NCBI RefSeq assembly: GCF_000010325.1 | Contig: NC_009662.1 | Location: 578,501 to 642,500, forward strand | Direction: 5' to 3' | DNA from: Nitratiruptor sp. SB155-2 | GTDB lineage: Bacteria; Campylobacterota; Campylobacteria; Campylobacterales; Nitratiruptoraceae | Length of the DNA stretch: 64,000 bases | Part shown: one piece after another, positions 1 to 64,000 of the stretch | Numbering within the stretch: the first letter of the stretch is position 1 | Layout of the letters: each line of letters opens with the position of its first letter | Program-made: the position numbers and the translations under genes | Notes under the pieces: generated by a model | Database searches by the model: none | Seen by the model: only the letters and a program-made list of their open reading frames with translations | Told to the model about the DNA's origin: nothing

Positions 1-1035
1 CGTTACTATTCAAAATTCAGTACATGCGATAGATGTGAAGCAATCTGCCCGGCTGATGCTATTGAAACGAAAGAGGCGGGAGTTGCGATTTATCAAGATA
101 AATGTATAGAGTGTGGAGGCTGCGTTGGTGTATGTCCGACAGAGGCACTGAGTTTGAGTGATTTTAGTGTAACCAATTTCTTTTTCGAGTTTTTAAATCA
201 AGAAGAGAGTGTTATTAGCTGCAAAACGAACTTTGTCTGCTTGGCTGCACTCGGTACGGAGTATATGATTGCTTTGGGGCTTGTAAAGGATATCGTTCTC
301 GATATCGGGCATTGCAAAGAGTGTGAACTCCAGGAAAAATGCTTTCCGGCTATCGAAGATATGGTTAGCGAAGCCAATTACGTGCTGCAAACGATTGGTG
401 GCAAAGAGATCAAAGCCGAACTACTCGCAAAAATCAAAGAGAATGAACCAAACAGAAGAGAATTTTTCAATCTTTTTTCTTTGAAAAAAGTGGCCCAAGC
501 CAAAAGTGAGTTTGAATCAAAACTGGATTCCTTGGATAATCCAGAGATCGCTCTTGATGCGGCAGGAGCCAAAGCGATCAAGGAAAAAAGCATTCCCAAC
601 AAAAGGAAACTTCTTTTTACACTTTTGAAAAAGATGGGAAAACCACACGAATATAAGATGCTTGAAAACAGATATCTAAGTTTTACATCGGATAAAACAA
701 TTGATGAATCATGCGATAACTGTTCTATATGTTATCGAATCTGTCCTACCGAGGCTCTGAGTACAACCAGAAAAATGGATGCGATTCTTTTTGATCCACT
801 GCTATGTGTTCGATGTCATCTATGTCATGATGTATGCGAAAAGAAGAGTATTCAGCTTGCCGAAACGTTCGATACAAAAGAGTTTTTTGAGCCTTCTCAG
901 AAAATCTTGGCAAGATTCAATGTGGTTCGATGTATCGACTGTGGCAATTTCTTTACCTATACAGGGGGTGAACAGGTTTGTCCACGATGTAAAGTGGAAG
1001 AGGAAGAGGCAAAAAGTTTATGGGGGATAGGATGA
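1..1035 (+). CDS. Polyferredoxin-like 4Fe-4S protein (5'-truncated by window edge)
   Basis: The frame is open from the first base with no start codon, so the N-terminus lies outside the window. The visible 344 residues begin with two ferredoxin-type cysteine motifs (CDRCEAICP and CIECGGCVGVCP). A middle region of about 180 residues carries extra cysteines (CKTNFVC, CKECELQEKC). Two more motifs follow near the C-terminus (CDNCSICYRICP, CVRCHLCHDVC), then CIDC and CPRC pairs that could bind zinc or iron. This is the pattern of a multi-cluster electron carrier, probably cytoplasmic or membrane-associated. Large ferredoxins of this type occur near formate dehydrogenase genes in Campylobacterota, but the partner is not visible here, so the specific role is inference. 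It overlaps the next gene by ATGA, implying co-translation. Confidence 0.8.
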   Translation, partial: RYYSKFSTCDRCEAICPADAIETKEAGVAIYQDKCIECGGCVGVCPTEALSLSDFSVTNFFFEFLNQEESVISCKTNFVCLAALGTEYMIALGLVKDIVLDIGHCKECELQEKCFPAIEDMVSEANYVLQTIGGKEIKAELLAKIKENEPNRREFFNLFSLKKVAQAKSEFESKLDSLDNPEIALDAAGAKAIKEKSIPNKRKLLFTLLKKMGKPHEYKMLENRYLSFTSDKTIDESCDNCSICYRICPTEALSTTRKMDAILFDPLLCVRCHLCHDVCEKKSIQLAETFDTKEFFEPSQKILARFNVVRCIDCGNFFTYTGGEQVCPRCKVEEEEAKSLWGIG

Positions 1036-1394
1036 ATCCAGCAGATATTCATGGGAAAAAACTGATAGCCGTAGCAGGTACGGATGTATTTGGAAAACAG
1101 TTTATTTCGGTTGTCAATAAAGAGATTGCATCGAAAAATCTTTTTATGATAGGCATAAATATCAATGAAGAGGATTTTGGTTTTTTTATACACAACCTGA
1201 AAGACTCGAAGGTGGAAGTGACTATTTTTATGCCAGAATTTCAGAAAAAGTCGGCTGATTTTTTTGGACTCGATGGATATTTGATAATGAGTTACAAAGA
1301 GGGTGACGCATTCAAGTTTGTTACAGCACCTAATGAAACGTTGATAGACGATCAAAAACTATTTGAACTATCACAAAATATCGGTACTAACTAA
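1032..1394 (+). CDS. Hypothetical protein, 120 aa
   Basis: I do not recognise this family. I chose the ATG at 1032 because it overlaps the upstream stop as ATGA and has a GGGGGATAGG ribosome-binding stretch just before it; an in-frame ATG at 1020 would lie deep in the upstream gene. The protein is soluble, with no signal peptide or membrane segment, and alternates hydrophobic strands with charged segments, suggesting a small alpha/beta fold. It has no cysteine. Tight coupling to the polyferredoxin suggests a shared operon and possibly an accessory role in the same redox complex, which is inference. Its last codons and stop lie inside the left arm of the palindrome at 1385-1540. Confidence 0.7.
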   Translation: MNPADIHGKKLIAVAGTDVFGKQFISVVNKEIASKNLFMIGININEEDFGFFIHNLKDSKVEVTIFMPEFQKKSADFFGLDGYLIMSYKEGDAFKFVTAPNETLIDDQKLFELSQNIGTN

Positions 1395-1540
1395 ATACAC
1401 TCAACAAGAGTGTAAATTTTTAACGCTACAAAAAAGCTAAAAAGTGCAAACAGCTACGGCTGCCCTACGGGTAGAGTGCACTTTTTTTAACGCTTTTTCT
1501 TTGCTAAAATTTACAACTGTTTCGCTTTATTTAGTTAGTA
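1385..1540. repeat. 156-bp imperfect palindrome (four nested stems)
   Basis: Four perfect inverted segments nest in order: 1385-1397 with 1528-1540 (13 bp), 1412-1420 with 1506-1514 (9 bp), 1431-1437 with 1492-1498 (7 bp), and 1439-1448 with 1477-1486 (10 bp). A 28-nt apical region contains a short CTAC/GTAG pair. The left arm includes the stop codon of the 120-aa gene; the right arm ends 27 bp before the next start codon. No ORF fits inside. It could be a MITE-like insertion, a long structured RNA or an elaborate terminator. The symmetry is directly visible; the function is unknown. Confidence 0.75.
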
Positions 1541-1567
1541 TAAAATATCAAAGGCAAGGAAAAGAAT

Positions 1568-2038
1568 ATGGATTTCAATCTAGATGATTTGAGAAAAGAG
1601 TTTGATGCCCTGAAGGCTGCAAAAGATTTCAAAGAGGAAGAGGCGTGCGAAATAGGGTGTGAACCTGCTGAAGAGGTGGAAGGGTTTATTGAAACAGTTC
1701 AAAAATATATGCTTGCACCTGTCAACTGTGGCGTCTACTATAGCAGACTCGATATTAAGATTATCGGGCTGATGATCGAGGAAGATGTACAGGTTCGAGA
1801 GCGAAAAAGAATGATCCGAGATATTCTTCGCTCGATTACTTCCAAAGAGGCTTTGGCAAATCTATTTGAGGTGATTGAAAAGGTAGGACAGGAGAAGGTC
1901 GATATTTACGATCAGCTAAGCCAGGCATTTCCGAATTCCAAGCCTATTTTTGATAACAAAAAGGCAAAGTTTCAAGAATTCAAAAAAGTTTTGGCAAAAA
2001 TTTTAGAAGATTTTGAAGAGGTGGAAGAGGAGATTTAG
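1568..2038 (+). CDS. Hypothetical protein, 156 aa
   Basis: No family is recognised. The start ATG has an AAGGAAAAG ribosome-binding site. The protein is strongly charged and probably helical, with two cysteines near residues 26 and 30, and an acidic C-terminus ending in EEVEEEI. A central block (about residues 55-110) rich in isoleucine, arginine and glutamate resembles a helical bundle. There is no signal peptide or membrane span. It sits alone between the palindrome and the convergent phoU gene, whose stop codon overlaps its own by 4 bp. It may be transcribed from its own promoter right of the palindrome, where TATAAA-like sequence occurs around 1539-1545. Confidence 0.65.
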   Translation: MDFNLDDLRKEFDALKAAKDFKEEEACEIGCEPAEEVEGFIETVQKYMLAPVNCGVYYSRLDIKIIGLMIEEDVQVRERKRMIRDILRSITSKEALANLFEVIEKVGQEKVDIYDQLSQAFPNSKPIFDNKKAKFQEFKKVLAKILEDFEEVEEEI

Positions 2039-2703
2039 AAATTCTCTAATCTTCCACCTTTTTTAGCAAACATCAAAAGTTTTGCAATCTCTACGGCTCT
2101 ATCTGCCGTTCTTTCCAATTTTCTACATGAAGACAATACATTTAAAAAGTCAGTGAGTTTTGTCGTATCTTTGCATAGATTTTCTAATAGTTCTTTTTCA
2201 AAAAGTGTGAAAATTTCATCTGTTTTACTCTCTTCAACAAGAGTTTTGCGATAAAGTTCTTCTACATCATCAAGATTTTCGATTCGTAAAATTCTTAAAG
2301 AGTATTCAAGTGCTTCTATAGCTGTTTCGTGCAGTTGAATGATATAGTTATCCAACAGAGTAAATTCGATCTCGTTTTTTATATGTTTTGCCATGTTTTT
2401 TGCGTATGATTTGGCGTAGTCACCTACGCGCACTATCTCATTTGTCAGTTTGATATAGGCTATGAGCTCTCTTAGTTGACTTGCTTCAGGACCAAAAAGA
2501 GCAATTGTTTTTACTACTTCGTTATCTATATCTCTTGCCTCGTTATCAAGAGATTTGACGAGTTCTGAAACCGATTTAAACTCATTAATGTCTTTGTTTT
2601 TGAAAGAATCTAGTGCAATCTTGTGTGCGTTGATGACTTTTTCGGCAGCATCGGATACGAGTTTGTTAATGTGTTCCAGCCTCTCTTGATAATTTTTAAG
2701 CAT
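2035..2703 (-). CDS. phoU: PhoU-type phosphate regulator
   Basis: The 222-residue, all-helical protein has the two-fold PhoU repeat: each half is a three-helix bundle with acidic metal-binding positions, for example the first-half segment around residues 70-110 (PEASQLRELIAYIKLTNEI, then RVGDYAKSYA) and the second-half segment near 195-210 (RKLERTADRAVEIA). PhoU proteins link the Pst transporter to the phosphate-sensing two-component system and lower Pst activity when phosphate is plentiful. The length matches the family. The gene diverges from pstS across a 129-bp region holding Pho-box-like repeats, so both could share control. Its start is preceded by AAGGATCAG. Confidence 0.9.
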   Translation of the reverse strand: MLKNYQERLEHINKLVSDAAEKVINAHKIALDSFKNKDINEFKSVSELVKSLDNEARDIDNEVVKTIALFGPEASQLRELIAYIKLTNEIVRVGDYAKSYAKNMAKHIKNEIEFTLLDNYIIQLHETAIEALEYSLRILRIENLDDVEELYRKTLVEESKTDEIFTLFEKELLENLCKDTTKLTDFLNVLSSCRKLERTADRAVEIAKLLMFAKKGGRLENF

Positions 2704-2740
2704 TCTGATCCTTATGATTTGTTTTTTATCAATTGTACAT

Positions 2741-2794
2741 CATTTTGATTACATTTTGATAACAGCCTTGTAACCATTTTGTAACCTTGTTACC
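2741..2794 (+). promoter_or_regulatory. Pho-box-like direct repeats upstream of pstS
   Basis: CATTTTGAT occurs at 2741-2749 and 2752-2760, exactly 11 bp apart. TTGTAACC occurs at 2768-2775 and 2779-2786, again 11 bp apart, followed by TTGTTACC at 2787-2794. Direct repeats on one helical turn are the hallmark of PhoB/PhoP-type operators. The site lies between divergent phoU and pstS, about 40 bp before the pstS start. Binding by a Pho regulator is inferred from position and phasing. Confidence 0.65.
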
Positions 2795-2832
2795 TTATCA
2801 TTTCGGTGTGGAAAACAAACAAAGGAGCATCA

Positions 2833-3849
2833 ATGCTGAAAAAAGTAAGCTTGATAGCAGCTGCTGTAATGAATCTGGTTAGTGCGGCAAATGCAGACAA
2901 GATCAGCGGAGCAGGAGCGACATTTCCAGCCCCAGTCTATTATGAATGGGCATACGATTACCAAAAGGCCACTGGTGTCGAAGTGAACTATCAATCTATC
3001 GGAAGTGGTGGCGGAATCAAACAGATCAGCGCAAGAACGGTAGATTTTGGTGCAAGTGACAAACCGCTGAAACCAAAACAACTTGATAGAAAGAGACTTT
3101 ACCAATTTCCTGCAGTTATCGGAAGCATCGTCCTTGCATACAATATCCCGGGCATAGGTGATATGCAGCTCAAACTTGAAAACAGAGATGTTGCTGATAT
3201 ATTTCTAGGAAAAATACAATTTTGGGACGATAAAGCGATCGCTGAAGACAATCCGGGAGTAAAACTTCCTCATAAGAAAATTGTAGTGGTTCATAGAAGT
3301 GATGGCAGCGGAACAACGTTCAACTTTACATACTATTTGAGTGGAGTGAGTGAAGAGTGGGCAAACAATGTCGGAACAGGAAAAGCTGTAGATTGGCCGG
3401 TTGGACTTGGCGGAAAAGGAAATGAAGGGGTAAGTAATCTTATCAAACAAACGCCATACAGCATCGGATATGTTGAATATGCATATAAACTAAAAAACAA
3501 TTTTGCTGCTGCAGTTATTCAGACAAAAAGCGGAAAATGGGTACAACCTACTGAAGAAAATTTCAAAGCGGCAGCTGCGCATGCGAAATGGGGTCCAAAG
3601 AACCATTTCTATCAGGTGTTGGCGCTTCAACCAGGAGATAACAGTTATCCGATTGTAGCTGGAACATTTATTTTACTTCCAAGAGAGAAAACCGAAACGA
3701 ATAAAAAAGTGACAGCATTTTTTGACTGGGCATTCAAACATGGTGATGCAGCGGCGAAGAAACTTGGATACATCCCGCTCCCGGCATCTACTAAAGAGAA
3801 GATTCGAGAGTACTGGAAAATACACGGTATCGCTCCTGAGAGCAAATAG
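2833..3849 (+). CDS. pstS: Periplasmic phosphate-binding protein PstS
   Basis: The ATG at 2833 follows AAAGGAG with normal spacing and begins a standard signal peptide (MLKKVSLIAAAVMNLVSAANA). An upstream in-frame GTG at 2806 lacks both features. The 338-residue precursor carries the PstS signatures: SGAGATFPAPVY after cleavage, YQSIGSGGGI, the phosphate-binding DFGASD loop, and HRSDGSGTTFNFT. It captures phosphate in the periplasm and delivers it to PstCA. The gene follows Pho-box-like repeats and starts a probable pstS-porin-pstCAB transcription unit for phosphate starvation. Confidence 0.95.
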   Translation: MLKKVSLIAAAVMNLVSAANADKISGAGATFPAPVYYEWAYDYQKATGVEVNYQSIGSGGGIKQISARTVDFGASDKPLKPKQLDRKRLYQFPAVIGSIVLAYNIPGIGDMQLKLENRDVADIFLGKIQFWDDKAIAEDNPGVKLPHKKIVVVHRSDGSGTTFNFTYYLSGVSEEWANNVGTGKAVDWPVGLGGKGNEGVSNLIKQTPYSIGYVEYAYKLKNNFAAAVIQTKSGKWVQPTEENFKAAAAHAKWGPKNHFYQVLALQPGDNSYPIVAGTFILLPREKTETNKKVTAFFDWAFKHGDAAAKKLGYIPLPASTKEKIREYWKIHGIAPESK

Positions 3850-3871
3850 AAAAATTAAAGGAAGGAAACAA

Positions 3872-5263
3872 ATGAAAAAGATTGCATTAAGTTTGGTTGC
3901 ACTAGTAGCTACTTCTGCGTTTGCTTCAACGATCACTTTGTATCAAGATAAAGATACAGGTGCTATCTATACAAAGCCTGGGCCAAACAGAGTGGCTTTG
4001 GGAGAGTTCATTAGTAAAGACGAGTTAAAAAAAGAGGCTCTTGGTGAAATAAAAAAAGAGTTGCCTTATAAAAACACTTTACAAACGCATTTTCATGTCA
4101 TCAAGAAAAATTCTCCGGAGTTCTTGCTTGGAAAAGAGACTGGACCAAATATGCTCGTTCGTCCTTTTGACAATCCAGATATGTACATGAAATTCGGAGT
4201 TCGTGTGATGGGAACGTTTGAAAACTATAAAGAGGAAAACAAAGCGACAGGCGTTACTGAAGAGGATTTTTGGGATGCATATCTAAGACGGGTGCGCTTT
4301 GAAGTGACAGCTGGATTTGGCAAACACACCTCTTTTACTATGGATATTCGAAACGATAAAGCGAACTATCGAGATAGCGGTGAAAAAGAGTTTAATGTCG
4401 GTGATGCCTATTTGAAAATCAAAAAACCTTTTGGGACATCCCTTGCAAACTTTAAACTCTATCGAGGTAAAATCGATGTATCAAGAACTGAAACTGTAAA
4501 ATCTGCTTATGTAATCCATTATGATCGACCTCATGTCGCAGATGAGGCTGCACAATATATCTCACACAACAGACGGGCAACAAACATCCAGATGTATGGA
4601 AACTGGAAGCACAAAATCGCCTATCAAATTGCTATGGGTGATGGTGTCTACTCTGGAAAACTCAAAGATGCTCGAGGAAAGAAATTTAGTAGTTCTACTG
4701 CAAGTGGTTTTCATCAAGATGAGTTCTTCTATGGTGGGAAAATTGTCCTATCACCATTTGATGGTTGGGAAGAGAAGAAAAGAACAGAAACATATTTTGC
4801 ACAAGGAAAACATTTCTCCATTGGTGCAGCCTATTGGAAAAGTCCAGATATCAATTTTGTAGACGGTAGTGGAAAAGCGGTAAAACTCGATCATACTCTT
4901 ATCAACTATGAACTTTCAGCACACTATAAAGGTGCATTTGTTCAGGCAGAATATTTCAAATTTGATGGTGTTGTGAGTGACTGGAACAATGCACAAGTAG
5001 GTACATCGAATGGTTGGTACGTTACTGGTGAGTATGTTATCCCATCGCTCTACTATATAGCTCCGTTTGCTCGATATGAGAAATGGGATAAGCTCGAGGA
5101 TGCAAACGGATATGATATGAGATCCAAAATCGCGGGTATCAACTGGTATCTAAGAGGCAACTCTACAAAAGTTGGTATCGCATATCAAGAAGATGATTAT
5201 GATGTCAATGTAGGAGATAAAAAAGTCAAAAGACTCAAATTTACCACTCAATGGTTCTTCTAA
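3872..5263 (+). CDS. Phosphate-selective-type outer-membrane porin
   Basis: The ATG at 3872 follows AAAGGAAGG and opens a clear signal peptide (MKKIALSLVALVATSAFAS). The mature protein of about 445 residues is rich in alternating beta strands and ends in phenylalanine (FTTQWFF), the usual outer-membrane barrel signal. The fold and length resemble the phosphate-selective OprO/OprP porin group. A lysine- and glutamate-rich N-terminal stretch (about residues 35-80) may form a periplasmic coiled region. Placement between pstS and pstC supports anion or phosphate passage across the outer membrane under starvation. Selectivity for phosphate is inference, since related porins also carry other anions or polyphosphate. 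Confidence 0.8.
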   Translation: MKKIALSLVALVATSAFASTITLYQDKDTGAIYTKPGPNRVALGEFISKDELKKEALGEIKKELPYKNTLQTHFHVIKKNSPEFLLGKETGPNMLVRPFDNPDMYMKFGVRVMGTFENYKEENKATGVTEEDFWDAYLRRVRFEVTAGFGKHTSFTMDIRNDKANYRDSGEKEFNVGDAYLKIKKPFGTSLANFKLYRGKIDVSRTETVKSAYVIHYDRPHVADEAAQYISHNRRATNIQMYGNWKHKIAYQIAMGDGVYSGKLKDARGKKFSSSTASGFHQDEFFYGGKIVLSPFDGWEEKKRTETYFAQGKHFSIGAAYWKSPDINFVDGSGKAVKLDHTLINYELSAHYKGAFVQAEYFKFDGVVSDWNNAQVGTSNGWYVTGEYVIPSLYYIAPFARYEKWDKLEDANGYDMRSKIAGINWYLRGNSTKVGIAYQEDDYDVNVGDKKVKRLKFTTQWFF

Positions 5264-5268
5264 ACTAA

Positions 5269-5287
5269 TCGGCGATCTTTTCGCCGA
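5269..5287 (+). terminator. Hairpin after porin gene, possible attenuator
   Basis: TCGGCGA (5269-5275) and TCGCCGA (5281-5287) form a perfect 7-bp stem with a 5-nt loop just after the porin stop. No T-run follows, so it may be a partial terminator or an mRNA-stabilising hairpin that lowers pstCAB relative to pstS and the porin. Confidence 0.45.
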
Positions 5288-5290
5288 ATA

Positions 5291-5324
5291 TTGTAACCAA
5301 AATGAAATCATCTTGTAATATAAT
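5291..5324 (+). promoter_or_regulatory. Second Pho-box-like site and -10 element before pstC
   Basis: TTGTAACC at 5291-5298 is identical to the repeats upstream of pstS. TTGTAAT at 5313-5319 lies 22 bp downstream, two helical turns away, and runs into TATAAT at 5319-5324. The pstC start is 29 bp further on. This suggests a separate Pho-regulated promoter for pstCAB. Confidence 0.5.
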
Positions 5325-5352
5325 CTTCGCAAAAACATAGGAGCATCTCCAC

Positions 5353-6213
5353 ATGAGAAAAGCCCTCGATTTTCTTTTTAAACATATAGCGCTGATATCG
5401 GCAGTCTCCGTTTTGATAGTGCTTGTCGCAATTTTTGCAATTTTGTTGAAAGAAGCGCTTCCTGCAATCAATGCTTTTGGCTGGAAGTTTTTGATCAATA
5501 CAAGATGGGCGCCAAACATGGAGATTTTTGGAGGACTTCCTGCGATCTATGGCTCCATAATGTCCACGCTCATCGCTATGCTCATCGCTACACCGATGGC
5601 TATAGGGGTAGCTATATTTTTGACAGAGATCGCTCATGCGAAACTGAAAGGCCCTATAGGAACGGCAATTGAGATGCTTGCTGCTATTCCTTCCATTATC
5701 TATGGTATGTGGGGTCTCTTTTTCTTTGCACCTTATATCAGGGAGTGGTTTGGTGGCAATGGTCTTGGATTACTAACGGCTGGTATAGTACTTGCTATTA
5801 TGATCTTGCCGTTTATGGCTGCAATCACCAGAGACAGTATGAATACAACGCCAGATGTTTTGAAAGAGTCAGCCTACGCTTTGGGTGCTACAAAGTGGGA
5901 TGTGGTCAAAGATGTGGTGATTCCTTTTGCAAAAGCCGGAATCATTGGATCCATCATCCTGGCCCTTGGACGTGCCATTGGTGAAACGATGGCAGTGACA
6001 TTTGTTATGGGGAATGCACACAAAATCCCAAAACATTTGACCGATCCGGCAACCAGTATACCTGTGACATTGGCAAATGAGTTTACAGAAGCAGACAGCG
6101 ATCTGTACTATTCAAGCCTCTTTTACCTTGCTCTCATTTTATTCGTTATCAGTTTCATTGTGATCGCTTTTGCGAAGTTCTACTTTCTTAGAAAATTAAG
6201 GGCTGTAAAATGA
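5353..6213 (+). CDS. pstC: Phosphate ABC transporter permease PstC
   Basis: This 286-residue inner-membrane protein has about six hydrophobic segments and the permease EAA loop (ESAYALGATKWDVVKDVV, then GRAIGETMAV) near residues 172-215. PstC pairs with PstA to form the phosphate channel. The ATG has an AGGAG site upstream. The gene overlaps pstA by ATGA. The order pstC-pstA-pstB is typical. Nothing is missing compared with the usual length of about 290-320 residues. Confidence 0.95.
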   Translation: MRKALDFLFKHIALISAVSVLIVLVAIFAILLKEALPAINAFGWKFLINTRWAPNMEIFGGLPAIYGSIMSTLIAMLIATPMAIGVAIFLTEIAHAKLKGPIGTAIEMLAAIPSIIYGMWGLFFFAPYIREWFGGNGLGLLTAGIVLAIMILPFMAAITRDSMNTTPDVLKESAYALGATKWDVVKDVVIPFAKAGIIGSIILALGRAIGETMAVTFVMGNAHKIPKHLTDPATSIPVTLANEFTEADSDLYYSSLFYLALILFVISFIVIAFAKFYFLRKLRAVK

Positions 6214-7037
6214 GAAAAAGAAAAATAATCAATGTTATTATTATGTCCTTATCGACAATAGCCGCTCTTATAGGTCTCTTTTTCCTCTTTTGGATTTTAT
6301 GGGTTCTGTTTAGTAAAGGGTTGGATGCAATGAGCATCAAAATTTTCACCCTTGATACGGCTCCTCCAGGGCGTGAAGGGGGACTGAGAAATGCTCTTGT
6401 GGGGCAATTGATTCTAGTTGGTGTGGCTTCTTTGATCGGTATTCCTCTTGGTATCATGGCTGGGACATATTTGAGTGAATATGGTGGGAACTCCAAATTT
6501 TCCAACTTTTTAAGAGACATTAGTGATATTATGATGAGTGCTCCTTCTATCGTTATTGGCGCTTTTGTTTATGCAATACTAGTAGCCCCTGTAGGACATT
6601 TTAGTGGTTGGGCAGGTGCTGTGGCCCTGGCCATCATGATGATTCCGATAGTATTAAGAACGACAGATGATATGCTTTCCCTCGTTTCCAAACAGCTACG
6701 AGAAGCTGCCTATGCCCTGGGAGCTCCAAAATATAAAGTGATTATGCAAGTGGTCTATCGGGGGGCAAAAGTTGGTATGCTTACAGGGATTTTACTCTCC
6801 ATTGCAAGGATTGCAGGTGAGACGGCTCCACTTCTTTTTACATCCTTCAATAACAATTTCTATACGACGAATTTAGATGAAGCCATGGCTTCTTTGACTG
6901 TTACAATGTTTAATTTTGCGACGAGTCCATATGATGATTGGATCAAGCTTGGATGGGCCGCAGCATTTATTTTAGGTGCTTTTGTGCTTTTTGTGAATAT
7001 AATAGGCCGAATGATTATCAAGAAAAAGGTTAAGTAA
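6210..7037 (+). CDS. pstA: Phosphate ABC transporter permease PstA
   Basis: The 275-residue membrane protein has six predicted spans and the PstA-type EAA loop ([19 protein letters not shown] followed by [14 protein letters not shown]). It is the second half of the transmembrane phosphate channel. It starts within the pstC stop (ATGA), and its own stop shares a base with the pstB start (TAATG), indicating strict translational coupling. The N-terminus is lysine/arginine-rich, as expected for a cytoplasmic tail. Confidence 0.95.
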
Positions 7038-7822
7038 TGGCAGTGTTGTGTGAAGTGAAAGAGCCAAAAGAGATTGAGATTAAAAATTTTAGCTTCTATT
7101 ATAAAGGAAGCGATAGACCGGCACTTAAAAATATTACACTTCCAGTTGCAAAAAACAGAGTGACAGCGCTTATAGGTCCTAGCGGATGTGGGAAATCGAC
7201 ACTTCTCAGAAGCCTCAATCGTATTCATGATCTCTATCCGGGAAATCGGTATGAAGGTGAAGTTCTTTTTGAAGGAAGAAATATTCTGGAAAAAAAGATT
7301 GACCTCATTGCACTTCGTATCAAAATAGGGATGATTTTTCAAAAACCGACCCCTTTTCCTATGAGTATTTTTGATAATGTCGCTTATGGACTGAGGCTTC
7401 AAGGGATTAAAAACAAAACTGAACTAAAGGATAGAGTGGAAGAGGCTTTAAAGGGTGCTGCTTTGTGGGATGAGGTGAAAGATAGACTCAAAGATGATGC
7501 CAATGCCCTCTCAGGTGGGCAGCAGCAGCGTCTCTGTATTGCACGAGCGGTGGCAGTGAAGCCAAAAGTGTTGCTTTTTGACGAACCGACCAGTGCACTC
7601 GACCCTATCAGTACCCAAGCGATTGAGGAGTTGGTGATCGAGCTCAAAGATCAGATGACCATAGTTATCGTAACTCACAACATGCAGCAAGCTGCAAGGA
7701 TTAGCGACTATACAGCCTTCATGTATATGGGAGAGCTTATAGAGCTCGGTATTACAGAAGATTTCTTTATCAATCCAAAAGTGAAGCTCTCCGAAGAGTA
7801 CATCACTGGGAAATTTGGCTAA
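7037..7822 (+). CDS. pstB: Phosphate ABC transporter ATPase PstB
   Basis: The 261-residue ATPase has Walker [10 protein letters not shown], a Q-loop ([12 protein letters not shown]), the ABC signature [14 protein letters not shown], Walker [14 protein letters not shown] and the switch histidine (VTHNM). It energises phosphate import through PstCA and ends with the usual EYITGKFG-type tail. Its last 20 bp overlap the end of the convergent minus-strand membrane-protein gene, so the two transcripts meet here without spacing. Confidence 0.96.
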
Positions 7823-8150
7823 ATTTCCCTCTTCCCGGTGATTTGTTTTTTTGTAACTCCTTATAGAGTCTTTTCATCTTTTGAACAAGCTTCTTAGGGA
7901 TTTGAGGAGCTTGAGGATTATATTTGTACGCTGCGATCTCTTCTAAGACTTCTTGAACTCTTCTATCATTTGGTGCCAACTCTTGTAAAGCGATACTCAG
8001 TTCATAGATATCTTTTGGGGGCTTGGATATGCTCTTTTTCTTTTTTTTCTTGACAATGGCAGCTACAAAAAGTGTAGGAATAATAAGGAGGGCAATAACT
8101 ATGGTTGCCATGAGAAGATGGTGAAACTTTGGCAAAGGCAGTAGATCCAT
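7803..8150 (-). CDS. Small membrane protein of MoxR/Bat operon (DUF4381-like)
   Basis: This 115-residue protein has one strong transmembrane segment (about residues 12-34) followed immediately by six lysines, so the C-terminal part should be cytoplasmic. The tail is helical, with a segment rich in proline and lysine at the end. It is the last gene of the minus-strand Bat/MoxR operon and overlaps the DUF58 gene by one base. Position and shape resemble the DUF4381 proteins found in such operons, but similarity is weak and this label is inference. No catalytic motif is visible. Confidence 0.6.
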
Positions 8151-8947
8151 TATCGACTCCCGAAAAAGAGTTGCAGTTTTGTGAAGATATCTTCATCCTC
8201 ATAAATTGTGAGCATATCGCATCCTTGTTTTTTTAGTTGCATCAAATGTTCTTGTTGGAGAGTATCTGTTTTTTTAATGTATGTATCGATGGTTTTAGGA
8301 GTGAGTTTTACGCTCTTTTCATTAAGGTTTTGGGTATCTTTGAGAATAGCTTCTTTAGAGAAGTGTTTCGCTCTGTTTGCAAATGCGATGACAACCACTT
8401 CATGTTTGGTAGGAAGAAGTTTCAAAGAGATTGGATCTAAAAAGTCGCCAAGTAGAATGATGAGATGCTTTTGATCCAATCGGTAAAAAAGTTGATCTAT
8501 ATTGAAAGTGACGGATTTCCCTATGATGGATTCTTTCGAAAAAGTCAAAAACAGTTTTTCCAACTCATATTCATTTGAAATACGCAATAGATCTGCTTTA
8601 TTATCGATTGAAACCCATGTGAGATTGTCTTTTGAGGCTAATGCAGAAAATCCTACAAGCACAACTGCTTCAAGGAGCATTTCCCATTTAAGTCTCGAAA
8701 ATCCAAAATAGAGTGACCCACTAAGAAGCGGAATGATTGTAATGTTTCGCATATGCTCCTCTTGATAGAGTTTCATATAGGCTTCACCACTCTTGGCATA
8801 GGCAATCCAATCGATCTTTTTTGCGTCACTGACATAGTCATATTCCGTTAGTTCTACAAAATCAAATCCCTCTCCTATGCTAGCACTAAAGATTCCATGT
8901 TGGTGGGCGTAGACTGCCTTTTTTGCTTTTATGATGAGCTGTTTCAT
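8150..8947 (-). CDS. DUF58 family protein
   Basis: This 265-residue protein has the DUF58 pattern: an N-terminal segment ending in the Y-D-Y-V-S-D-A-K-K-I-D-W block (about residues 36-48), where an acidic pair and the tryptophan are conserved, and a C-terminal VWA-like fold that lacks a full MIDAS motif. DUF58 proteins are regular partners of MoxR ATPases and VWA proteins. The biochemical role is unknown; they may be substrates or adaptors for the ATPase. It overlaps moxR by ATGA on the minus strand. Confidence 0.85.
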   Translation of the reverse strand: MKQLIIKAKKAVYAHQHGIFSASIGEGFDFVELTEYDYVSDAKKIDWIAYAKSGEAYMKLYQEEHMRNITIIPLLSGSLYFGFSRLKWEMLLEAVVLVGFSALASKDNLTWVSIDNKADLLRISNEYELEKLFLTFSKESIIGKSVTFNIDQLFYRLDQKHLIILLGDFLDPISLKLLPTKHEVVVIAFANRAKHFSKEAILKDTQNLNEKSVKLTPKTIDTYIKKTDTLQQEHLMQLKKQGCDMLTIYEDEDIFTKLQLFFGSR

Positions 8948-9858
8948 GGAATAGGTACTTCTTTGATGATGGATTCTATCACCATATCGGCACTTTTCCC
9001 TTCCGCTCGTGCTTCATAGCTTAGAATAATCCTATGGCGTAGGGTCGGCTTTATAATATCGAGGATATCTTTAGGTGTGACGAAGTCGCGTCCATTTTTA
9101 AAAGCAACAGCTTTTGAGGCTTTTAATAGATCGATACTGCCTCTAGGGCTGCTTCCGAACATGGTGTCCGGGTGATCCCTCGTGGCTTGGATGATCTGGA
9201 CAATATAGCTTTTTAGGGCCTTTTCGATATGGATAGACTCCACTTGCTCTTTCGCTTTTTGGAGCTCTTCACTTGAAAGGACTTTTTCGACCCGTACCTC
9301 ATTTTTCTTTTCAAACCGTTCCAATATTTCAAGCTCTTCTTGGGGAGTGTTGTATCCAAGCTCTATTTTGAACATAAAGCGATCCAGTTGCGCTTCGGGA
9401 AGCCGGTATGTTCCCTCTTGTTCTATCGGGTTTTGGGTTGCCATCACTACAAAAGGAAATGGAAGTTGAAAACTTTTTTCAGCGATCGTGACTTGTCTTT
9501 CTTGCATCGCTTCAAGTAGAGCCGATTGCACCTTTGCCGGAGCTCTGTTTATCTCGTCTGCTAAAAGGAGGTTCGTAAAAATTGGACCATGTTTTATCGT
9601 AAAATCACCCGTTTTTGGATTGAATATTTGTGCTCCAGTTATATCGCTTGGCAAAAGATCGGGTGTGAATTGTACCCGTTTTGAATCGATACCAAGAGCC
9701 TGCGCAAGGGTTTTGATAGTAGTCGTTTTGGCAAGCCCCGGTAAACCCTCCAACAATACATGACCTTCGCACAGAAGTGCCAAGATGATGGCATCCACCA
9801 TCTCCTCTTGACCGACGATCACTTTTTGGATTTGGGATTTGATAGATTGAAAAATCAT
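8944..9858 (-). CDS. MoxR-type AAA+ ATPase
   Basis: The 304-residue AAA+ ATPase has Walker A near residues 40-48 (GLPGLAKTT), Walker B LLADEINRAPAKVQ, sensor 1 MATQNPIEQEGTY and an arginine-finger region (PEAQLDRFMFK), all typical of the MoxR branch. MoxR ATPases act as chaperones that mature or insert metal- or cofactor-containing complexes together with VWA proteins. Here the VWA and DUF58 genes sit on either side in one operon. The substrate cannot be read from the sequence. Confidence 0.93.
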   Translation of the reverse strand: MIFQSIKSQIQKVIVGQEEMVDAIILALLCEGHVLLEGLPGLAKTTTIKTLAQALGIDSKRVQFTPDLLPSDITGAQIFNPKTGDFTIKHGPIFTNLLLADEINRAPAKVQSALLEAMQERQVTIAEKSFQLPFPFVVMATQNPIEQEGTYRLPEAQLDRFMFKIELGYNTPQEELEILERFEKKNEVRVEKVLSSEELQKAKEQVESIHIEKALKSYIVQIIQATRDHPDTMFGSSPRGSIDLLKASKAVAFKNGRDFVTPKDILDIIKPTLRHRIILSYEARAEGKSADMVIESIIKEVPIP

Positions 9859-10931
9859 CGCATTTCCTTTAGGATTTTTTTCTTGATTTTCGATAATGAC
9901 ACTTTCTTGTTACGACTTATCGCAGCATTGAGAAGCTCTTTTTCCTCTTCAAAGCCCGGAAGGGGTGCTAAAATCTGCAAAAGATTTCTTTCATCTTTGG
10001 CTAAAAGGATTTCAAATCGTTTTTGATAGCGTCTTTTAAAGATAACAAAAAGAAGTAGCCCAGTGAGAAGTCCGGCAAAAAAGATAAAAATATAGGTAAG
10101 AATCTTTTTGAAAGTATGAAAAACTGGCTCTATTTTCGGAGGATTATTGGTCGTATCTGGCTGAATAGGAGTTTTTTTGACTGTGATATGATATTTGGGA
10201 GTTGAAACTCTCTGGAGTGATCGGTAATCAAACATTTTAAGATCCAAAGGCTCTATATCAAAATCGCGTTTTTCAATGAGTGCATATGAAATTTCATACC
10301 GAACATGTGCTCCATCCGGTGCAAATTCTACGGTATGTTGAGGCTTGTCTTGCAAGATCTTGACTTTTGGATCGGTTTGCAGCTGAATGGGTGGAATGTG
10401 ATCAAAACCGACTCCGGTAATTTTCAGAGTTGCATAGACTGGCTCATACGCTTTGGCTTTGGTTTTGTCAAGTTGTAAATGGATGCGAAAATCGCCATAG
10501 AGATCGGCTTTCGGTGTCTTTTTGACAACAATGTGTAGTGGTTTGATATCGTATGATGTTATTTTGCCTTCAATTATTTTGGTCTGCTCATATCCTGTCC
10601 CTAAAATATCGGTTTGTATTTCTTGTTTGGAGGCTCTTTTGACTTTGAGCTCCACTGGAAGCTGCAAGTTCCCCTCTTTGAGAGGGAAAATGAGATACTC
10701 GTTTTCGTATCCGAAGCTAGGAGAGCTTTTTTTAAGCAGAATCACTTTGAAGTCTTTTGTCGCTTTTGGAGCGAATTTCACCCATAAAATAGTCTCTTTG
10801 TTTTTTGCGAAATAGGTGAGTTTCAAATGGATAGGCTCTTTGACGAACGCTTCATTTTTATTGATAGTGATATTGTAATCGCCCGCAAGAAGGGCGATAC
10901 AAAAGAGGAGACTACCAAGGATTTTTTTCAT
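9855..10931 (-). CDS. BatD-like periplasmic/membrane protein
   Basis: The 358-residue protein starts with a signal peptide (MKKILGSLLFCIALLAGD), followed by about 240 residues of beta-rich, Ig-like sequence that should be periplasmic. A transmembrane segment (about residues 270-293) follows, then a basic cytoplasmic tail. This is the layout of BatD (oxygen tolerance) proteins of MoxR/Bat operons. The gene overlaps the VWA-TPR gene by 20 bp and moxR by 4 bp. BatD functions are poorly defined, so the role in assembly or stress tolerance is inferred from the operon. Confidence 0.75.
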   Translation of the reverse strand: MKKILGSLLFCIALLAGDYNITINKNEAFVKEPIHLKLTYFAKNKETILWVKFAPKATKDFKVILLKKSSPSFGYENEYLIFPLKEGNLQLPVELKVKRASKQEIQTDILGTGYEQTKIIEGKITSYDIKPLHIVVKKTPKADLYGDFRIHLQLDKTKAKAYEPVYATLKITGVGFDHIPPIQLQTDPKVKILQDKPQHTVEFAPDGAHVRYEISYALIEKRDFDIEPLDLKMFDYRSLQRVSTPKYHITVKKTPIQPDTTNNPPKIEPVFHTFKKILTYIFIFFAGLLTGLLLFVIFKRRYQKRFEILLAKDERNLLQILAPLPGFEEEKELLNAAISRNKKVSLSKIKKKILKEMR

Positions 10932-12405
10932 GGATATATCCTTTGTTGATCAAATCATAGAGTCTTGAGCCAAGTGGCATGCTGCTTCCTTTAGTAGTGA
11001 CACTTTGGCTCTTTTGTTTCGTTTTCTTTCCTCCACGGCTCGAACTTGCAAGACCTGCTGTTTGGAGATTGCTGCTTCCAGCACTCTTGCCTTTGTCGTT
11101 TTTGCTATGCTCTTTTTTGATGATACGCTTTTTTGAAAAAGGAAGAAGCAGTTTTTTGGGCCTTTTTTTCAAGGCCAAATCTTCTATTTTTTTGATCAAA
11201 TCTTTATTTGGTTTGAATTGAGCCGCCAAAACGTAATACTCCAAAGCTACATCATATTTTCTCATTTTTTCATAACATACTCCAAGGGCTTCATAGATTC
11301 TAGCCTTGAGCGCCACATCTGTTGTTTTGATGGATTTGAGGATATTTGCAGCTTTTCTATATTTTCCAAGTTTCATCAAAGCCATAGCCTCAGCATAGCG
11401 TGCTTCTATATAGGGGAGGTTGTGGAAGTATGCGATGCTTTTTTGATACTCTGTATTGTAATAGGCTTCGTATCCTTTTTGCAGTTTCCATTCATCCAGC
11501 AAGGATGCATGCATTGGAAGTGAAAATGCAATCATAAGAGGGATGAAGGAGCGAATTTTCTCAAATATTGTCGTATAAATGTATAGAATGAGTAGCGTTG
11601 CAATGAGAAGTGGAATAAAAAAGAGTTCGACTCTCTCCATCTTCTGGGTTTTAGTGACTTTTGTCTCTATGTTATTTAAAATATCTAGGTATTGATCGTA
11701 TGGATAGACAAAGTCAACGTATTGATTGATATCTTCATTGAGTCTTGTTACAACCAGTTTGCCATCATGTTTGAGGAATCCTTCAGATGTTGGGATGAGT
11801 GCTCCCTCTTTGGTGGCGATTTGAACGAAATGCAGTCGTATATTTTTTGGTTTATGGAGGATTTTTTCTTCTCCGCCATCACTGAAAAGCGCCAGATCGA
11901 TACTTCCTTGAAACACAGAGACAAAATCGAGGAGCTTTTGGATATTGGTGGATTTTGTCATGATATTTTTGGGATCGATGCTGTGCAAGGCTTGTAAAAG
12001 AATTGCCTTATCCGTTGTTGGAGGTGCAATGATAAGAGGATTTGAAGTAAATACAATAAGAGCGATTTTGTGATTCGTTTTTTGGATCAGTTCTTCTATA
12101 GCCCTTTTCGCGTACGTGAGTCTGTTTGGTTTGATATCTTGAGCCATCATACTTGCCGACATATCCAGGGCGATAAAAAGAGGTTGTAGGGAAGTGGAAC
12201 TCGTTTTTGGTTTGAGTAGTACAGGTCTTGCCAATGCGATAAAAAGAAAAATGAGAACGATAGGTAATAGCTTTATTTTATTGCTGCTTTGGGTAATGAT
12301 AAGCTCTTTTGGCAAAGGAACGCTCTCTCTCTTTTCGCGGATCAACCAAAAAAGAAGGAGCGTTGGAATGATGAGAAAAAGCCAATGCCAAGCTGCAAAA
12401 CTCAT
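10912..12405 (-). CDS. VWA domain protein with TPR tail (BatB-BatC type fusion)
   Basis: The 497-residue protein has an N-terminal membrane anchor, a second hydrophobic span near residue 50, and a VWA domain with the MIDAS motif DMSAS (about residues 89-93). Two further membrane segments occur around 265-300. TPR-like helices follow (about 310-420, including a unit with Y-E-A-L-G-V-C-Y-E-K), and the tail is lysine/serine-rich. In other bacteria BatB (VWA) and BatC (TPR) are often separate; here they are fused. The MIDAS site should bind a divalent metal and a partner protein. It overlaps batA by 4 bp. Confidence 0.8.
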   Translation of the reverse strand: MSFAAWHWLFLIIPTLLLFWLIREKRESVPLPKELIITQSSNKIKLLPIVLIFLFIALARPVLLKPKTSSTSLQPLFIALDMSASMMAQDIKPNRLTYAKRAIEELIQKTNHKIALIVFTSNPLIIAPPTTDKAILLQALHSIDPKNIMTKSTNIQKLLDFVSVFQGSIDLALFSDGGEEKILHKPKNIRLHFVQIATKEGALIPTSEGFLKHDGKLVVTRLNEDINQYVDFVYPYDQYLDILNNIETKVTKTQKMERVELFFIPLLIATLLILYIYTTIFEKIRSFIPLMIAFSLPMHASLLDEWKLQKGYEAYYNTEYQKSIAYFHNLPYIEARYAEAMALMKLGKYRKAANILKSIKTTDVALKARIYEALGVCYEKMRKYDVALEYYVLAAQFKPNKDLIKKIEDLALKKRPKKLLLPFSKKRIIKKEHSKNDKGKSAGSSNLQTAGLASSSRGGKKTKQKSQSVTTKGSSMPLGSRLYDLINKGYIHEKNPW

Positions 12406-13271
12406 CGATAGCTCCTGTAAAGCTGCATGCCAAGAAGCAGCAGTGCTGCAATTAGAAAATAGGTAAAAAGGTACCGTTTGTTTTCATAACTTCCGCTTCT
12501 AATAGGACTTGGCTCAAGCTTGTTGAGTTCACTGAAGATTGATTGTAGATCCTCTTCACTTTTTGCATAGAAAAATTTTCCGCCACTTTCCTTTGCGATC
12601 TGCTCTAAAAGATGTTTGTCCGCGTCCCCAAGACCAATCGTATAGATTTTGATACCTAGCTTCTTTGCTTTCTCTACCGCTTGTCGAGGCGATATGGAGC
12701 CGCTGTTGTGATGACCGTCAGTTATGAGGATGAGGACCTTTTGTTTTGCAGTATCGGCTTGCAACGCCTTGATGCCTTGCCACAACCCTTCGCCAATGGC
12801 GGTATTGTTGCCGGCAATGGAGGGTTCCAGGTAGTTTATCAAAAAATCAAGAGCCTTTGTATCGTATGTAAGAGGAGCGGCAATGTAGGCGAAGGAGCCA
12901 AAGATGACGATACCGATATTGTCATCAAAGCGTTTATGGAAAAAGTTTTGCGCCATCGATTTGACCACTTCAAATTTGCTCTTTTCATCATAGAGGCTCT
13001 CCTCCATCGACCCACTTGCATCCAGAGCCAAAACAAGATCTCTTCCTTTCCGATCATCCAGTTTGATAGAGGAGTAGAGAAACGGATTGGATAGAGCTAT
13101 GACAAAGAGAAGGAATGTAAGAAGCGGTAGAAAAGTGAATCGGATCTGAAACCGTGGAAACAGATTGGTTTTTGCAAAGTAGATTTTGAGATGTTCTCTC
13201 TTGCACTGAATAAAACATACAACAAGTGGCAACAGGGTTAAGAACCAAGGATACTCAAATGCGATATTCAT
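12402..13271 (-). CDS. VWA domain membrane protein (BatA type)
   Basis: The 289-residue protein has two N-terminal membrane segments, a VWA domain with the MIDAS motif DASGS (about residues 84-88), the conserved downstream threonine (GNNTAIGEGL) and aspartate (LITDGHHNSG), and a C-terminal membrane span. This is the BatA arrangement: a periplasm-facing VWA domain tethered to the inner membrane. It is the first Bat gene of the operon and overlaps pgpA by 4 bp. An active MIDAS motif is visible, unlike in the DUF58 protein. Confidence 0.85.
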   Translation of the reverse strand: MNIAFEYPWFLTLLPLVVCFIQCKREHLKIYFAKTNLFPRFQIRFTFLPLLTFLLFVIALSNPFLYSSIKLDDRKGRDLVLALDASGSMEESLYDEKSKFEVVKSMAQNFFHKRFDDNIGIVIFGSFAYIAAPLTYDTKALDFLINYLEPSIAGNNTAIGEGLWQGIKALQADTAKQKVLILITDGHHNSGSISPRQAVEKAKKLGIKIYTIGLGDADKHLLEQIAKESGGKFFYAKSEEDLQSIFSELNKLEPSPIRSGSYENKRYLFTYFLIAALLLLGMQLYRSYR

Positions 13272-13723
13272 AGAAGTTTTTCCACTCCGACATATATGAG
13301 TCCTGTCAAAAGTCCAGCCAAAAGACCTGCCAAGAGGTCATCTGCCATAACGCCTAAACCTCCTGGCATGCGATCCAATTTTTTGATATAGGAGGGTTTT
13401 GTGATATCGAAAAACCGAAAGAGTACAAATGCTACTGCTAGCCAAATGAGATGTGTACTTGGCAAGATAGAGTAGGAAAGCCAGATGCCTGCGATTTCAT
13501 CGATAACGATAGATGGATCGTCATGAGTGTTTGTTTCTTGTTCGTATAGATTGATCTCTTTGATGGCGACGATTGTTACAAGAATAACCAGTAAAAAGAG
13601 GCTGGATTGGGGTAAGAAATGCAAAAAAAGTCCACCGAGCAAAGCGCCAAAAAGTGTTCCCCACGTTCCCGGGGCTTTTGGGAGGGTTCCTGTATAGCAT
13701 CCTGTGAGAAAAAAGCGTCTCAT
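13268..13723 (-). CDS. pgpA: Phosphatidylglycerophosphatase A
   Basis: The 151-residue membrane enzyme carries the PgpA signatures GTLPKAPGTWGT, DPSIVIDEIAG, RFFDITKPS and GGLGVMADDLLAG. It removes the terminal phosphate from phosphatidylglycerophosphate to give phosphatidylglycerol in the inner membrane. Acidic residues in the DEIAG and ADD motifs are the expected metal ligands. It lies directly after the sat-like gene, as I recall for Cj1609-Cj1610 of C. jejuni. Its overlap with the VWA gene means that here the phospholipid gene leads into the Bat operon. Confidence 0.93.
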   Translation of the reverse strand: MRRFFLTGCYTGTLPKAPGTWGTLFGALLGGLFLHFLPQSSLFLLVILVTIVAIKEINLYEQETNTHDDPSIVIDEIAGIWLSYSILPSTHLIWLAVAFVLFRFFDITKPSYIKKLDRMPGGLGVMADDLLAGLLAGLLTGLIYVGVEKLL

Positions 13724-13730
13724 CTGTCTC

Positions 13731-14921
13731 CTATGTCAAAGAGGTTGTCTGATAGAGTTTCATCAGTTGAATATAGAAATCTTTTTCAGTATGTTTTTCC
13801 AAAATGCCACTGTTTGGGATGAGGTCTGCATACAGTTTTTCAAGATTTTTAAAGCGTTTTGGAAAAAGTTCACTGAGCAGTATCGCACTGATCTCCTTTC
13901 GTACCAAAACAGCAGGGGGAAGTAGCCCCAGTTTTAAAAGTTCCAAGATAGAATCAGCATGGTAAGAGATATGGTGGTGACTTCCATGTGGACAGGTTTC
14001 TGTGCTGACCAATGTTTTACATTTGTCACAGTAGACGAATTCATTGACCATCTCTATTTGAATATTGATACCTTTGAGATTGTCAAAAACACTTTTTAAA
14101 CTGTTTTTGTCGTAATACAGCCCCAATCCTGCATGGTTTTTCCCTACGACCAAGCGGGTGCATCCAAAGTTTTGCGCTACAATGGCATCGAGAATAAGTT
14201 CATTGAAACCTGCAAAAATATAGGTGTTTTCCAGTGGAACGGTGATGACTCTATTTTTCGGAAGATAGTTTTTGACAAAATAGTCCACTGTTTTGTATCG
14301 TAATTCATAAGAGAATTGATCATTGACATAGGGCTTCAATAAAAAAAGAACCACAAGATCACTATGCTCAAGAGTGGATCGAATAAGCCTTTCATGGGCC
14401 CTATGCAATGGTTTGGCTGCAAGCATGATGGCGCTTACCTCTTTTGCCTTGAGCTCCTTTTTGCGTTTTGCAATCTCCTCTTTTGCTTTTTTGACGTCTT
14501 CAAACTCCACGTGAAAGGTACCAGAGACCGCATAGTTTCCAAGTCGCTTCAAAGTTGCTTCGATTCCTGGATGTGAAATATCCGCCGTACCGTAAATATT
14601 TTTAAGCCTCTCAATGGGATCGATGGGGAAAACCTCTTCTACGTCTATTGAGCCTACATGTTTGCCATTGCTGATAAGGTCTACATGTTCCCCCGATTTG
14701 AGCGAACGAAGAATCTCTTCATTTTTTTTTCCACTGGGTGCGAGTAGGAAGGAGAAAGGAAACGACTTGCCTTTGTACTCTTTTGTAGAATCGACCTCTT
14801 GCGCCTCTTTTTGGTTCATCAGCTTGTCAACTGGGTGCAAAAGGCCCTCTTGTACCATTGCCAGCGTCGATACTGCCTCTTGATCAATAAATAAAGATCT
14901 ATTTTTTCTTGAAGATTTCAT
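13731..14921 (-). CDS. sat: ATP-sulfurylase-like protein with altered substrate motif
   Basis: I place the start at 14921, after GGAAAAAGT, because the family N-terminus begins there; the frame extends further upstream only inside the regulator gene. The 396-residue protein has an N-terminal PUA-like domain (about 1-150) and a nucleotidyltransferase domain with HRAHE at 173-177 and VVGKNHAG at 258-265. Cysteines 298, 301 and 310 plus nearby histidines match a known zinc site of the family. The sulfate-binding QTRN motif is replaced by LAAK at 167-170, losing the usual glutamine and arginine. Sulfate activation is therefore uncertain; it may use another oxyanion or have another role. The synteny is conserved in Campylobacterota. 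Confidence 0.8.
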   Translation of the reverse strand: MKSSRKNRSLFIDQEAVSTLAMVQEGLLHPVDKLMNQKEAQEVDSTKEYKGKSFPFSFLLAPSGKKNEEILRSLKSGEHVDLISNGKHVGSIDVEEVFPIDPIERLKNIYGTADISHPGIEATLKRLGNYAVSGTFHVEFEDVKKAKEEIAKRKKELKAKEVSAIMLAAKPLHRAHERLIRSTLEHSDLVVLFLLKPYVNDQFSYELRYKTVDYFVKNYLPKNRVITVPLENTYIFAGFNELILDAIVAQNFGCTRLVVGKNHAGLGLYYDKNSLKSVFDNLKGINIQIEMVNEFVYCDKCKTLVSTETCPHGSHHHISYHADSILELLKLGLLPPAVLVRKEISAILLSELFPKRFKNLEKLYADLIPNSGILEKHTEKDFYIQLMKLYQTTSLT

Positions 14922-15789
14922 ACTTTTTCCTTTTTTCCCAAAGGCTTTTACGTGAAATTCCCAACTTTTTCGAGATGGTAGTGTCAGGAAATTTGTACTG
15001 ATAGTTGATGATGATATATTTGACATATTCATCGATCGTCATGATGTCATTTCTATCGAACACCTTGTTGTCGCTTTTGAGTTCTATCTGCTTAAAAGGG
15101 ATCTCCTCTGACTCTTTTTCGGTCGAGGATATGATTGCTCGTTTATTTGCTATTATCTCCAAAAATTGTATTTTTTCACTTTTTTTCAGGTTTTGAAAAT
15201 CTGTAATATAGAGAAGTTGTGTAGGATCTTCACTTTTGATTTGGTTGATAGCTCCTTTGTCGTTGAGAGTATAGTAGACGAACGGTTCATCGACCATATC
15301 AGCATAGGCAAAGGCATACGCATCTGCATATCGCTGATAATTTGTCGTTATGAAAAGTGGCAAAGGATCTTTTATCGATATATTGTCGATAGAGAACCCT
15401 CTGAAACTATTTTTGAGATATTGCCTATAGGTTCTATTCTCTTTTACAAGCCTTTCATGTTCAATAAAATGTCTTATTTTGCGTATAAGCTCTTCAATCA
15501 TAAAAGGTTTGAGAATATAGTCGTTTGCCCCGGCTTTTAATGGATCGGATACAGTATCTTGGGAGATGTAAGAGACTAAAAGGATAATGATCTTGTCTTT
15601 GTACGCTTCGATGACTGGATAGAAATCTTGTCCATTGATATTGGTCGAAAGGAGAACAATGTCAAAATTTTGTTCTTGCAATGCATCTTTGATACTAGCT
15701 GCCGTTTCACAGGTAAATCCAATTTCAGAGAGTTTTGTAGCGATACTTTGGGCTAGATAGATTTCGTTTTCTACGATAAGTACTTTCAT
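14899..15789 (-). CDS. HP1021/Cj1608-type atypical response regulator
   Basis: The 296-residue protein has an N-terminal receiver-like domain (1-120) and a C-terminal helix-turn-helix (about 255-290, KKLGISRKSLWEKRKK). The usual phosphoacceptor aspartate is serine at position 48 (IVLLSTN), and the acidic pocket is reduced to E7-N8, while K94 (LKPF) is kept. Such orphan regulators, HP1021 in Helicobacter and Cj1608 in Campylobacter, act without phosphorylation; they bind oriC and many promoters and respond to redox state through cysteines. Here I see only C27. The gene lies between ispDF and sat as in those relatives and overlaps both. Confidence 0.85.
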   Translation of the reverse strand: MKVLIVENEIYLAQSIATKLSEIGFTCETAASIKDALQEQNFDIVLLSTNINGQDFYPVIEAYKDKIIILLVSYISQDTVSDPLKAGANDYILKPFMIEELIRKIRHFIEHERLVKENRTYRQYLKNSFRGFSIDNISIKDPLPLFITTNYQRYADAYAFAYADMVDEPFVYYTLNDKGAINQIKSEDPTQLLYITDFQNLKKSEKIQFLEIIANKRAIISSTEKESEEIPFKQIELKSDNKVFDRNDIMTIDEYVKYIIINYQYKFPDTTISKKLGISRKSLWEKRKKYEIFKKK

Positions 15790-16907
15790 ATTTCACTCCA
15801 GTCAAAATAGTGTAGTGTGGCTGTCGCCATCGCGGCGATGCCTTCGTTTCTTCCTACAAATCCAAGATGTTCCGTTGTTGTTGCTTTAAGATTGATCAAA
15901 TGATAAGGAATTTGTAAAAGATCATGGAGACTCTCTTTCATTTTCTCTTTAAACGGACCGATTTTCGGATTTTGTGCAACGATGGTGAGATCGACATGTT
16001 CTATTACAAAACCGCATGCTCGCAGCAGCCGAACCGTTTCGCAAAGCAGTTTTTTCGAGTCGATATCTTTGTACGTCTCATCGCTGTCAGGAAAAAGCTC
16101 TCCGATATCACCAAAACCGGCTGCTCCAAGGAGTGCATCGATGAGGGCATGAATGGCCACATCTGCGTCCGAATGGCCTGCAAGGCCTTTGTCGTAAGGG
16201 ATTTCTATTCCACATAGATAGAGTTTTCTATCTTCACAAAAAGCGTGTACATCCAAGCCGTTTCCTATACGTTTCGTGGCTGAAGGCTTTTGTAGACAGT
16301 TTAAGAGTTTCATATCTTCTTTATAAGTAAGCTTGTGTTGCTTTCTATTGCCTAGAATATAGAAGACCTTTTCTCCCAATGCTTGAATAGCGCTACTTTC
16401 ATCGGTAAACTCTTTTCCTTGGGTAAGGGCTTTACGCAATATATCCGTACTTGAGAGTTGTGGTGTCTGGATAAGCTTCACTTCGTTTCTGTCTATTGTT
16501 TCATTTTTATACACAACGGTATCTGCAGGTTGTATATATGGAACGATACATGCAGCTTTCGATCTATTGTCTATTATCTTTTGGACAACCTCTTTTTGAA
16601 TACATGGCCGAGCGATATCAGAAACGAGTACATAAGGCGTCTTGACCATTTCAAGAGCATTGAGCAAAGACTGCTGTCTTGTATCGGCTCCTTTTACTAT
16701 GGTGTGGTGACAAAATTTCTTATAAAATGGAATCTCTTTTGGATGGGCAGTTATGACAACATCGTGAAAGGGGAACATATCTGTGAATCTGTTCGTAACA
16801 TAGAGCCACAGCGGCTCATTGCCGCACCAAAGCCACTGTTTTTTGACATCGAGACCAAATCTACTTGAATTTCCAGCACCAAGTAACACCAGTGTCAAAT
16901 CGGACAA
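15786..16907 (-). CDS. ispDF: Bifunctional IspD/IspF isoprenoid enzyme
   Basis: The 373-residue fusion has an IspD cytidylyltransferase domain (about 1-205; nucleotide loop LLGAGNSSRFG, then VLVSDIARPC) and an IspF domain (about 212-373; GNGLDVHAF, GHSDADVAIHA, then a conserved lysine-rich TTTEHLGFVGR). These catalyse two non-consecutive steps of the non-mevalonate pathway: making CDP-methylerythritol and cyclising its phosphate to MEcPP. Fused IspDF is usual in Campylobacterota. The zinc ligands D and H of IspF (DVH and the later H) are visible. It is the first gene of the minus-strand operon. Confidence 0.95.
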   Translation of the reverse strand: MSDLTLVLLGAGNSSRFGLDVKKQWLWCGNEPLWLYVTNRFTDMFPFHDVVITAHPKEIPFYKKFCHHTIVKGADTRQQSLLNALEMVKTPYVLVSDIARPCIQKEVVQKIIDNRSKAACIVPYIQPADTVVYKNETIDRNEVKLIQTPQLSSTDILRKALTQGKEFTDESSAIQALGEKVFYILGNRKQHKLTYKEDMKLLNCLQKPSATKRIGNGLDVHAFCEDRKLYLCGIEIPYDKGLAGHSDADVAIHALIDALLGAAGFGDIGELFPDSDETYKDIDSKKLLCETVRLLRACGFVIEHVDLTIVAQNPKIGPFKEKMKESLHDLLQIPYHLINLKATTTEHLGFVGRNEGIAAMATATLHYFDWSEI

Positions 16908-17023
16908 AGATTATCCTTTTTTCTTAATTGTTACGAAATTATACATTACGAAAGCTTTTTTTTATCTTTTTTCAGTAATATTTTGGAAATTCCCCTGTTT
17001 ATTTAAGGGATGAAGGAGTTGTG

Positions 17024-18358
17024 ATGAGAAAAGAGTGGGTTGAAAAACGAAAAAAAGATAGTGTTCGTACACAGATGTATTATGCAAGACAAGGTATTGT
17101 CACTGAAGAGATGGAGTATGTTGCAAAAGTCGAAGGACTCGATCCGGAGCTCATCCGAAAAGAGGTGGCACGAGGTCGAATGATCATTCCAGCAAATATC
17201 AATCATCTGCATCAAAAGCCGATGGCGATAGGAATCGCAGCAAAGTGTAAAATCAATGCGAATATCGGAAGCTCTGCTTTGGCCAGTGATGCGGCAGGGG
17301 AAGTTGAAAAGGTAAAAGTGTGCCAAAAGTACGGTGCCGACACGATTATGGATCTCTCCACGGGAGGCGATCTTGATGCGATACGAGAAGAGGTGATCAA
17401 GCATGCGGAAGTTCCCATAGGAACAGTTCCCATCTATCAGATTTTGCATGATTGCAACAATAAAATAGAAGATTTGACTATTGACAAGATGCTAGAAGTG
17501 ATTGAACGCCAAGCACAGCAAGGGGTGAGCTATTTTACGATCCATGCGGGATTTTTGCTTCGATTCATGCCTTTAGTTGCCAAAAGGAAAATGGGGATCG
17601 TTTCTAGGGGCGGTAGTTTGATGGCTGCATGGATGATGCATTACCATAAAGAGAATCCATTCTATACAGCTTTTGACGATATTTTGGATATTTGTCGAAA
17701 ATATGACGTGAGTCTCTCGTTGGGAGACAGTCTCAGACCTGGTTGCTTGGCTGATGCGAGTGACGATGCACAGCTTGAGGAGTTGAAAGTTTTGGGAGAA
17801 CTCACTCTCAAAGCATGGGATAAAGATGTGCAGGTAATGATAGAGGGACCTGGACATGTTCCGATGAATCAGATTGAGCGAAATATCAAAATTGAGCGTG
17901 ACTACTGTCATGAAGCGCCATTTTATGTTTTAGGACCTCTTGTTACAGATATTGCCGCCGGATATGATCATCTCGCAAGTGCCATAGGCGCTGCAATGGC
18001 TGGATGGTATGGAGCGAGTATGCTTTGCTATGTCACACCAAAAGAGCATTTGGGTCTTCCGAATGCCGAGGATGTGAGAGAGGGAATAGTTGCATACAAA
18101 ATTGCGGCCCATGCAGCGGATATTGCCAGAGGAAGAAAAGGGGCACGTGATGTGGATGATGCTATGAGTGATGCAAGATATAAATTTGACTGGAATAAGC
18201 AGTTCGAATTGGCACTCGATCCGGATCGAGCGAGAGAGTATCACGATGAGACATTGCCGCAAGATGTTTTTAAAGAAGCGGAATTTTGTTCCATGTGTGG
18301 ACCAAAGTTTTGTAGCTACAAAATTACACAAGATATCCTCGAAAAACATGGAGCATAG
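17024..18358 (+). CDS. thiC: Phosphomethylpyrimidine synthase ThiC
   Basis: The radical-SAM enzyme converts aminoimidazole ribotide to the hydroxymethylpyrimidine phosphate of thiamine. The 444-residue protein has the core motifs [28 protein letters not shown] and the C-terminal iron-sulfur motif [10 protein letters not shown] prefer the ATG at 17024, 5 bp after AAGGAG, over the GTG at 17021. It is shorter than the 600-residue proteobacterial ThiC because it lacks the long N-terminal extension, as is common in Campylobacterota and Gram-positives. I see no TPP riboswitch motif in the 116-bp leader. No other thi genes are adjacent. Confidence 0.96.
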
Positions 18359-18380
18359 GCGAGAGCCTAGCTCTATTCTT
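18351..18380 (+). terminator. Probable terminator after thiC
   Basis: GAGC-A-TAGGC (18351-18360) pairs with GCCTA-GCTC (18365-18373), a 9-bp stem with one bulged A and a GAGA loop, followed by TATTCTT. It overlaps the thiC stop codon. The T-tract is weak, but the stem is good. Confidence 0.5.
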
Positions 18381-18629
18381 CATTCGATACCTTAGAAACA
18401 ATCGAATACTACTTAAATGAATGGAATTTCTATTAAAAATCGCAAGCACCTCTAAAATGTCGAAAATTTTGTTTGATTGTTATTTTCTTGAGGTCTCGAA
18501 TCCGCTCATCAATGACTAATCACCAAACCTAATATCCGGTGTCTCATATCATTTCATTAATTTCTTCTATCATAAAAATTTAATCTTAAATAGGATAAAA
18601 TCTATCCGAATTGAAAAAAAGGAGCTGCA

Positions 18630-19793
18630 ATGCTAAATGAAGCAAAAGTACAGGAGGTTTTATCCACTGTAACATACCCCGGTTTTACGAAAGATATAGT
18701 TACTTTTGGATTTGTCAAAGGAATCGAAGTCAATGGGGATAGAGTTGCCGTTGAACTTGATATCACATCCAGTGCACCAGAAGTCGCCCAACAGCTTCGA
18801 GATGAAATCACCAAAAAGCTCGAACTTGAAGGTGCAAAAGAGGTGATTGTCAATATCAAGCAACCAAAAATGCCAAGAGAGACATCTAGTAGAGGAAAGA
18901 ACCTTGCTCCTCAAGTGAAGAATTTCGTCATGATCAGTAGCGGTAAAGGTGGAGTTGGAAAATCGACGACAACTGTGAACCTGGCAATCGCTACTGCAAT
19001 GCAGGGAAAAAAAGTGGGTATTTTGGACGCAGATATCTATGGTCCGAATGTTCCACGGATGATGGGTATTCTTGGGGTTCAGCCAGAAGTCGTCGGCAAT
19101 AAAGTGAAGCCAATCGAGACGAAATATGGCGTGGAAGTGATGAGTATGGGCGTTCTTATGGAAGAGGGTCAATCACTCATCTGGCGAGGAGCCATGATCA
19201 TGAAAGCGATCGAGCAGTTTTTGAGAGACATTTTGTGGAGTGATCTGGATGTGCTTTTTATCGACATGCCTCCAGGAACGGGTGATGCACAGTTGACACT
19301 AGCGCAAAGCGTACCCGTTACAGCAGGTGTCACTGTTACTACGCCACAGATGGTGAGCCTCGATGATAGTAGAAGAAGTCTCGACATGTTTAAAAAACTC
19401 CATATTCCGATTGCTGGAATAGTAGAAAATATGAGTGGTTTCATCTGTCCAAACTGTAGCACGGAAAGTGACATATTTGGGAAAGGAACGGCCCACGATG
19501 TAGCGTTAGAATATGGCACCAGTGTGCTTGGGGAGATTCCGATCGAGCCGGCAATCAGAGAAGGTGGGGACGAGGGTAAACCTGTCGTTTTTTTCCATCC
19601 AGAGAGTGAAACAGCAAAACGGTACCATCAAGCAGCGAATAAACTATGGCACTTTATCGAAAAAGTGAATGAAGAGGGCGGTGCAAGCAATGAAATGATC
19701 CAGCCAACAACCCCTCCAGGAGTTAGCGCATGTTCAACTGCAGGGTATGATGCAGGGAATCAAGGCGGTGGAGGCTGTGGCTGTTCTCACTAA
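18630..19793 (+). CDS. mrp: Mrp/ApbC-type iron-sulfur carrier ATPase
   Basis: The 387-residue P-loop ATPase has an N-terminal MIP18-like domain (about 1-95), Walker A near 107-116 (SGKGGVGKST), switch motifs LDADIYGPNVP and DMPPGTGDAQLT, and the CPNC pair that holds a bridging 4Fe-4S cluster between subunits. A Gly/Cys-rich tail (GGGGCGCSH) follows. Mrp proteins deliver Fe-S clusters to target enzymes. AAAAAAAGGAGCTGCA precedes the start. In C. jejuni mrp adjoins ispDF; here thiC lies between them. The 270-bp gap upstream holds a TAAAAT -10-like element but no recognised gene. Confidence 0.94.
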   Translation: MLNEAKVQEVLSTVTYPGFTKDIVTFGFVKGIEVNGDRVAVELDITSSAPEVAQQLRDEITKKLELEGAKEVIVNIKQPKMPRETSSRGKNLAPQVKNFVMISSGKGGVGKSTTTVNLAIATAMQGKKVGILDADIYGPNVPRMMGILGVQPEVVGNKVKPIETKYGVEVMSMGVLMEEGQSLIWRGAMIMKAIEQFLRDILWSDLDVLFIDMPPGTGDAQLTLAQSVPVTAGVTVTTPQMVSLDDSRRSLDMFKKLHIPIAGIVENMSGFICPNCSTESDIFGKGTAHDVALEYGTSVLGEIPIEPAIREGGDEGKPVVFFHPESETAKRYHQAANKLWHFIEKVNEEGGASNEMIQPTTPPGVSACSTAGYDAGNQGGGGCGCSH

Positions 19794-19802
19794 TGCATAT
19801 GA

Positions 19803-19841
19803 ACCCTCTTTTGGTATAATAAACAAAAACCTCTAGAGGGT
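19803..19841 (+). promoter_or_regulatory. Promoter with inverted repeat before the ParA-like gene
   Basis: A TATAAT element (19815-19820) sits between ACCCTCT (19803-19809) and its exact complement AGAGGGT (19835-19841). The right arm doubles as the ribosome-binding region, since the start codon follows 3 bp later. The repeat could be an operator for self-repression or a leader hairpin hiding the ribosome-binding site. Confidence 0.4.
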
Positions 19842-19844
19842 CTC

Positions 19845-20651
19845 ATGCAGCAGCACTATAAAATCGCCGTCATCAATACAAAAGGGGGAGTTGGGAAAAG
19901 TACGATCAGTATGCAGCTTCTCGCCCCCTTTTTGTATGAAAAGCAGGGCTCGGCAATCTCGTTTTTTGAATTTGACGATGAGAATGAAGACAGCCTCTCC
20001 TTTGATAAGAGTAAAATAGTTTGGCTTGAAAAGGTTAGAATCTCCGGACAAGATCTTCGTGATACGCTTCGTGATATCCTTTTGATGGATACAAGTATTA
20101 TTATGGATGTGGGAGCAAATAAAACAGCGGTTTATGTTTTAGAGGCTTTGATTGATAGTGGTATGATCTATGCCTTGGATGCAGTGGTTATTCCATTGAT
20201 GGATGGAGAACTTGACGCAACCAGCGCTATCAACATTTATCAAAAAGTTAAAAATGCACACAGTGAAATAAAAACGATTTTCGCTCTGAATAGATGGAAC
20301 GAAAACAGAGAAGTAGAGTCACAATTTGATATTTTTTTGGGCGATAAGTATGGATTTTTCGATACGAAAGGTGTTATCAATTATATCAGTGAAAAAGATA
20401 GAAACTATCTTGTGCTTGCCGATAGTGACGCTATAAAATATTCCAGAGCATTTGGGATAACATTATGGGAGATGGCCCAACAAGATATTGATGTTGATCA
20501 AGAGCTTAAAGAGGCTATAACCAATGGTGCTACGAAAGAGGTTATCAAACGTCTTAGCTTTAAAAAATCGTTAAAGAGTGATTGTGAAAAGTATCATGAC
20601 AGAATTTTACAAAAAGCTTTTGAGGAGTTGGAAAAAATTCTAACTCCTTAA
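19845..20651 (+). CDS. Orphan ParA/MinD-type ATPase
   Basis: The 268-residue protein has the deviant Walker A of ParA-like ATPases (NTKGGVGKST, about 10-19), the switch I/B region at IIMDVGAN (around 86-93) and a later VVIPLMDG strand. Such ATPases form ATP-dependent dimers that position cargoes such as plasmids, chromosomes, chemoreceptor arrays or flagella. No parB or parS-like partner is nearby. The gene stands alone after mrp and meets the last chemotaxis gene end to end with a 4-bp overlap. In Vibrio a ParA homolog (ParC) positions chemotaxis arrays and lies in the che cluster, so a similar role is possible here but is inference. Confidence 0.7.
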   Translation: MQQHYKIAVINTKGGVGKSTISMQLLAPFLYEKQGSAISFFEFDDENEDSLSFDKSKIVWLEKVRISGQDLRDTLRDILLMDTSIIMDVGANKTAVYVLEALIDSGMIYALDAVVIPLMDGELDATSAINIYQKVKNAHSEIKTIFALNRWNENREVESQFDIFLGDKYGFFDTKGVINYISEKDRNYLVLADSDAIKYSRAFGITLWEMAQQDIDVDQELKEAITNGATKEVIKRLSFKKSLKSDCEKYHDRILQKAFEELEKILTP

Positions 20652-22078
20652 AATTTGAAATATCTCTTTTTTGTTTTATTTATTTTTTGAATAGTGATAT
20701 TTGTTATGTTAAAGATGGTGACATTTTCTTCCGATGCATCATATAGTGAGTTCTCAAGATTGATAATTTCTGTTTTTGCACGCTCTATAAGATGAAGCAT
20801 TTGTGAAAAAATGATGTGAAACCCTCCTTCTTCTTTTTCAGTATGGGCCGACTCGATCATACCGTTGATATGTATAAAATCGAGTCTGTTTACTAAAACA
20901 TTGAGTTCATCCAGGTTATAAATAATTGTACGTAGCATGTTTTTAGATTTAAACATACCATTTTGTAAACTATTGGTGTAAAGATCAATTAGTTTAAAAA
21001 GCTCGTTAATATTTGACATTGTCTCATGCTTGACTGATTCTTCAATTTTCTTTTTGGAATAGTTTTTAATAATTTCTACAATAAAATACGAAATCATCTC
21101 AATAGTAAGTTTTAATGTTAGAATATTGAAACCGATTTCTTGAATATCTTTATTTGCATCCGCAATAAGTGTATTGATTTCTAAAACTTTTCTCTCACTA
21201 TTTTCAGCATTTTTTCTCATCTCATGTGATAGAGTAGAAAATGAAACTCCTTCTTTTTTAACCTTATAACTTTCTATGGAGGCATTAAGAGAGAGCAATC
21301 TAATATCTTCAGCTAATGAAAAAATAAAATTGGATTTTTCTTCTAATATGCTATTTAGATCAAGAAAAATGTTTACTTTCCCAAATATATCATTGAAATA
21401 ACGGTTTATTCTATAAAAAACCGTTTGCAGTTCACAAAGTTGATCAATGTATTCTAAATTTTCTTCTAAAATACTTTCGATATCGATTTGGCAAATTTGT
21501 TTTTTTACACTTTTTTCATTGAGAATATTTTCTCTGCTTTGTACTTCTTCAAAAAAAATTCTTCTTGCATAATCGTTATAAGATTCAAAGCCTAGCTCTC
21601 GAATTTTTTTTAGTAGTACTTCATATGCTTTATTCACATTTTCTTTGATTTCAACCTCTAGTAGCTCTTTATATAAATCAGGGATGGCTTTAAAATATTT
21701 TGATGTTGGTTTTAACCGTATAGAGATAAATTTTTCGATCTCTCCATTTTCGTTTAAAATAGGGTAGACAGCAGCGAGAACCCAATAGTATGAACCATCT
21801 TTTGCCATATTTTTAACATAGCCAATAAACGGTTCTTTGGATTTTATTGTGTCCCAAAGAGCCTTAAAGATTACTCTAGGCATGTCTGGGTGTCGAACGA
21901 TGTTGTGTGGTTTTCCAATAAGTTCTTCTTTTGAAAATTTCGAAACATGAACGAAAACATCATTGCTTGTAAGGATAATCCCTTTTGGGTCAGTTATGGA
22001 AAAAAAGAGTTCATCTATATTAAAAGGGGATTCTAAATTTTTTGGTTGGATACCTCTCTTATTATATTTATAGTGCAT
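20648..22078 (-). CDS. Aer-like PAS sensor with degenerate MCP signalling region
   Basis: The 476-residue protein has an N-terminal PAS domain (about 22-125) with the Aer-type FAD-binding block (NIVRHPDMP near 59-67, then FIGYVKNMAKDGSYYWV). A long helical region follows. Around residues 255-300 it resembles the MCP hairpin tip (LLSLNASIESYKVKKEG versus the canonical [15 protein letters not shown]), but many invariant positions differ. No membrane span is visible, so it is cytoplasmic, unlike classic Aer. It is the last gene of the chemotaxis operon. It may feed energy or redox state into CheA through other receptors, or may be evolving away from signalling. Confidence 0.75.
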   Translation of the reverse strand: MHYKYNKRGIQPKNLESPFNIDELFFSITDPKGIILTSNDVFVHVSKFSKEELIGKPHNIVRHPDMPRVIFKALWDTIKSKEPFIGYVKNMAKDGSYYWVLAAVYPILNENGEIEKFISIRLKPTSKYFKAIPDLYKELLEVEIKENVNKAYEVLLKKIRELGFESYNDYARRIFFEEVQSRENILNEKSVKKQICQIDIESILEENLEYIDQLCELQTVFYRINRYFNDIFGKVNIFLDLNSILEEKSNFIFSLAEDIRLLSLNASIESYKVKKEGVSFSTLSHEMRKNAENSERKVLEINTLIADANKDIQEIGFNILTLKLTIEMISYFIVEIIKNYSKKKIEESVKHETMSNINELFKLIDLYTNSLQNGMFKSKNMLRTIIYNLDELNVLVNRLDFIHINGMIESAHTEKEEGGFHIIFSQMLHLIERAKTEIINLENSLYDASEENVTIFNITNITIQKINKTKKRYFKF

Positions 22079-22116
22079 GGTCTATCCTGATATTTTTTTA
22101 ATTTTTCATCAAAGTT

Positions 22117-23454
22117 TTATTGAGAAGCTAATTTTTCTTTTTCTAAAGACACAATGATTGTGTAAAGTTTACTTAGTTTTTTCACCAATTCCCCTGAAAC
22201 TTCTGCAAGTTCATTAAAACTCTGAAATACATCGTCTTTTTTATTTTCTTTCGTTAATCTTTGAATTTCGTGTGCAATATTGTGTACTTTTTTATGATCT
22301 TCTTCCAAATCTTCAAACATAGCTATGACCTCTGGGCCATATTTTTTTATGTCATTGAAAGAATCATTAGAATAGAACCATTTTCCAAAACGGCATGAAG
22401 TATAATCGGTAAGTTTGACATCTTCGTATCCTTCTGCTAATTTTGCAGTATCTACAATATATATGGAATGGTCTTTAATTGCTGCTAATATTTTAGTAGC
22501 TGCATCATATGGGTCTACTTGAGCACAATTTTCAAATCCCTCACTTAGTTGGTCAGTGGCAGCTAGAATATTGAGACCTGTAGCATTTGCAAGTTTTTGT
22601 ACTTCTTTCAATTCATTATTGAGTTTGTTTATCTCGTCACTAAAAGTATAAATATTTTCTTTTTGTTTTTTTGTAAATTCGATTTGATTGAAGATTAAGT
22701 CAGTAACTTTATTACTCTCTTTTTTTATTTTTGAAAAGGACTTCAATACGTCACTAGCGCCTTCTGCACTATCTTCAACAATTGATTTTGCATTATTGAC
22801 GACTTGTAATGTGTTATCCATTTCATCCATCACTGAGACAGTCACTTCTCGAATTTCACCAGCACTTTTACTTGTTTTTTCAGCCAGTTTTCGAACTTCA
22901 TCGGCAACGACAGCAAATCCTCGTCCAACTTCTCCAGCACGTGCCGCTTCAATTGCAGCATTAAGTGCCAATAAGTTTGTCTGTTCGGTGATTTCAAGAA
23001 TAACGTTGAGAACATGATCGATTCCACTAATTTTTCGTTTAAGTTCTTCAGTTGTTTTTGTTAAATTATCCATTGCTTTAACAGAATCTAAAATGTCTGC
23101 ATTGGTTTTATTGAGAATTGACTCACCTTCCTCAATATAACTATTTGTTTCATTTTGTGTTTTTTCTATTTCATGAATACTTTCCATGATAATATCTGTC
23201 GTTTTTAGGCTTTCTTTGCTTGTTTTGGTGATTTTATCAAAAGACTCTTGAAAAATATTGAATCTGTTTTTAAATCTAAAAATTCCTGTTTTTACAAGCG
23301 CAGCATCAAAAAGACCGATTCCTAATTTTATTCCACTGTCATACCATATTATTTTCTCATGTTTAATTCTCTCTTTAAGTTCCTTTTGACATGTTTGAAG
23401 TTCTTCTTGGCATTTGTTTTTATCACCATTGTTTTTTAACTCTTTTTTATCCAT
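22117..23454 (-). CDS. Soluble chemoreceptor with C-terminal zinc-binding domain (TlpD-like)
   Basis: The 445-residue protein lacks membrane segments. Its MCP signalling tip is canonical ([20 protein letters not shown], about 154-173, then [16 protein letters not shown]). A CZB domain at the C-terminus shows the ligands H329, C354 (SCRFGKWF), H387 and H391. This is the architecture of H. pylori TlpD, a cytoplasmic receptor that senses energy state, redox or chlorine oxidants through its zinc site. An N-terminal coiled coil with two cysteines (15 and 22) may help oligomerise. It lies between cheY and the Aer-like gene and should signal through the CheW and CheA encoded upstream. Confidence 0.88.
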
Positions 23455-23463
23455 TGCATGCTC

Positions 23464-23862
23464 CTATTTTTTGTTTTTTTGTGTGAAAATGGCACTGATT
23501 TTCTCTTTTAAAACTTTAGGTGTAAAGGGCTTTACGATATAGTTGTTAACACCACTTTTGAGCGCTAATATAATATTTTCTTTTTTTGCCTCAGCAGTAA
23601 CCATTAGAATTGGAAGATGTTTCAATTTTGGATCTTTTCTAATTTCTTGAACAAGTTCTATTCCTGTCATATTTGGCATATTCCAATCTGTTATTACAAA
23701 TTGATAATTTCCACTTCTTAATTTTTGTAATGCCACCTGACCGTCTTCTGCTTCATCCACATTTTCATAACCCATCTCTTTAAGAGCATTTTTGAGGATT
23801 CGGCGGATTGTTGGTGCATCATCGACTACTAAAATTTTTATGTTTTTATTTGGTAATGCCAT
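23464..23862 (-). CDS. cheY: Chemotaxis response regulator CheY
   Basis: The 132-residue single receiver domain has the acidic pair D14-D15, phosphoacceptor D59 (ITDWNMPNMTG), the conserved threonine in MVTAEA and lysine in VKPF. Phospho-CheY binds FliM and changes motor rotation. It is separated from its kinase gene by cheV and cheW. The start has an AGGAGGATAAATG leader, a strong ribosome-binding site consistent with CheY being needed in excess over CheA. Confidence 0.95.
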   Translation of the reverse strand: MALPNKNIKILVVDDAPTIRRILKNALKEMGYENVDEAEDGQVALQKLRSGNYQFVITDWNMPNMTGIELVQEIRKDPKLKHLPILMVTAEAKKENIILALKSGVNNYIVKPFTPKVLKEKISAIFTQKNKK

Positions 23863-23870
23863 TTATCCTC

Positions 23871-24830
23871 CTATTTTTTTATCGCATATTCGTGTACTAT
23901 GTGCAGTAGATCTTTTGTATCAAATTTTACAAGATGTGCATCTGCATTAACAAATTTTGTTTTATCAACTGTCGCTTTATCTGAAAGGGATGTATTTATA
24001 ACGACAGGAATTTTTGATAGTATTGGATCTTCTTTTACTTTTCTGGTAAAAGTTAACCCATCCATTCCTGGCATTTCAATATCACTTATGATGAGTTGGA
24101 CTTTGTCTGTAATGTCTTTGCCCTCTCTTTGGGCTTCTTCTGTAAGTTCGTGCAAGATTTGCAAACCTTCTATTCCACTTTGTGCTTCCATCACCAAATG
24201 ACCATCTTTTTCCAAAATATTTCGTATGATTCTTCTTGCAACTGGACTATCATCAAGTATTAAAATTTTATAACGTTGTCCTGTTTTGTTGTAAGCCGCT
24301 TCTTCTTCGATATGAAAAACTTTGATCATCCCAAGTTCATCTAATATACCTTCAAAGTCAAGTAATAAAAGAAGTTGACCATTTTCTATTTCTATAACCC
24401 CAACCACCTTGCCGCCAAGTTTTTCATCAATGCTTGAAGGTGGTTTTTTGATATCCGTCCATTTAATTCGTCGTATTCGTCTTGCTTCATGGACCAAAAT
24501 TCCAATAATTTCACGTAAAAACTCCATGACAATGACATATTTGTTCTCTTTGTTTTGAGGAGCTTTAATTTTCATCCATTTTTGTAAATTAACAATAGGA
24601 ATTACTTCATCTCTAATTTTCGCAAGCCCCTCCACTTCTGAAGGAGAACCCGGAGATTTGAAAATATTATCAGGTCTTTGTATTACCTCTTTTACTTTTG
24701 CAACATTTACACCAAGAACCCATTCATAAATGGAGCCATCTTCAAGCTCTTCATACATCCTAAAATCGATAATCTCTAGTTCATTGGCACCTGTTTCAAG
24801 TATTTTTGGCATATAATCATTCTTTTTCAT
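23871..24830 (-). CDS. cheV: Chemotaxis coupling protein CheV (CheW-receiver fusion)
   Basis: The 319-residue protein joins a CheW-like domain (about 15-175; VNVAKVKEVI, VPIVNLQKWM) to a receiver domain (about 190-315) with phosphoacceptor in LIISDIEMPGMDG and the acidic pair in LILDDSPVA. CheV proteins couple receptors to CheA and can act as phosphate sinks or adaptation modules. With no cheB or cheR in this operon, CheV is a plausible adaptation element. The conserved lysine occurs at AHLVKFD. Confidence 0.94.
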   Translation of the reverse strand: MKKNDYMPKILETGANELEIIDFRMYEELEDGSIYEWVLGVNVAKVKEVIQRPDNIFKSPGSPSEVEGLAKIRDEVIPIVNLQKWMKIKAPQNKENKYVIVMEFLREIIGILVHEARRIRRIKWTDIKKPPSSIDEKLGGKVVGVIEIENGQLLLLLDFEGILDELGMIKVFHIEEEAAYNKTGQRYKILILDDSPVARRIIRNILEKDGHLVMEAQSGIEGLQILHELTEEAQREGKDITDKVQLIISDIEMPGMDGLTFTRKVKEDPILSKIPVVINTSLSDKATVDKTKFVNADAHLVKFDTKDLLHIVHEYAIKK

Positions 24831-24839
24831 CCCGGCCTC

Positions 24840-25361
24840 TTATTCTTGGTTTTCTTGAATCTCTTTTTTATTGAAGAGTTTATCTGTGTCGAGCAAAATT
24901 AAAAGATTCCGTTTCGAATGCTCTTTCTCTTCTTGGTCTGTGATAATAACTCCTATTACATATTTTGTATCAATTCCTATGGAGTTTATAGGAGCTGGAA
25001 GAATTTCTTCATTTTCTATTGTAATTGCTCCGACAACTTTGTCAATCATAAGACCAATATTTCCGATTTCAGTATCTATAATTAAAATATATTCTTGATC
25101 GATTGTATCACTTTTTGGAAGATCAAGCATTTTTTTTAGATTGACTACAGGTACTATGTTTCCTCGTAGATTCATAACACCAATAATATATTCGGGAGTT
25201 TTTGGTACAGGTGAAATATCTAGTTTTTTTGTGATTTTTGTTACATTTTTTATATTAATCCCGATAAGTTCGTCATTGAGCATAAAAGCTATTACGCGCT
25301 CTTCTTCCTTAATGGATTGGGTTGTACTTTCATCTATACCGAATACTTTCATTTCACCCAT
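24840..25361 (-). CDS. cheW: Chemotaxis adaptor CheW
   Basis: The 173-residue protein is one CheW domain (about 22-165) with the typical NVTKITKKLDISPVP, YIIGVMNLRGNIVPVVNL and IGLMIDKV segments. It bridges chemoreceptors to the CheA P5 domain in the hexagonal arrays. The start ATG and the cheA stop share one base, so expression is coupled to the kinase. It has a slightly long charged N-terminus but no unusual domain. Confidence 0.95.
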   Translation of the reverse strand: MGEMKVFGIDESTTQSIKEEERVIAFMLNDELIGINIKNVTKITKKLDISPVPKTPEYIIGVMNLRGNIVPVVNLKKMLDLPKSDTIDQEYILIIDTEIGNIGLMIDKVVGAITIENEEILPAPINSIGIDTKYVIGVIITDQEEKEHSKRNLLILLDTDKLFNKKEIQENQE

Positions 25362-27382
25362 TAGATAACTCCTATCAGTTCATTACGCTTATCGTTTATA
25401 AGTGATTTTATATCTAATATTAACACCACTTTGCCATCACCTGTGATTGTTGCTCCAGCAATACCTTGGACATCTTTGAGCATTTCACCCAGTGGTTTTA
25501 TAACGATTTCCTCTTCGCCAAAAAGATCATCAACAGCAATAGCGATATTTTTCTCTCCGATGTTGAGAATTATAATAAACTTTTCTTTATGGTTGCTTTC
25601 TAAATCAAAAAGTTCATTGAGATGGAAAAAGAGGTAAACTTCATCTCTAAGAACCAATGATTTATAGGTACCTACGTCTTTGATGTCTTCTGGGTTATAT
25701 TTAATGATTTCTACAACGCTAAAAAGAGGTATGGCAAAAATTCGATTATTTGTTCCTACCATAAGTGTTCTAATGATTGCAACAGTAAGCGGTAGTTTCA
25801 TTGTTATTTTGGTTCCTTTGTCAGGTTCACTTTCAATCTCTATAGCGCCACGCAATGAGTGAATGACATTGGATACCACATCCATTCCAACACCTCGACC
25901 GGATATCTCGCTAACCTCGTCAACAGTTGAAAACCCTGGCATAAAGATTAATTCATAAGCTTCTTTGTCGCTCATTTGTGCCGCTTGTTCTGGAGTAATG
26001 AGTCCTTTTTCGATTGCCTTTTGTTTTACTTTTTCTGCATTGATTCCTCGTCCATCATCTTCAATGGATACGATTATCCTATCCCCTTCTTGTAAAGCAG
26101 AGAGGATAATGTGTCCAGTTTCTGGCTTGCCCTTGGCAAGGCGTTCTTCTGGGGTTTCAATACCGTGGTCTATAGAGTTTCGCACCAGATGAATTAGAGG
26201 ATCCTCGAGTTGATTGAGAATACTTCTATCGATTTCTGTATCCTCACCTTCTAAAATAAGTTCAATCTTTTTACCCATTTTTTTTGCAAGATCACGAACT
26301 ATTCTAGGGAATTTACTGAAAATCCGTTTCACTGGTTGCATTCTCAGTTTCATCACGACTTCTTGTAGGTCTGAGACAGATCTACTCATGCCTGCGATTG
26401 CCTCATTTAATTCTTCTATCGCTTCTGAGTCTTCGCAGTTACTTCTTAGTCGCGATGTAAGTTTAACTATTCTGTTTCGATCAAGAACAAGTTCTCCAAC
26501 AAGGTTCATTAAAGTACTCACTCTCTCTATATCTATCCGTATAGTTTCTGTTTCCTCTTTTTTTTGCTTTGGTTTGGGTACTGTTTTTGATTTTTCCGGT
26601 ACTGTAACCGGTGCTTTTTCTTCTTGTTTGGATGAAACAGAGGACTCCTCCTTGACTTCTGGTTCGATTATGCGTCTTTCTTTGATAAGATCTTCAACAT
26701 CTTTTCCTTCGTTGATAAGTTCATCCAGTTTCATGATAAGATCCATATCCCGCTCTTCTGGAGGCAAAAGAATGAGATCGTCGAGAATCTCTTTGAAATT
26801 TTTTCCAGGATGTTCGCGGATCAGCTGCTGTATCTTCTCATCCACATCATCATGGAAAATAATCTCTTCTTTTATAGAATTGTTGTTTGAGGATTCTTGT
26901 TCCGCCTCAGATGGTTCTTGTTCCGTCACCTCACTAATTTGTTCAGATCTTGCCGATTTGTCTGCTTGAAACGATTCAGGATTTTCTAAAATATGATTAA
27001 GTTTGTCCAGCAGCGGCTTGATCTCATCAACATCTGGTATCTCGTTTTCTGATTTTAATGTCTCAATAGCAGATTTGAGAACGTCTATCCCCTCTAAAAT
27101 GACATCCATCATATCGGATGTCAAAGTCATCTCATTATTGCGTAGTTTGTCAAAAATACTCTCAATGACGTGAGCCAATTCAATAATACTTTCTAAGCCT
27201 AAAAAACCGGCTCCGCCTTTGAGTGTATGCATCCCTCTGAATATTTCATTAAGAAGATCTCTGTTTGTAGGATCGCTTTCGAGTTCTATCAGTTCTTGAT
27301 CAAGGTTTTCTATGATTTCTTCGGCTTCTTGGACAAACTCGTCTAAAATCTCTTGCATATCTTCACTGACATTCACTCTCAT
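25361..27382 (-). CDS. cheA: Chemotaxis histidine kinase CheA without receiver domain
   Basis: The 673-residue kinase has an Hpt domain with H52 (MHTLKGGAGF). A long acidic linker (about 130-270) follows. The dimerisation domain comes next, then the HATPase domain with N box (HLVRNSIDHGIE), G1 (VSIEDDGRGI), G2 (GRGVGMDVV) and a CheW-like P5 domain to the end. The protein stops after P5. In H. pylori and C. jejuni CheA continues into a receiver (CheAY), which is absent here. CheV and CheY receivers are encoded downstream. The start is preceded by AAAGGATAGATAG, like several flagellar genes. Confidence 0.95.
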   Translation of the reverse strand: MRVNVSEDMQEILDEFVQEAEEIIENLDQELIELESDPTNRDLLNEIFRGMHTLKGGAGFLGLESIIELAHVIESIFDKLRNNEMTLTSDMMDVILEGIDVLKSAIETLKSENEIPDVDEIKPLLDKLNHILENPESFQADKSARSEQISEVTEQEPSEAEQESSNNNSIKEEIIFHDDVDEKIQQLIREHPGKNFKEILDDLILLPPEERDMDLIMKLDELINEGKDVEDLIKERRIIEPEVKEESSVSSKQEEKAPVTVPEKSKTVPKPKQKKEETETIRIDIERVSTLMNLVGELVLDRNRIVKLTSRLRSNCEDSEAIEELNEAIAGMSRSVSDLQEVVMKLRMQPVKRIFSKFPRIVRDLAKKMGKKIELILEGEDTEIDRSILNQLEDPLIHLVRNSIDHGIETPEERLAKGKPETGHIILSALQEGDRIIVSIEDDGRGINAEKVKQKAIEKGLITPEQAAQMSDKEAYELIFMPGFSTVDEVSEISGRGVGMDVVSNVIHSLRGAIEIESEPDKGTKITMKLPLTVAIIRTLMVGTNNRIFAIPLFSVVEIIKYNPEDIKDVGTYKSLVLRDEVYLFFHLNELFDLESNHKEKFIIILNIGEKNIAIAVDDLFGEEEIVIKPLGEMLKDVQGIAGATITGDGKVVLILDIKSLINDKRNELIGVI

Positions 27383-27386
27383 CTAT

Positions 27387-27731
27387 CTATCCTTTATATT
27401 CGTTAAACATTTTATCGATATCATCTTGATTCACCTCATTTTCCCAAGCAAATTCATCTAAAAATTTTTTATCTTTTTCCAGTTCGATATTATCGTCGAT
27501 CATTGTAAGAAAATCAGAGACTTTTTTTAATCGCTGTACAATGATATCTTCTAATTGTAAAACGGCAATGGCTTCATTGATCTTTTCATGGAGTACTGGA
27601 TCTTGTATCTGCCTTTGAAGCTGCTGCAGAGTCTGCAAGACACTGTTTGAACACTCGGCAACTTCTTGGGAGGCAAGATCAAGGTGATGAACTGCTATTT
27701 TGATATGTTCGTTATTATAGACTTTTTCCAT
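27387..27731 (-). CDS. Short CheZ-like CheY-phosphatase candidate
   Basis: The 114-residue, mostly helical protein has features of CheZ in reduced form. Residues 58-66 (LQLEDIIVQ) carry the D-x-x-x-Q pattern (D62, Q66) that matches the catalytic aspartate-glutamine pair of CheZ. The C-terminus (about 99-110, EVNQDDIDKMFN) resembles the CheY-binding tail of CheZ and the FliM N-terminal peptide SQEEIDALL. CheZ is usually about 210 residues, so much of the long four-helix bundle is missing. It is the first gene of the che operon, just before cheA. The function is inferred from two short motifs plus context. Confidence 0.6.
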   Translation of the reverse strand: MEKVYNNEHIKIAVHHLDLASQEVAECSNSVLQTLQQLQRQIQDPVLHEKINEAIAVLQLEDIIVQRLKKVSDFLTMIDDNIELEKDKKFLDEFAWENEVNQDDIDKMFNEYKG

Positions 27732-27762
27732 AAAAATACCCTTTTTGGGATATATGTGAACA

Positions 27763-27788
27763 TTATCGTTTAATTCATCTTAATTTTA
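27763..27788 (-). promoter_or_regulatory. Sigma-28-like promoter candidate for the chemotaxis operon
   Basis: On the minus strand TAAA (27785-27788) is followed after 14 bp by AACGATAA (27763-27770), close to the sigma-28 pattern TAAA-N15-GCCGATAA. It lies 32 bp upstream of the cheZ-like start in the 169-bp divergent gap shared with fliG. The spacer is one base short and the upstream part of the -10 is imperfect. Confidence 0.35.
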
Positions 27789-27900
27789 AATAAAATGTAC
27801 TAAAATAAGTAACGACAATATATTTAAATATGAAACTTTAAATAAAAGTGATTTTAATTAAATAATTAAATGACTTAAATAATGACAACAAGGATAGACT

Positions 27901-28926
27901 GTGTCCGAAGAAAAGAAAAATGTTCATTTAACGAAACTGCAAAAAGCTGCTATTTTAATCTCTGCGCTTCCCGAAGATATTAGTGTACAAATTTTTAAAA
28001 AATTGAAAGATTTCGAAGTAGAAAGGATAGTCAAAACAATTTTGATGCTTGAAACTCCATCAAAAGAATCAGTTTTAGAAGTACTGAAAGAGGCTTACGA
28101 TAATTTGAAAGAGGCTTCTCCAGTCAAAATTGCGCCCGATCATCTTAAAAAGATTTTACAAAAGGCTCTTCCACCTGAAGTTTTAGAAAAACTTTTAAAT
28201 CAAACATTTGATGAAGAAGAGTTTAAAACTATATTCAAAGAGTTGGAAAAACTCGATCCAAAAATGGTGGCAAATCTCATTAAAAATGAACATCCCCAGG
28301 TAATTGCTCTTATCCTCTCACAACTTAAACCTTCTGTAGCAGCAGAGATATTACAGTATATTCCTAAAAGAGTGGGAGTAACCAATGTACAAGAAGAGGT
28401 GATAAAAAGAATTGCTTCTATAGAAAAGATCAATGCTCAAACACTAAAAATCGTAGCCAATACATTGGAAGAAGAGCTGTTGACCATCGGTGCGGGAGCA
28501 GAAGAGACGCTGAGTGGTATCGATATCGCAGCAGAAATAGTCAATGCATTGCCAAAAGAAGTACAGGTTGAGCTTCTGGAAGAGGTTCGAAAAGAGGATG
28601 AAATTTTGGCAGATAACATTGAAGAGAGAATGTTTAAATTTGAAGATATTTTGAAATTGGATAACAAAGCGATTATTGAAATTTTGAAAAATGTTGATAA
28701 AAACGTTTTGATGATGGCTCTAAAAGGTGCGCCTCAGGAGATTTTGGACAAATTTTTATCCAATATGTCCAAACGTGCGGCTGAAATGTTTTTGGAAGAT
28801 ATGGAAGTTCTGGGTCCAGTGAAGAAAAGTGATGTGGAAAAAGCTCAGAAGAAAATCATCGAAGAGATTAAAAATTTGATCAATAAAGGTGTGATTGAAT
28901 TTGGAAGTGGGGAAGAGTACGTGTAA
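27901..28926 (+). CDS. fliG: Flagellar motor switch protein FliG
   Basis: The 341-residue protein starts with GTG after AAGGATAGA. It shows the FliG order: an N-terminal FliF-binding domain, a middle domain with the EHPQ motif (NEHPQVIALILSQLKP, about 129-145) and a C-terminal torque domain with charged helices (about 260-325). FliG transmits the rotation switch and interacts with MotA. It opens the flagellar super-cluster and stands apart from fliF, which is 16 kb downstream; in many bacteria the two are adjacent. Confidence 0.95.
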   Translation: MSEEKKNVHLTKLQKAAILISALPEDISVQIFKKLKDFEVERIVKTILMLETPSKESVLEVLKEAYDNLKEASPVKIAPDHLKKILQKALPPEVLEKLLNQTFDEEEFKTIFKELEKLDPKMVANLIKNEHPQVIALILSQLKPSVAAEILQYIPKRVGVTNVQEEVIKRIASIEKINAQTLKIVANTLEEELLTIGAGAEETLSGIDIAAEIVNALPKEVQVELLEEVRKEDEILADNIEERMFKFEDILKLDNKAIIEILKNVDKNVLMMALKGAPQEILDKFLSNMSKRAAEMFLEDMEVLGPVKKSDVEKAQKKIIEEIKNLINKGVIEFGSGEEYV

Positions 28927-28938
28927 TATCGTCACACA

Positions 28939-28976
28939 TGGAAAAAAGTGTCAAAGTAGTGTCTCGTTTTTTTCCA
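28939..28976 (+). terminator. Weak hairpin between fliG and fliM
   Basis: TGGAAAAAA (28939-28947) pairs with TTTTTTCCA (28968-28976). The right arm is itself a T-run, so it could act as a terminator after fliG. The stem is A/T-rich and the loop is 20 nt, making it weak. Confidence 0.35.
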
Positions 28977-28981
28977 AAAAC

Positions 28982-29010
28982 TTGAAATGATTATTAAAAT
29001 GAAATATAAT
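28982..29010 (+). promoter_or_regulatory. Sigma-70-type promoter upstream of fliM
   Basis: TTGAAA (28982-28987) and a perfect TATAAT (29005-29010) are separated by 17 bp, an excellent housekeeping promoter. Transcription would start about 20 bp before the fliM ATG at 29037 and could run through the rod, ring and export genes, since no gap exceeds 100 bp before the end of flhB. Confidence 0.65.
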
Positions 29011-29036
29011 AGCTTAAAGTTCAAATAAGGGCTGGA

Positions 29037-30017
29037 ATGTCTGAACAGGATTTCTTGTCTCAAGAAGAGATAGATGCGCTGCTAGGTGGCGATGGATCGG
29101 AACAAGAAGAGGAGAGCGGAACAGAAGAACTCTCTGATATTCGGCCCTTTGACTTTGATGAATTAGAAAGTATCAAAAAAGGGGGATTCCCCGGCCTTGA
29201 GCTCATTTATGAGCGATGGGTTAAGCTTTTTCGAGAAGAGGTCCGTAAAGTCCTTCCAAAAATCAACATGGTCTCAAAAGAGTCCATCTATATCACACGG
29301 TTCAATAACTTTATGTTCAATATCCCTATGCCTTCCAGCTATACAACGTTTACGATGAGACCATTGAAAGAGACGGCTCTGTTAGTTATCGATTCCAGAC
29401 TGGTTTTCACCGTCATCAGCGTGATGTTTGGAGGTCCCGCTAAACCTTTTAAAGTTGAAGGGAGAGAGTTTACAAAACTGGAAACTTACGTTATCAAGGA
29501 TTTTATCGATATAGCCTTGGAGTCTTTACAAGAGGTTTTTAGCGCAGTTTACCCTGTAGATGTGGAAAAAAGGTCGATAGAGCTCAACCCTGCTTTGGCG
29601 CGAATAACTTCGGGAAATGAAAAAGTGATTATTTCAGAGTGTATAGTTGATATTGATGGTTTTGAAGCACCAATCTATTTCTGTTTCCCGCATGGTATGT
29701 TTCTACCTATCAAAGAGATTATCTACAGTGAATTTCAGGGAGAGATCGATCCTGTATGGAAAAGACGGGTCAATGAGATTCTATTACAAACGAATGTGGA
29801 AGTTGCTTTGGAACTTCCAAAACAGACCTACTTGATGAGGGATGTGTTACAATGGAAGGAAGGAATGGAGCTTATTTTGGATATTGAAAAAGAGGAGGAT
29901 GCCTATTTGAGAATTTCTGATAAATATAAGTTCCGATGCAAAGTTGGAAAAATAAAAGAGAAATATGCAGCACTCCTAAAAAACGAGCACCAAGAAGAGG
30001 AAGCGGACAATGAGTGA
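29037..30017 (+). CDS. fliM: Flagellar motor switch protein FliM
   Basis: The 326-residue protein begins with the CheY-binding peptide (FLSQEEIDALLGG, residues 6-18). The CheC-like middle domain follows, then a SpoA/FliN-like C-terminal domain (about 240-315). It receives phospho-CheY and, with FliG and FliN, sets rotation direction. A strong promoter lies upstream. The gene overlaps the next SpoA gene by 8 bp. Confidence 0.95.
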   Translation: MSEQDFLSQEEIDALLGGDGSEQEEESGTEELSDIRPFDFDELESIKKGGFPGLELIYERWVKLFREEVRKVLPKINMVSKESIYITRFNNFMFNIPMPSSYTTFTMRPLKETALLVIDSRLVFTVISVMFGGPAKPFKVEGREFTKLETYVIKDFIDIALESLQEVFSAVYPVDVEKRSIELNPALARITSGNEKVIISECIVDIDGFEAPIYFCFPHGMFLPIKEIIYSEFQGEIDPVWKRRVNEILLQTNVEVALELPKQTYLMRDVLQWKEGMELILDIEKEEDAYLRISDKYKFRCKVGKIKEKYAALLKNEHQEEEADNE

Positions 30018-30411
30018 AGAGACAAATCCATCACCAGAAGAGCAAAACAGTGAAGAACAGCCAGAGCTCTCTCCTGATGAATTGATGGCACAACAATTTG
30101 CACAGGAGAGCTATGGGAGTGAAACGGAAGAGGAAGATAGAATAGAAAAAAGTAAATTTTCCATCCTCCTTGATGTTCCTTTGGATGTTATAGTGGAGAT
30201 AGGCTCTACCCAGATGCCTCTAGAAGAGGTACTCAAACTCAATCCAAATAGCGTGGTGGAACTCAATCGATTTATCCATGAACCAGTTGATCTCAAAGTG
30301 AACGGGAAAGTGATTGCAAAAGGGGAACTCTATACAGTAAAAAACAATTTTGGTCTGAAAATTACTCATGTAGTCACTCCTGAAGAGAGACTCAAAATTT
30401 TGGAAGGATAA
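30010..30411 (+). CDS. fliN: FliN-family switch protein in the fliY position
   Basis: The 133-residue protein has an acidic, low-complexity N-terminus (1-45) and one SpoA domain (about 50-125; LLDVPLDVIVEIGSTQMPLE, then NRFIHEPVDL and ITHVVTPEERL). C. jejuni has fliY right after fliM, and FliY carries an extra CheC-like phosphatase domain. Here the slot is filled by a protein without that domain. A second, shorter FliN is encoded at 51184. The two may form the C-ring base together. It overlaps fliM by 8 bp. Confidence 0.85.
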   Translation: MSEETNPSPEEQNSEEQPELSPDELMAQQFAQESYGSETEEEDRIEKSKFSILLDVPLDVIVEIGSTQMPLEEVLKLNPNSVVELNRFIHEPVDLKVNGKVIAKGELYTVKNNFGLKITHVVTPEERLKILEG

Positions 30412-30414
30412 GCA

Positions 30415-31131
30415 ATGGCTCTTGATCTACAAGCAACGTATGTATTGGCAAGCGGGGCGTCTAGGGCGATGGAACAGCTCGATACCGTGACAAATAATCT
30501 TGCCAACGTCAATACGACAGGATTTAAAGAGATGGTTGTCAAAGAGATGAGTCAACGCCTTGATGAGAATGGAGGGGATTCCAATCATCTTTTTGTGTTT
30601 CCAAGATTCAAAGAGAGCATATTGAATTTTGCACAAGGTCCGCTAAAACATACACAAAACAGACTTGATTTTGCCTTGGAAGGTAAAGGTTTTTTCATTG
30701 TACAAAAGGGGGATCAGAAATTTTTAACGCGTAATGGTCATTTTTTGATCAATAATGAAGGATTGTTGGTTGACCAAAACGGGCACTATCTTTTAGATAC
30801 TGCCGATAAGCCTGTTCGTCTGGAAGGAAAAAGCGAAATAAATGTTACGGAGGATGGTTCTATCTATCAAAATGGTGCCTTTGTCACGAAGTTGCAAATA
30901 AAAAATTATGACAATGTTACAATTATTGGCGATACATATTATGAACCTCAAGGAAACGAACTGACAGTTGATGCAAAAGTTCGACAAGGTTATCTTGAAT
31001 CGAGTAACATTAATCCTTTAATGGAGATGACAGAGATGATTATGGCGCAAAGACGCTTTGATATGTATGGTAATATGATAAAAAGTATGGATCAACTCAA
31101 TCAAAAAACAAATGAAATCGGAAGAGCGTAA
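30415..31131 (+). CDS. flgF: Flagellar rod protein, FlgF-like (FlgG paralog)
   Basis: The 238-residue protein has the rod/hook N-terminal motif (TVTNNLANVNTTGFKE, about 24-39), the central F-A-L-E-G-K-G-F-F segment and a C-terminal helix (MIMAQRRFDMYGNMIK). It should build the proximal rod in the periplasm. In C. jejuni this position is annotated FlgG2. It differs from the next gene by being shorter and by the QRRFDM rather than QRAYEM C-terminal motif. It starts 3 bp after fliN and is exported by the flagellar type III route, so it has no signal peptide. Confidence 0.85.
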   Translation: MALDLQATYVLASGASRAMEQLDTVTNNLANVNTTGFKEMVVKEMSQRLDENGGDSNHLFVFPRFKESILNFAQGPLKHTQNRLDFALEGKGFFIVQKGDQKFLTRNGHFLINNEGLLVDQNGHYLLDTADKPVRLEGKSEINVTEDGSIYQNGAFVTKLQIKNYDNVTIIGDTYYEPQGNELTVDAKVRQGYLESSNINPLMEMTEMIMAQRRFDMYGNMIKSMDQLNQKTNEIGRA

Positions 31132-31141
31132 AGGATAGAAT

Positions 31142-31942
31142 ATGATACGAGCACTTTGGACTTCGGCTTCAGGCATGCAGGCGCAACAGACAAATCTTGA
31201 TGTAGTCTCTAACAACATCGCAAATGTCAATACCACTGGTTTTAAACAAAGCAGAGCCAACTTTGAAGATCTCATATACCAAAACATTAAAGATCCAGGC
31301 GTTGAAAACGGTAACGGGAATAGACTTCCTACGGGTATTCAGATCGGACTTGGCGTAAGAGTTGCGGATGTAGCGAAAATATTTTCTCAAGGAAGCCTCA
31401 AACATACCGAAAGAGATCTGGATGTGGCTATTCAAGGAAAAGGATTTTTCAAAATAGAACTGCCAGGAGGTGGTGAAGCCTATACAAGAGCCGGTAATTT
31501 TCAAATAGACAACGAAGGAAATCTCGTAACCGATCAGGGATACAAAGTATTACCTAACATCCAGATCAATGCACCAGAAACTCTTGTTGGTATCTCTATC
31601 AGTCCCAATGGAAAAGTTGTTGCGGTACGAAGTGAAGGGGTCGGTCAGACCACTGAAGAACTTGGACAGCTTAAACTCTATCGTTTCATCAATCCAGCTG
31701 GACTCAAAGCGATAGGAGGCAATCTTTTTGTCCAATCAGAAGCCTCTGCAGAGCCAATAGAGGGTGATCCTGATACCAACGGTTTTGGAAAACTTTCCCA
31801 AGGTTTTTTGGAAATGTCCAATGTCAATATCGTTGAGGAGATGGTAAACTTGATCGTTGCCCAGCGAGCATACGAGATGAACTCCAAAGGCATAACAACT
31901 GCCGATGAAATGCTTCGAACCGTTGCAACTCTTAAATCGTAA
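31142..31942 (+). CDS. flgG: Flagellar distal rod protein FlgG
   Basis: The 266-residue protein has all FlgG signatures: MIRALWTSASGMQAQQ, VVSNNIANVNTTGFKQSR, AIQGKGFF, SNVNIVEEMVNLI and QRAYEMNSKGITTADEM. It makes the distal rod that passes through the P and L rings. AAAGGATAGAAT precedes the ATG. Its 3' end overlaps flgA by 38 bp. The length of about 262 residues is normal. Confidence 0.96.
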   Translation: MIRALWTSASGMQAQQTNLDVVSNNIANVNTTGFKQSRANFEDLIYQNIKDPGVENGNGNRLPTGIQIGLGVRVADVAKIFSQGSLKHTERDLDVAIQGKGFFKIELPGGGEAYTRAGNFQIDNEGNLVTDQGYKVLPNIQINAPETLVGISISPNGKVVAVRSEGVGQTTEELGQLKLYRFINPAGLKAIGGNLFVQSEASAEPIEGDPDTNGFGKLSQGFLEMSNVNIVEEMVNLIVAQRAYEMNSKGITTADEMLRTVATLKS

Positions 31943-32846
31943 TATTGCCATCTTTCTTTTTTTCGCGACCATACTCTTTGGTCGTGAGACCATCATTTTA
32001 AAAAAACAGATTGTCATCGATACACCCGTCATAGAGCTGTCACAAATAGCCACGCTCAATATTGACAATCAAACACTAAAAAAATATCTTTCCCATCTTC
32101 GAGTTGATCGAAAGTTTTATCAAAACGACTTGGTAGTTACGAAAGAGGAGGTTCGAAGATTACTGCAAGAAAATTTTATAGACACTTCGCATATAACTAT
32201 CAAAGGAGAAAAGACTACACTCTCTCTTGAAAAAAAGACTCTTTCAAAAGAGTTGCTAGAACAGGCGATTAGAAAATATTTTAAAAAGCGATATCCAAAT
32301 AAAGAGATCAAAAAGATTTCACTCCATATGAAACCTATAGAGATCATGGGAAAATATACTATTGCAGTGGAACCTGAAACCGTATCTCGAAATTACGCTT
32401 ATGTCAAGGTTCATATAAAACAAGCAAATAAAGCAGCACACGTATATAGAGCCTATGTGATAATCAAAACACTTGCAAATGTGGTCGTGGCGGTACACGA
32501 TATTCCAAGGGGCTCACTGATACAAAAAAAGGATTTGGCGGTTCAAAAAATGGTCACTCATGGAAAAAACTACCCAGATCTACAAGAGATAATCGGTTCC
32601 GTAGCGAGGGTGAATATCTATAAGAATAGAAAAATTACCCGCTACATGATTGAACCCAACTATGCAGTAAAAAAACGTCAAAATGTTCGCATCATCTATG
32701 CAAAAGGTCCGATTAGGATAGAGCTTTTGGGCCTTGCTCTTCAAAACGGGAAAAGGGGTGATATAATAAAAGTGAAAAATATATCGACAAACAAGGTTCT
32801 AGAATGCAAAGTATTATCCGATGGTGTTGTGCAGTTTCTGTATTGA
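31905..32846 (+). CDS. flgA: P-ring assembly chaperone FlgA
   Basis: The 313-residue protein starts inside flgG; an in-frame TTG at 31923 is an alternative start. A hydrophobic segment (IAIFLFFATILFG) forms a signal peptide. The C-terminal half shows the SAF/FlgA domain: VVAVHDIPRGSLIQKKDL, NIYKNRKITRYMIEP, NVRIIYAKGPIRI and GKRGDIIKVKN. FlgA helps FlgI assemble the P ring in the periplasm. Position before flgH and flgI fits. Its last 43 bp overlap flgH. Confidence 0.88.
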   Translation: MKCFEPLQLLNRNIAIFLFFATILFGRETIILKKQIVIDTPVIELSQIATLNIDNQTLKKYLSHLRVDRKFYQNDLVVTKEEVRRLLQENFIDTSHITIKGEKTTLSLEKKTLSKELLEQAIRKYFKKRYPNKEIKKISLHMKPIEIMGKYTIAVEPETVSRNYAYVKVHIKQANKAAHVYRAYVIIKTLANVVVAVHDIPRGSLIQKKDLAVQKMVTHGKNYPDLQEIIGSVARVNIYKNRKITRYMIEPNYAVKKRQNVRIIYAKGPIRIELLGLALQNGKRGDIIKVKNISTNKVLECKVLSDGVVQFLY

Positions 32847-33484
32847 TTTTTTTTTCAGGATGTATGGGCTCAGCACCGAAAGCCCCTATGAAACCGAAAA
32901 TTTTAAGTGAAAAAGAGGTGATGCAAACACCTAAGCCACAGGTTCCAGGTTCTTTATACAGTGGATATGACAATCTGTTCAGCGATATGAAAGCTTATGA
33001 AGTTGGTGATGTGGTCACGATAAACATCAATGAAAATCTATCTGGAAAAGGTCAAAGTGATGTCCAGACCTCACGAAGCAACAGCGTAGGACTTGGTGTT
33101 CCAACCCCAAAAATCAAAGGCCGATCGGTTGTACAAGGGGATGAGCTATTGAGTCTTGATGGAAGCTCGCAAAACAGTTTTTCGGGGCAAGGTGGGACGA
33201 AAAGAAGTGCGAAATTGATCGCGAAAATCACTGCAAGAGTCGTGAAAGTATATCCAAACGGCAATCTGTACATCGTAGGGAAAAAATATCTGAAGATAAA
33301 CTCAGATACGCAGTATCTTAAAATTGCGGGAATCGTCAATCCAAAAGACATATCCCCAGATAATAGTATCGACTCCTCAAGAATATCGGATATGTATGTG
33401 GAGTATAATGGCCAGGGGTTTGTTACAGATGGACAAGAACCGGGTTGGCTGGCAAAATTTGTGATGAAAATATGGCCGTTTTGA
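32804..33484 (+). CDS. flgH: L-ring lipoprotein FlgH
   Basis: The 226-residue protein has a lipoprotein signal with the lipobox around FFSGC (Cys20). The conserved LFSDMKAYEVGDVVTI, ENLSGKG and GTKRSAKLIAKITARV segments follow, then GNLYIVGKK and IVNPKDIS near the end. It forms the outer-membrane L ring around the rod. AAGGTTCTAGA serves as ribosome-binding site within flgA. The overlap with flgA is 43 bp. The length is in the normal range. Confidence 0.95.
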   Translation: MQSIIRWCCAVSVLIFFSGCMGSAPKAPMKPKILSEKEVMQTPKPQVPGSLYSGYDNLFSDMKAYEVGDVVTININENLSGKGQSDVQTSRSNSVGLGVPTPKIKGRSVVQGDELLSLDGSSQNSFSGQGGTKRSAKLIAKITARVVKVYPNGNLYIVGKKYLKINSDTQYLKIAGIVNPKDISPDNSIDSSRISDMYVEYNGQGFVTDGQEPGWLAKFVMKIWPF

Positions 33485-33513
33485 TATAATTAATGAAAAC
33501 ATAGAGGACTTGA

Positions 33514-34605
33514 ATGCGACTGTTTTTACTTTTATTGTTTTCATTGTTCGAACTACTCTGGGCCGTTGAAGTCAAGATCGGTGATCAAGTCAACGTTGTT
33601 GGTGTTCGCGAAAACTATTTGACGGGATATGGTATCGTTGTAGGACTCAATGGGACAGGGGATGGAACAACCACGAAATTTACCCTTTTAAGTATTGCCA
33701 ATATGCTAAAAAAAATGGGGATCAATATCGATCCAAAAGACGTAAAAACGAAAAATGCGGCTGCAGTCATTGTGACGGCAAAATTGCCTCCTTTCGCAAA
33801 AAGCGGGATGACGGTGGATGTGACGGTGTCGAGTATGGGAGATGCGAAAGATATAGGCAATGGGGTGCTTATTCGTACCCCTCTTTTTGGGCCAGATAAG
33901 AAAATATACGCTTTTGCCCAGGGACCTACATCCACAGGGGGTGGTTTTAGTGAATCGAACAAAGGTGGGAAAGTTCAAAAAAACTTTACGACTACGGCTC
34001 TCATTCCAAATGGTGCGATTATAGAAAGAGATCTTCCCTATAGCTTTGACGATCAAAAAACGGTGACCCTTACCCTGAAGCATCCAAGTTTTGAAATGGC
34101 GAGAAGAATCGTAGATGCAATCAACAAACATTTCAAAGAAGAGCTTGCATTTGCACTGGACGCATCCACGATTCGCGTGTTGTATCCCATGAAGAATCAA
34201 TACGATAAAGTCCAGTTTCTCTCACAGCTTCTTGATCTCAAAGTACAAAGCGAAAATGAACCAACGATAGTGATATATGAGCGAACGGGAACGGTCATCA
34301 TGAGTGGTGATATAAAGATAGATACACCGGTCTACATCTCCCATGGCAATATCTATGTGACGGTCCAAAAAGAGCCTGTCGTTTCTCAGCCAAACCCACT
34401 AGCTGGAGGAAACACCGTTCAAACACAATCGACGCAGACAACAGTCCAGGAGGCTAACGGAAGGATCTTTTCTATACAATCGCCCTCATTAAGGGATCTT
34501 GTAAAGGCACTCAATGATTTGGGAATTTCACCAAGAGATCTCATTGCCATTATACAGGCTATCAAAAATGCCGGTAAGCTCCACGCAAAAATTGTGATAA
34601 TGTAG
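33514..34605 (+). CDS. flgI: P-ring protein FlgI
   Basis: The 363-residue precursor starts with a signal peptide (MRLFLLLLFSLFELLWA). FlgI motifs follow: QVNVVGVRENYLTGYGIVVG, GLNGTGDGT, FAKSGMTVDVTVSSMGDAK and the C-terminal LVKALNDLGISPRDLIAI. It forms the periplasmic P ring around the rod, aided by FlgA. AGAGGACTTGA precedes the ATG. Confidence 0.96.
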   Translation: MRLFLLLLFSLFELLWAVEVKIGDQVNVVGVRENYLTGYGIVVGLNGTGDGTTTKFTLLSIANMLKKMGINIDPKDVKTKNAAAVIVTAKLPPFAKSGMTVDVTVSSMGDAKDIGNGVLIRTPLFGPDKKIYAFAQGPTSTGGGFSESNKGGKVQKNFTTTALIPNGAIIERDLPYSFDDQKTVTLTLKHPSFEMARRIVDAINKHFKEELAFALDASTIRVLYPMKNQYDKVQFLSQLLDLKVQSENEPTIVIYERTGTVIMSGDIKIDTPVYISHGNIYVTVQKEPVVSQPNPLAGGNTVQTQSTQTTVQEANGRIFSIQSPSLRDLVKALNDLGISPRDLIAIIQAIKNAGKLHAKIVIM

Positions 34606-34613
34606 GATAGACC

Positions 34614-34895
34614 ATGAAGATAGATACATACTGGGATTTTGCGCAGCTGAGTCAGATAAAAACGAAAGATATGGCGGCAAAAGGTTTTGAAGAGGAGTTT
34701 ATCCATCAGTTTCTCAAAGAGGTGCGAAAGTCATTGGAAAGAACATCACCACTACTGGATACCTCATTTTCTGCAAAAATGTATTGGGATATGTTTGATA
34801 TGCAGATTGCAAAAGTCTTGAGTGATAGTGATCAGTTCGGTTTGAAAGAGTATATTGCACAAGCGATTGAGACATACGAGAAGAATAGCCGATGA
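34614..34895 (+). CDS. flgJ: Single-domain FlgJ-like rod-binding protein
   Basis: The 93-residue protein matches the N-terminal rod-binding domain of FlgJ (GFEEEFIHQFLKEVRKSL, then a W-D-M-F-D-M-Q-I-A-K segment). It lacks the muramidase domain of enterobacterial FlgJ. Small FlgJ proteins are usual in Campylobacterota, where a separate enzyme cuts peptidoglycan. It follows flgI, the conserved position, and overlaps flhA by ATGA. TAGGATAGA precedes the start and overlaps the flgI stop. Confidence 0.85.
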   Translation: MKIDTYWDFAQLSQIKTKDMAAKGFEEEFIHQFLKEVRKSLERTSPLLDTSFSAKMYWDMFDMQIAKVLSDSDQFGLKEYIAQAIETYEKNSR

Positions 34896-36979
34896 CTTAC
34901 GGGATTGAAAAGATTTTTTCCAAAGTTCATGAGCACTCCGATGCTATCATCATAATCTTGATTTTAGCCATTTTGGCCTCTATGATTCTGCCTGTACCAC
35001 CTTTTTTCCTTGATCTTTTACTGACAGCTAGTATTACGTTTTCTTTGGTCATTCTCATGACAACCGTTTATGTAGGAAACCCTTTAGAGATCGCTTCTTT
35101 TCCTTCTCTTTTACTTTTAGCCACACTGTTTCGGTTGGCTTTGAACATTGCAACGACAAGAAGAATACTTTTGCATGGTCATGAAGGACCGGAAGCTGCC
35201 GGGAAGCTGATTGAGAGTTTTGGTCAGTTTGTCGTTGGGGGGAACTATATCGTTGGGATTATCATCTTCGTGATTTTGGTAACGATTAACTTCATAGTTG
35301 TTACCAAAGGGACGGAAAGAATCAGTGAAGTTGGGGCACGTTTCACCCTCGACGCAATGCCTGGGAAACAGATGGCAATCGATGCGGATCTCAATGCCGG
35401 ACTCATCGATGAGCAAGAGGCAAGAAGACGCCGAGAAGCCATTGCAAAAGAGGCCGATTTTTACGGGGCGATGGATGGTGCAAGCAAGTTTATAAGAGGG
35501 GATGCGATAGCCGGTATCATTATTACTACCATCAACATCATTGGTGGTATTGCCATAGGAGTATTGCAACATGGTATGGATCTCTCTACCGCTGCAGCAA
35601 ACTTTACACTTTTGACTGTCGGTGATGGCTTGGTGAGTCAGATCCCATCTCTTATCACTTCTACAGCTGCTGGTTTGATGGTGACTCGTGCAGTTTCTGA
35701 AACGAATCTTGGAAAAGAGATCTTTTCTCAACTTACCAGCTATCCAAAGGCCTTGTATATGACTGCAGGGGCTCTTTTTGTTATCGGTACAGTGCCTGGT
35801 ATGCCATTTATCCCCTTTACCATTTTAGCCGGTATGATTGCCCTGACTGCCTATATGATGCAACTTGAAATGAAACGAGAAACGATTGAGAAAGAGGAAG
35901 AAGAGGTAAAAGAGATCCTGCAGCAGCAAGTTGAGGAGAGTGAAGAGGAGTACATTACACAGCCAGAGACAATCACTTTTGAGATAGGATATGGTCTTAT
36001 ACCGTTAGTGGATGAAGAGAAAGGCGGAGAGCTTCTCAAGCGGATAAAATCTTTACGAAAACAGCTTTCAAAAGAACTTGGCCTGATGGTGCCCTTGATC
36101 CATATCAAAGATAACCTAGAACTCAAATCTGGCGAATATAGGATTTTACTCAAGGGGGTTGAGGTTGCAAGATATCAGATAGAACCGGGTAAAATGCTTG
36201 CCATCGATACAGGGCAGACCAACGGTAAACTTGAAGGAGTAGAAACGACAGAGCCCACATTTGGACTTAAAGCTTATTGGATCGATGAGAGCCAAAAAGA
36301 TAAGGCAAGGATGTTGGGATTTACCGTAGTCGATATCCCTACCGTAATCATCACGCATCTTTCAGAGATCATCAAACAAAATGCTCATGAGATTTTGGGT
36401 AGAAGTGAAACGAAAGAGCTTGTGGACAAACTCGGTCAGAAATATCCGATCGTCAAAGAGATTGTTCCTGAACAGGTTCCATACGCTATCTTGCACCGAG
36501 TTTTGCAAAATCTTTTGCGAGAGCACATTCCTATCAAAGATCTGTTGACAATCATCGAGTCGCTTTCCGATAATATCACGAAAACGGAAGATACGGATAT
36601 TTTGACAGAGCTAGTGCGAGAGTCTTTAGCGAGACTTATTACATCGATCTATGCTAAAGATGGTGTACTTTATGCATTGACGCTGGATCCGGCAAGCGAA
36701 GAGAAACTCTATGCAAAAATCAAAGAGTACAATGGCAACCTCCCTCCGATTGATCCAGCGAAACTACAAAGTTTCATTATGCAGATCAGCAAAAATATGG
36801 AAAAGTTTGTTATCGAGCAAAGGACACCTGTGCTTCTTACCTCTCCAAATGTACGCCGATATGTTTATAAGATCATTGAACCCTATATGTCCAATGTAGC
36901 AGTGCTTTCATACAATGAAGTAGATCCGAAAACAAAACTCAAAATTATAGACAAGGTCAGCCTCGATGGAAATAGTTAA
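34892..36979 (+). CDS. flhA: Flagellar export gate protein FlhA
   Basis: The 695-residue protein has about eight N-terminal membrane helices (1-310) with the FHIPEP-type loop (ISEVGARFTLDAMPGKQMAID, about 140-160) and RRREAIAKEADFYGAMDGA. A large cytoplasmic domain (about 355-695) forms the nonameric ring that docks substrates and chaperones. It is the core of the flagellar type III export gate. It overlaps flhF by 14 bp. Placing flhA directly before flhF-flhG-fliA resembles the order in several proteobacteria. Confidence 0.96.
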   Translation: MTYGIEKIFSKVHEHSDAIIIILILAILASMILPVPPFFLDLLLTASITFSLVILMTTVYVGNPLEIASFPSLLLLATLFRLALNIATTRRILLHGHEGPEAAGKLIESFGQFVVGGNYIVGIIIFVILVTINFIVVTKGTERISEVGARFTLDAMPGKQMAIDADLNAGLIDEQEARRRREAIAKEADFYGAMDGASKFIRGDAIAGIIITTINIIGGIAIGVLQHGMDLSTAAANFTLLTVGDGLVSQIPSLITSTAAGLMVTRAVSETNLGKEIFSQLTSYPKALYMTAGALFVIGTVPGMPFIPFTILAGMIALTAYMMQLEMKRETIEKEEEEVKEILQQQVEESEEEYITQPETITFEIGYGLIPLVDEEKGGELLKRIKSLRKQLSKELGLMVPLIHIKDNLELKSGEYRILLKGVEVARYQIEPGKMLAIDTGQTNGKLEGVETTEPTFGLKAYWIDESQKDKARMLGFTVVDIPTVIITHLSEIIKQNAHEILGRSETKELVDKLGQKYPIVKEIVPEQVPYAILHRVLQNLLREHIPIKDLLTIIESLSDNITKTEDTDILTELVRESLARLITSIYAKDGVLYALTLDPASEEKLYAKIKEYNGNLPPIDPAKLQSFIMQISKNMEKFVIEQRTPVLLTSPNVRRYVYKIIEPYMSNVAVLSYNEVDPKTKLKIIDKVSLDGNS

Positions 36980-38141
36980 GTATGAAGGGTATGATCTTGA
37001 GGCTTTGATTGATCAAGCCAAGAAAGAGTATGGAGATGATGTTAAGATATTGAGCTATGAGACAGAAACCCAGCGACGTTTTTTTCTATTTCGTAGAAAG
37101 AAATATACACTTTTTATCAAGATAGAAGACAAGAATGAAAACTTTTTGGATCTCTTATCCAAAGAGGAGAAAAACCAAGAGATTGATCAATTCCTTACCA
37201 AAATAGAGGCAATGATCGATAAAAAGATCGAGCCTTTGAAAGAAGAGATCAAAAAGAGAAGCGGTGTCTCTTTTGAACCTGCAGAGTTGCCTTCCCATGC
37301 AAGAAATCCTCTTCTTAAAGAGGAGCAGTTTGACGAGTTCACTGGCGATGCGGTTGAGCTCATTAAGCTTTTAATTGAAAACGATGTGGATCCAAAAGTT
37401 GCCAAGATGCTTGTCAAAGAGTCATGTGGACTCGATATCGATACCAATAAACTCGATCTCAATACCTCTTTTTTCAAAGAAGCTTTGACAACGGCGATAG
37501 AAAAGAAGATCAAATTTAGAGGTCCTTTGAAAATACAAAAAGGCAATTTCAAAGTGATAGCTTTTGTAGGTCCAACTGGTGTTGGAAAAACGACTAATCT
37601 ATTCAAAATTGCTTCAGAACTCGTAATCAACCAAAAATTGAAAATTGCGGTAATCAGCATCGATACATTCAAAGTAGGTGCCGTACAGCAGGCAAGATCC
37701 TTTTCCAATATCCTCAATATTCCTTTTTACGCTATTACAGATTCGAAAAATCTTAAAAAGACGTTGCAAAATCTCAATGGTATCGATGTAGTACTGATAG
37801 ATACCGTTGGAAGAAGCCATTACGATTACTGGAGATTGGGTGAAATGCGTGAAATTCTTGGCGGTGGTGCCGACTTTATGGATATCTCTTTGGTTCTTAG
37901 CTGTAACTATAAAAACAGCGAAGCCCTGGAAGTGGTCAATCGCTACCGAACCTTTTTCCCTATCCATAGTCTTTTTTTTACAAAAATAGATGAGACGTAC
38001 AAACCTGGAATTTTACTCAATCTTCCGATCAAAACAGACATTCCTCTCTCTTTTATCAGTGTAGGACAGAAAGTACCAGAAGATATCAGGCTTCTCAACC
38101 CTGAACGGGTGGCACAATATGTATTAGGTGAGCAGTTATGA
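36966..38141 (+). CDS. flhF: Signal-recognition-type GTPase FlhF
   Basis: The 391-residue protein has an N-terminal basic region, a helical N domain and an SRP-type G domain from about residue 195 (G1 GPTGVGKTTN, then SIDTFKVGAVQQ and DTVGRS). FlhF sets where polar flagella form and, in Campylobacterota, is needed for flagellar gene expression. It overlaps flhA by 14 bp and flhG by 4 bp. The ATG at 36966 gives the family-typical start MEIVKYEGYDL. Confidence 0.95.
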   Translation: MEIVKYEGYDLEALIDQAKKEYGDDVKILSYETETQRRFFLFRRKKYTLFIKIEDKNENFLDLLSKEEKNQEIDQFLTKIEAMIDKKIEPLKEEIKKRSGVSFEPAELPSHARNPLLKEEQFDEFTGDAVELIKLLIENDVDPKVAKMLVKESCGLDIDTNKLDLNTSFFKEALTTAIEKKIKFRGPLKIQKGNFKVIAFVGPTGVGKTTNLFKIASELVINQKLKIAVISIDTFKVGAVQQARSFSNILNIPFYAITDSKNLKKTLQNLNGIDVVLIDTVGRSHYDYWRLGEMREILGGGADFMDISLVLSCNYKNSEALEVVNRYRTFFPIHSLFFTKIDETYKPGILLNLPIKTDIPLSFISVGQKVPEDIRLLNPERVAQYVLGEQL

Positions 38142-38992
38142 TGGATCAGGCAAGCGGTTTACGGGAACTTGTTTCAAAAAAACAGATACAGAAAAGAGAT
38201 TCCAACTTTATAACCATTGCAAGTGGCAAAGGCGGTGTTGGTAAAACAAATTTTGCTCTCAATTTTTCCTATTTGATGGCTAACCAGTATAATAAACGTG
38301 TATTGCTCATCGATGCGGATTTTGGCATGGCAAATATTCATCTTTTTGTAGAGGCGGATGCAAAAAGAAATATGAAAAATCTTTACAACGGGGCCTCTTT
38401 GGATGAGGTGATACAAAAAGCGGACGGTTTTGATGTATTGCTCGGCTTTTCAGGTATTGATGATATCTGGGAATTGGAAGATACGACTGCACAAACTATT
38501 GTAGCGCAATTAGAGCAAGTAAGTACACAGTATGATTATATTATCATCGATACTGGAGCGGGAATCGATGATAGAATAGCTGGTTTTTTACGAGCTTCTG
38601 ATAGATCCTATATTGTCACAACCCCAGAACCGACTGCGCTTATGGATGCGTATGCACTCATTAAATCGATGTATAATATCTATGGATATGATCAATTCAA
38701 AATAGTCGTCAATATGTCTAAAAACAGAGAAGATGGAAAAAACACCTATAACAAACTTCGTATCTCTTTGAATAAATTTCTCCGTATCGATGCTGAACTG
38801 TTGGGTATTTTGCCTTACACAAATAGTTTAAGGCAATCCGTAAGGAAGAAGATGCTTGTATGCAAAAATTTTCCTAAAGATAGTTATACTGTCAATATGA
38901 AACGAATTTGTGAATCGGAACTTCGTATTCAAAAAACCTCTTCAGAAAATTTTTGGCAAAAACTTTTCGATTTTATGGGAAAGAGTGAATGA
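38138..38992 (+). CDS. flhG: MinD-like flagellar number regulator FlhG
   Basis: The 284-residue MinD/ParA ATPase has an N-terminal FlhF-activating helix (SGLRELVSKKQIQ), Walker A at about 29-36 (GKGGVGKT), LLIDADFGMAN and IIIDTGAGIDD. It limits flagellar number by acting on FlhF. In C. jejuni FlhG also influences cell division placement. The flhF-flhG-fliA order is conserved. It is distinct from the ParA-like protein at 19845, which lacks this N-terminal segment. Confidence 0.95.
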   Translation: MMDQASGLRELVSKKQIQKRDSNFITIASGKGGVGKTNFALNFSYLMANQYNKRVLLIDADFGMANIHLFVEADAKRNMKNLYNGASLDEVIQKADGFDVLLGFSGIDDIWELEDTTAQTIVAQLEQVSTQYDYIIIDTGAGIDDRIAGFLRASDRSYIVTTPEPTALMDAYALIKSMYNIYGYDQFKIVVNMSKNREDGKNTYNKLRISLNKFLRIDAELLGILPYTNSLRQSVRKKMLVCKNFPKDSYTVNMKRICESELRIQKTSSENFWQKLFDFMGKSE

Positions 38993-39624
38993 GTCTAACG
39001 CCACAGGAGAAACAGCAGATTGTATTGGACAATTTGGCTCTTGTTAAAAAGGTAGCCTCAAAGATCTATTTTAAACTTCCCAAGGATGCAAATATAGAAT
39101 TCGACGAACTCGTCAACACAGGTACCATTGGTTTGTATAAAGCGATAGAAAAATATAATCGTGACAAAGCACAGTTTTCTACATACGCCTATATTAAGAT
39201 TCGTGGGGAAATACTCGATTATCTTCGTTCTTTGCATATTGTTCCTCGTACTATGAGAGAAAAGATCAAGAAAGAGAAAGAGGAGGGACAAAAAGAGATA
39301 CCCCTGTCCAATCTTGCCATCATGATGAGTATGGAAAAAGCGCTTGGCGAGAGTGAAAATGGTCCAAGGTTGATGGATATTCTAATCAGTAATGAAAAAA
39401 GTCCCGAAGATTATGCCATTTCTTCAGAAATTCATGATAAAATTGTAGAAGCTTTGGATAGTCTCAGTGAGAGCGAGCGAAAAACATTGCAGATGCTCTA
39501 TTTTGAAGAACGTGAACCAAAAGAGATATCGCAAATACTTGGAATATCTCAATCCAGGGTTTCACAGATAAAATCGAAAGCTATTGTGAAGCTTAAAAGT
39601 GTTTTTAAAAAAATGGAGATGTAA
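38989..39624 (+). CDS. fliA: Flagellar sigma factor FliA (sigma-28)
   Basis: The 211-residue sigma factor has region 2 (DELVNTGTIGLYKAIEKY, then FSTYAYIKIRGEILDYLRS) and region 4 with an HTH (EREPKEISQILGISQSRVSQ). Sigma-28 drives late flagellar genes; matching promoters occur before flagellin (57895) and flgL (63298). Region 3 is short. I do not see the anti-sigma gene flgM in the window. The gene overlaps its neighbours by 4 bp on the 5' side and 1 bp on the 3' side. Confidence 0.95.
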   Translation: MSLTPQEKQQIVLDNLALVKKVASKIYFKLPKDANIEFDELVNTGTIGLYKAIEKYNRDKAQFSTYAYIKIRGEILDYLRSLHIVPRTMREKIKKEKEEGQKEIPLSNLAIMMSMEKALGESENGPRLMDILISNEKSPEDYAISSEIHDKIVEALDSLSESERKTLQMLYFEEREPKEISQILGISQSRVSQIKSKAIVKLKSVFKKMEM

Positions 39625-41594
39625 TGAATCTTTTGGACCTGCTTTTCCTTTCTCCCAAAGATGCTTCAAATACAAAAGCTGTAAAAAACACGCAATCTTC
39701 ATCAGATCCTAAAATAGATTTTGAAACTGTGCTTGCATCGATGTTGCAAGATGAAAAAAGTAAAAATTATGGCCAGATCCTTGGCAAAAAGCAATCTCAA
39801 TTACCCCTAAAAATATCGATACAAACAGTTTCTAACACGGTGAACAATGCTTCAAAAGCAAATGGACGAAAGCACATACAAGAAATGCAAACAGTAGATG
39901 AAAAATCGACAAAAAATAGTTCTTTTCAAAGTGAGTTCATTCCAAACAGGCAACAAAAGGTCGCACTCTATACTTTGTACAAAAAGCTCTCAAAGAGTAT
40001 TCCTTTAGAAAAAGTTATTTTTAGGAAAGGGGAACACACAAAACCGTTTGATAAAAAATCTGTCCAGACTTTCACCTTCGTTCCAAAAAAGATTGTAGAA
40101 AAACGACAATCTTTGCCAAAAGGACTGCAAATACCCCAAAAGAATACCCATACAGCACTTGTTTTACAAAAAGCAGGAACAAAAATCAGCAAAAATAAAA
40201 ACAATGGGGTTAATAATCAAAAAATAGATAAAAATGTAACTGTTACAAAAACTTTTTCTTCGAAAAGCAGCAATGAAGAACAGAATACAATTCAATCTTT
40301 AGAAAAAAAATCGGAAAAACAGAGAGAAAATTTTATTGAATACAAAACGAATCAAGCACCTTTGAATCAAACATATACTTGGACTCCATCACATAGAGTA
40401 GACAATCAAAATGGCCGTTTGAAGGAAAACGAAATTATCGATAAAAAAAGAGATCGTCATGTAACTGCTCTACATTCTGAAAAACCTGTTTCAAAGAATG
40501 CGATACAATCAAATTATTTTCATAAAAATCAACCATCTATTTTATTATCGGATTCAAATGCTCATTCTACTCAGCAAATGATACTTCCAAAAAATGAGAA
40601 ATTACAAAATATACATGTTCCATCAAAGGCCTCAAAACGTTCTGAATCACCGAAAGAGAATATATATTTTACAAATCCACTTGTAAAAGATGATGAGGAA
40701 TCACAAAAGAGTGCACAAAAAATAAAGAATATGTTGGAGCAGTTGAATAGTTTGGAAAAAGAGCAAACTCCTTTGAACAACAAAGAGATTTCGCATAGAT
40801 CCGATACCAAAGCAATTGATACGATGAAAACATTTGATGGCAACATACAATTTCCTCATGAGAAAAAGAGTCAAAGTAAACATAAAAAAAGTATGTTAAC
40901 CGAGACTATTCAAGAGGTATTTTTTGAAAATGAACACCAATCTAGACAAAAACATGTTCATATTGGCAATAAGCAACATCTTGATGTTTCACAAATAGAT
41001 GCTCAATCTATTAAGAAACAGCTGTATGAAGCAAACGGTGAAACGAAAGAAAACATGTTCCAACATCGTGAAGATGCTACTGCCCAAAATCAAGAGATTT
41101 CTGTTTCACAAAATCCTGTCATTGGTAATGAAAGAAAAGGGGATAACAAAAGATTCAGTTTTTCAAAACAGATAGATGTGATTGAAAAACCCGTAGAACA
41201 ACAGACTCTTAATACGAAAAATGATACATCGCACCAAGAGAGTGAACACAATGCAAACTCCGACTCTTCTGCAAAAACTTTTGTAAGTAGATCCGATGAT
41301 CAGACTACTCTACTCAAAGAGAGCCATAAGCAACAACAGTTTATTATAACGCTTGACCAAACTCGTATCAAAATCAACTTCCACCATCAATCCATTCAGA
41401 TGCAATTTGTCAGTATGACACCTTTAATGATGGAAGATGGACTACAGCAATACATTGATAAAGTCATGCAGCAGACCGGTTTTGAAAAATATAAAATCAC
41501 TTTAAAAGATAAAGAGAAAAGAAGAGAGTTTTCCAACACAGCTGTACTTCCCTCAGCAAGAAGCGAGTCAAGTTTGGTAAATGTTAAGATTTAG
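39624..41594 (+). CDS. Lys/Gln/Asn-rich protein, candidate hook-length protein FliK
   Basis: The 656-residue protein is mostly low-complexity, rich in lysine, glutamine, asparagine and serine, with no signal peptide and no cysteine noted. Only the last 100 residues look folded (FIITLDQTRIKINFHHQSIQ onward, about 560-640). FliK proteins have a long disordered N-terminus acting as ruler and a compact C-terminal switch domain, and fliK is otherwise missing from this near-complete cluster. The usual L-x-L-x-P-x-x-L-G motif is not apparent. I therefore propose FliK from shape and position only. It overlaps fliA by 1 bp and the TPR gene by 14 bp. Confidence 0.55.
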   Translation: MNLLDLLFLSPKDASNTKAVKNTQSSSDPKIDFETVLASMLQDEKSKNYGQILGKKQSQLPLKISIQTVSNTVNNASKANGRKHIQEMQTVDEKSTKNSSFQSEFIPNRQQKVALYTLYKKLSKSIPLEKVIFRKGEHTKPFDKKSVQTFTFVPKKIVEKRQSLPKGLQIPQKNTHTALVLQKAGTKISKNKNNGVNNQKIDKNVTVTKTFSSKSSNEEQNTIQSLEKKSEKQRENFIEYKTNQAPLNQTYTWTPSHRVDNQNGRLKENEIIDKKRDRHVTALHSEKPVSKNAIQSNYFHKNQPSILLSDSNAHSTQQMILPKNEKLQNIHVPSKASKRSESPKENIYFTNPLVKDDEESQKSAQKIKNMLEQLNSLEKEQTPLNNKEISHRSDTKAIDTMKTFDGNIQFPHEKKSQSKHKKSMLTETIQEVFFENEHQSRQKHVHIGNKQHLDVSQIDAQSIKKQLYEANGETKENMFQHREDATAQNQEISVSQNPVIGNERKGDNKRFSFSKQIDVIEKPVEQQTLNTKNDTSHQESEHNANSDSSAKTFVSRSDDQTTLLKESHKQQQFIITLDQTRIKINFHHQSIQMQFVSMTPLMMEDGLQQYIDKVMQQTGFEKYKITLKDKEKRREFSNTAVLPSARSESSLVNVKI

Positions 41595-43563
41595 TCTCTT
41601 TTTCCTCTGTTTGCTCTCGGTCGTTTACGCTTCGACGAATGAAACAACAAACCAATATAGTAAGCAAGAACTTAATGAAACAAATGGTACTTTGCAAAAG
41701 AACAATACCTATATAAAAATAGTGTATGAAAATGCTTTGCGCGATTTTCGAGTCGGTTCTTATTATGATGCTCTAAATGAATTTTCTTATGTTGCAAAAT
41801 TCCCAGATACGCCCTATTTTTTGGATGCTTTGTACCAACTTGCAAAAACCTACCTGGCAATTGGTAAACGAACAGGAGAAAAAAAGTTTTTTTGGAGTGC
41901 TTTGAATTATCTCAATCTTTATATAGGACGGGGAGGTGTTGATGATGCGAAATACTTTTATCTCAAAGCTCTCATTTTAGAAAACTTGGGGTTTTATGAA
42001 AGAGCACTTGCATTGTATCAGCTAGGTTTGGCAAAAGCCGAGAATGATTCTATTAAAAAAGATATTTTGATTGGAATGTTACGAACGGCAGTACTGGCAA
42101 AGAAGTCGGACCTTTTTACAAAATATATGATTATGCTTTCTGTAGAAAAATTGACCAAAGAACAAAAGAAAGAGTATCGATTTATTCGAGGACTCTCATA
42201 TTTTTATCAGGGCAACTATGAGAATGCTATACGGTTGTTGTTGCAAACCTATAAAGAGTATGAAGAGTATCTCATAGATAATCCGCAATTTTACTATATT
42301 GTAGCAGAAAATGCATATCGATATGGAGAGTACAAAACTGCAAAACAGCTTTTTAAACGAATACTAAAATATGTCAAAAACAGGGATGTTTTACAAAAGA
42401 CTCTGTTACGTCTAGGTGATATAGCTTTCAACAGTAACAATATCCATGAAAGCATCGGATACTATTATCGTCTGATTCGAAAATTTCCAAAAAGTAAATA
42501 TGCAACGATTGCCAAACTCAAGCTGTTATATATCATGAAAAAAGATAAAAAGGTACAACACTATCTTAAAAAATTTTTACCTGATGCACAATTTTTGAAA
42601 AATCCTCAAAAGTTTACATTGGAAATTTTAGTCAAAAACAGACAAAACTATATCGGTTTTTTTGCATTGGCAAATTTTGGATTGAATGTACTTGAACTGA
42701 GAAGTGAAAAACTTATGAAACGCCTTGGCTGGGAGCTTTCATTGGTTCCTGTCAAGAGTTTGAAATATGAACACAAAGAGTATTTCCGAAGACTTTGGGA
42801 GCCTACGTTGTTGGATTTGAAAGATCCAAAACTCACGTGTATTTTATATAGATCCAATCCACAGTTTTTTGTAGAGATTTTCAACAAGTCTGTCTTGCTT
42901 CATATGGGTACGGTTTTATATCAATGTGAAAAAACGAAAAAAACCTACATTGACCTTTTGAAAAGAGCGTACGAAAAATTTAAGGACGATGCAATCTTGT
43001 ATAAATTGGTTGATGTCTATTATGAACTTGGCAAATATAGCAAAGCAATGCAATACCTTACGAAAGTGAAAAACAGAGGTTGTACGTATGCGATAGAGTA
43101 TAATAAGTTGTGTTTTTTGATGCAGCAAAAATGCAGCAATAGGTTTACATTATTAAAAAACAGATGTCAAAAAAATAGTTTTTATAAGTTGCTTTTTCTT
43201 TCTGCTGCAAAACTGGAACAAGGCATCATCGATACCTCTTTTGTACAGACCCATAGAGATTTTTTTGTCAAACATTATAAGAAAGATCCTGTTGTGAGAA
43301 AGTATGTGGAAATGTTAGCGAAGAAAATGATAGAAAAAGAGCAGTATCAAAAAATCATCGATCTTCTTTCCCCTATCGCTTCGTATATAAAAGAGGATTG
43401 TTTCTTAAACAGTATATTATCTCTATCTTATGTTAGAATTGGTAAAATGCAATATGCTGGCAAGATTTTAAATGAGATGAACTCTTGTGATAATGAATGG
43501 TATCATATCGCGAAGGCTGCATATGATGATATACTGTTTAGCAAAGAGATAGAGGGTGAATAA
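41581..43563 (+). CDS. Periplasmic TPR-rich protein, PflA-like
   Basis: The 660-residue protein starts with a signal peptide (MLRFSLFFLCLLSVVYAST). It then consists of helical tetratricopeptide-like repeats through much of its length (about 55-330, and again 440-480), with many tyrosines and phenylalanines. It lies between the FliK candidate and flgB. In C. jejuni and H. pylori the periplasmic TPR protein PflA helps form the wide scaffold that anchors many stators. Its size, export signal and location fit a PflA-like role, but sequence identity cannot be judged here. It shares one base with flgB. Confidence 0.6.
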   Translation: MLRFSLFFLCLLSVVYASTNETTNQYSKQELNETNGTLQKNNTYIKIVYENALRDFRVGSYYDALNEFSYVAKFPDTPYFLDALYQLAKTYLAIGKRTGEKKFFWSALNYLNLYIGRGGVDDAKYFYLKALILENLGFYERALALYQLGLAKAENDSIKKDILIGMLRTAVLAKKSDLFTKYMIMLSVEKLTKEQKKEYRFIRGLSYFYQGNYENAIRLLLQTYKEYEEYLIDNPQFYYIVAENAYRYGEYKTAKQLFKRILKYVKNRDVLQKTLLRLGDIAFNSNNIHESIGYYYRLIRKFPKSKYATIAKLKLLYIMKKDKKVQHYLKKFLPDAQFLKNPQKFTLEILVKNRQNYIGFFALANFGLNVLELRSEKLMKRLGWELSLVPVKSLKYEHKEYFRRLWEPTLLDLKDPKLTCILYRSNPQFFVEIFNKSVLLHMGTVLYQCEKTKKTYIDLLKRAYEKFKDDAILYKLVDVYYELGKYSKAMQYLTKVKNRGCTYAIEYNKLCFLMQQKCSNRFTLLKNRCQKNSFYKLLFLSAAKLEQGIIDTSFVQTHRDFFVKHYKKDPVVRKYVEMLAKKMIEKEQYQKIIDLLSPIASYIKEDCFLNSILSLSYVRIGKMQYAGKILNEMNSCDNEWYHIAKAAYDDILFSKEIEGE

Positions 43564-43928
43564 TGTGGGATAAAGTCGATGGATTAGAGAAAGCAGCTTC
43601 TTTCTTCTTTGAACGATCTAAAGTTATTCAAGGAAATATTGCCAATGCCGATACGCCAAATTTTAAACCCAAAGAGCTTGTTTTCGAGCAAGAACTGAAA
43701 AACCGGATGGAGCTAAAAAAAACCGATCCAAAACATATCGATCCTCAAATGCAAAAAGGTGAATTTAAAGAAGTAGAATTAGGGCAAATAAGAGGTTATG
43801 ACAACAATAGAGTGGATATCCAAGAGGAGCTTGCCAAATTGGCTGAAAGCTCGATTATGTATAAGTCGCTCTCTGAAACCTTGAAAAAAGAGTTCACAAA
43901 ACTAAAACTTGCTATTACAGGAAGATAA
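43563..43928 (+). CDS. flgB: Proximal rod protein FlgB
   Basis: The 121-residue protein has the FlgB N-terminal motif (VIQGNIANADTPNFKPKEL, about 23-41), a short linker and a C-terminal helix (SIMYKSLSETLKKEFTKLK). It forms part of the proximal rod and is exported without a signal peptide. It precedes flgC and fliE, the standard order. The length is close to the usual 130-140. Confidence 0.94.
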   Translation: MWDKVDGLEKAASFFFERSKVIQGNIANADTPNFKPKELVFEQELKNRMELKKTDPKHIDPQMQKGEFKEVELGQIRGYDNNRVDIQEELAKLAESSIMYKSLSETLKKEFTKLKLAITGR

Positions 43929-43930
43929 TC

Positions 43931-44341
43931 ATGATTTTTAAAGGTCTAGAAGTTTCCCAAACCGGTCTTTCTACGCAAAAGTATCGTATGGACATCGTTG
44001 CAAGCAACATGGCAAATGCGAACTCCATTGATGATAACGGGGTCCCATATAGACGTAAGATTCCGATCTTTCAAGAGATTTTAGACAAAGAACAAAACAG
44101 AATTCCTCTTTCAAAAGTTGCGATAAAAAAGGTGGTCGAGGATCCCTCTCCTTTTAAACTCAAATATGATCCTAACAATCCTTTAGCGGATGAAAATGGA
44201 TATGTACAGCTACCAAACGTAGACCCTTTAAGAGAGATGGTGGATATGATCTCTGCAATGAGAACATATGAGGCAAATTTGACCGCTTTCAATACGCATA
44301 AAGATATGCTTTTAAAAACTATTGACATTTTGAAAGTGTAA
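43931..44341 (+). CDS. flgC: Proximal rod protein FlgC
   Basis: The 136-residue protein has the FlgC motifs (MDIVASNMANANSIDDNGVP, then the YRRK segment and the C-terminal LREMVDMISAMRTYEANLTA). It stacks with FlgB in the proximal rod. It starts 2 bp after flgB. The middle segment between the rod motifs is short, as is normal for FlgC. Confidence 0.95.
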   Translation: MIFKGLEVSQTGLSTQKYRMDIVASNMANANSIDDNGVPYRRKIPIFQEILDKEQNRIPLSKVAIKKVVEDPSPFKLKYDPNNPLADENGYVQLPNVDPLREMVDMISAMRTYEANLTAFNTHKDMLLKTIDILKV

Positions 44342-44352
44342 AAGGATAGATT

Positions 44353-44652
44353 ATGAAAATCGACGGAGTGGGACAAGTCGGTATACAAAGCAGTGTGTTG
44401 AATATCGATGATGTAAAAGATACTCAACATAATGAAGGATTCTCCGATCTTTTGACACAGTTTATAGCCGAGGTGAACCAAGATTTGACAAAAGCGAAAG
44501 AAGCGGAAAAACTTTTGCAAAGTGGTAAAGTAGAAAACTTGATCGAAACGATGGCAGCCATCGAAAAAGCGGATATCTCCTTGCGCTTTGCGACAGAGTT
44601 TCGCAATAAAGCTATTGAAGCATATCAAGAGATTATGCGTATGCAAATATAA
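44353..44652 (+). CDS. fliE: MS-ring/rod junction protein FliE
   Basis: The 99-residue helical protein has the FliE C-terminal signature (GKVENLIETMAAIEKADISL, then LRFATEFRNKAIEAYQEIM). FliE joins the MS ring to the rod and is the first rod component exported. AAAGGATAGATT precedes the start. It lies between flgC and fliF as usual. Confidence 0.94.
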   Translation: MKIDGVGQVGIQSSVLNIDDVKDTQHNEGFSDLLTQFIAEVNQDLTKAKEAEKLLQSGKVENLIETMAAIEKADISLRFATEFRNKAIEAYQEIMRMQI

Positions 44653-44662
44653 GAGGTGATGT

Positions 44663-46291
44663 TTGGCTTTAGATGCTGCAACGATCAAAGAGAAGCTTAA
44701 ACAGGCGTTTGAAAACAAAAACTTCATAAAAACACTCTTTTTGGCTCTCGGAATCGGAGCTTTGATTGTCCTACTTTCTGCATTGCTTATCCGAGATATT
44801 TCGGCTGAGAAATATGGTGTGTTGTATGCAAACCTGACTGCGGATGATGCCGGGAATATTTTAACTGTTCTTCAAGAAGAAAAAATTCCTTACAAAGTGG
44901 AAGGTAATGGTAAAATCATACTTGTACCGAAAGATAAAATCTATGATGTCCGTTTGAAACTTGCGGCAAAAGGGCTGCCTAGATCACAAAACGTAGGTTT
45001 TGAAATTTTTGATGAGCCTAAAATGGGTATAACCCATTTTCAAGAAAACATCAATTATATACGAGCATTGGAAGGAGAGCTTGCTCGAACCATCAAAAAA
45101 ATAGATGCAGTGCAAGACGCGAGGGTCAACATTGCTTTACCAAAAGATAGTATTTTTGCTAGAGAAGAGGATGAGGCAAAAGCCTCTGTGATCATATCAT
45201 TGCATCCAGGAATGAGTTTGACAAAAGAGCAGGTAAAAGCAATCGTTTTCTTGGTATCACATGCCGTACCAAAACTGAAATCACAAAATGTAACAGTTGT
45301 TGATAATAGTGGACGGGTTCTTTCAGATATGCTTGAAGAGAATGAAGAAAAAGAGGTGCATGACGTTGTCGATCTGAAGCGAAAATTTCGTCGAGATATC
45401 GAAAAAAGTGTAGAGTCGATGCTGGCCAGGGCTCTTGGGGCGCAAAAAGTGGTTGTTCGAGCAAACGTAGAAATCGAAACTGCCAAAATAGACAAACGTG
45501 ACGAGATCTATGATCCTGACAAAACAGCTGTAGTGAGTGAGCGTAAAATCCAGGAGAAATCAAAAAGTATTCCACAGCAGCCTATTGGATCTCCCGGCAC
45601 TCCAACAAATGTTCCAGCAACGATAAATACCGGTCCTAACGGAACTGTTTTGCAGGATAAAAGTAAAAAAGATATCACGACAAATTATGATGTAACAAAA
45701 TCGTTGATTGTGACAAAGCAGAATGTTTTTAAGATCAAAAAAATAACAGTCGGCGTACTCATCGATGGAAAATATATTAAAAAAATGGATAAGAATGGAA
45801 CTATGCAAGTGGAGTTTGTCCCACGCAGTGAGCAAGAACTCAAATCATTTGAGAATTTGATCAAAAGTGCCATAGGATATGATCCAAAACGGGGAGACCA
45901 GGTAACGGTGGTCAGCGTACCATTTGAAAACCAAGCTCTTGCTGCACCGATGCAAGTAAAGAGGGGATTTGAACGATATATACTGTATGCGGCTTTTGCA
46001 TTACTTGCAATCATGGCACTTCTACTAATCTGGTTTATTCTCAAGCAAAGAAAACAAAAAGTTCTGTTGGAGCAGGAACTGGCAACTGCAACACAACCAG
46101 GCACTACAACTCCACAAGGTTTGACGGAGAGTTCGAGAAAAGCGTTGCATGAGCTGGAAGAAGAGATGAGTGCTCTCTCTTTACAAGATGAACCGATTTA
46201 CCAAAAAATTCTCCATATCGCCCAGGAGAATCCTGATTTGATCGCAACTTTGATCAGCAAGTGGATAAAAGAAGAGGGCAGTGGTAAATGA
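44663..46291 (+). CDS. fliF: MS-ring protein FliF
   Basis: The 542-residue protein starts with TTG after AGAGGTGATG. It has two membrane spans (about 22-46 and 436-458) flanking a large periplasmic region with the ring-building motifs (AEKYGVLYANLTADDAG, VGFEIFDEPKMGITHFQEN, then ARVNIALPKDSIF). The cytoplasmic C-terminus (about 490-540) holds the FliG-binding helix. It forms the MS ring in the inner membrane. The fliG gene is far upstream at 27901. Confidence 0.95.
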   Translation: MALDAATIKEKLKQAFENKNFIKTLFLALGIGALIVLLSALLIRDISAEKYGVLYANLTADDAGNILTVLQEEKIPYKVEGNGKIILVPKDKIYDVRLKLAAKGLPRSQNVGFEIFDEPKMGITHFQENINYIRALEGELARTIKKIDAVQDARVNIALPKDSIFAREEDEAKASVIISLHPGMSLTKEQVKAIVFLVSHAVPKLKSQNVTVVDNSGRVLSDMLEENEEKEVHDVVDLKRKFRRDIEKSVESMLARALGAQKVVVRANVEIETAKIDKRDEIYDPDKTAVVSERKIQEKSKSIPQQPIGSPGTPTNVPATINTGPNGTVLQDKSKKDITTNYDVTKSLIVTKQNVFKIKKITVGVLIDGKYIKKMDKNGTMQVEFVPRSEQELKSFENLIKSAIGYDPKRGDQVTVVSVPFENQALAAPMQVKRGFERYILYAAFALLAIMALLLIWFILKQRKQKVLLEQELATATQPGTTTPQGLTESSRKALHELEEEMSALSLQDEPIYQKILHIAQENPDLIATLISKWIKEEGSGK

Positions 46292-46971
46292 AACTCGATT
46301 TAGATGATTTTTCAATTTTATTGAATGATCAAGAAGAGGTGACTCAGCAAAATCAACAAAAGGCTCCAGAAGATATAGAGAGACAGTATCAAGAGAAACT
46401 TTTACAGTTGGAAAAAGAGTATAAAAATCTGATCGAAAAAGCTTCTAAAGACTCCTATGAAAAGGGATTTCAAGAGGCCACGAAGCTTTACGAGCAAAAA
46501 ATGCAAGAGAATCTTTCAAAATTGCAAAAAGAGTTTGAAGAACAGTATAAACAAAAACAGCAACTAGATGCCAAAAATATGGCTCATATGACAGAGGAGT
46601 TGAAAAAAGCCTATGAAATGACGATTGAAAAATTCTCAACGCAGATAAATGAATATATCACATCTATTTTAGAATATCTCTATATCGATCCGAACAATAG
46701 CCAGTATGTTGTAGAGAAAATAGAAGAGATTCTTGAACAGTTCCACAACTATTTTCCGATCTCCATTGAAGTTTCTTCTCGTTTAAAAGATCTTTTGCAA
46801 AACAAAATTGCCTCTGGAGTTGAGATAAAAGTCAACGAACATATGAAAGAAAACGAATTTGTCATCCATTTTCATGATTTTCAAATCAAACCTGACCTAA
46901 CAAAGAAATTGGAACTTGTTAAAGATGAACTTAGCCAAGAGATTGAAAACTCATCCAAATTACCTGATTAA
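46288..46971 (+). CDS. fliH: Flagellar export regulator FliH
   Basis: The 227-residue protein has a long coiled coil (about 20-130, with glutamate, glutamine and lysine heptads) and a C-terminal FliH/HrpE-like domain. FliH tethers the FliI ATPase to the export gate and C ring. The sequence is diverse in the family, so the call relies on coiled coil plus position between fliF and fliI. It overlaps fliF by 4 bp and fliI by about 47 bp. Confidence 0.85.
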   Translation: MKLDLDDFSILLNDQEEVTQQNQQKAPEDIERQYQEKLLQLEKEYKNLIEKASKDSYEKGFQEATKLYEQKMQENLSKLQKEFEEQYKQKQQLDAKNMAHMTEELKKAYEMTIEKFSTQINEYITSILEYLYIDPNNSQYVVEKIEEILEQFHNYFPISIEVSSRLKDLLQNKIASGVEIKVNEHMKENEFVIHFHDFQIKPDLTKKLELVKDELSQEIENSSKLPD

Positions 46972-48238
46972 AGGAAAAATCACAAGTATAAAAGGTCCGT
47001 TGATCGAAGCTGTTTTGCCTGATGTTTCCATAGGAGACCTTTGCTATCTTGACAACGGAGTCGAAGCGGAAGTTGTAGGGTTTCGCGATGGGAAAACACT
47101 TTTGATGACCTATGATGATCTATACGGTATTCGTATAGGCAGTTTCATTTCCTCATCACTCTCTTCATCCAAAATAGGTGTCGGTGCAGATCTGTTAGGT
47201 ACAGTTCTTGATCCCTTTGGCAACCCATTAAATAAAGAAAAGCTGCAATTCGAAACAAAAGTATCTTTAAAAAATGAGACGATTAATCCTTTGTTGAGAG
47301 AGCGTATCAAAACCCCTCTTGATATTGGTGTACGAAGTATTAATGGGCTTTTTACGATAGGGAAAGGCCAAAGAATAGGTATTTTTGCGAGTGCAGGAGT
47401 GGGGAAATCGACACTTCTTGGGATGGTTTCAAGGTTTACGAGTGCTGATATCAATGTGATCGCACTGATTGGTGAGCGGGGCAGGGAAGTAAGAGAATTT
47501 ATAGAAGATAATTTAGGTAAAGAGGGACTAGAAAAATCTATCGTTGTCGTTGCAACTTCAGATCAACCTCCTTTGGCAAAACTTCGGGCTGTTCATGTTG
47601 CTATGGCATATGCATCCTACTTTTCAAAAAAAGGTAAAGATGTTCTTTTTTTAGTTGATTCACTCACACGACTTGCTATGGCACAACGAGAGATCGGGCT
47701 ACTTGTAGGTGAACCTCCGACCTCCAAAGGATATACGCCTTCTGTGTTTACGCTGCTTCCAAAAATTATAGAGCAAGCCGGAACATTTCACAATCAAGGA
47801 AGTATCACCGGGATTTATACGGTTTTATTTGAGGGAGAGGAGTTGTCGAGCGATCCGATAGCAGATGCAGCGGTAGGTTTTTTAGATGGTCATGTGGTTC
47901 TATCAAAAGAGATGGCACAAAAAAGAGTCTTTCCTGCTGTCGATCCATTAAAAAGTATCAGTAGACTTGCACCGCAACTTGTACCTTCAGAAATCTTGGA
48001 ATTTCAGGCCCAGTTCATTCAGATATATGCTCTTTATAAAGAGAACGAAGATATGATCAATATGGGACTTTATAAACCGGGAAGTTCACAAAAAATAGAT
48101 CTTGCCATAAAATATTATCCAAAATGTCTAGACTATCTGAGACAGTCTATCAATGAGCCCATCAATCTGGAAAAAAGCTTTGAGGATCTGAAAAATCTGA
48201 TATTATCGGCAAAAAATGACGGATTTTTTAGTTATTAA
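46925..48238 (+). CDS. fliI: Flagellar export ATPase FliI
   Basis: The 437-residue ATPase has Walker A GIFASAGVGKSTLLG, GERGREVREFIED and Walker B-region VLFLVDSLTRLAMAQREI, plus the family motif GEPPTSKGYTPSVF. It powers early export with FliH and FliJ. I place the start at the ATG of 46925 rather than the TTG at 46916, because the protein then begins with a typical MNLAKRL. The start lies inside fliH. Confidence 0.95.
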   Translation: MNLAKRLKTHPNYLIKGKITSIKGPLIEAVLPDVSIGDLCYLDNGVEAEVVGFRDGKTLLMTYDDLYGIRIGSFISSSLSSSKIGVGADLLGTVLDPFGNPLNKEKLQFETKVSLKNETINPLLRERIKTPLDIGVRSINGLFTIGKGQRIGIFASAGVGKSTLLGMVSRFTSADINVIALIGERGREVREFIEDNLGKEGLEKSIVVVATSDQPPLAKLRAVHVAMAYASYFSKKGKDVLFLVDSLTRLAMAQREIGLLVGEPPTSKGYTPSVFTLLPKIIEQAGTFHNQGSITGIYTVLFEGEELSSDPIADAAVGFLDGHVVLSKEMAQKRVFPAVDPLKSISRLAPQLVPSEILEFQAQFIQIYALYKENEDMINMGLYKPGSSQKIDLAIKYYPKCLDYLRQSINEPINLEKSFEDLKNLILSAKNDGFFSY

Positions 48239-48297
48239 AGAAATTTTTAATATTTCATCAGCTACAATCTAAAGTAGACTCGGTATAAAGGACGTTT

Positions 48298-48960
48298 ATG
48301 GCACTTGAACCAATCCAGACCATACAAGGGTATTCTGGAAAAGAGATCAATGTATATGATAAAAATGTCGACCAATCAAAAATGGACAAAGAGGGTTTTT
48401 TGAAAGTTTTATTGGCAAATTTTCAATTTCAAGATCCATTTGAGGCCCAAGATATTGCAAAGTTTATCGACAATACCGTAAAACTAAGAGAGCTGGAAGT
48501 GCTCAATAACTTCGAAACAAGTGTCAATACTTTGGCAAACGGAACACAGCAACTTTTAAGTGCGGCAAATCTAATCGGCAAAAAAGTTGTGTATACCGGA
48601 AACGAAACATTCGTAGAAAATGGCAAAACGGATGTGAGCGTGAAACTGGATGAGGATGTGAACTACTTGGCTCTCTATCTTTATGATGAAAATGGAAATG
48701 TTGTATATCAAAAAGAGCTAACAGAGACTATACCTGCAGGTACATCGAAAAGATTTGAAATCGAAGATGAGAGTATACCGGATGGTGTTTATAATGTAGG
48801 AGTAGTTGCAAAAAATGGGGAAGAAGAGATATCCCAAGCAGAAATAATCCATTCGACGGGGCTAGTTGCTGGAGTGGAAAAAGAGGGGAGTGAAATCGTC
48901 TTGAGCGTGAACAGCGGTCAGAGTGTAAAACTGAATGATGTATACAGCATAGGAGGATAG
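48298..48960 (+). CDS. flgD: Hook cap protein FlgD
   Basis: The 220-residue protein has the FlgD N-terminal motif (MDKEGFLKVLLANFQFQDPF, about 31-50), a central FlgD Ig-like segment (YDENGNVVYQKEL) and a later beta-rich end. It caps the growing hook. A 59-bp gap upstream has a TACAAT element, so hook genes may have their own promoter. It is followed by flgE after 1 bp. Confidence 0.93.
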   Translation: MALEPIQTIQGYSGKEINVYDKNVDQSKMDKEGFLKVLLANFQFQDPFEAQDIAKFIDNTVKLRELEVLNNFETSVNTLANGTQQLLSAANLIGKKVVYTGNETFVENGKTDVSVKLDEDVNYLALYLYDENGNVVYQKELTETIPAGTSKRFEIEDESIPDGVYNVGVVAKNGEEEISQAEIIHSTGLVAGVEKEGSEIVLSVNSGQSVKLNDVYSIGG

Positions 48961-48961
48961 T

Positions 48962-50563
48962 ATGTTACAGTCATTTTATACTGGAAACAGTGGATTAAAT
49001 GCAAATAAAACATGGCTAGGTGTGATAAGTGATAATATAGCCAACGTAAATACAAACGGATTTAAACAGGAGAGGGTGAATTTCAGTGATCTTGTTGCAA
49101 GTTCACTCACTACATACTCTTCATCAGGTGCTCCAAGAAATAAAGAGATCGGTGGTGGAGCTTTTGTTGCAGGTACTATTAAGGATTTTTCTCAAGGATC
49201 ATTTAAAAATACCAACCAACCACTCTCTTTAGCATTGGATGGCGAAGGTTTTTTTATGGTAAAAAATCCTTCAGCCGATCTTACATATTATACAAGGGCA
49301 GGTGATTTTAGAGTAGATGCAAACGGAGATGTCATTAATCCAGCAGGATTAAAACTTCAAGGTTGGATGTTAGATGAGACAGGAAATATTGCAGGAGCTA
49401 TGGGAAGCATCAATATACCTAACAATCTTGACCCAAAAAATACCGATAAAGTGGCATTTGAGAATCCAGCGAATCTTGATGCCGGAGTTGATGCTATCAC
49501 GAAAACATTTGATCCAAGTGATCCGACGACGTATCATTATGTAAACACTATAACCACTTACGATAGCTTAGGGACTTCGCATGTTTTGAAACACTATTTC
49601 ATAAAAACCGATATAAATACTTGGCGTGTTTTTACCCAATTGGATGATAGAGCTGTTACATATAATGATGGAACAAATGAGTATGCAGCTTTGGAATTGA
49701 AATTTAATGGAAAAGGAGAACTTACTTCTGCTCAATACATTTCGCAACCTGCAACACAATCTGAAGCAGCTTCAGAAGCTGCTACGGATGATGGGATTTT
49801 TTCTGTAACAAATATTCCTGTTTTACCTGGGACTATTTATATTACACAAGATCAAAACGGCAATAGTGTTACTTGGAATGATGATGGCTCAGGGAACATA
49901 GTAGATATCCAGACAGGAGAAATAAAAGGGACTATAAGTTACGATGATGGAAAAATAACGATTATTGGTGCTGCTGGTGATGGGAATACTACAGGTACAT
50001 TAACTGTTAATTATAAAGACTTCAGTGATACAACTACTGCTAATGTTACTGATCTTGGAGCTATTAAAACTTCTACAATTAATTATTCAGACAATACAAG
50101 TCGTTTTCTCAATAATGGTGCGACTGATACTGCAATAACTGAAGATTTTAAAAAGCTGACACAACTCGATAGCGAATTCATCTTCTATGCGCAGCAAAAT
50201 GGTGCGAGTAAGGGTGATTTGATGAGTATCAGTGTAACAGAAGATGGTATCATTAAAGGAACTTATACAAATGGTCAAGTAAAAGATGTAGCAAGACTTG
50301 CAGTTGCAACTTTTAAGGATAAAGAGATCTTGGTTCGAAAAGGAGACAATCTGTACTTGCCAAATCAACAGACTTTCACACCGATTATCGTTCCTGGCGG
50401 CGTCATCAGTAAGATACGAAGCGGTATGCTTGAGATGAGTAACGTGGATATCTCTCAAGAATTTATCAACCTCATTACTGCACAACGTGCATATCAGGCA
50501 AATGCCAAAACGATCACCACATCTGATCAGATACTCCAAACAACGATGGACATCAAACGATAG
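48962..50563 (+). CDS. flgE: Flagellar hook protein FlgE
   Basis: The 533-residue protein has the FlgE ends: SFYTGNSGLNANKTWLGV with DNIANVNTNGFKQ at the N-terminus and SNVDISQEFINLITAQRAYQ with NAKTITTSDQILQT at the C-terminus. The central part (about 240-420) is a variable, Thr/Asp-rich surface region. It forms the flexible hook. The length is between that of Salmonella (about 400) and C. jejuni (over 800). No sigma-54 promoter is visible upstream, although hook genes in relatives often use it. Confidence 0.95.
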   Translation: MLQSFYTGNSGLNANKTWLGVISDNIANVNTNGFKQERVNFSDLVASSLTTYSSSGAPRNKEIGGGAFVAGTIKDFSQGSFKNTNQPLSLALDGEGFFMVKNPSADLTYYTRAGDFRVDANGDVINPAGLKLQGWMLDETGNIAGAMGSINIPNNLDPKNTDKVAFENPANLDAGVDAITKTFDPSDPTTYHYVNTITTYDSLGTSHVLKHYFIKTDINTWRVFTQLDDRAVTYNDGTNEYAALELKFNGKGELTSAQYISQPATQSEAASEAATDDGIFSVTNIPVLPGTIYITQDQNGNSVTWNDDGSGNIVDIQTGEIKGTISYDDGKITIIGAAGDGNTTGTLTVNYKDFSDTTTANVTDLGAIKTSTINYSDNTSRFLNNGATDTAITEDFKKLTQLDSEFIFYAQQNGASKGDLMSISVTEDGIIKGTYTNGQVKDVARLAVATFKDKEILVRKGDNLYLPNQQTFTPIIVPGGVISKIRSGMLEMSNVDISQEFINLITAQRAYQANAKTITTSDQILQTTMDIKR

Positions 50564-50659
50564 GGCTTTCTCCCTATCTCACTTTCGATAACATAATATT
50601 TGTTTAATCATTAATTTACTATACTTGAATAACTTATTCATCATACAAGGGATCCATCT

Positions 50660-51175
50660 ATGGCTGAAGAAGCGAAAGAACAGGAAGAGTCACAAGGTGG
50701 CGGTAAAAAAAAGCTCATCATTATTCTTTTGATTGTCCTTATTCTCTTAGGGGGAGGGGGAGCTGCTGCATATAAATTTTTAGTTTTGGATAAGCAGAAA
50801 AAAGAGGAAGACAAAAAAGAGAAAAAAGCGGAAAAAATAGCGGAAGATCTTAAAAATATTGAAGATCTGGGGATCACATATGATGTAGGTACATTTATTG
50901 TCAATTTGCAAGATAAAGATGCAGATCGTTATTTGAAAGTTACTATTGTTTTAGATGTGCAGGATGAAAAAGTAAAACAAGAACTTGAAAAGAGACTTCC
51001 TCAAGTCAAAGATGCGATAACGACGCTTCTATTTACAAAATCCTCGTATGAATTAAGAACAGCAGAAGGTATAGAAGAGTTGAAAGAGCAGATCCTAAAA
51101 AGAGTCAATGCGATATTACCTATAGGTGGTGTTAAAAATGTCTATTTTACCGATTTTGTGATTCAAACAGCATAG
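50660..51175 (+). CDS. fliL: Flagellar basal body protein FliL
   Basis: The 171-residue protein has one membrane span (about residues 19-37) followed by a highly charged KEEDKKEKKAEK linker and a periplasmic FliL domain (about 70-171; DVGTFIVNLQDKDADRYLKV, then the end INAILPIGGVKNVYFTDFV-like block). FliL stabilises the stator-motor contact. A gap of 96 bp before it separates hook genes from the export-gate genes. Confidence 0.9.
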   Translation: MAEEAKEQEESQGGGKKKLIIILLIVLILLGGGGAAAYKFLVLDKQKKEEDKKEKKAEKIAEDLKNIEDLGITYDVGTFIVNLQDKDADRYLKVTIVLDVQDEKVKQELEKRLPQVKDAITTLLFTKSSYELRTAEGIEELKEQILKRVNAILPIGGVKNVYFTDFVIQTA

Positions 51176-51183
51176 GATAGAGG

Positions 51184-51435
51184 ATGGAGAAAGAGATAGG
51201 TGAACAAGTGGACTTCTCTTTACTTGAAGATATTTCATTGAAGATGAGTGTACGACTCGGTAGCACGAAAAAGATGATCATCGAGATACTTTCGCTCAAA
51301 GAGGGTGATGTCATAGAGCTTGAAAGAAATACTGAAGATTATATCGATGTTATGCTCAACGAGAAAAAAATGGCTATTGGAGAAATTGTCGTTATCAATG
51401 ACAAATATGGGGTGAGGATCGTAGATCTTGCTTGA
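51184..51435 (+). CDS. fliN: Flagellar switch protein FliN (short)
   Basis: The 83-residue protein is a single SpoA domain (LEDISLKMSVRLGSTKKMI, then SLKEGDVIEL and EIVVINDKYGVRIVDL). FliN with FliM forms the lower C ring and docks FliH. This is the second SpoA protein besides the one at 30010. TAGGATAGAGG precedes the start. It is followed by an overlapping FliO-like gene. Confidence 0.92.
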   Translation: MEKEIGEQVDFSLLEDISLKMSVRLGSTKKMIIEILSLKEGDVIELERNTEDYIDVMLNEKKMAIGEIVVINDKYGVRIVDLA

Positions 51436-51685
51436 TACATATTTCCTTGTTAAATTCCTTATAACTTTTCTTCTACTTATTTTTACTTTATATATAATCT
51501 ACTATTATCTGAAAAAAAAAGCTCCAGCAATCAAGAAAAACGGAAAGATACATATCGAAGAGATAAACTATATCGACCGGAACCGTCAAATTATTCTCGT
51601 AACAGTCAAAGATATAGAGCTTTTGATACTCAATGATGAAAAAGGAGCAACAGTAATCAAAGAGTGGAAAAGAAGTGATCAATGA
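51428..51685 (+). CDS. fliO: FliO-like flagellar export assembly protein
   Basis: The 85-residue protein starts with TTG, has an N-terminal membrane segment (about 5-27) and a cytoplasmic part with the FliO-like pattern (IEEINYIDRNRQIILVTV, then ELLILNDEKG). FliO helps FliP assemble. The position between fliN and fliP is the conserved FliO slot, and the small size is typical of divergent FliO proteins. It overlaps fliN by 8 bp and fliP by 4 bp. Confidence 0.75.
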   Translation: MLDTYFLVKFLITFLLLIFTLYIIYYYLKKKAPAIKKNGKIHIEEINYIDRNRQIILVTVKDIELLILNDEKGATVIKEWKRSDQ

Positions 51686-52392
51686 GAAAATTTCTTTTAT
51701 TGTTACCTTTTATAGGGATACCTCTTTTTGCAGCCAATGAGATCAATGCTTTGCTCGATCAATTAAAAAATGTAGATACGACACTAAAAATTCTTGCTCT
51801 TTTTACCATTTTAAGTCTTGCACCTGCCATCTTGATTACGATGACTTCTTTTACAAGGATTGTTATTGTATTGGGGCTTCTCCGACAAGCACTTGGAATA
51901 CCCCAATCACCTCCAAACCAAGTGATCATTGCATTGTCGCTATTCTTGACATTTTTTATCATGAAACCCGTATTTGATCAAATATATGTTGATGCGGTAC
52001 AGCCATATATGCAGCATAAACTTAATGATATGCAAGCTGTAGAAGCAGCAATGAGACCTATAAAAAAGTTTTTAGTCAACAATACCCAGAAAGAGGAATT
52101 GAAGCTGTTTTTAGATATCAATAAAACTACACCGAAAGATTATAATGATATCAGTTTATCCGTTTTATTGCCTGCATTTTTAGTGAGTGAGATAAAGATC
52201 GCTTTTGAGATAGCATTTGTCATCTTTTTGCCATTTTTAGTGATAGATATGTTGGTTGCAAGTATTTTGATGTCTATGGGTATGATGATGATTCCTCCTA
52301 TGATGATTTCTCTTCCTTTTAAGCTTATACTTTTCATCCTATCTGATGGATGGGAACTGCTGATTAAAGCGCTTATCAAAGGATATCAATGA
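51682..52392 (+). CDS. fliP: Flagellar export channel protein FliP
   Basis: The 236-residue protein has an N-terminal signal-like segment (MRKFLLLLPFIGIPLFA) and FliP motifs (MTSFTRIVIVLGLLRQALG, then PPNQVIIALSLFLTFFIM and SILMSMGMMMIPPMMISLPF). FliP forms the export channel pentamer with FliQ and FliR. Overlaps on both sides are 4 bp. Confidence 0.96.
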   Translation: MRKFLLLLPFIGIPLFAANEINALLDQLKNVDTTLKILALFTILSLAPAILITMTSFTRIVIVLGLLRQALGIPQSPPNQVIIALSLFLTFFIMKPVFDQIYVDAVQPYMQHKLNDMQAVEAAMRPIKKFLVNNTQKEELKLFLDINKTTPKDYNDISLSVLLPAFLVSEIKIAFEIAFVIFLPFLVIDMLVASILMSMGMMMIPPMMISLPFKLILFILSDGWELLIKALIKGYQ

Positions 52393-52658
52393 GTGTTGAT
52401 CAAGCTATTACGTTGGTAGAACAGATGTTAAAGATCACGGCACTGGTAAGTTTGCCTCCTTTAGCAACGGCCTTTGGAGTAGGACTTATCATTAGTATTT
52501 TCCAAGCAGCTACTCAGATCCAGGAGATGACACTTACATTTATTCCAAAAATCATTGCAACGGTGGCGGCATTGATAATATTTGGCTCTTGGATGTTTGT
52601 TACATTGATCGATTATTATAAGTCGATTTTTGATTCGATCACTCGATTAATCCAATGA
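52389..52658 (+). CDS. fliQ: Flagellar export channel protein FliQ
   Basis: The 89-residue protein has two membrane helices and the family motif (FGVGLIISIFQAATQIQEMT, then LTFIPKIIA). It lines the export channel with FliP and FliR. It overlaps fliP and fliR by 4 bp each. Confidence 0.96.
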   Translation: MSVDQAITLVEQMLKITALVSLPPLATAFGVGLIISIFQAATQIQEMTLTFIPKIIATVAALIIFGSWMFVTLIDYYKSIFDSITRLIQ

Positions 52659-53422
52659 GTTTCACACTTGATCAGATATATTTTGCTATTTTGGTGTTTT
52701 TCAGGGTAGGGGCAATCTTTCTCTCTCTTCCTGTTTTCAATGCCAACTACATCCCAAGCAATATCAAGATACTTCTTATTTTGGCCTTTTCGTTTTATCT
52801 GATTCAAAATCTCACAATTTATTACGATTTTTCCAAAGTAACATTGATGCAATTTACACTAATGATACTAAAAGAGATTTTACTGGGCTTTTCCATCGGT
52901 CTGCTTGTTTCCATATTTGTTGCTGCATTTACCTATGCAGCCGAGATTATTAGCTATTTTATGGGTTTTACCATAGTCAATGTTTTTGATCCCACATATG
53001 GTCAGGTTTCCATATTAAGTAGACTTTTTATCATGCTCTTTTTTATACTCTTTTTCGTTACAGATGCATACCATATTTTCATCATTTCTATTATAAAGAG
53101 TTTTTCATACATTCCTCTTGTCCAAACATCTTATCCGGATTCCTTTTTTACTTATCTTTTCGAAAAAAGCAGTTTGATTTTTACACTCTCATTCCAGCTG
53201 TCGTTTCCTTTTGCACTTATAGTTTATTTGATAAACTTAGCTTTGGCCTTGGTAAATAGGCTTATTCCACAGATAAATGTTTTTATAGTGGGATTACCGC
53301 TTCAGATTTTCGTGGGAATCGTTGCTTTGATGATCGGAGCCGGGGTTTTGGTATCTGTCGGTATTTCTTATGTACAGCAGATGGTAGAGGACTATTTTAT
53401 ATTTATCAAACATTTAGGATAA
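52655..53422 (+). CDS. fliR: Flagellar export channel protein FliR
   Basis: The 255-residue protein has about six membrane helices and FliR-type segments (FRVGAIFLSLPVFN, ILKEILLGFSIGLLVSIFVA, then LVNRLIPQINVFIVGLPLQI). It completes the FliPQR core. It ends 3 bp before the GTG start of flhB. Tryptophan is absent, and hydrophobic phenylalanine content is high. Confidence 0.95.
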   Translation: MSFTLDQIYFAILVFFRVGAIFLSLPVFNANYIPSNIKILLILAFSFYLIQNLTIYYDFSKVTLMQFTLMILKEILLGFSIGLLVSIFVAAFTYAAEIISYFMGFTIVNVFDPTYGQVSILSRLFIMLFFILFFVTDAYHIFIISIIKSFSYIPLVQTSYPDSFFTYLFEKSSLIFTLSFQLSFPFALIVYLINLALALVNRLIPQINVFIVGLPLQIFVGIVALMIGAGVLVSVGISYVQQMVEDYFIFIKHLG

Positions 53423-53425
53423 AAA

Positions 53426-54481
53426 GTGGCCAAAGATCCAAGTAAAACCGAAAAAGCCACCCCCCGTAGGCGTGAGAAGGCGAGAGAAGAGGGGCAGGTA
53501 GCAAAAAGTCAGGATATTCCTATCTCTGCTACATTGATCGTAGTATTTATGTTATTCCTTGCGTATATTCCTTTTGCATATAAAAAACTGTATGAACTCT
53601 TTATGTTTATCTTTGCAGATCCTTTATATAATATCCCCCAATATAATTACTCCATAATATATCTGGTTATGGAGTTTATGGGATATCTGACAATACCCTT
53701 TTTCCTAGCATTGCTCATAACAGGTGTTGTATCGAACATTGCACAAATCGGCTTCTTGTTGACGTTCAAATCCATGGTCCCAAAACTGGAAAAAATAGAT
53801 CCTATTGCTGGATTAAAACGGCTTTTTTCATTAAAAACGCTTTTTGAACTTGTCAAAAACATTTTAAAACTGATTGCTGCAACTATAGTGAGCTATTTTT
53901 TGGTACAGTTTCTACTCCGAGATGTTTTCCAATATGCTACAACGACACCATATAAAGATGCAGTTCTTTTAGTGAAATATACCCTTATCATGATTCTTGG
54001 ATTTGCGATATTATCTATTCCAATTGCCGCCATTGATTTTTTCTTTAGAAAATTCGAGTTTGAAGAAAATATTAAAATGAGCAAACATGAGGTCAAAGAG
54101 GAACATAAACAGATGGAGGGGAACCCTCAGGTAAAATCTGAGATTCGAAAACGGATGCGCGAGATGAGTATGAATAGAATTATGGCTGAGGTTCCAAAAG
54201 CAGATGTGGTTATTACCAACCCTGTACACTTTGCGGTCGCTTTGAAATATGAAAAAGAGAAGATGCATGCACCAAAAGTGGTTGCTAAAGGGAAGGACTA
54301 TCTGGCACTCAAGATCAAAGAGATAGCTAAAGAACATGGGGTTCCTATAGAAGAGAATCCACCTTTGGCAAGAGCAATCTATCAAGCGTGTGATGTGGAT
54401 GAATACATTCCGGAGAACCTTTATAAAGCTATCGCTAAAATTTTTGCGAAAGTTTTCAAAAGACAACGACGAAGATTATAG
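53426..54481 (+). CDS. flhB: Export specificity switch protein FlhB
   Basis: The 351-residue protein starts with GTG. It has a basic N-terminus (KTEKATPRRREKAREEGQVA), four membrane helices, and a cytoplasmic domain with the autocleavage site written NPVH (about 264-267) rather than the common NPTH. FlhB controls the change from hook to filament export after self-cleavage between N and P. N, P and H are kept, so cleavage is likely. It overlaps the convergent diguanylate cyclase gene by 6 bp. Confidence 0.95.
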   Translation: MAKDPSKTEKATPRRREKAREEGQVAKSQDIPISATLIVVFMLFLAYIPFAYKKLYELFMFIFADPLYNIPQYNYSIIYLVMEFMGYLTIPFFLALLITGVVSNIAQIGFLLTFKSMVPKLEKIDPIAGLKRLFSLKTLFELVKNILKLIAATIVSYFLVQFLLRDVFQYATTTPYKDAVLLVKYTLIMILGFAILSIPIAAIDFFFRKFEFEENIKMSKHEVKEEHKQMEGNPQVKSEIRKRMREMSMNRIMAEVPKADVVITNPVHFAVALKYEKEKMHAPKVVAKGKDYLALKIKEIAKEHGVPIEENPPLARAIYQACDVDEYIPENLYKAIAKIFAKVFKRQRRRL

Positions 54482-55936
54482 TGCAACGGTTGTTTTGTTT
54501 CTACCACCAAGTTTTGAGCCATAGAGCGCATTGTCCGCTTTTTTGATAGCCTGATCAATACTTTCATTGGGATCGACACTTGCAACGCCCAAACTGATAG
54601 TCACTTTTCCAACTTCAGGGAAAGTGTGTGATTCTACAGCCTTTCTCAGTTTTTCTGCCATGGCGAAGGCTTGTTTTTCATCCGTTTCAGGTGTAAGAAT
54701 CAAAAACTCCTCTCCACCCCATCTTATAGCATAATCATATTTTCGTATATTTTGTTTGATGATTTTGGCCAGTTCTCGCAATACGACATCGCCGATATCG
54801 TGTCCGTATGTATCATTTATTTTCTTGAAATGATCGATATCGAACAAAATAACAGATAATGGCCGTTTATGTCTATGGCTCCGTTTAATCTCGATTTCCG
54901 CAATCTCTTGAAACTTGTGCCTGTTGAATAGTCCAGTTAATTTATCTACCGTTGCCATCTCTTCGAATTTGATCCTTGATATGGCAAAGTAAAAAAGTAT
55001 AGTGAATAAAAAGAGTATGAGAATAGAGCCTAGAAGAATATTTTGCCAAAAAATCGTATCAAACATCTTGATATTGTTATCGCGTTTAATAGAGACGATA
55101 TAACCTACGTTAAATTTGTTTTTATTGATAGCAAGAAATGTTATCACATAGTAGTTACCATCAATTTCTACAGATTTTGCAAAATTTTTATATTGTAACA
55201 GTTGATTGGAAATTGTATTTCGTATCTTTAATTTAATCTTTTGTATGGTTTTGCGATAGATGCCATCACTTTTGTCAGAAATTTTTTCATAATAAAAAAA
55301 TGGGCTATATTCACTTTGGATGAATGAGTAGATTCCATAACGAAACGCGATGCCCTCAACCATCAGTTTATTGACAATGAATTCGTAGTGTGCATGGAAG
55401 AGTTTTTGCAACTCTTTAGTAAAAATATCATATGAAAGTGCCAACTCTATAAATGCTATTAAATGATTGTTGTAATAAATTGGCTTTTGAAAAGTTATGA
55501 GAAGCTTGTTTGCCATATTTTTTTTATTATTTAGTGAAAGTTTTTTGCTAGAAGTCGCTAATTCCGGTTTATTCATATTTAAAATAAGTGTTCCATCCGG
55601 TTTGTAAAGTGAGAGATAATGAATATGATACTTTTTCAGTTTTTGGTAATAAGGAAAAAGTTTTTGATACACTCTTTTTTTGTTACTTGTTTGGGTGATC
55701 AACGTTAAGAGTTCTCGATCGTCATAGAACATATCGTAAAAAAAGGATACTAGATGTTGATAGGAGTATTTCGTAACACGGTATTCTGAACGCAATTGAT
55801 CTATTTTTTGTGAAAGATAGAGATCTATTCTCGTTTGTTTATCTTTTGAAAAATAGAAATATATCCCTATGATTCCAATGATCACAACTATGAGAAGCGA
55901 TATAAAGAGAATGACCGTTTTACTATTTTTTATCAT
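54476..55936 (-). CDS. Membrane-bound diguanylate cyclase
   Basis: The 486-residue protein has two membrane spans (about 8-28 and 285-310) enclosing a periplasmic sensor of about 250 residues, probably a double-Cache-like domain. A C-terminal GGDEF domain (330-486) follows, with active site GGEEF (RWGGEEFLIL) and the inhibitory RxxD site (RKYD) five residues upstream. It should make c-di-GMP in response to an external signal. It closes the PilZ-fliJ-motE-DGC operon and overlaps motE by 14 bp, so signal production is linked to motor genes. Confidence 0.88.
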   Translation of the reverse strand: MIKNSKTVILFISLLIVVIIGIIGIYFYFSKDKQTRIDLYLSQKIDQLRSEYRVTKYSYQHLVSFFYDMFYDDRELLTLITQTSNKKRVYQKLFPYYQKLKKYHIHYLSLYKPDGTLILNMNKPELATSSKKLSLNNKKNMANKLLITFQKPIYYNNHLIAFIELALSYDIFTKELQKLFHAHYEFIVNKLMVEGIAFRYGIYSFIQSEYSPFFYYEKISDKSDGIYRKTIQKIKLKIRNTISNQLLQYKNFAKSVEIDGNYYVITFLAINKNKFNVGYIVSIKRDNNIKMFDTIFWQNILLGSILILFLFTILFYFAISRIKFEEMATVDKLTGLFNRHKFQEIAEIEIKRSHRHKRPLSVILFDIDHFKKINDTYGHDIGDVVLRELAKIIKQNIRKYDYAIRWGGEEFLILTPETDEKQAFAMAEKLRKAVESHTFPEVGKVTISLGVASVDPNESIDQAIKKADNALYGSKLGGRNKTTVAL

Positions 55937-56375
55937 TTTTTAGTTTTGTCAAAATTACTGTAATTTTGTTTAAAGCTTCTGGATCTATAAAATTGAGTGC
56001 CTCTCCAGCTTTTTTTGATTTCATATTATAAAGGATATATGCGGCAATTTTCGGATCTTTGATTTTGGAGAGTTTTTCACCTGCATATTCTGGATCCATG
56101 CTTTCGAAGTCTTTTGCCAGTTTTTTGAAATGTTGAGACTGAATGGTCTTTATTTGATTATCTAGCATTTTTTTAAACCGTTGCAGTTTTGTCTCTTCTT
56201 CTTTGATTTTTTCAAGGAGAAGTTTTTTCTCTTTTATCTGTTTTTTTAAAATTTCTTGCATTGTTCTTAGTTTTTCAAGCTCTTTTTGTATCTCTTTTTT
56301 TTCCGTCTGTGCAAAAAGAGAACTAGTACTTATGAGTATGAAAACGGTAAGACTCTTCTGCCAAAAACTCTTCAT
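55923..56375 (-). CDS. motE: MotE-like periplasmic motor protein
   Basis: The 150-residue protein has a signal peptide (MKSFWQKSLTVFILISTSSLFA), a coiled coil (about 25-80) and a C-terminal MgtE-N-like domain (FESMDPEYAGEKLSKIKDPK, then AAYILYNMKSKKAGEALNFI). In H. pylori HP0256 (FliJ-like) is followed by HP0257 (MotE), the same order as here. MotE/FlgX proteins are reported to support stator stability in the Campylobacterota motor. The overlap with fliJ is 53 bp. Confidence 0.75.
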   Translation of the reverse strand: MKSFWQKSLTVFILISTSSLFAQTEKKEIQKELEKLRTMQEILKKQIKEKKLLLEKIKEEETKLQRFKKMLDNQIKTIQSQHFKKLAKDFESMDPEYAGEKLSKIKDPKIAAYILYNMKSKKAGEALNFIDPEALNKITVILTKLKNDKK

Positions 56376-56739
56376 GCTTCTCTTCTCTCTTTTGTTGTAG
56401 CTTTTTCATCTTTTGTTCTAGCTTTTCGTAAGCTTTTTTTGTAGCAAGTAACTCTTTCATCTGCTGAAGGATATACTCTTTTTTCTGTTCCAGTTGTTCT
56501 ATTTGAAAATCGATCTTGGAAATATTGTGCTTGAGCTCTCGAATACAGTTGACTGCATGAATCTGTTCAAAAATCGTTTTTCGTGTTTGATGTTCCAGTT
56601 TGTCGATAATTTCGAAAATCGATTGTTTATGTGCAATCAGCTCGCTGATCGATACGTCGATCTCCTTTTTTTTATTGGATAGTTTATCGAGTTGGTTCTT
56701 GTTTTCTTTGATGAAAAGTCGGAGTGAACTTTTTTTCAT
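56323..56739 (-). CDS. fliJ: FliJ-like export chaperone
   Basis: The 138-residue protein is an almost continuous coiled coil (about 10-125) ending in a charged EEKHEEFLAEE tail, as in FliJ. FliJ links FliI to FlhA and escorts export chaperones. Sequence similarity in this family is low, so the call rests on coiled coil, length and the motE neighbour. It overlaps the PilZ gene by 4 bp. Confidence 0.7.
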   Translation of the reverse strand: MKKSSLRLFIKENKNQLDKLSNKKKEIDVSISELIAHKQSIFEIIDKLEHQTRKTIFEQIHAVNCIRELKHNISKIDFQIEQLEQKKEYILQQMKELLATKKAYEKLEQKMKKLQQKREEKHEEFLAEESYRFHTHKY

Positions 56740-57776
56740 GCGTTTTTCAATTGTGCTAGTTTTTTCTGTTCTTTTTGGACATATTCATGAATTTTTTGCT
56801 CGATTTGCGCTGAGAGTTCTTCAAAAGTCCCCCGTATACAAAGATTATTTGCATACTCGATTTTATCAAGGAGCTTCAGATAGCTTTTGATTTTGATATC
56901 GAGTAGTGTAAATTCTATCTGTATGATATCGGCGTATTTGAATCTCTTTATAATATCAGGTTTGCCGTTGAAGCAGATTCTCGCCCCGCCTGCACTGATA
57001 TCGACCATTTCACCGTGTAAGGTATACTGTTTATCCTCTTTTTCGTCATGATAAAAAACTTTGACAGGAAGTTCTGTCCGGACTCTTGGATATTCCCTTC
57101 TTTGCGTTCGGCTCATTTCAAAAGTATGAGGAGTTTGTATGACGATTTTGCCATTTTCGTTGAGTATTTTTTCGATAGGAACTATAACTGTATATATAGC
57201 ATCATCTTTGCGTATAAAAATGATTTTGATAAGATCACCACTTTTTAGATCACTTGGTATAGCATCGGATAGCAACCAATACATATATCGTTCATCTTTG
57301 TCATATAGCGTTGCATTATAGGATTTGTTTTGATGGATAAGTGTCGCGTTTTGAAAGAGTTCTATATCTTTCGTACTCACAAGCGGAATATAGGGCGAGA
57401 GGATCTCAAAGCCCAGTTTTTTTCGCATATCTTTGATGATCCTCTCATCTGCGTTAGGGTTCTCTTGCAAATAAAGATCGACAACCTTTTCGAAAGGCGC
57501 TTTAAATTCGAGGACTACCATCGGATCTCGTCCCATTTTCTGAGCATAGGCCCATAGAAGCTTTATCTCTTCTGGAGTCAGTTCTCTGTCAAGAGCGTAT
57601 CGTTTGAAGTATTCAAAAACGCTTCTTTCTTTTCTATATTTTTGAAAAAGAAAACCGGCAGTGAAAAAGATTATAAAGCCGATTATTGACAGAACAACGA
57701 TGATCGTTGTTGTTTCACTGTCGCTGTTCCAAAACTGTGTCGCTAGTTTGACCGTTTCGAAACGGTTTCCTTCCAT
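56736..57776 (-). CDS. PilZ-domain (YcgR-like) c-di-GMP receptor
   Basis: I place the start at 57776 (MEGNRFETVK) after AAAGGATTTTT; the frame extends further but only into the promoter region. The 346-residue protein has an N-terminal membrane span (about 23-45), a helical region, a YcgR-N-like beta domain (about 130-220) and a PilZ domain with R227-x-x-x-R231 and D259-x-S-x-x-G264, both needed for c-di-GMP binding. YcgR brakes the motor on binding. A membrane-anchored version beside fliJ, motE and a diguanylate cyclase suggests local control of motility. Confidence 0.85.
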   Translation of the reverse strand: MEGNRFETVKLATQFWNSDSETTTIIVVLSIIGFIIFFTAGFLFQKYRKERSVFEYFKRYALDRELTPEEIKLLWAYAQKMGRDPMVVLEFKAPFEKVVDLYLQENPNADERIIKDMRKKLGFEILSPYIPLVSTKDIELFQNATLIHQNKSYNATLYDKDERYMYWLLSDAIPSDLKSGDLIKIIFIRKDDAIYTVIVPIEKILNENGKIVIQTPHTFEMSRTQRREYPRVRTELPVKVFYHDEKEDKQYTLHGEMVDISAGGARICFNGKPDIIKRFKYADIIQIEFTLLDIKIKSYLKLLDKIEYANNLCIRGTFEELSAQIEQKIHEYVQKEQKKLAQLKNA

Positions 57777-57894
57777 AAAAATCCTTTTGTAGTAATCACA
57801 CACATATAGTAGCAAAATTCTCGTAAAATGATACTTTTTTCCCAAATAAAGAACGCAAATATAAACAAAATTCATTCAATATTGTACTCCAGAC

Positions 57895-57921
57895 TAAAAA
57901 ATAAATCCCTGCCACCGATAA
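57895..57921 (+). promoter_or_regulatory. Sigma-28 promoter of flagellin gene
   Basis: TAAA (57895-57898), a 15-bp spacer and ACCGATAA (57914-57921) match the sigma-28 consensus TAAA-N15-GCCGATAA with one change. An AAGGAGG ribosome-binding site follows at about 57940, just before the flagellin ATG. Recognition by the FliA encoded at 38989 is expected. Confidence 0.88.
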
Positions 57922-57951
57922 TAAGATTGTAAAAAAAATAAGGAGGCAATC

Positions 57952-59490
57952 ATGGCACTTAGAGTAAACTACAACTTTCAAGCGGACTTCGGACATGTCA
58001 ACTTGAAAAAAACGGAAAGTAGGCTCAATACATCTTTGGAGCGATTGGAAACGGGTCTTCGTATCAACAGCGCAAAAGATGATGCGGCAGGTCTGTTTAT
58101 CGCAGATCAGTTGGGACTAGTAAGTAAGGCGCTTGATCAAGGTTCTAGAAATGCAAACGACGGTATAAGTGCATCACAAATTGCAGAGTCTACACTCGGT
58201 CAAATTTATGATAAATTGACCTCTATGTATACAAAAGCTTCTCAGGCTGCTAATGATACAAACGATGCTAATGCAAGAGCAGCACTGCAAAATGATATTA
58301 AAGCAATTACTGATGCAATTGATAGAATGGCAAAAGCAGCCGAATTTAATGGTAAAAAACTTCTAGATGGTACTTTTACAAATCAGCAAATCCAGTATGG
58401 TCCAAGAGCTGGCCAGTCACTAAATATTTCTATAAGCAGTGTAACGGCTAATAATTTGGGAGCATATACGGTAAATGGAGTAGGAGCAACCGGGGTAGAT
58501 ACTGCTAATGACTATGCCACATTAACTGCTGCAAATACGAACTGGGGATATGATAGCACAAACGACTCTATTAAAATTGCTGGTAAAGCTATAACATTGG
58601 CAAACGATACAGTAGATGATGCAGCTGCGCTGGCTGCAGCAATTAACGGCGATAGTGATATCACATCAAAAGGCATAGAAGCATATGCATCGAATAGCAG
58701 TATAGCTGATACAGCATTTTCACCTATAAGTGCGGGCAGTGACGGAACAACCGTAATTAAGCTTTACGTTGGAAGTGATCGTACTGAAGATGCAACTATT
58801 ACTATCGCAGCAGGTACAGAACTTACGTTAAACGAACTCGTTGATCAAATCAATGCCCAAGCGGGAGAGAAAGTTACTGCAAGTAATGTTGATGGTAAAC
58901 TCAAATTGGATACTCCTAATGGTGAGACATTGGGATTTGAAGTAACGATTAATGGTACTGCAGCAAATGGTGCAGATAGTGTAGATTTGAGTATGCTTTT
59001 GCAAGGTGCATCAGGAACTGTAACAGCAGGAACTGCTGCAGTTACCGGTTCTGCAGTAAAAGTTGGAAAGCTGGAGATTATGGGTACAGATGCATTCACA
59101 ATAGATCATACCGGTGTCAGTGGTACAAATGAAGGTTATAATTTTGACACTGCTACTGGTGGAACATCAACTTTAAGTAATCTTAATTCTTTAAATGTTA
59201 CTACATATGATGATGCACAATCAGCTATGAAAATCATCAATATCGCCATTAAAAAAGTGGATAAAAGTAGAAGCGATCTTGGTTCGATCCAGCAAAACCT
59301 ACAAGCGATCATTGATAACAACGATTTTGCTGCGACTCAGACAAGAGAGGCAGAGAGCCGTATCCGAAATGTGGACTTTGCAAAAGAGATGAGTGAGTTT
59401 ACAAGACAGCAAACGCTTATGCAGTCTGGTATGGCGATGCTTGCACAGGCAAATCAGCTACCTCAGATGGTTCTTCAGCTGCTTAGATAA
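57952..59490 (+). CDS. flaA: Flagellin
   Basis: The 512-residue protein has the conserved flagellin ends: N-terminal LETGLRINSAKDDAAGLFIA with SRNANDGISASQIAE, and C-terminal RNVDFAKEMSEFTRQQTL with QSGMAMLAQANQLPQMVL. The centre (about 170-400) is Ala/Thr/Asp/Gly-rich and variable. The N-terminal helix after NDGIS lacks the arginine-leucine pattern of TLR5-active flagellins, as in Campylobacterota. A sigma-28 promoter and strong ribosome-binding site precede it. Only one flagellin gene lies in this window. Confidence 0.97.
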   Translation: MALRVNYNFQADFGHVNLKKTESRLNTSLERLETGLRINSAKDDAAGLFIADQLGLVSKALDQGSRNANDGISASQIAESTLGQIYDKLTSMYTKASQAANDTNDANARAALQNDIKAITDAIDRMAKAAEFNGKKLLDGTFTNQQIQYGPRAGQSLNISISSVTANNLGAYTVNGVGATGVDTANDYATLTAANTNWGYDSTNDSIKIAGKAITLANDTVDDAAALAAAINGDSDITSKGIEAYASNSSIADTAFSPISAGSDGTTVIKLYVGSDRTEDATITIAAGTELTLNELVDQINAQAGEKVTASNVDGKLKLDTPNGETLGFEVTINGTAANGADSVDLSMLLQGASGTVTAGTAAVTGSAVKVGKLEIMGTDAFTIDHTGVSGTNEGYNFDTATGGTSTLSNLNSLNVTTYDDAQSAMKIINIAIKKVDKSRSDLGSIQQNLQAIIDNNDFAATQTREAESRIRNVDFAKEMSEFTRQQTLMQSGMAMLAQANQLPQMVLQLLR

Positions 59491-59494
59491 CTTT

Positions 59495-59523
59495 TTCATA
59501 GGGCTTTTGCCCTATGGTATAAT
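59495..59523 (+). promoter_or_regulatory. Sigma-70-type promoter candidate for flaG-fliD-fliS
   Basis: TTCATA (59495-59500) and TATAAT (59518-59523) are 17 bp apart. The flagellin hairpin occupies the -35 and spacer, so the same DNA may end one transcript and start another. The -10 is perfect; the -35 matches at four of six positions. Confidence 0.45.
59497..59516 (+). terminator. Hairpin after flagellin
   Basis: CATAGGGC (59497-59504) and GCCCTATG (59509-59516) form a perfect 8-bp stem with a TTTT loop, 6 bp after the flagellin stop. No T-run follows. It may stabilise the flagellin mRNA 3' end or partly terminate transcription before flaG. Confidence 0.5.
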
Positions 59524-59533
59524 GAAATAAAAG

Positions 59534-59574
59534 TGCTTTTTGAAAAGGTTGTAGAAGAGCTTTTTCAAAAAGCA
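59534..59574 (+). promoter_or_regulatory. 13-bp stem-loop in the flaG leader
   Basis: TGCTTTTTGAAAA (59534-59546) and TTTTCAAAAAGCA (59562-59574) form a perfect 13-bp stem with a 15-nt loop. It ends 2 bp before the AGGAGAGA ribosome-binding site of flaG. It could control translation or mRNA stability of the filament-cap operon. Confidence 0.5.
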
Positions 59575-59587
59575 TAAGGAGAGAGCG

Positions 59588-59986
59588 ATGGATGTCAAAG
59601 CAATTATGAGCAATCAATCGATACAGCAACTCAATGCACAAAACTCTTCGACGCAACAGGTGAAAGAGGCGCAAAAAACGCAAATGCAAAATGACAATCA
59701 ACAAAAGATTGAACAAAACGTTCAAAAAAACGAAGCTGCAAATCAAAAAAAAGAGGTCTCAGAAAAAGATCTCAAAAACGCTCTTGACACCGTCCAAAAA
59801 AAGATATCTTTGCTGACAAACTCTCAGCTGAGAATCGAAGTGGACAAAGATACAGGCAAACAGATAGTCAAGATTGTGGATCAAGAGACAAAAGAGGTTA
59901 TCAGACAGCTTCCTCCGGAAGCTCTTTTGAAAATCGCAAAATATATCGATGAAATAACAGGGCTTTTGTATAAAAACAAAGCCTAA
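59588..59986 (+). CDS. flaG: FlaG family filament protein
   Basis: The 132-residue protein has a Gln/Asn-rich N-terminus (1-60) and the FlaG domain (about 65-130; LRIEVDKDTGKQIVKIVDQ, then EVIRQLPPEALLKIAKYI). FlaG affects filament length. In C. jejuni flaG-fliD-fliS lie in the same order. The leader contains the stem-loop at 59534. Confidence 0.92.
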   Translation: MDVKAIMSNQSIQQLNAQNSSTQQVKEAQKTQMQNDNQQKIEQNVQKNEAANQKKEVSEKDLKNALDTVQKKISLLTNSQLRIEVDKDTGKQIVKIVDQETKEVIRQLPPEALLKIAKYIDEITGLLYKNKA

Positions 59987-59996
59987 AGGATAGAAA

Positions 59997-61355
59997 ATGG
60001 CAGGAGAGATGTCCATAACGGGCCTTACCAACACTGGGTTTGATTATAATGCATACCTTGATAAACTTGCCCAACTCAAATCCATTCCCTTGCAGCAGAT
60101 GCAGGCTCAGCAACAAAAGATCATCGCCAAATCTACGGCTATTGTCCAGGTAAAAAGTGCACTGAGCGATTTTCTTTCTCCTTTGACGACTTTGCAAGAT
60201 AGTTCCATTTATGACAAACTAGATGCGACACTTTCCAATGACAACATCGCATCGGTAAGTGTTGACGGTACAAAAGCCCAACCTGGCAGTTACAATTTGG
60301 AAGTAGTACAGCTTGCCAAGGCAAGTTCTTTTTTAATCTCTCCCGCACAAAATGTCACAGACCCCAATGCAGCTTTTACGGATAGTGGCACACTGACGAT
60401 AAATTACAAATTGGATGGAACCGCAACCTCTTTGGATATCGACTATACTGGAAAATCTCTCGCTGACATTGTGAATGAGATCAATCAGTCTGCAGATCTG
60501 GAAGCGACAATGATCAATAGTGGGAGCTCCACATCCCCTGATTATCGTATTTTGGTCACCTCGAAAAAAACTGGCATTGACAATGAAATAACAGGAATTT
60601 CCGATAGTGATGGTGACAATACAACAGGTTTTGATACCAATAGCGATCCCTCTACTGACCCAAGAGCATCCTATACCACACAAGCAGCGCAAAACGCCCA
60701 GATAAAACTCAATGGCATCATCATAGAAAATGCCACCAATACCTTTAGCGATGTATTAAGTGGCGTGGAAATCACCGCTCAAGAGGTGGGTACCAGCTCC
60801 CTTACTGTCGCAAAAGATTTTTCAGATATTGAAAATTCTCTCGATACAATTGTTTCAGCTTACAATACACTCAAAGATACGATCAATCAAGTCACTGCAA
60901 AAGGGCAGCCACTCCAGGGAGAAGGAAGTTTGTCTCGCATCACTACCACAATTTTCAATAAACTCAATAGTGTCCTTGGCCAATATGGTCTTTTGGATAC
61001 GACGGGTGAGGGTGAGGCGGCCACTGGAAAACTCGTACTGAAAAAAGATGCTTTGGAATCCCTTTTCAATGATCCAAATTTTGATGCGAAAACGACATTC
61101 ACCAATATGGCCAGAGATCTGGAGTCGTATGTCAATAACTATACAGACAATATGACCTTGATCAATGAACGCTATCTTGAGCAAAGTGACAGAATTCAAA
61201 AAGAGATAGAGGAGAAAAGCGAGAGAATTCAAAAAGAGATCGACGCTCTTCGGACCCGCTATGCAAAAATAAATGTCTATCTTTCTCAGCTCCAAGATAC
61301 GAGATTAAGAATAGAGAACTTTACAAAAGCCTTGCTCAATGGCGGGGATAAATAG
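59997..61355 (+). CDS. fliD: Filament cap protein FliD
   Basis: The 452-residue protein has N-terminal FliD features (GLTNTGFDYNAYLDKLAQLK, about 9-28) and a central beta-rich part. The C-terminus (about 380-450) is a coiled coil with near-repeats (RIQKEIEEKSERIQKEIDAL) ending in a family-like helix. FliD caps the filament and controls flagellin addition. AAAGGATAGA precedes the ATG. It is shorter than the 640-residue C. jejuni FliD, mainly in the variable centre. Confidence 0.93.
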   Translation: MAGEMSITGLTNTGFDYNAYLDKLAQLKSIPLQQMQAQQQKIIAKSTAIVQVKSALSDFLSPLTTLQDSSIYDKLDATLSNDNIASVSVDGTKAQPGSYNLEVVQLAKASSFLISPAQNVTDPNAAFTDSGTLTINYKLDGTATSLDIDYTGKSLADIVNEINQSADLEATMINSGSSTSPDYRILVTSKKTGIDNEITGISDSDGDNTTGFDTNSDPSTDPRASYTTQAAQNAQIKLNGIIIENATNTFSDVLSGVEITAQEVGTSSLTVAKDFSDIENSLDTIVSAYNTLKDTINQVTAKGQPLQGEGSLSRITTTIFNKLNSVLGQYGLLDTTGEGEAATGKLVLKKDALESLFNDPNFDAKTTFTNMARDLESYVNNYTDNMTLINERYLEQSDRIQKEIEEKSERIQKEIDALRTRYAKINVYLSQLQDTRLRIENFTKALLNGGDK

Positions 61356-61367
61356 AAAGGATAGGAA

Positions 61368-61748
61368 ATGAGTCCATATAACGTATATGAGAAAAATATG
61401 ACACAAATAGAAAGTAAAGAGGATTTACTTCTCGCGACGTTTGATGAACTACTTTCCAAGCTCAATATGGCAAAGATAGCTATAACGGAAGGACTTATAG
61501 AAGCAAAAATCAAAGAACTAGATAAGGCTATCTTGGGACTAGAAGTGTTAAGAACCTCTTTGGATTTTGAAAAAGGCGGGGAGATTGCCAAAAATTTAGA
61601 TGCAATTTACGCTTTTTGTATAGATGAGATCATAAAAGCAAACGCTACAAATAAAATAGAATATATCAATAATGCAGTGGAAGTACTCAAGCCTATCGCC
61701 CAAGGTTTTAAAGAGAGTCTGAAAAACCCTATAGCTTCCGCATCATGA
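61368..61748 (+). CDS. fliS: Flagellin chaperone FliS
   Basis: The 126-residue helical protein has FliS features (NVYEKNMTQIESKEDLLLAT, about 4-23, then a leucine-rich LDKAILGLEVLRTSLDFEKG segment). It binds the flagellin C-terminus before export. AAAGGATAGG precedes the start. It overlaps the next gene by ATGA. Confidence 0.93.
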   Translation: MSPYNVYEKNMTQIESKEDLLLATFDELLSKLNMAKIAITEGLIEAKIKELDKAILGLEVLRTSLDFEKGGEIAKNLDAIYAFCIDEIIKANATNKIEYINNAVEVLKPIAQGFKESLKNPIASAS

Positions 61749-62002
61749 GCTGCCAAAAGTCGATCGATTTTCTTCAAAGTTTGTTGAACAATTTCCGTAG
61801 CGAAGAAATTGATCGTTATATCGCTTTTTTGAATGATCTACCCAATTCCCTAAAGGGATGTGAGGAAACAGAACTCCATAAAATCATCGAACTTATCGCA
61901 AAACTTGAAGAACAAGCTCACATGTTGCAGCAAGAAATTGCCAAAAAACTCCAATCCCAAGAAAATGAGAAAAAGGTTCTCGAAATCTATAAGAAATATT
62001 AA
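61745..62002 (+). CDS. FliT-like small helical protein
   Basis: The 85-residue, all-helical protein follows fliS, the usual position of the FliD chaperone FliT. It has leucine/glutamate-rich heptads over about 45-80 and two cysteines (residues 3 and 39). Sequence similarity to FliT is not obvious, so the role is inferred from position and size. Its stop overlaps the convergent flgL stop by 4 bp. Confidence 0.6.
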   Translation: MSCQKSIDFLQSLLNNFRSEEIDRYIAFLNDLPNSLKGCEETELHKIIELIAKLEEQAHMLQQEIAKKLQSQENEKKVLEIYKKY

Positions 62003-63240
62003 GGAGTAAAGTATTTTAGGAGTGATAACTCTTTGTTTTGCATGAAGCTAGCCAGTGTTGCCTGATATGTTGTTTTTGCTTTTTCCAAATTGACGATTGC
62101 TTCGGCGTAGTCACTATCTTCAAATTTTGATGCAAGATCATTATAGTTTACTTTGAAGTTTTCGTGCTGCTCTTTGAGATTGTCTACGAGCTGTTCTTGT
62201 ACACCTATCATTCCGCGGTGTCTTTCGACTCCCTCAAATCCCTGGTCAAATTCATCAAGAATATATTGAAAACCGCCGAGATGATTTTGAAGGTCACCTG
62301 TTATTGTAACTTCGATATCTTTGTCTGTCTCTTTTCCTGCAAAGCCTAACCGTACGATACCGTCTTTGTCAGTGAATGTATATGCTGTTATGTTCCCATT
62401 GTTTGCGGGAGCGTTGTTGATTGCATCCACAAGCTCTTGCAAGGTGGATGGATTTGTACTGTCAGTCGTATCGCTGTCATAATCTATATTCAAAGTGACA
62501 TCTTTGTAATTGATGGTTATCGTTCCAGCGGTTTCAGTAGAAGATATCAGTGCATCGTTTGGGGACAGGTATCCAAGTTCTGAGTTTTTTCCATGCAGTT
62601 TGTAAATTTCTCCATCTTCGATGATAGCGATAATGTCATCAATGGCTTTCACAAGACCGATTTTCTGTTTTTTATCATTCAAAGTACCACTTTGGATAGT
62701 GGAAAGATAGTTCTCTCCATTGAATTTGGTGACAACTTCCGTCGCTTTTGCAACCGGAACGCTCACTTCCACACTGCTTCCTTGGTAAAAACCATTTTCA
62801 TCAAAAGGTACAGTCTTACTATCTTCTCCACCAAAGAGATAGTTGCTGCCTATTCTCACATTCGATTGAGAGATGATGTAGTCTCTGACATTTTGTAGGT
62901 AGTCTTTGAAGATATTGGCATCTTCACTATCAAGAACACCCGTATTGAGGAGCTGTACGATATCTACTCGAGCATCCAGAGCCGCTTCTGAGACATTTTT
63001 CAAACTTGTCTCTGCTATAGACATGCTGTTGGAAGCAAGATCAATGTTGCGCATATAGCCATCAATCTCTTTTGCCAAAGATTTGAGTTGGAGTGCTCTA
63101 CTGTTATCTACTGGAGCATCAGAAGGCACAAAAACCTTTTTCCCACTACTTAATTCATTGGAATAGCGCTCTATTTTGTTCTGATATTTTGTGATGTTAC
63201 TTAGATATCTATTGAAGACACCTAAGGTGCTTATACGCAT
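61999..63240 (-). CDS. flgL: Hook-filament junction protein FlgL
   Basis: The 413-residue protein has a flagellin-like N-terminus (MRISTLGVFNRYLSNITKYQ, then LSSGKKVFVPSDAPVDNSRA) and a C-terminal helix (NLEKAKTTYQATLASFMQNK). The middle has a long insertion with beta structure (about 190-330). It joins hook to filament with FlgK. A GAGGAGAAACAG ribosome-binding site and a sigma-28 promoter lie upstream in the gap after flgK. Confidence 0.92.
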   Translation of the reverse strand: MRISTLGVFNRYLSNITKYQNKIERYSNELSSGKKVFVPSDAPVDNSRALQLKSLAKEIDGYMRNIDLASNSMSIAETSLKNVSEAALDARVDIVQLLNTGVLDSEDANIFKDYLQNVRDYIISQSNVRIGSNYLFGGEDSKTVPFDENGFYQGSSVEVSVPVAKATEVVTKFNGENYLSTIQSGTLNDKKQKIGLVKAIDDIIAIIEDGEIYKLHGKNSELGYLSPNDALISSTETAGTITINYKDVTLNIDYDSDTTDSTNPSTLQELVDAINNAPANNGNITAYTFTDKDGIVRLGFAGKETDKDIEVTITGDLQNHLGGFQYILDEFDQGFEGVERHRGMIGVQEQLVDNLKEQHENFKVNYNDLASKFEDSDYAEAIVNLEKAKTTYQATLASFMQNKELSLLKYFTP

Positions 63241-63270
63241 CTGTTTCTCCTCATCGTGATTCTTTTATCA

Positions 63271-63298
63271 TTATCGGTCATACCTTAATATTTTTTTA
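63271..63298 (-). promoter_or_regulatory. Sigma-28 promoter of flgL
   Basis: On the minus strand ACCGATAA (63271-63278) is identical to the flagellin -10 box. TAAA (63295-63298) lies 16 bp upstream and overlaps the flgK stop codon; AAAA at the ideal 15-bp distance is an alternative. It lets flgL be expressed with the late genes. Confidence 0.65.
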
Positions 63299-64000
63299 GC
63301 GCGTCATTTCGATGAGTGTCTTGAAAAGTTCATCTGTAACCATCATGACTCTTGCAGTGGCTTGATAGCTGCGTTGAAGTTGCGTCAGTTTAACGAGCTC
63401 TTCATCAAGATTGACACCGCTTATATCTTCTATTTTTTCATTTAATGTATTAAATAATAAGGTCGTATCATCCAATCTGTCTTTTGTATACTCAGCTTCA
63501 AAAGCGATATCGGAAACGATTTTACTGTTATAAAAATCGTTATATGTCAAACCATCGAGAAAGTCAGGCTGTTCGTACTCTTGTAAACTGTTTGTAGCCG
63601 AGTCAAAATAGGAAATGGTTCCATCTTTCGTTTTTTCGATGGCTTTTGCTAGCGTATTATCCGCTGGCATATTCTGTTTTGTTCCGGCAGCCAGTTTTTC
63701 AGGATCTTCAAAATTGAGCCTGATGTTTGTTGCATCGACACCCAACCCATTGCCGCTTTGTTCACTGATAAAAAGGTCCAATCCCGTCTCGTTATCAAGA
63801 TTGTATCCATTTCGGTGAACAGAATTGATCTGATAGGCAAAATCTTGTGTAAAACGATTGACGTTGTAGAGGGCCTGATTGATTAGCGATTGGGATTTGA
63901 TCAAAGATGCGATCTTGCCATATTGGAAAAGATTCGTCAAATCCACCGAACCTGAAAGAACCCGAAGTGTCGCGTAGTTTTGTTTGTATATTTCATTGGA
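63296..64000 (-). CDS. flgK: Hook-filament junction protein FlgK (C-terminal part)
   Basis: The frame stays open to the window edge on the minus strand, so the gene is truncated at its 5' end; the visible 234 residues are the C-terminal part. It ends with the FlgK signature (NLDEELVKLTQLQRSYQATA, then VMMVTDELFKTLIEM). A middle segment (about YQINSVHRNGYNLD) also fits FlgK. It is the first hook-filament junction protein and precedes flgL, the normal order, 55 bp apart. Confidence 0.92.
   Translation of the reverse strand, partial: SNEIYKQNYATLRVLSGSVDLTNLFQYGKIASLIKSQSLINQALYNVNRFTQDFAYQINSVHRNGYNLDNETGLDLFISEQSGNGLGVDATNIRLNFEDPEKLAAGTKQNMPADNTLAKAIEKTKDGTISYFDSATNSLQEYEQPDFLDGLTYNDFYNSKIVSDIAFEAEYTKDRLDDTTLLFNTLNEKIEDISGVNLDEELVKLTQLQRSYQATARVMMVTDELFKTLIEMTR

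Follow-up and report, generated by a model that had tools for sequence, protein, structure and literature searches.

Several described systems resemble parts of the locus studied here. YcgR-like loci are enriched near motA and motB, and the YcgR-NpzN group, known from Spirochaetales, combines a transmembrane (TM) helix, a pentahelical N-domain, a PilZN domain and a PilZ domain (PMC11800159). In B. subtilis the membrane cyclase DgcK is directly paired with the PilZ motor clutch DgrA (MotI), for which local supply of c-di-GMP was shown (PMC7064775), although the two are not described as sharing an operon. In C. jejuni, a member of the Campylobacterota for which one cyclase is predicted, VidA/VidB exert a brake- or clutch-like control of the motor (PMC10790790). 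MotE, FlbB and FlgY are names of one E-ring protein, the gene of which is often found beside fliJ, fliK or both (PMC13023049). Finally, the flagellar and chemosensory genes of Nitratiruptor are reported to have been acquired from Aquificota, near Persephonella (PMC9321776).

A conserved four-gene unit

The window, by which we mean the whole stretch of 64,000 nucleotides that was analysed, contains a minus-strand unit at 54476-57776 with the gene order PilZ-fliJ-flgY-cyclase. The host, Nitratiruptor, is a deep-sea vent bacterium. The genes are:

56736-57776, minus strand: PilZ protein gene (346 aa)
56323-56739, minus strand: FliJ-like coiled-coil gene (138 aa)
55923-56375, minus strand: FlgY/MotE gene (150 aa)
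54476-55936, minus strand: membrane diguanylate cyclase gene (486 aa)

Neighbouring genes overlap by 4, 53 and 14 nt at the PilZ/fliJ, fliJ/flgY and flgY/cyclase junctions, so that the four overlapping genes of the preliminary description were all recovered, as one unit and in the proposed order. Most relatives repeat overlaps of similar size. The unit is flanked by flhB on one side and a flagellin gene on the other, and the convergent flhB shares 6 nt with the 3' end of the cyclase gene. All 18 Nitratiruptoraceae loci keep PilZ-fliJ-flgY-cyclase, with cyclase identity falling to 36-40%; in one of these rows (L030) the contig ends inside the cyclase and fliJ was not called separately. Since the order is retained with such divergent cyclases, the arrangement exceeds chance. 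Conservation of the operon, which had been put forward as a check, is thus well supported. In two loci (L028 and L036) the four genes remain together and flhB is no longer adjacent. Each of the four components is of a known kind; their stable combination is new.

Simple scans for promoters and terminators stayed near the shuffled background, and a sigma-54-like pattern, hardly more frequent than expected by chance, yielded no usable site. Two weak minus-strand matches of FliA type fall within genes, at 54795-54819 (cyclase) and 56926-56950 (PilZ gene), and the scan found none upstream of the PilZ gene. A separate promoter for the cyclase may lie inside flgY, which would weigh against co-transcription with the receptor.

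Receptor, cyclase and the two proteins between them

The 346-aa protein matches Pfam PilZ with an E-value of 1.5e-8, and its Pfam and AF2 domain layout comprises a TM helix, a helical part (~aa 46-121), a PilZN barrel (~130-220) and a C-terminal PilZ barrel (225-333). The following features were located in its gene:

57642-57713, minus strand: TM helix (~aa 22-45), read from the sequence; the helix in the model spans 20-63
57084-57098, minus strand: RxxxR c-di-GMP motif (aa 227-231); R226, R227 and R231 are present in 30/30 aligned homologues
56985-57002, minus strand: DxSxxG c-di-GMP motif (aa 259-264); D/N259 in 30/30, S261 in 27/30 and G264 in 30/30 homologues

In the AF2 model (built from 29 sequences; mean pLDDT 84.9, pTM 0.42) the TM segment is part of a long helix at the N-terminus, and four more helices up to residue 121 precede two beta barrels. 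Positively charged residues after the TM helix suggest that the C-terminus would be cytoplasmic. Residues 126-346 cover both barrels of the best solved matches, namely MotI/DgrA (5vx6, Z 16.7), FlgZ/PP4397 (3kyf, Z 15.2) and YcgR (5y6f, Z 14.7); the large rmsd in these superpositions reflects a different relative placement of the two barrels. In addition, the profile of the protein matches YpfA/MotI at 2.7e-5. The identity of the receptor as a YcgR-like PilZ protein is therefore well supported, and with both motifs and the TM helix in place the earlier reading as a membrane-anchored YcgR-like receiver stands. From its motifs the protein probably binds c-di-GMP. A scan of viral contigs found no relatives of it.

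MotI/DgrA offers the closest solved structure and, as a PilZ motor clutch that has the membrane cyclase DgcK for a partner (PMC7064775), a similar pair, but it lacks the TM anchor (its 209-residue structure consists of the barrels only) and is ~18% identical to the window protein. E. coli YcgR shares the two barrels, PilZN and PilZ, but only 12% identity over the aligned residues, and the window protein scores 15.7 bits against an NCBIfam YcgR cut-off of 400. The modelled protein would show the same order of parts as the YcgR-NpzN group, together with RxxxR and DxSxxG, a likeness of part order only; the window gene differs in its linkage to fliJ-flgY and a cyclase gene. The C. jejuni VidA/VidB proteins are unrelated, and VidB appears independent of c-di-GMP and acts without a PilZ effector (PMC10790790).

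The 486-aa protein matches Pfam GGDEF at 6.7e-48. According to Pfam and the AF2 model (mean pLDDT 85.1) it consists of TM1, a periplasmic sensor (~30-295), TM2 and the GGDEF domain (328-481), the two TM helices flanking a sensor of ~265 residues. The two sites on which its description as a c-di-GMP maker had been based are both intact:

54704-54718, minus strand: GGEEF active site (aa 407-411), intact; GGEEF or GGDEF in 11/12 aligned relatives
54734-54745, minus strand: RxxD inhibitory site (aa 398-401); R398 and D401 in 12/12 aligned relatives

GGEEF, DIDHFKKINDTYGHD and RKYD (the RxxD site) are all present in the window protein, and its substrate and metal motifs are intact. In the L029 cyclase the active site has decayed (SEGEF, with the metal-binding Asp gone) and RxxD is kept. 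The GGDEF part superposes on Bdellovibrio DgcB (6hbz, Z 27.2) and PleD (Z 26.8), and good structural matches are confined to this part; the sensor gave only scattered, badly superposed rows and no Pfam domain. From the predicted topology a Cache-like fold of the sensor is plausible. The closest sensors, up to 33% identical, are those of Hydrogenothermaceae cyclases; the sensors of other Campylobacterota are more distant (22-29%). The one Hydrogenothermaceae cyclase with identified flanks (L140) lies between an argininosuccinate-lyase-like gene (argH) and a CinA-like gene (cinA).

The 138-aa protein reaches 17.4 bits (E 0.0044) against TIGR02473, for which the cut-off is 50.45. Within its family, Pfam FliJ is matched by 7/17 members (best 2e-8) and TIGR02473 by 10/17 (best 1.2e-9), and the gene is always found immediately upstream of flgY. 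The export chaperone label fits in so far as the protein is probably FliJ-like, judged mainly by its position and the matches of its relatives.

The 150-aa protein carries a signal peptide, a coiled coil and a C-terminal MgtE_N/FliG_M-like domain:

56310-56375, minus strand: predicted Sec signal peptide of FlgY (aa 1-22), MKSFWQKSLTVFILISTSSLFA-Q, read by eye

MgtE_N was detected in 14/21 and FliG_M in 16/21 members of the family, and the window protein itself matches only FliG_M (0.0034, below the cut-off). Its family profile aligns with the FlgY proteins of other Campylobacterota, from purA-fliJ-flgY loci, at a probability of 98.6% (hhalign, E 9e-16); no credible PDB relative was found with the FlgY profile. 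By these features the protein is a predicted periplasmic member of the FlgY/MotE E-ring family, and FlgY is the better name. Of the earlier reading as a stator-associated MotE the family assignment stands, but the role has to be replaced by that of a periplasmic E-ring component. The signal peptide, coiled coil, MgtE_N-like C-terminus and position beside fliJ agree with what is described for FlgY/MotE/FlbB (PMC13023049); the window gene differs in being Aquificota-type with PilZ and cyclase neighbours, as opposed to the native purA-fliJ-flgY loci of Campylobacterota.

Distribution and origin

The PilZ receptor family was found in 6 of the 249 sampled Campylobacterota genomes, all of them Nitratiruptoraceae, and in 111/136 Aquificota. 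In the PilZ tree the 18 Nitratiruptoraceae rows form one clade (support 100/99), and tree and gene context agree. Three arrangements could be distinguished. In the Desulfurobacteriaceae (27 rows, ~17 distinct proteins) PilZ-fliJ-flgY faces flhB and the cyclase is absent in all 25 rows with readable context, so that the receptor does not need an operon cyclase. In ten rows from the Hydrogenothermaceae the PilZ gene lies directly upstream of motA, and in every row where the contig extends far enough two motB genes come next. The third arrangement is that of the Nitratiruptoraceae. That the unit might be general in Campylobacterota was considered and rejected, given the 6/249 occurrence of the PilZ family and the fact that the fliJ-flgY pair of other members of the phylum sits in purA-fliJ-flgY.

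Together with its Aquificota-type flagellum the lineage acquired the PilZ receptor by horizontal transfer, and the cyclase is a Nitratiruptoraceae addition to the receptor operon. It would have joined the operon either in the stem of the Nitratiruptoraceae or in an unsampled donor. The Desulfurobacteriaceae are the nearest sister of the Nitratiruptoraceae in the PilZ tree, with support of 93/89, below the starred threshold; the published analysis instead places the acquired genes near Persephonella (PMC9321776), so that the two point to different donors. The preliminary description had presented the locus as a novelty for Campylobacterota, a framing that has to be given up: flagellum and PilZ receptor are Aquificota-type, and what is peculiar to the Nitratiruptoraceae is the added cyclase alone.

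Statements at the scale of genomes come from family searches. The genome (a single contig of 1,877,931 bases) encodes 35 GGDEF, 22 EAL and 3 PilZ domains, and in the sampled Campylobacterota GGDEF exceeds the cut-off in 49/61 genomes and PilZ in 58/200. The view that c-di-GMP signalling is limited in model Campylobacterota is right for C. jejuni and H. pylori, where it is sparse, but does not carry over to the 49 genomes with GGDEF or to the 35 domains found here. With this number, a "dedicated" cyclase cannot be assumed. The operon cyclase is present in all six Nitratiruptoraceae genomes. On the side of a circuit, the unit has been retained while GGDEF counts in the family vary from 12 to 35; on the other side, 34 other GGDEF domains could supply the receptor.

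Possible action on the motor

By a small margin over even chances, we expect the operon to couple a YcgR/MotI-type motor brake or clutch to its own periplasm-sensing cyclase, co-transcribed with the receptor and probably acting beside it. The sensor would read a periplasmic or outside cue, upon which c-di-GMP would be made at the membrane of the receptor, with RxxD product inhibition limiting the output. The PilZ protein, having bound c-di-GMP, would most likely slow or disengage the motor through contact with its stator (MotA), its rotor (FliG) or both. FliJ (export chaperone) and FlgY (E-ring subunit) would be ordinary neighbours; their presence marks the operon as one for motor assembly, and production of receptor and cyclase would thus keep pace with that of the motor. 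The brake role is suggested by homology to MotI and YcgR; the contact with MotA and/or FliG, the slowing of the motor and a local c-di-GMP pool are likewise presumed. A c-di-GMP-dependent effect on the motor is supported by this homology, by the motAB linkage in relatives and by the intact motifs, and the fixed position of the cyclase supports co-production and possibly local supply.

It is also possible, although we consider it rather less probable, that the receptor controls the motor while the cyclase feeds only the cell-wide c-di-GMP pool, for attachment or surface growth, and sits in the operon to be co-produced with the flagella. The 35 GGDEF and 22 EAL domains of the genome agree with this, as do the functioning of the receptor family elsewhere without an operon cyclase and the homologous Hydrogenothermaceae cyclases, which do not lie beside flagellar genes (L140 is flanked by argH and cinA). 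It fits poorly with a cyclase that is strictly kept beside the receptor in 18/18 loci while the other GGDEF repertoire turns over. We judge it distinctly unlikely that the PilZ protein targets the E-ring and FlgY, or intervenes in assembly or export by way of FliJ/FlhA or FliI, with c-di-GMP gating the building of the flagellum and not its rotation. In Nitratiruptoraceae and Desulfurobacteriaceae the PilZ gene is indeed constantly accompanied by fliJ and flgY, not by motAB, but the adjacency of fliJ and flgY is common without any PilZ gene (PMC13023049; purA-fliJ-flgY loci), and the Hydrogenothermaceae members of the PilZ family adjoin motAB. Moreover, FlgY is periplasmic by its signal peptide whereas the PilZ barrels are predicted to be cytoplasmic, and the best structural matches of the PilZ protein are motor clutches and brakes. 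A neighbourhood that arose by chance and was fixed by ancestry, with no functional circuit, would be compatible with the one clade and the single gain that explains the arrangement; the overlaps are conserved, the active and inhibitory sites are intact in almost every member, and the unit persists even in loci that no longer have flhB as a neighbour, all of which makes it very improbable.

If the operon indeed couples a motor brake to its cyclase, the locus is a natural case where gene order by itself tells which cyclase supplies a flagellar brake. The three arrangements of the receptor, with motAB, with fliJ-flgY, and with fliJ-flgY and the cyclase, make local versus global c-di-GMP control of the motor testable. 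A more speculative extension, which we regard as unlikely, is a closed circuit. A c-di-GMP brake would have been transferred as part of the flagellum, and the recipient lineage would have added a periplasm-sensing cyclase to the E-ring operon. Conditions in the envelope or at the motor, perhaps relayed by FlgY, would then set a private c-di-GMP pool that brakes the same motor. The distribution of the receptor suggests that a motor regulator may travel between phyla together with a whole flagellum.

Apparent mosaic identity and the neighbourhood of the PilZ gene

The PilZ gene (window 56736-57776) and its counterpart in genome G029 (locus L017) share 98% identity, with 79% at 4-fold sites, and FliD also has a high value between these two genomes (96%; 4-fold sites 88%), whereas the neighbouring fliJ, flgY, cyclase, flhB and fliR genes reach only 80-92% (4-fold sites 47-56%). 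Judged from these sequences, the uneven identities look like a mosaic generated by recombination.

In most of the Nitratiruptoraceae (loci L006-L009, L028-L031, L033-L035, L037 and L040) a family-2 glycosyltransferase gene lies immediately 5' of the PilZ gene, as it also does for the second PilZ copy of the Hydrogenothermaceae (L053, L059, L060). The gene-neighbourhood comparison revealed no such gene upstream of PilZ in the window genome and G029. A FliA-like promoter was identified in front of the flagellin gene:

57895-57921, + strand, TAAA-N16-CCGATAA

Variation in PilZ proteins and the cyclase

Two additional, adjacent PilZ genes are found outside the window (G000:C1:1302543-1303580, locus L027). 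A tandem pair also occurs in the Hydrogenothermaceae, where the gene downstream of the second copy encodes another PilZ protein (L053:10923-11975; Pfam 4.6e-14). Three small proteins of 131-134 aa lack the barrels and are similar to the PilZ protein only in its transmembrane helix and helical N-terminal part; the gene of one of them is flanked by fliR and flhB:

L020:6765-7169, small protein like the PilZ-protein N-terminus
L025:4911-5306, same
L026:5294-5689, same

In one relative, the cyclase at L029:11787-13259, the catalytic residues of GGDEF are gone and RxxD is retained, as if the protein were becoming a c-di-GMP receptor, unless the sequence of this MAG is wrong.

A candidate E-ring partner

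One further gene is located immediately downstream of a FliK-like gene:

41581-43563, + strand, TPR-repeat protein of 660 aa (Pfam TPR)

The protein probably carries a signal peptide. The TPR proteins PflA, MotC and MotK bind FlgY/MotE (PMC13023049), and the 660-aa protein is a candidate E-ring partner of this kind.
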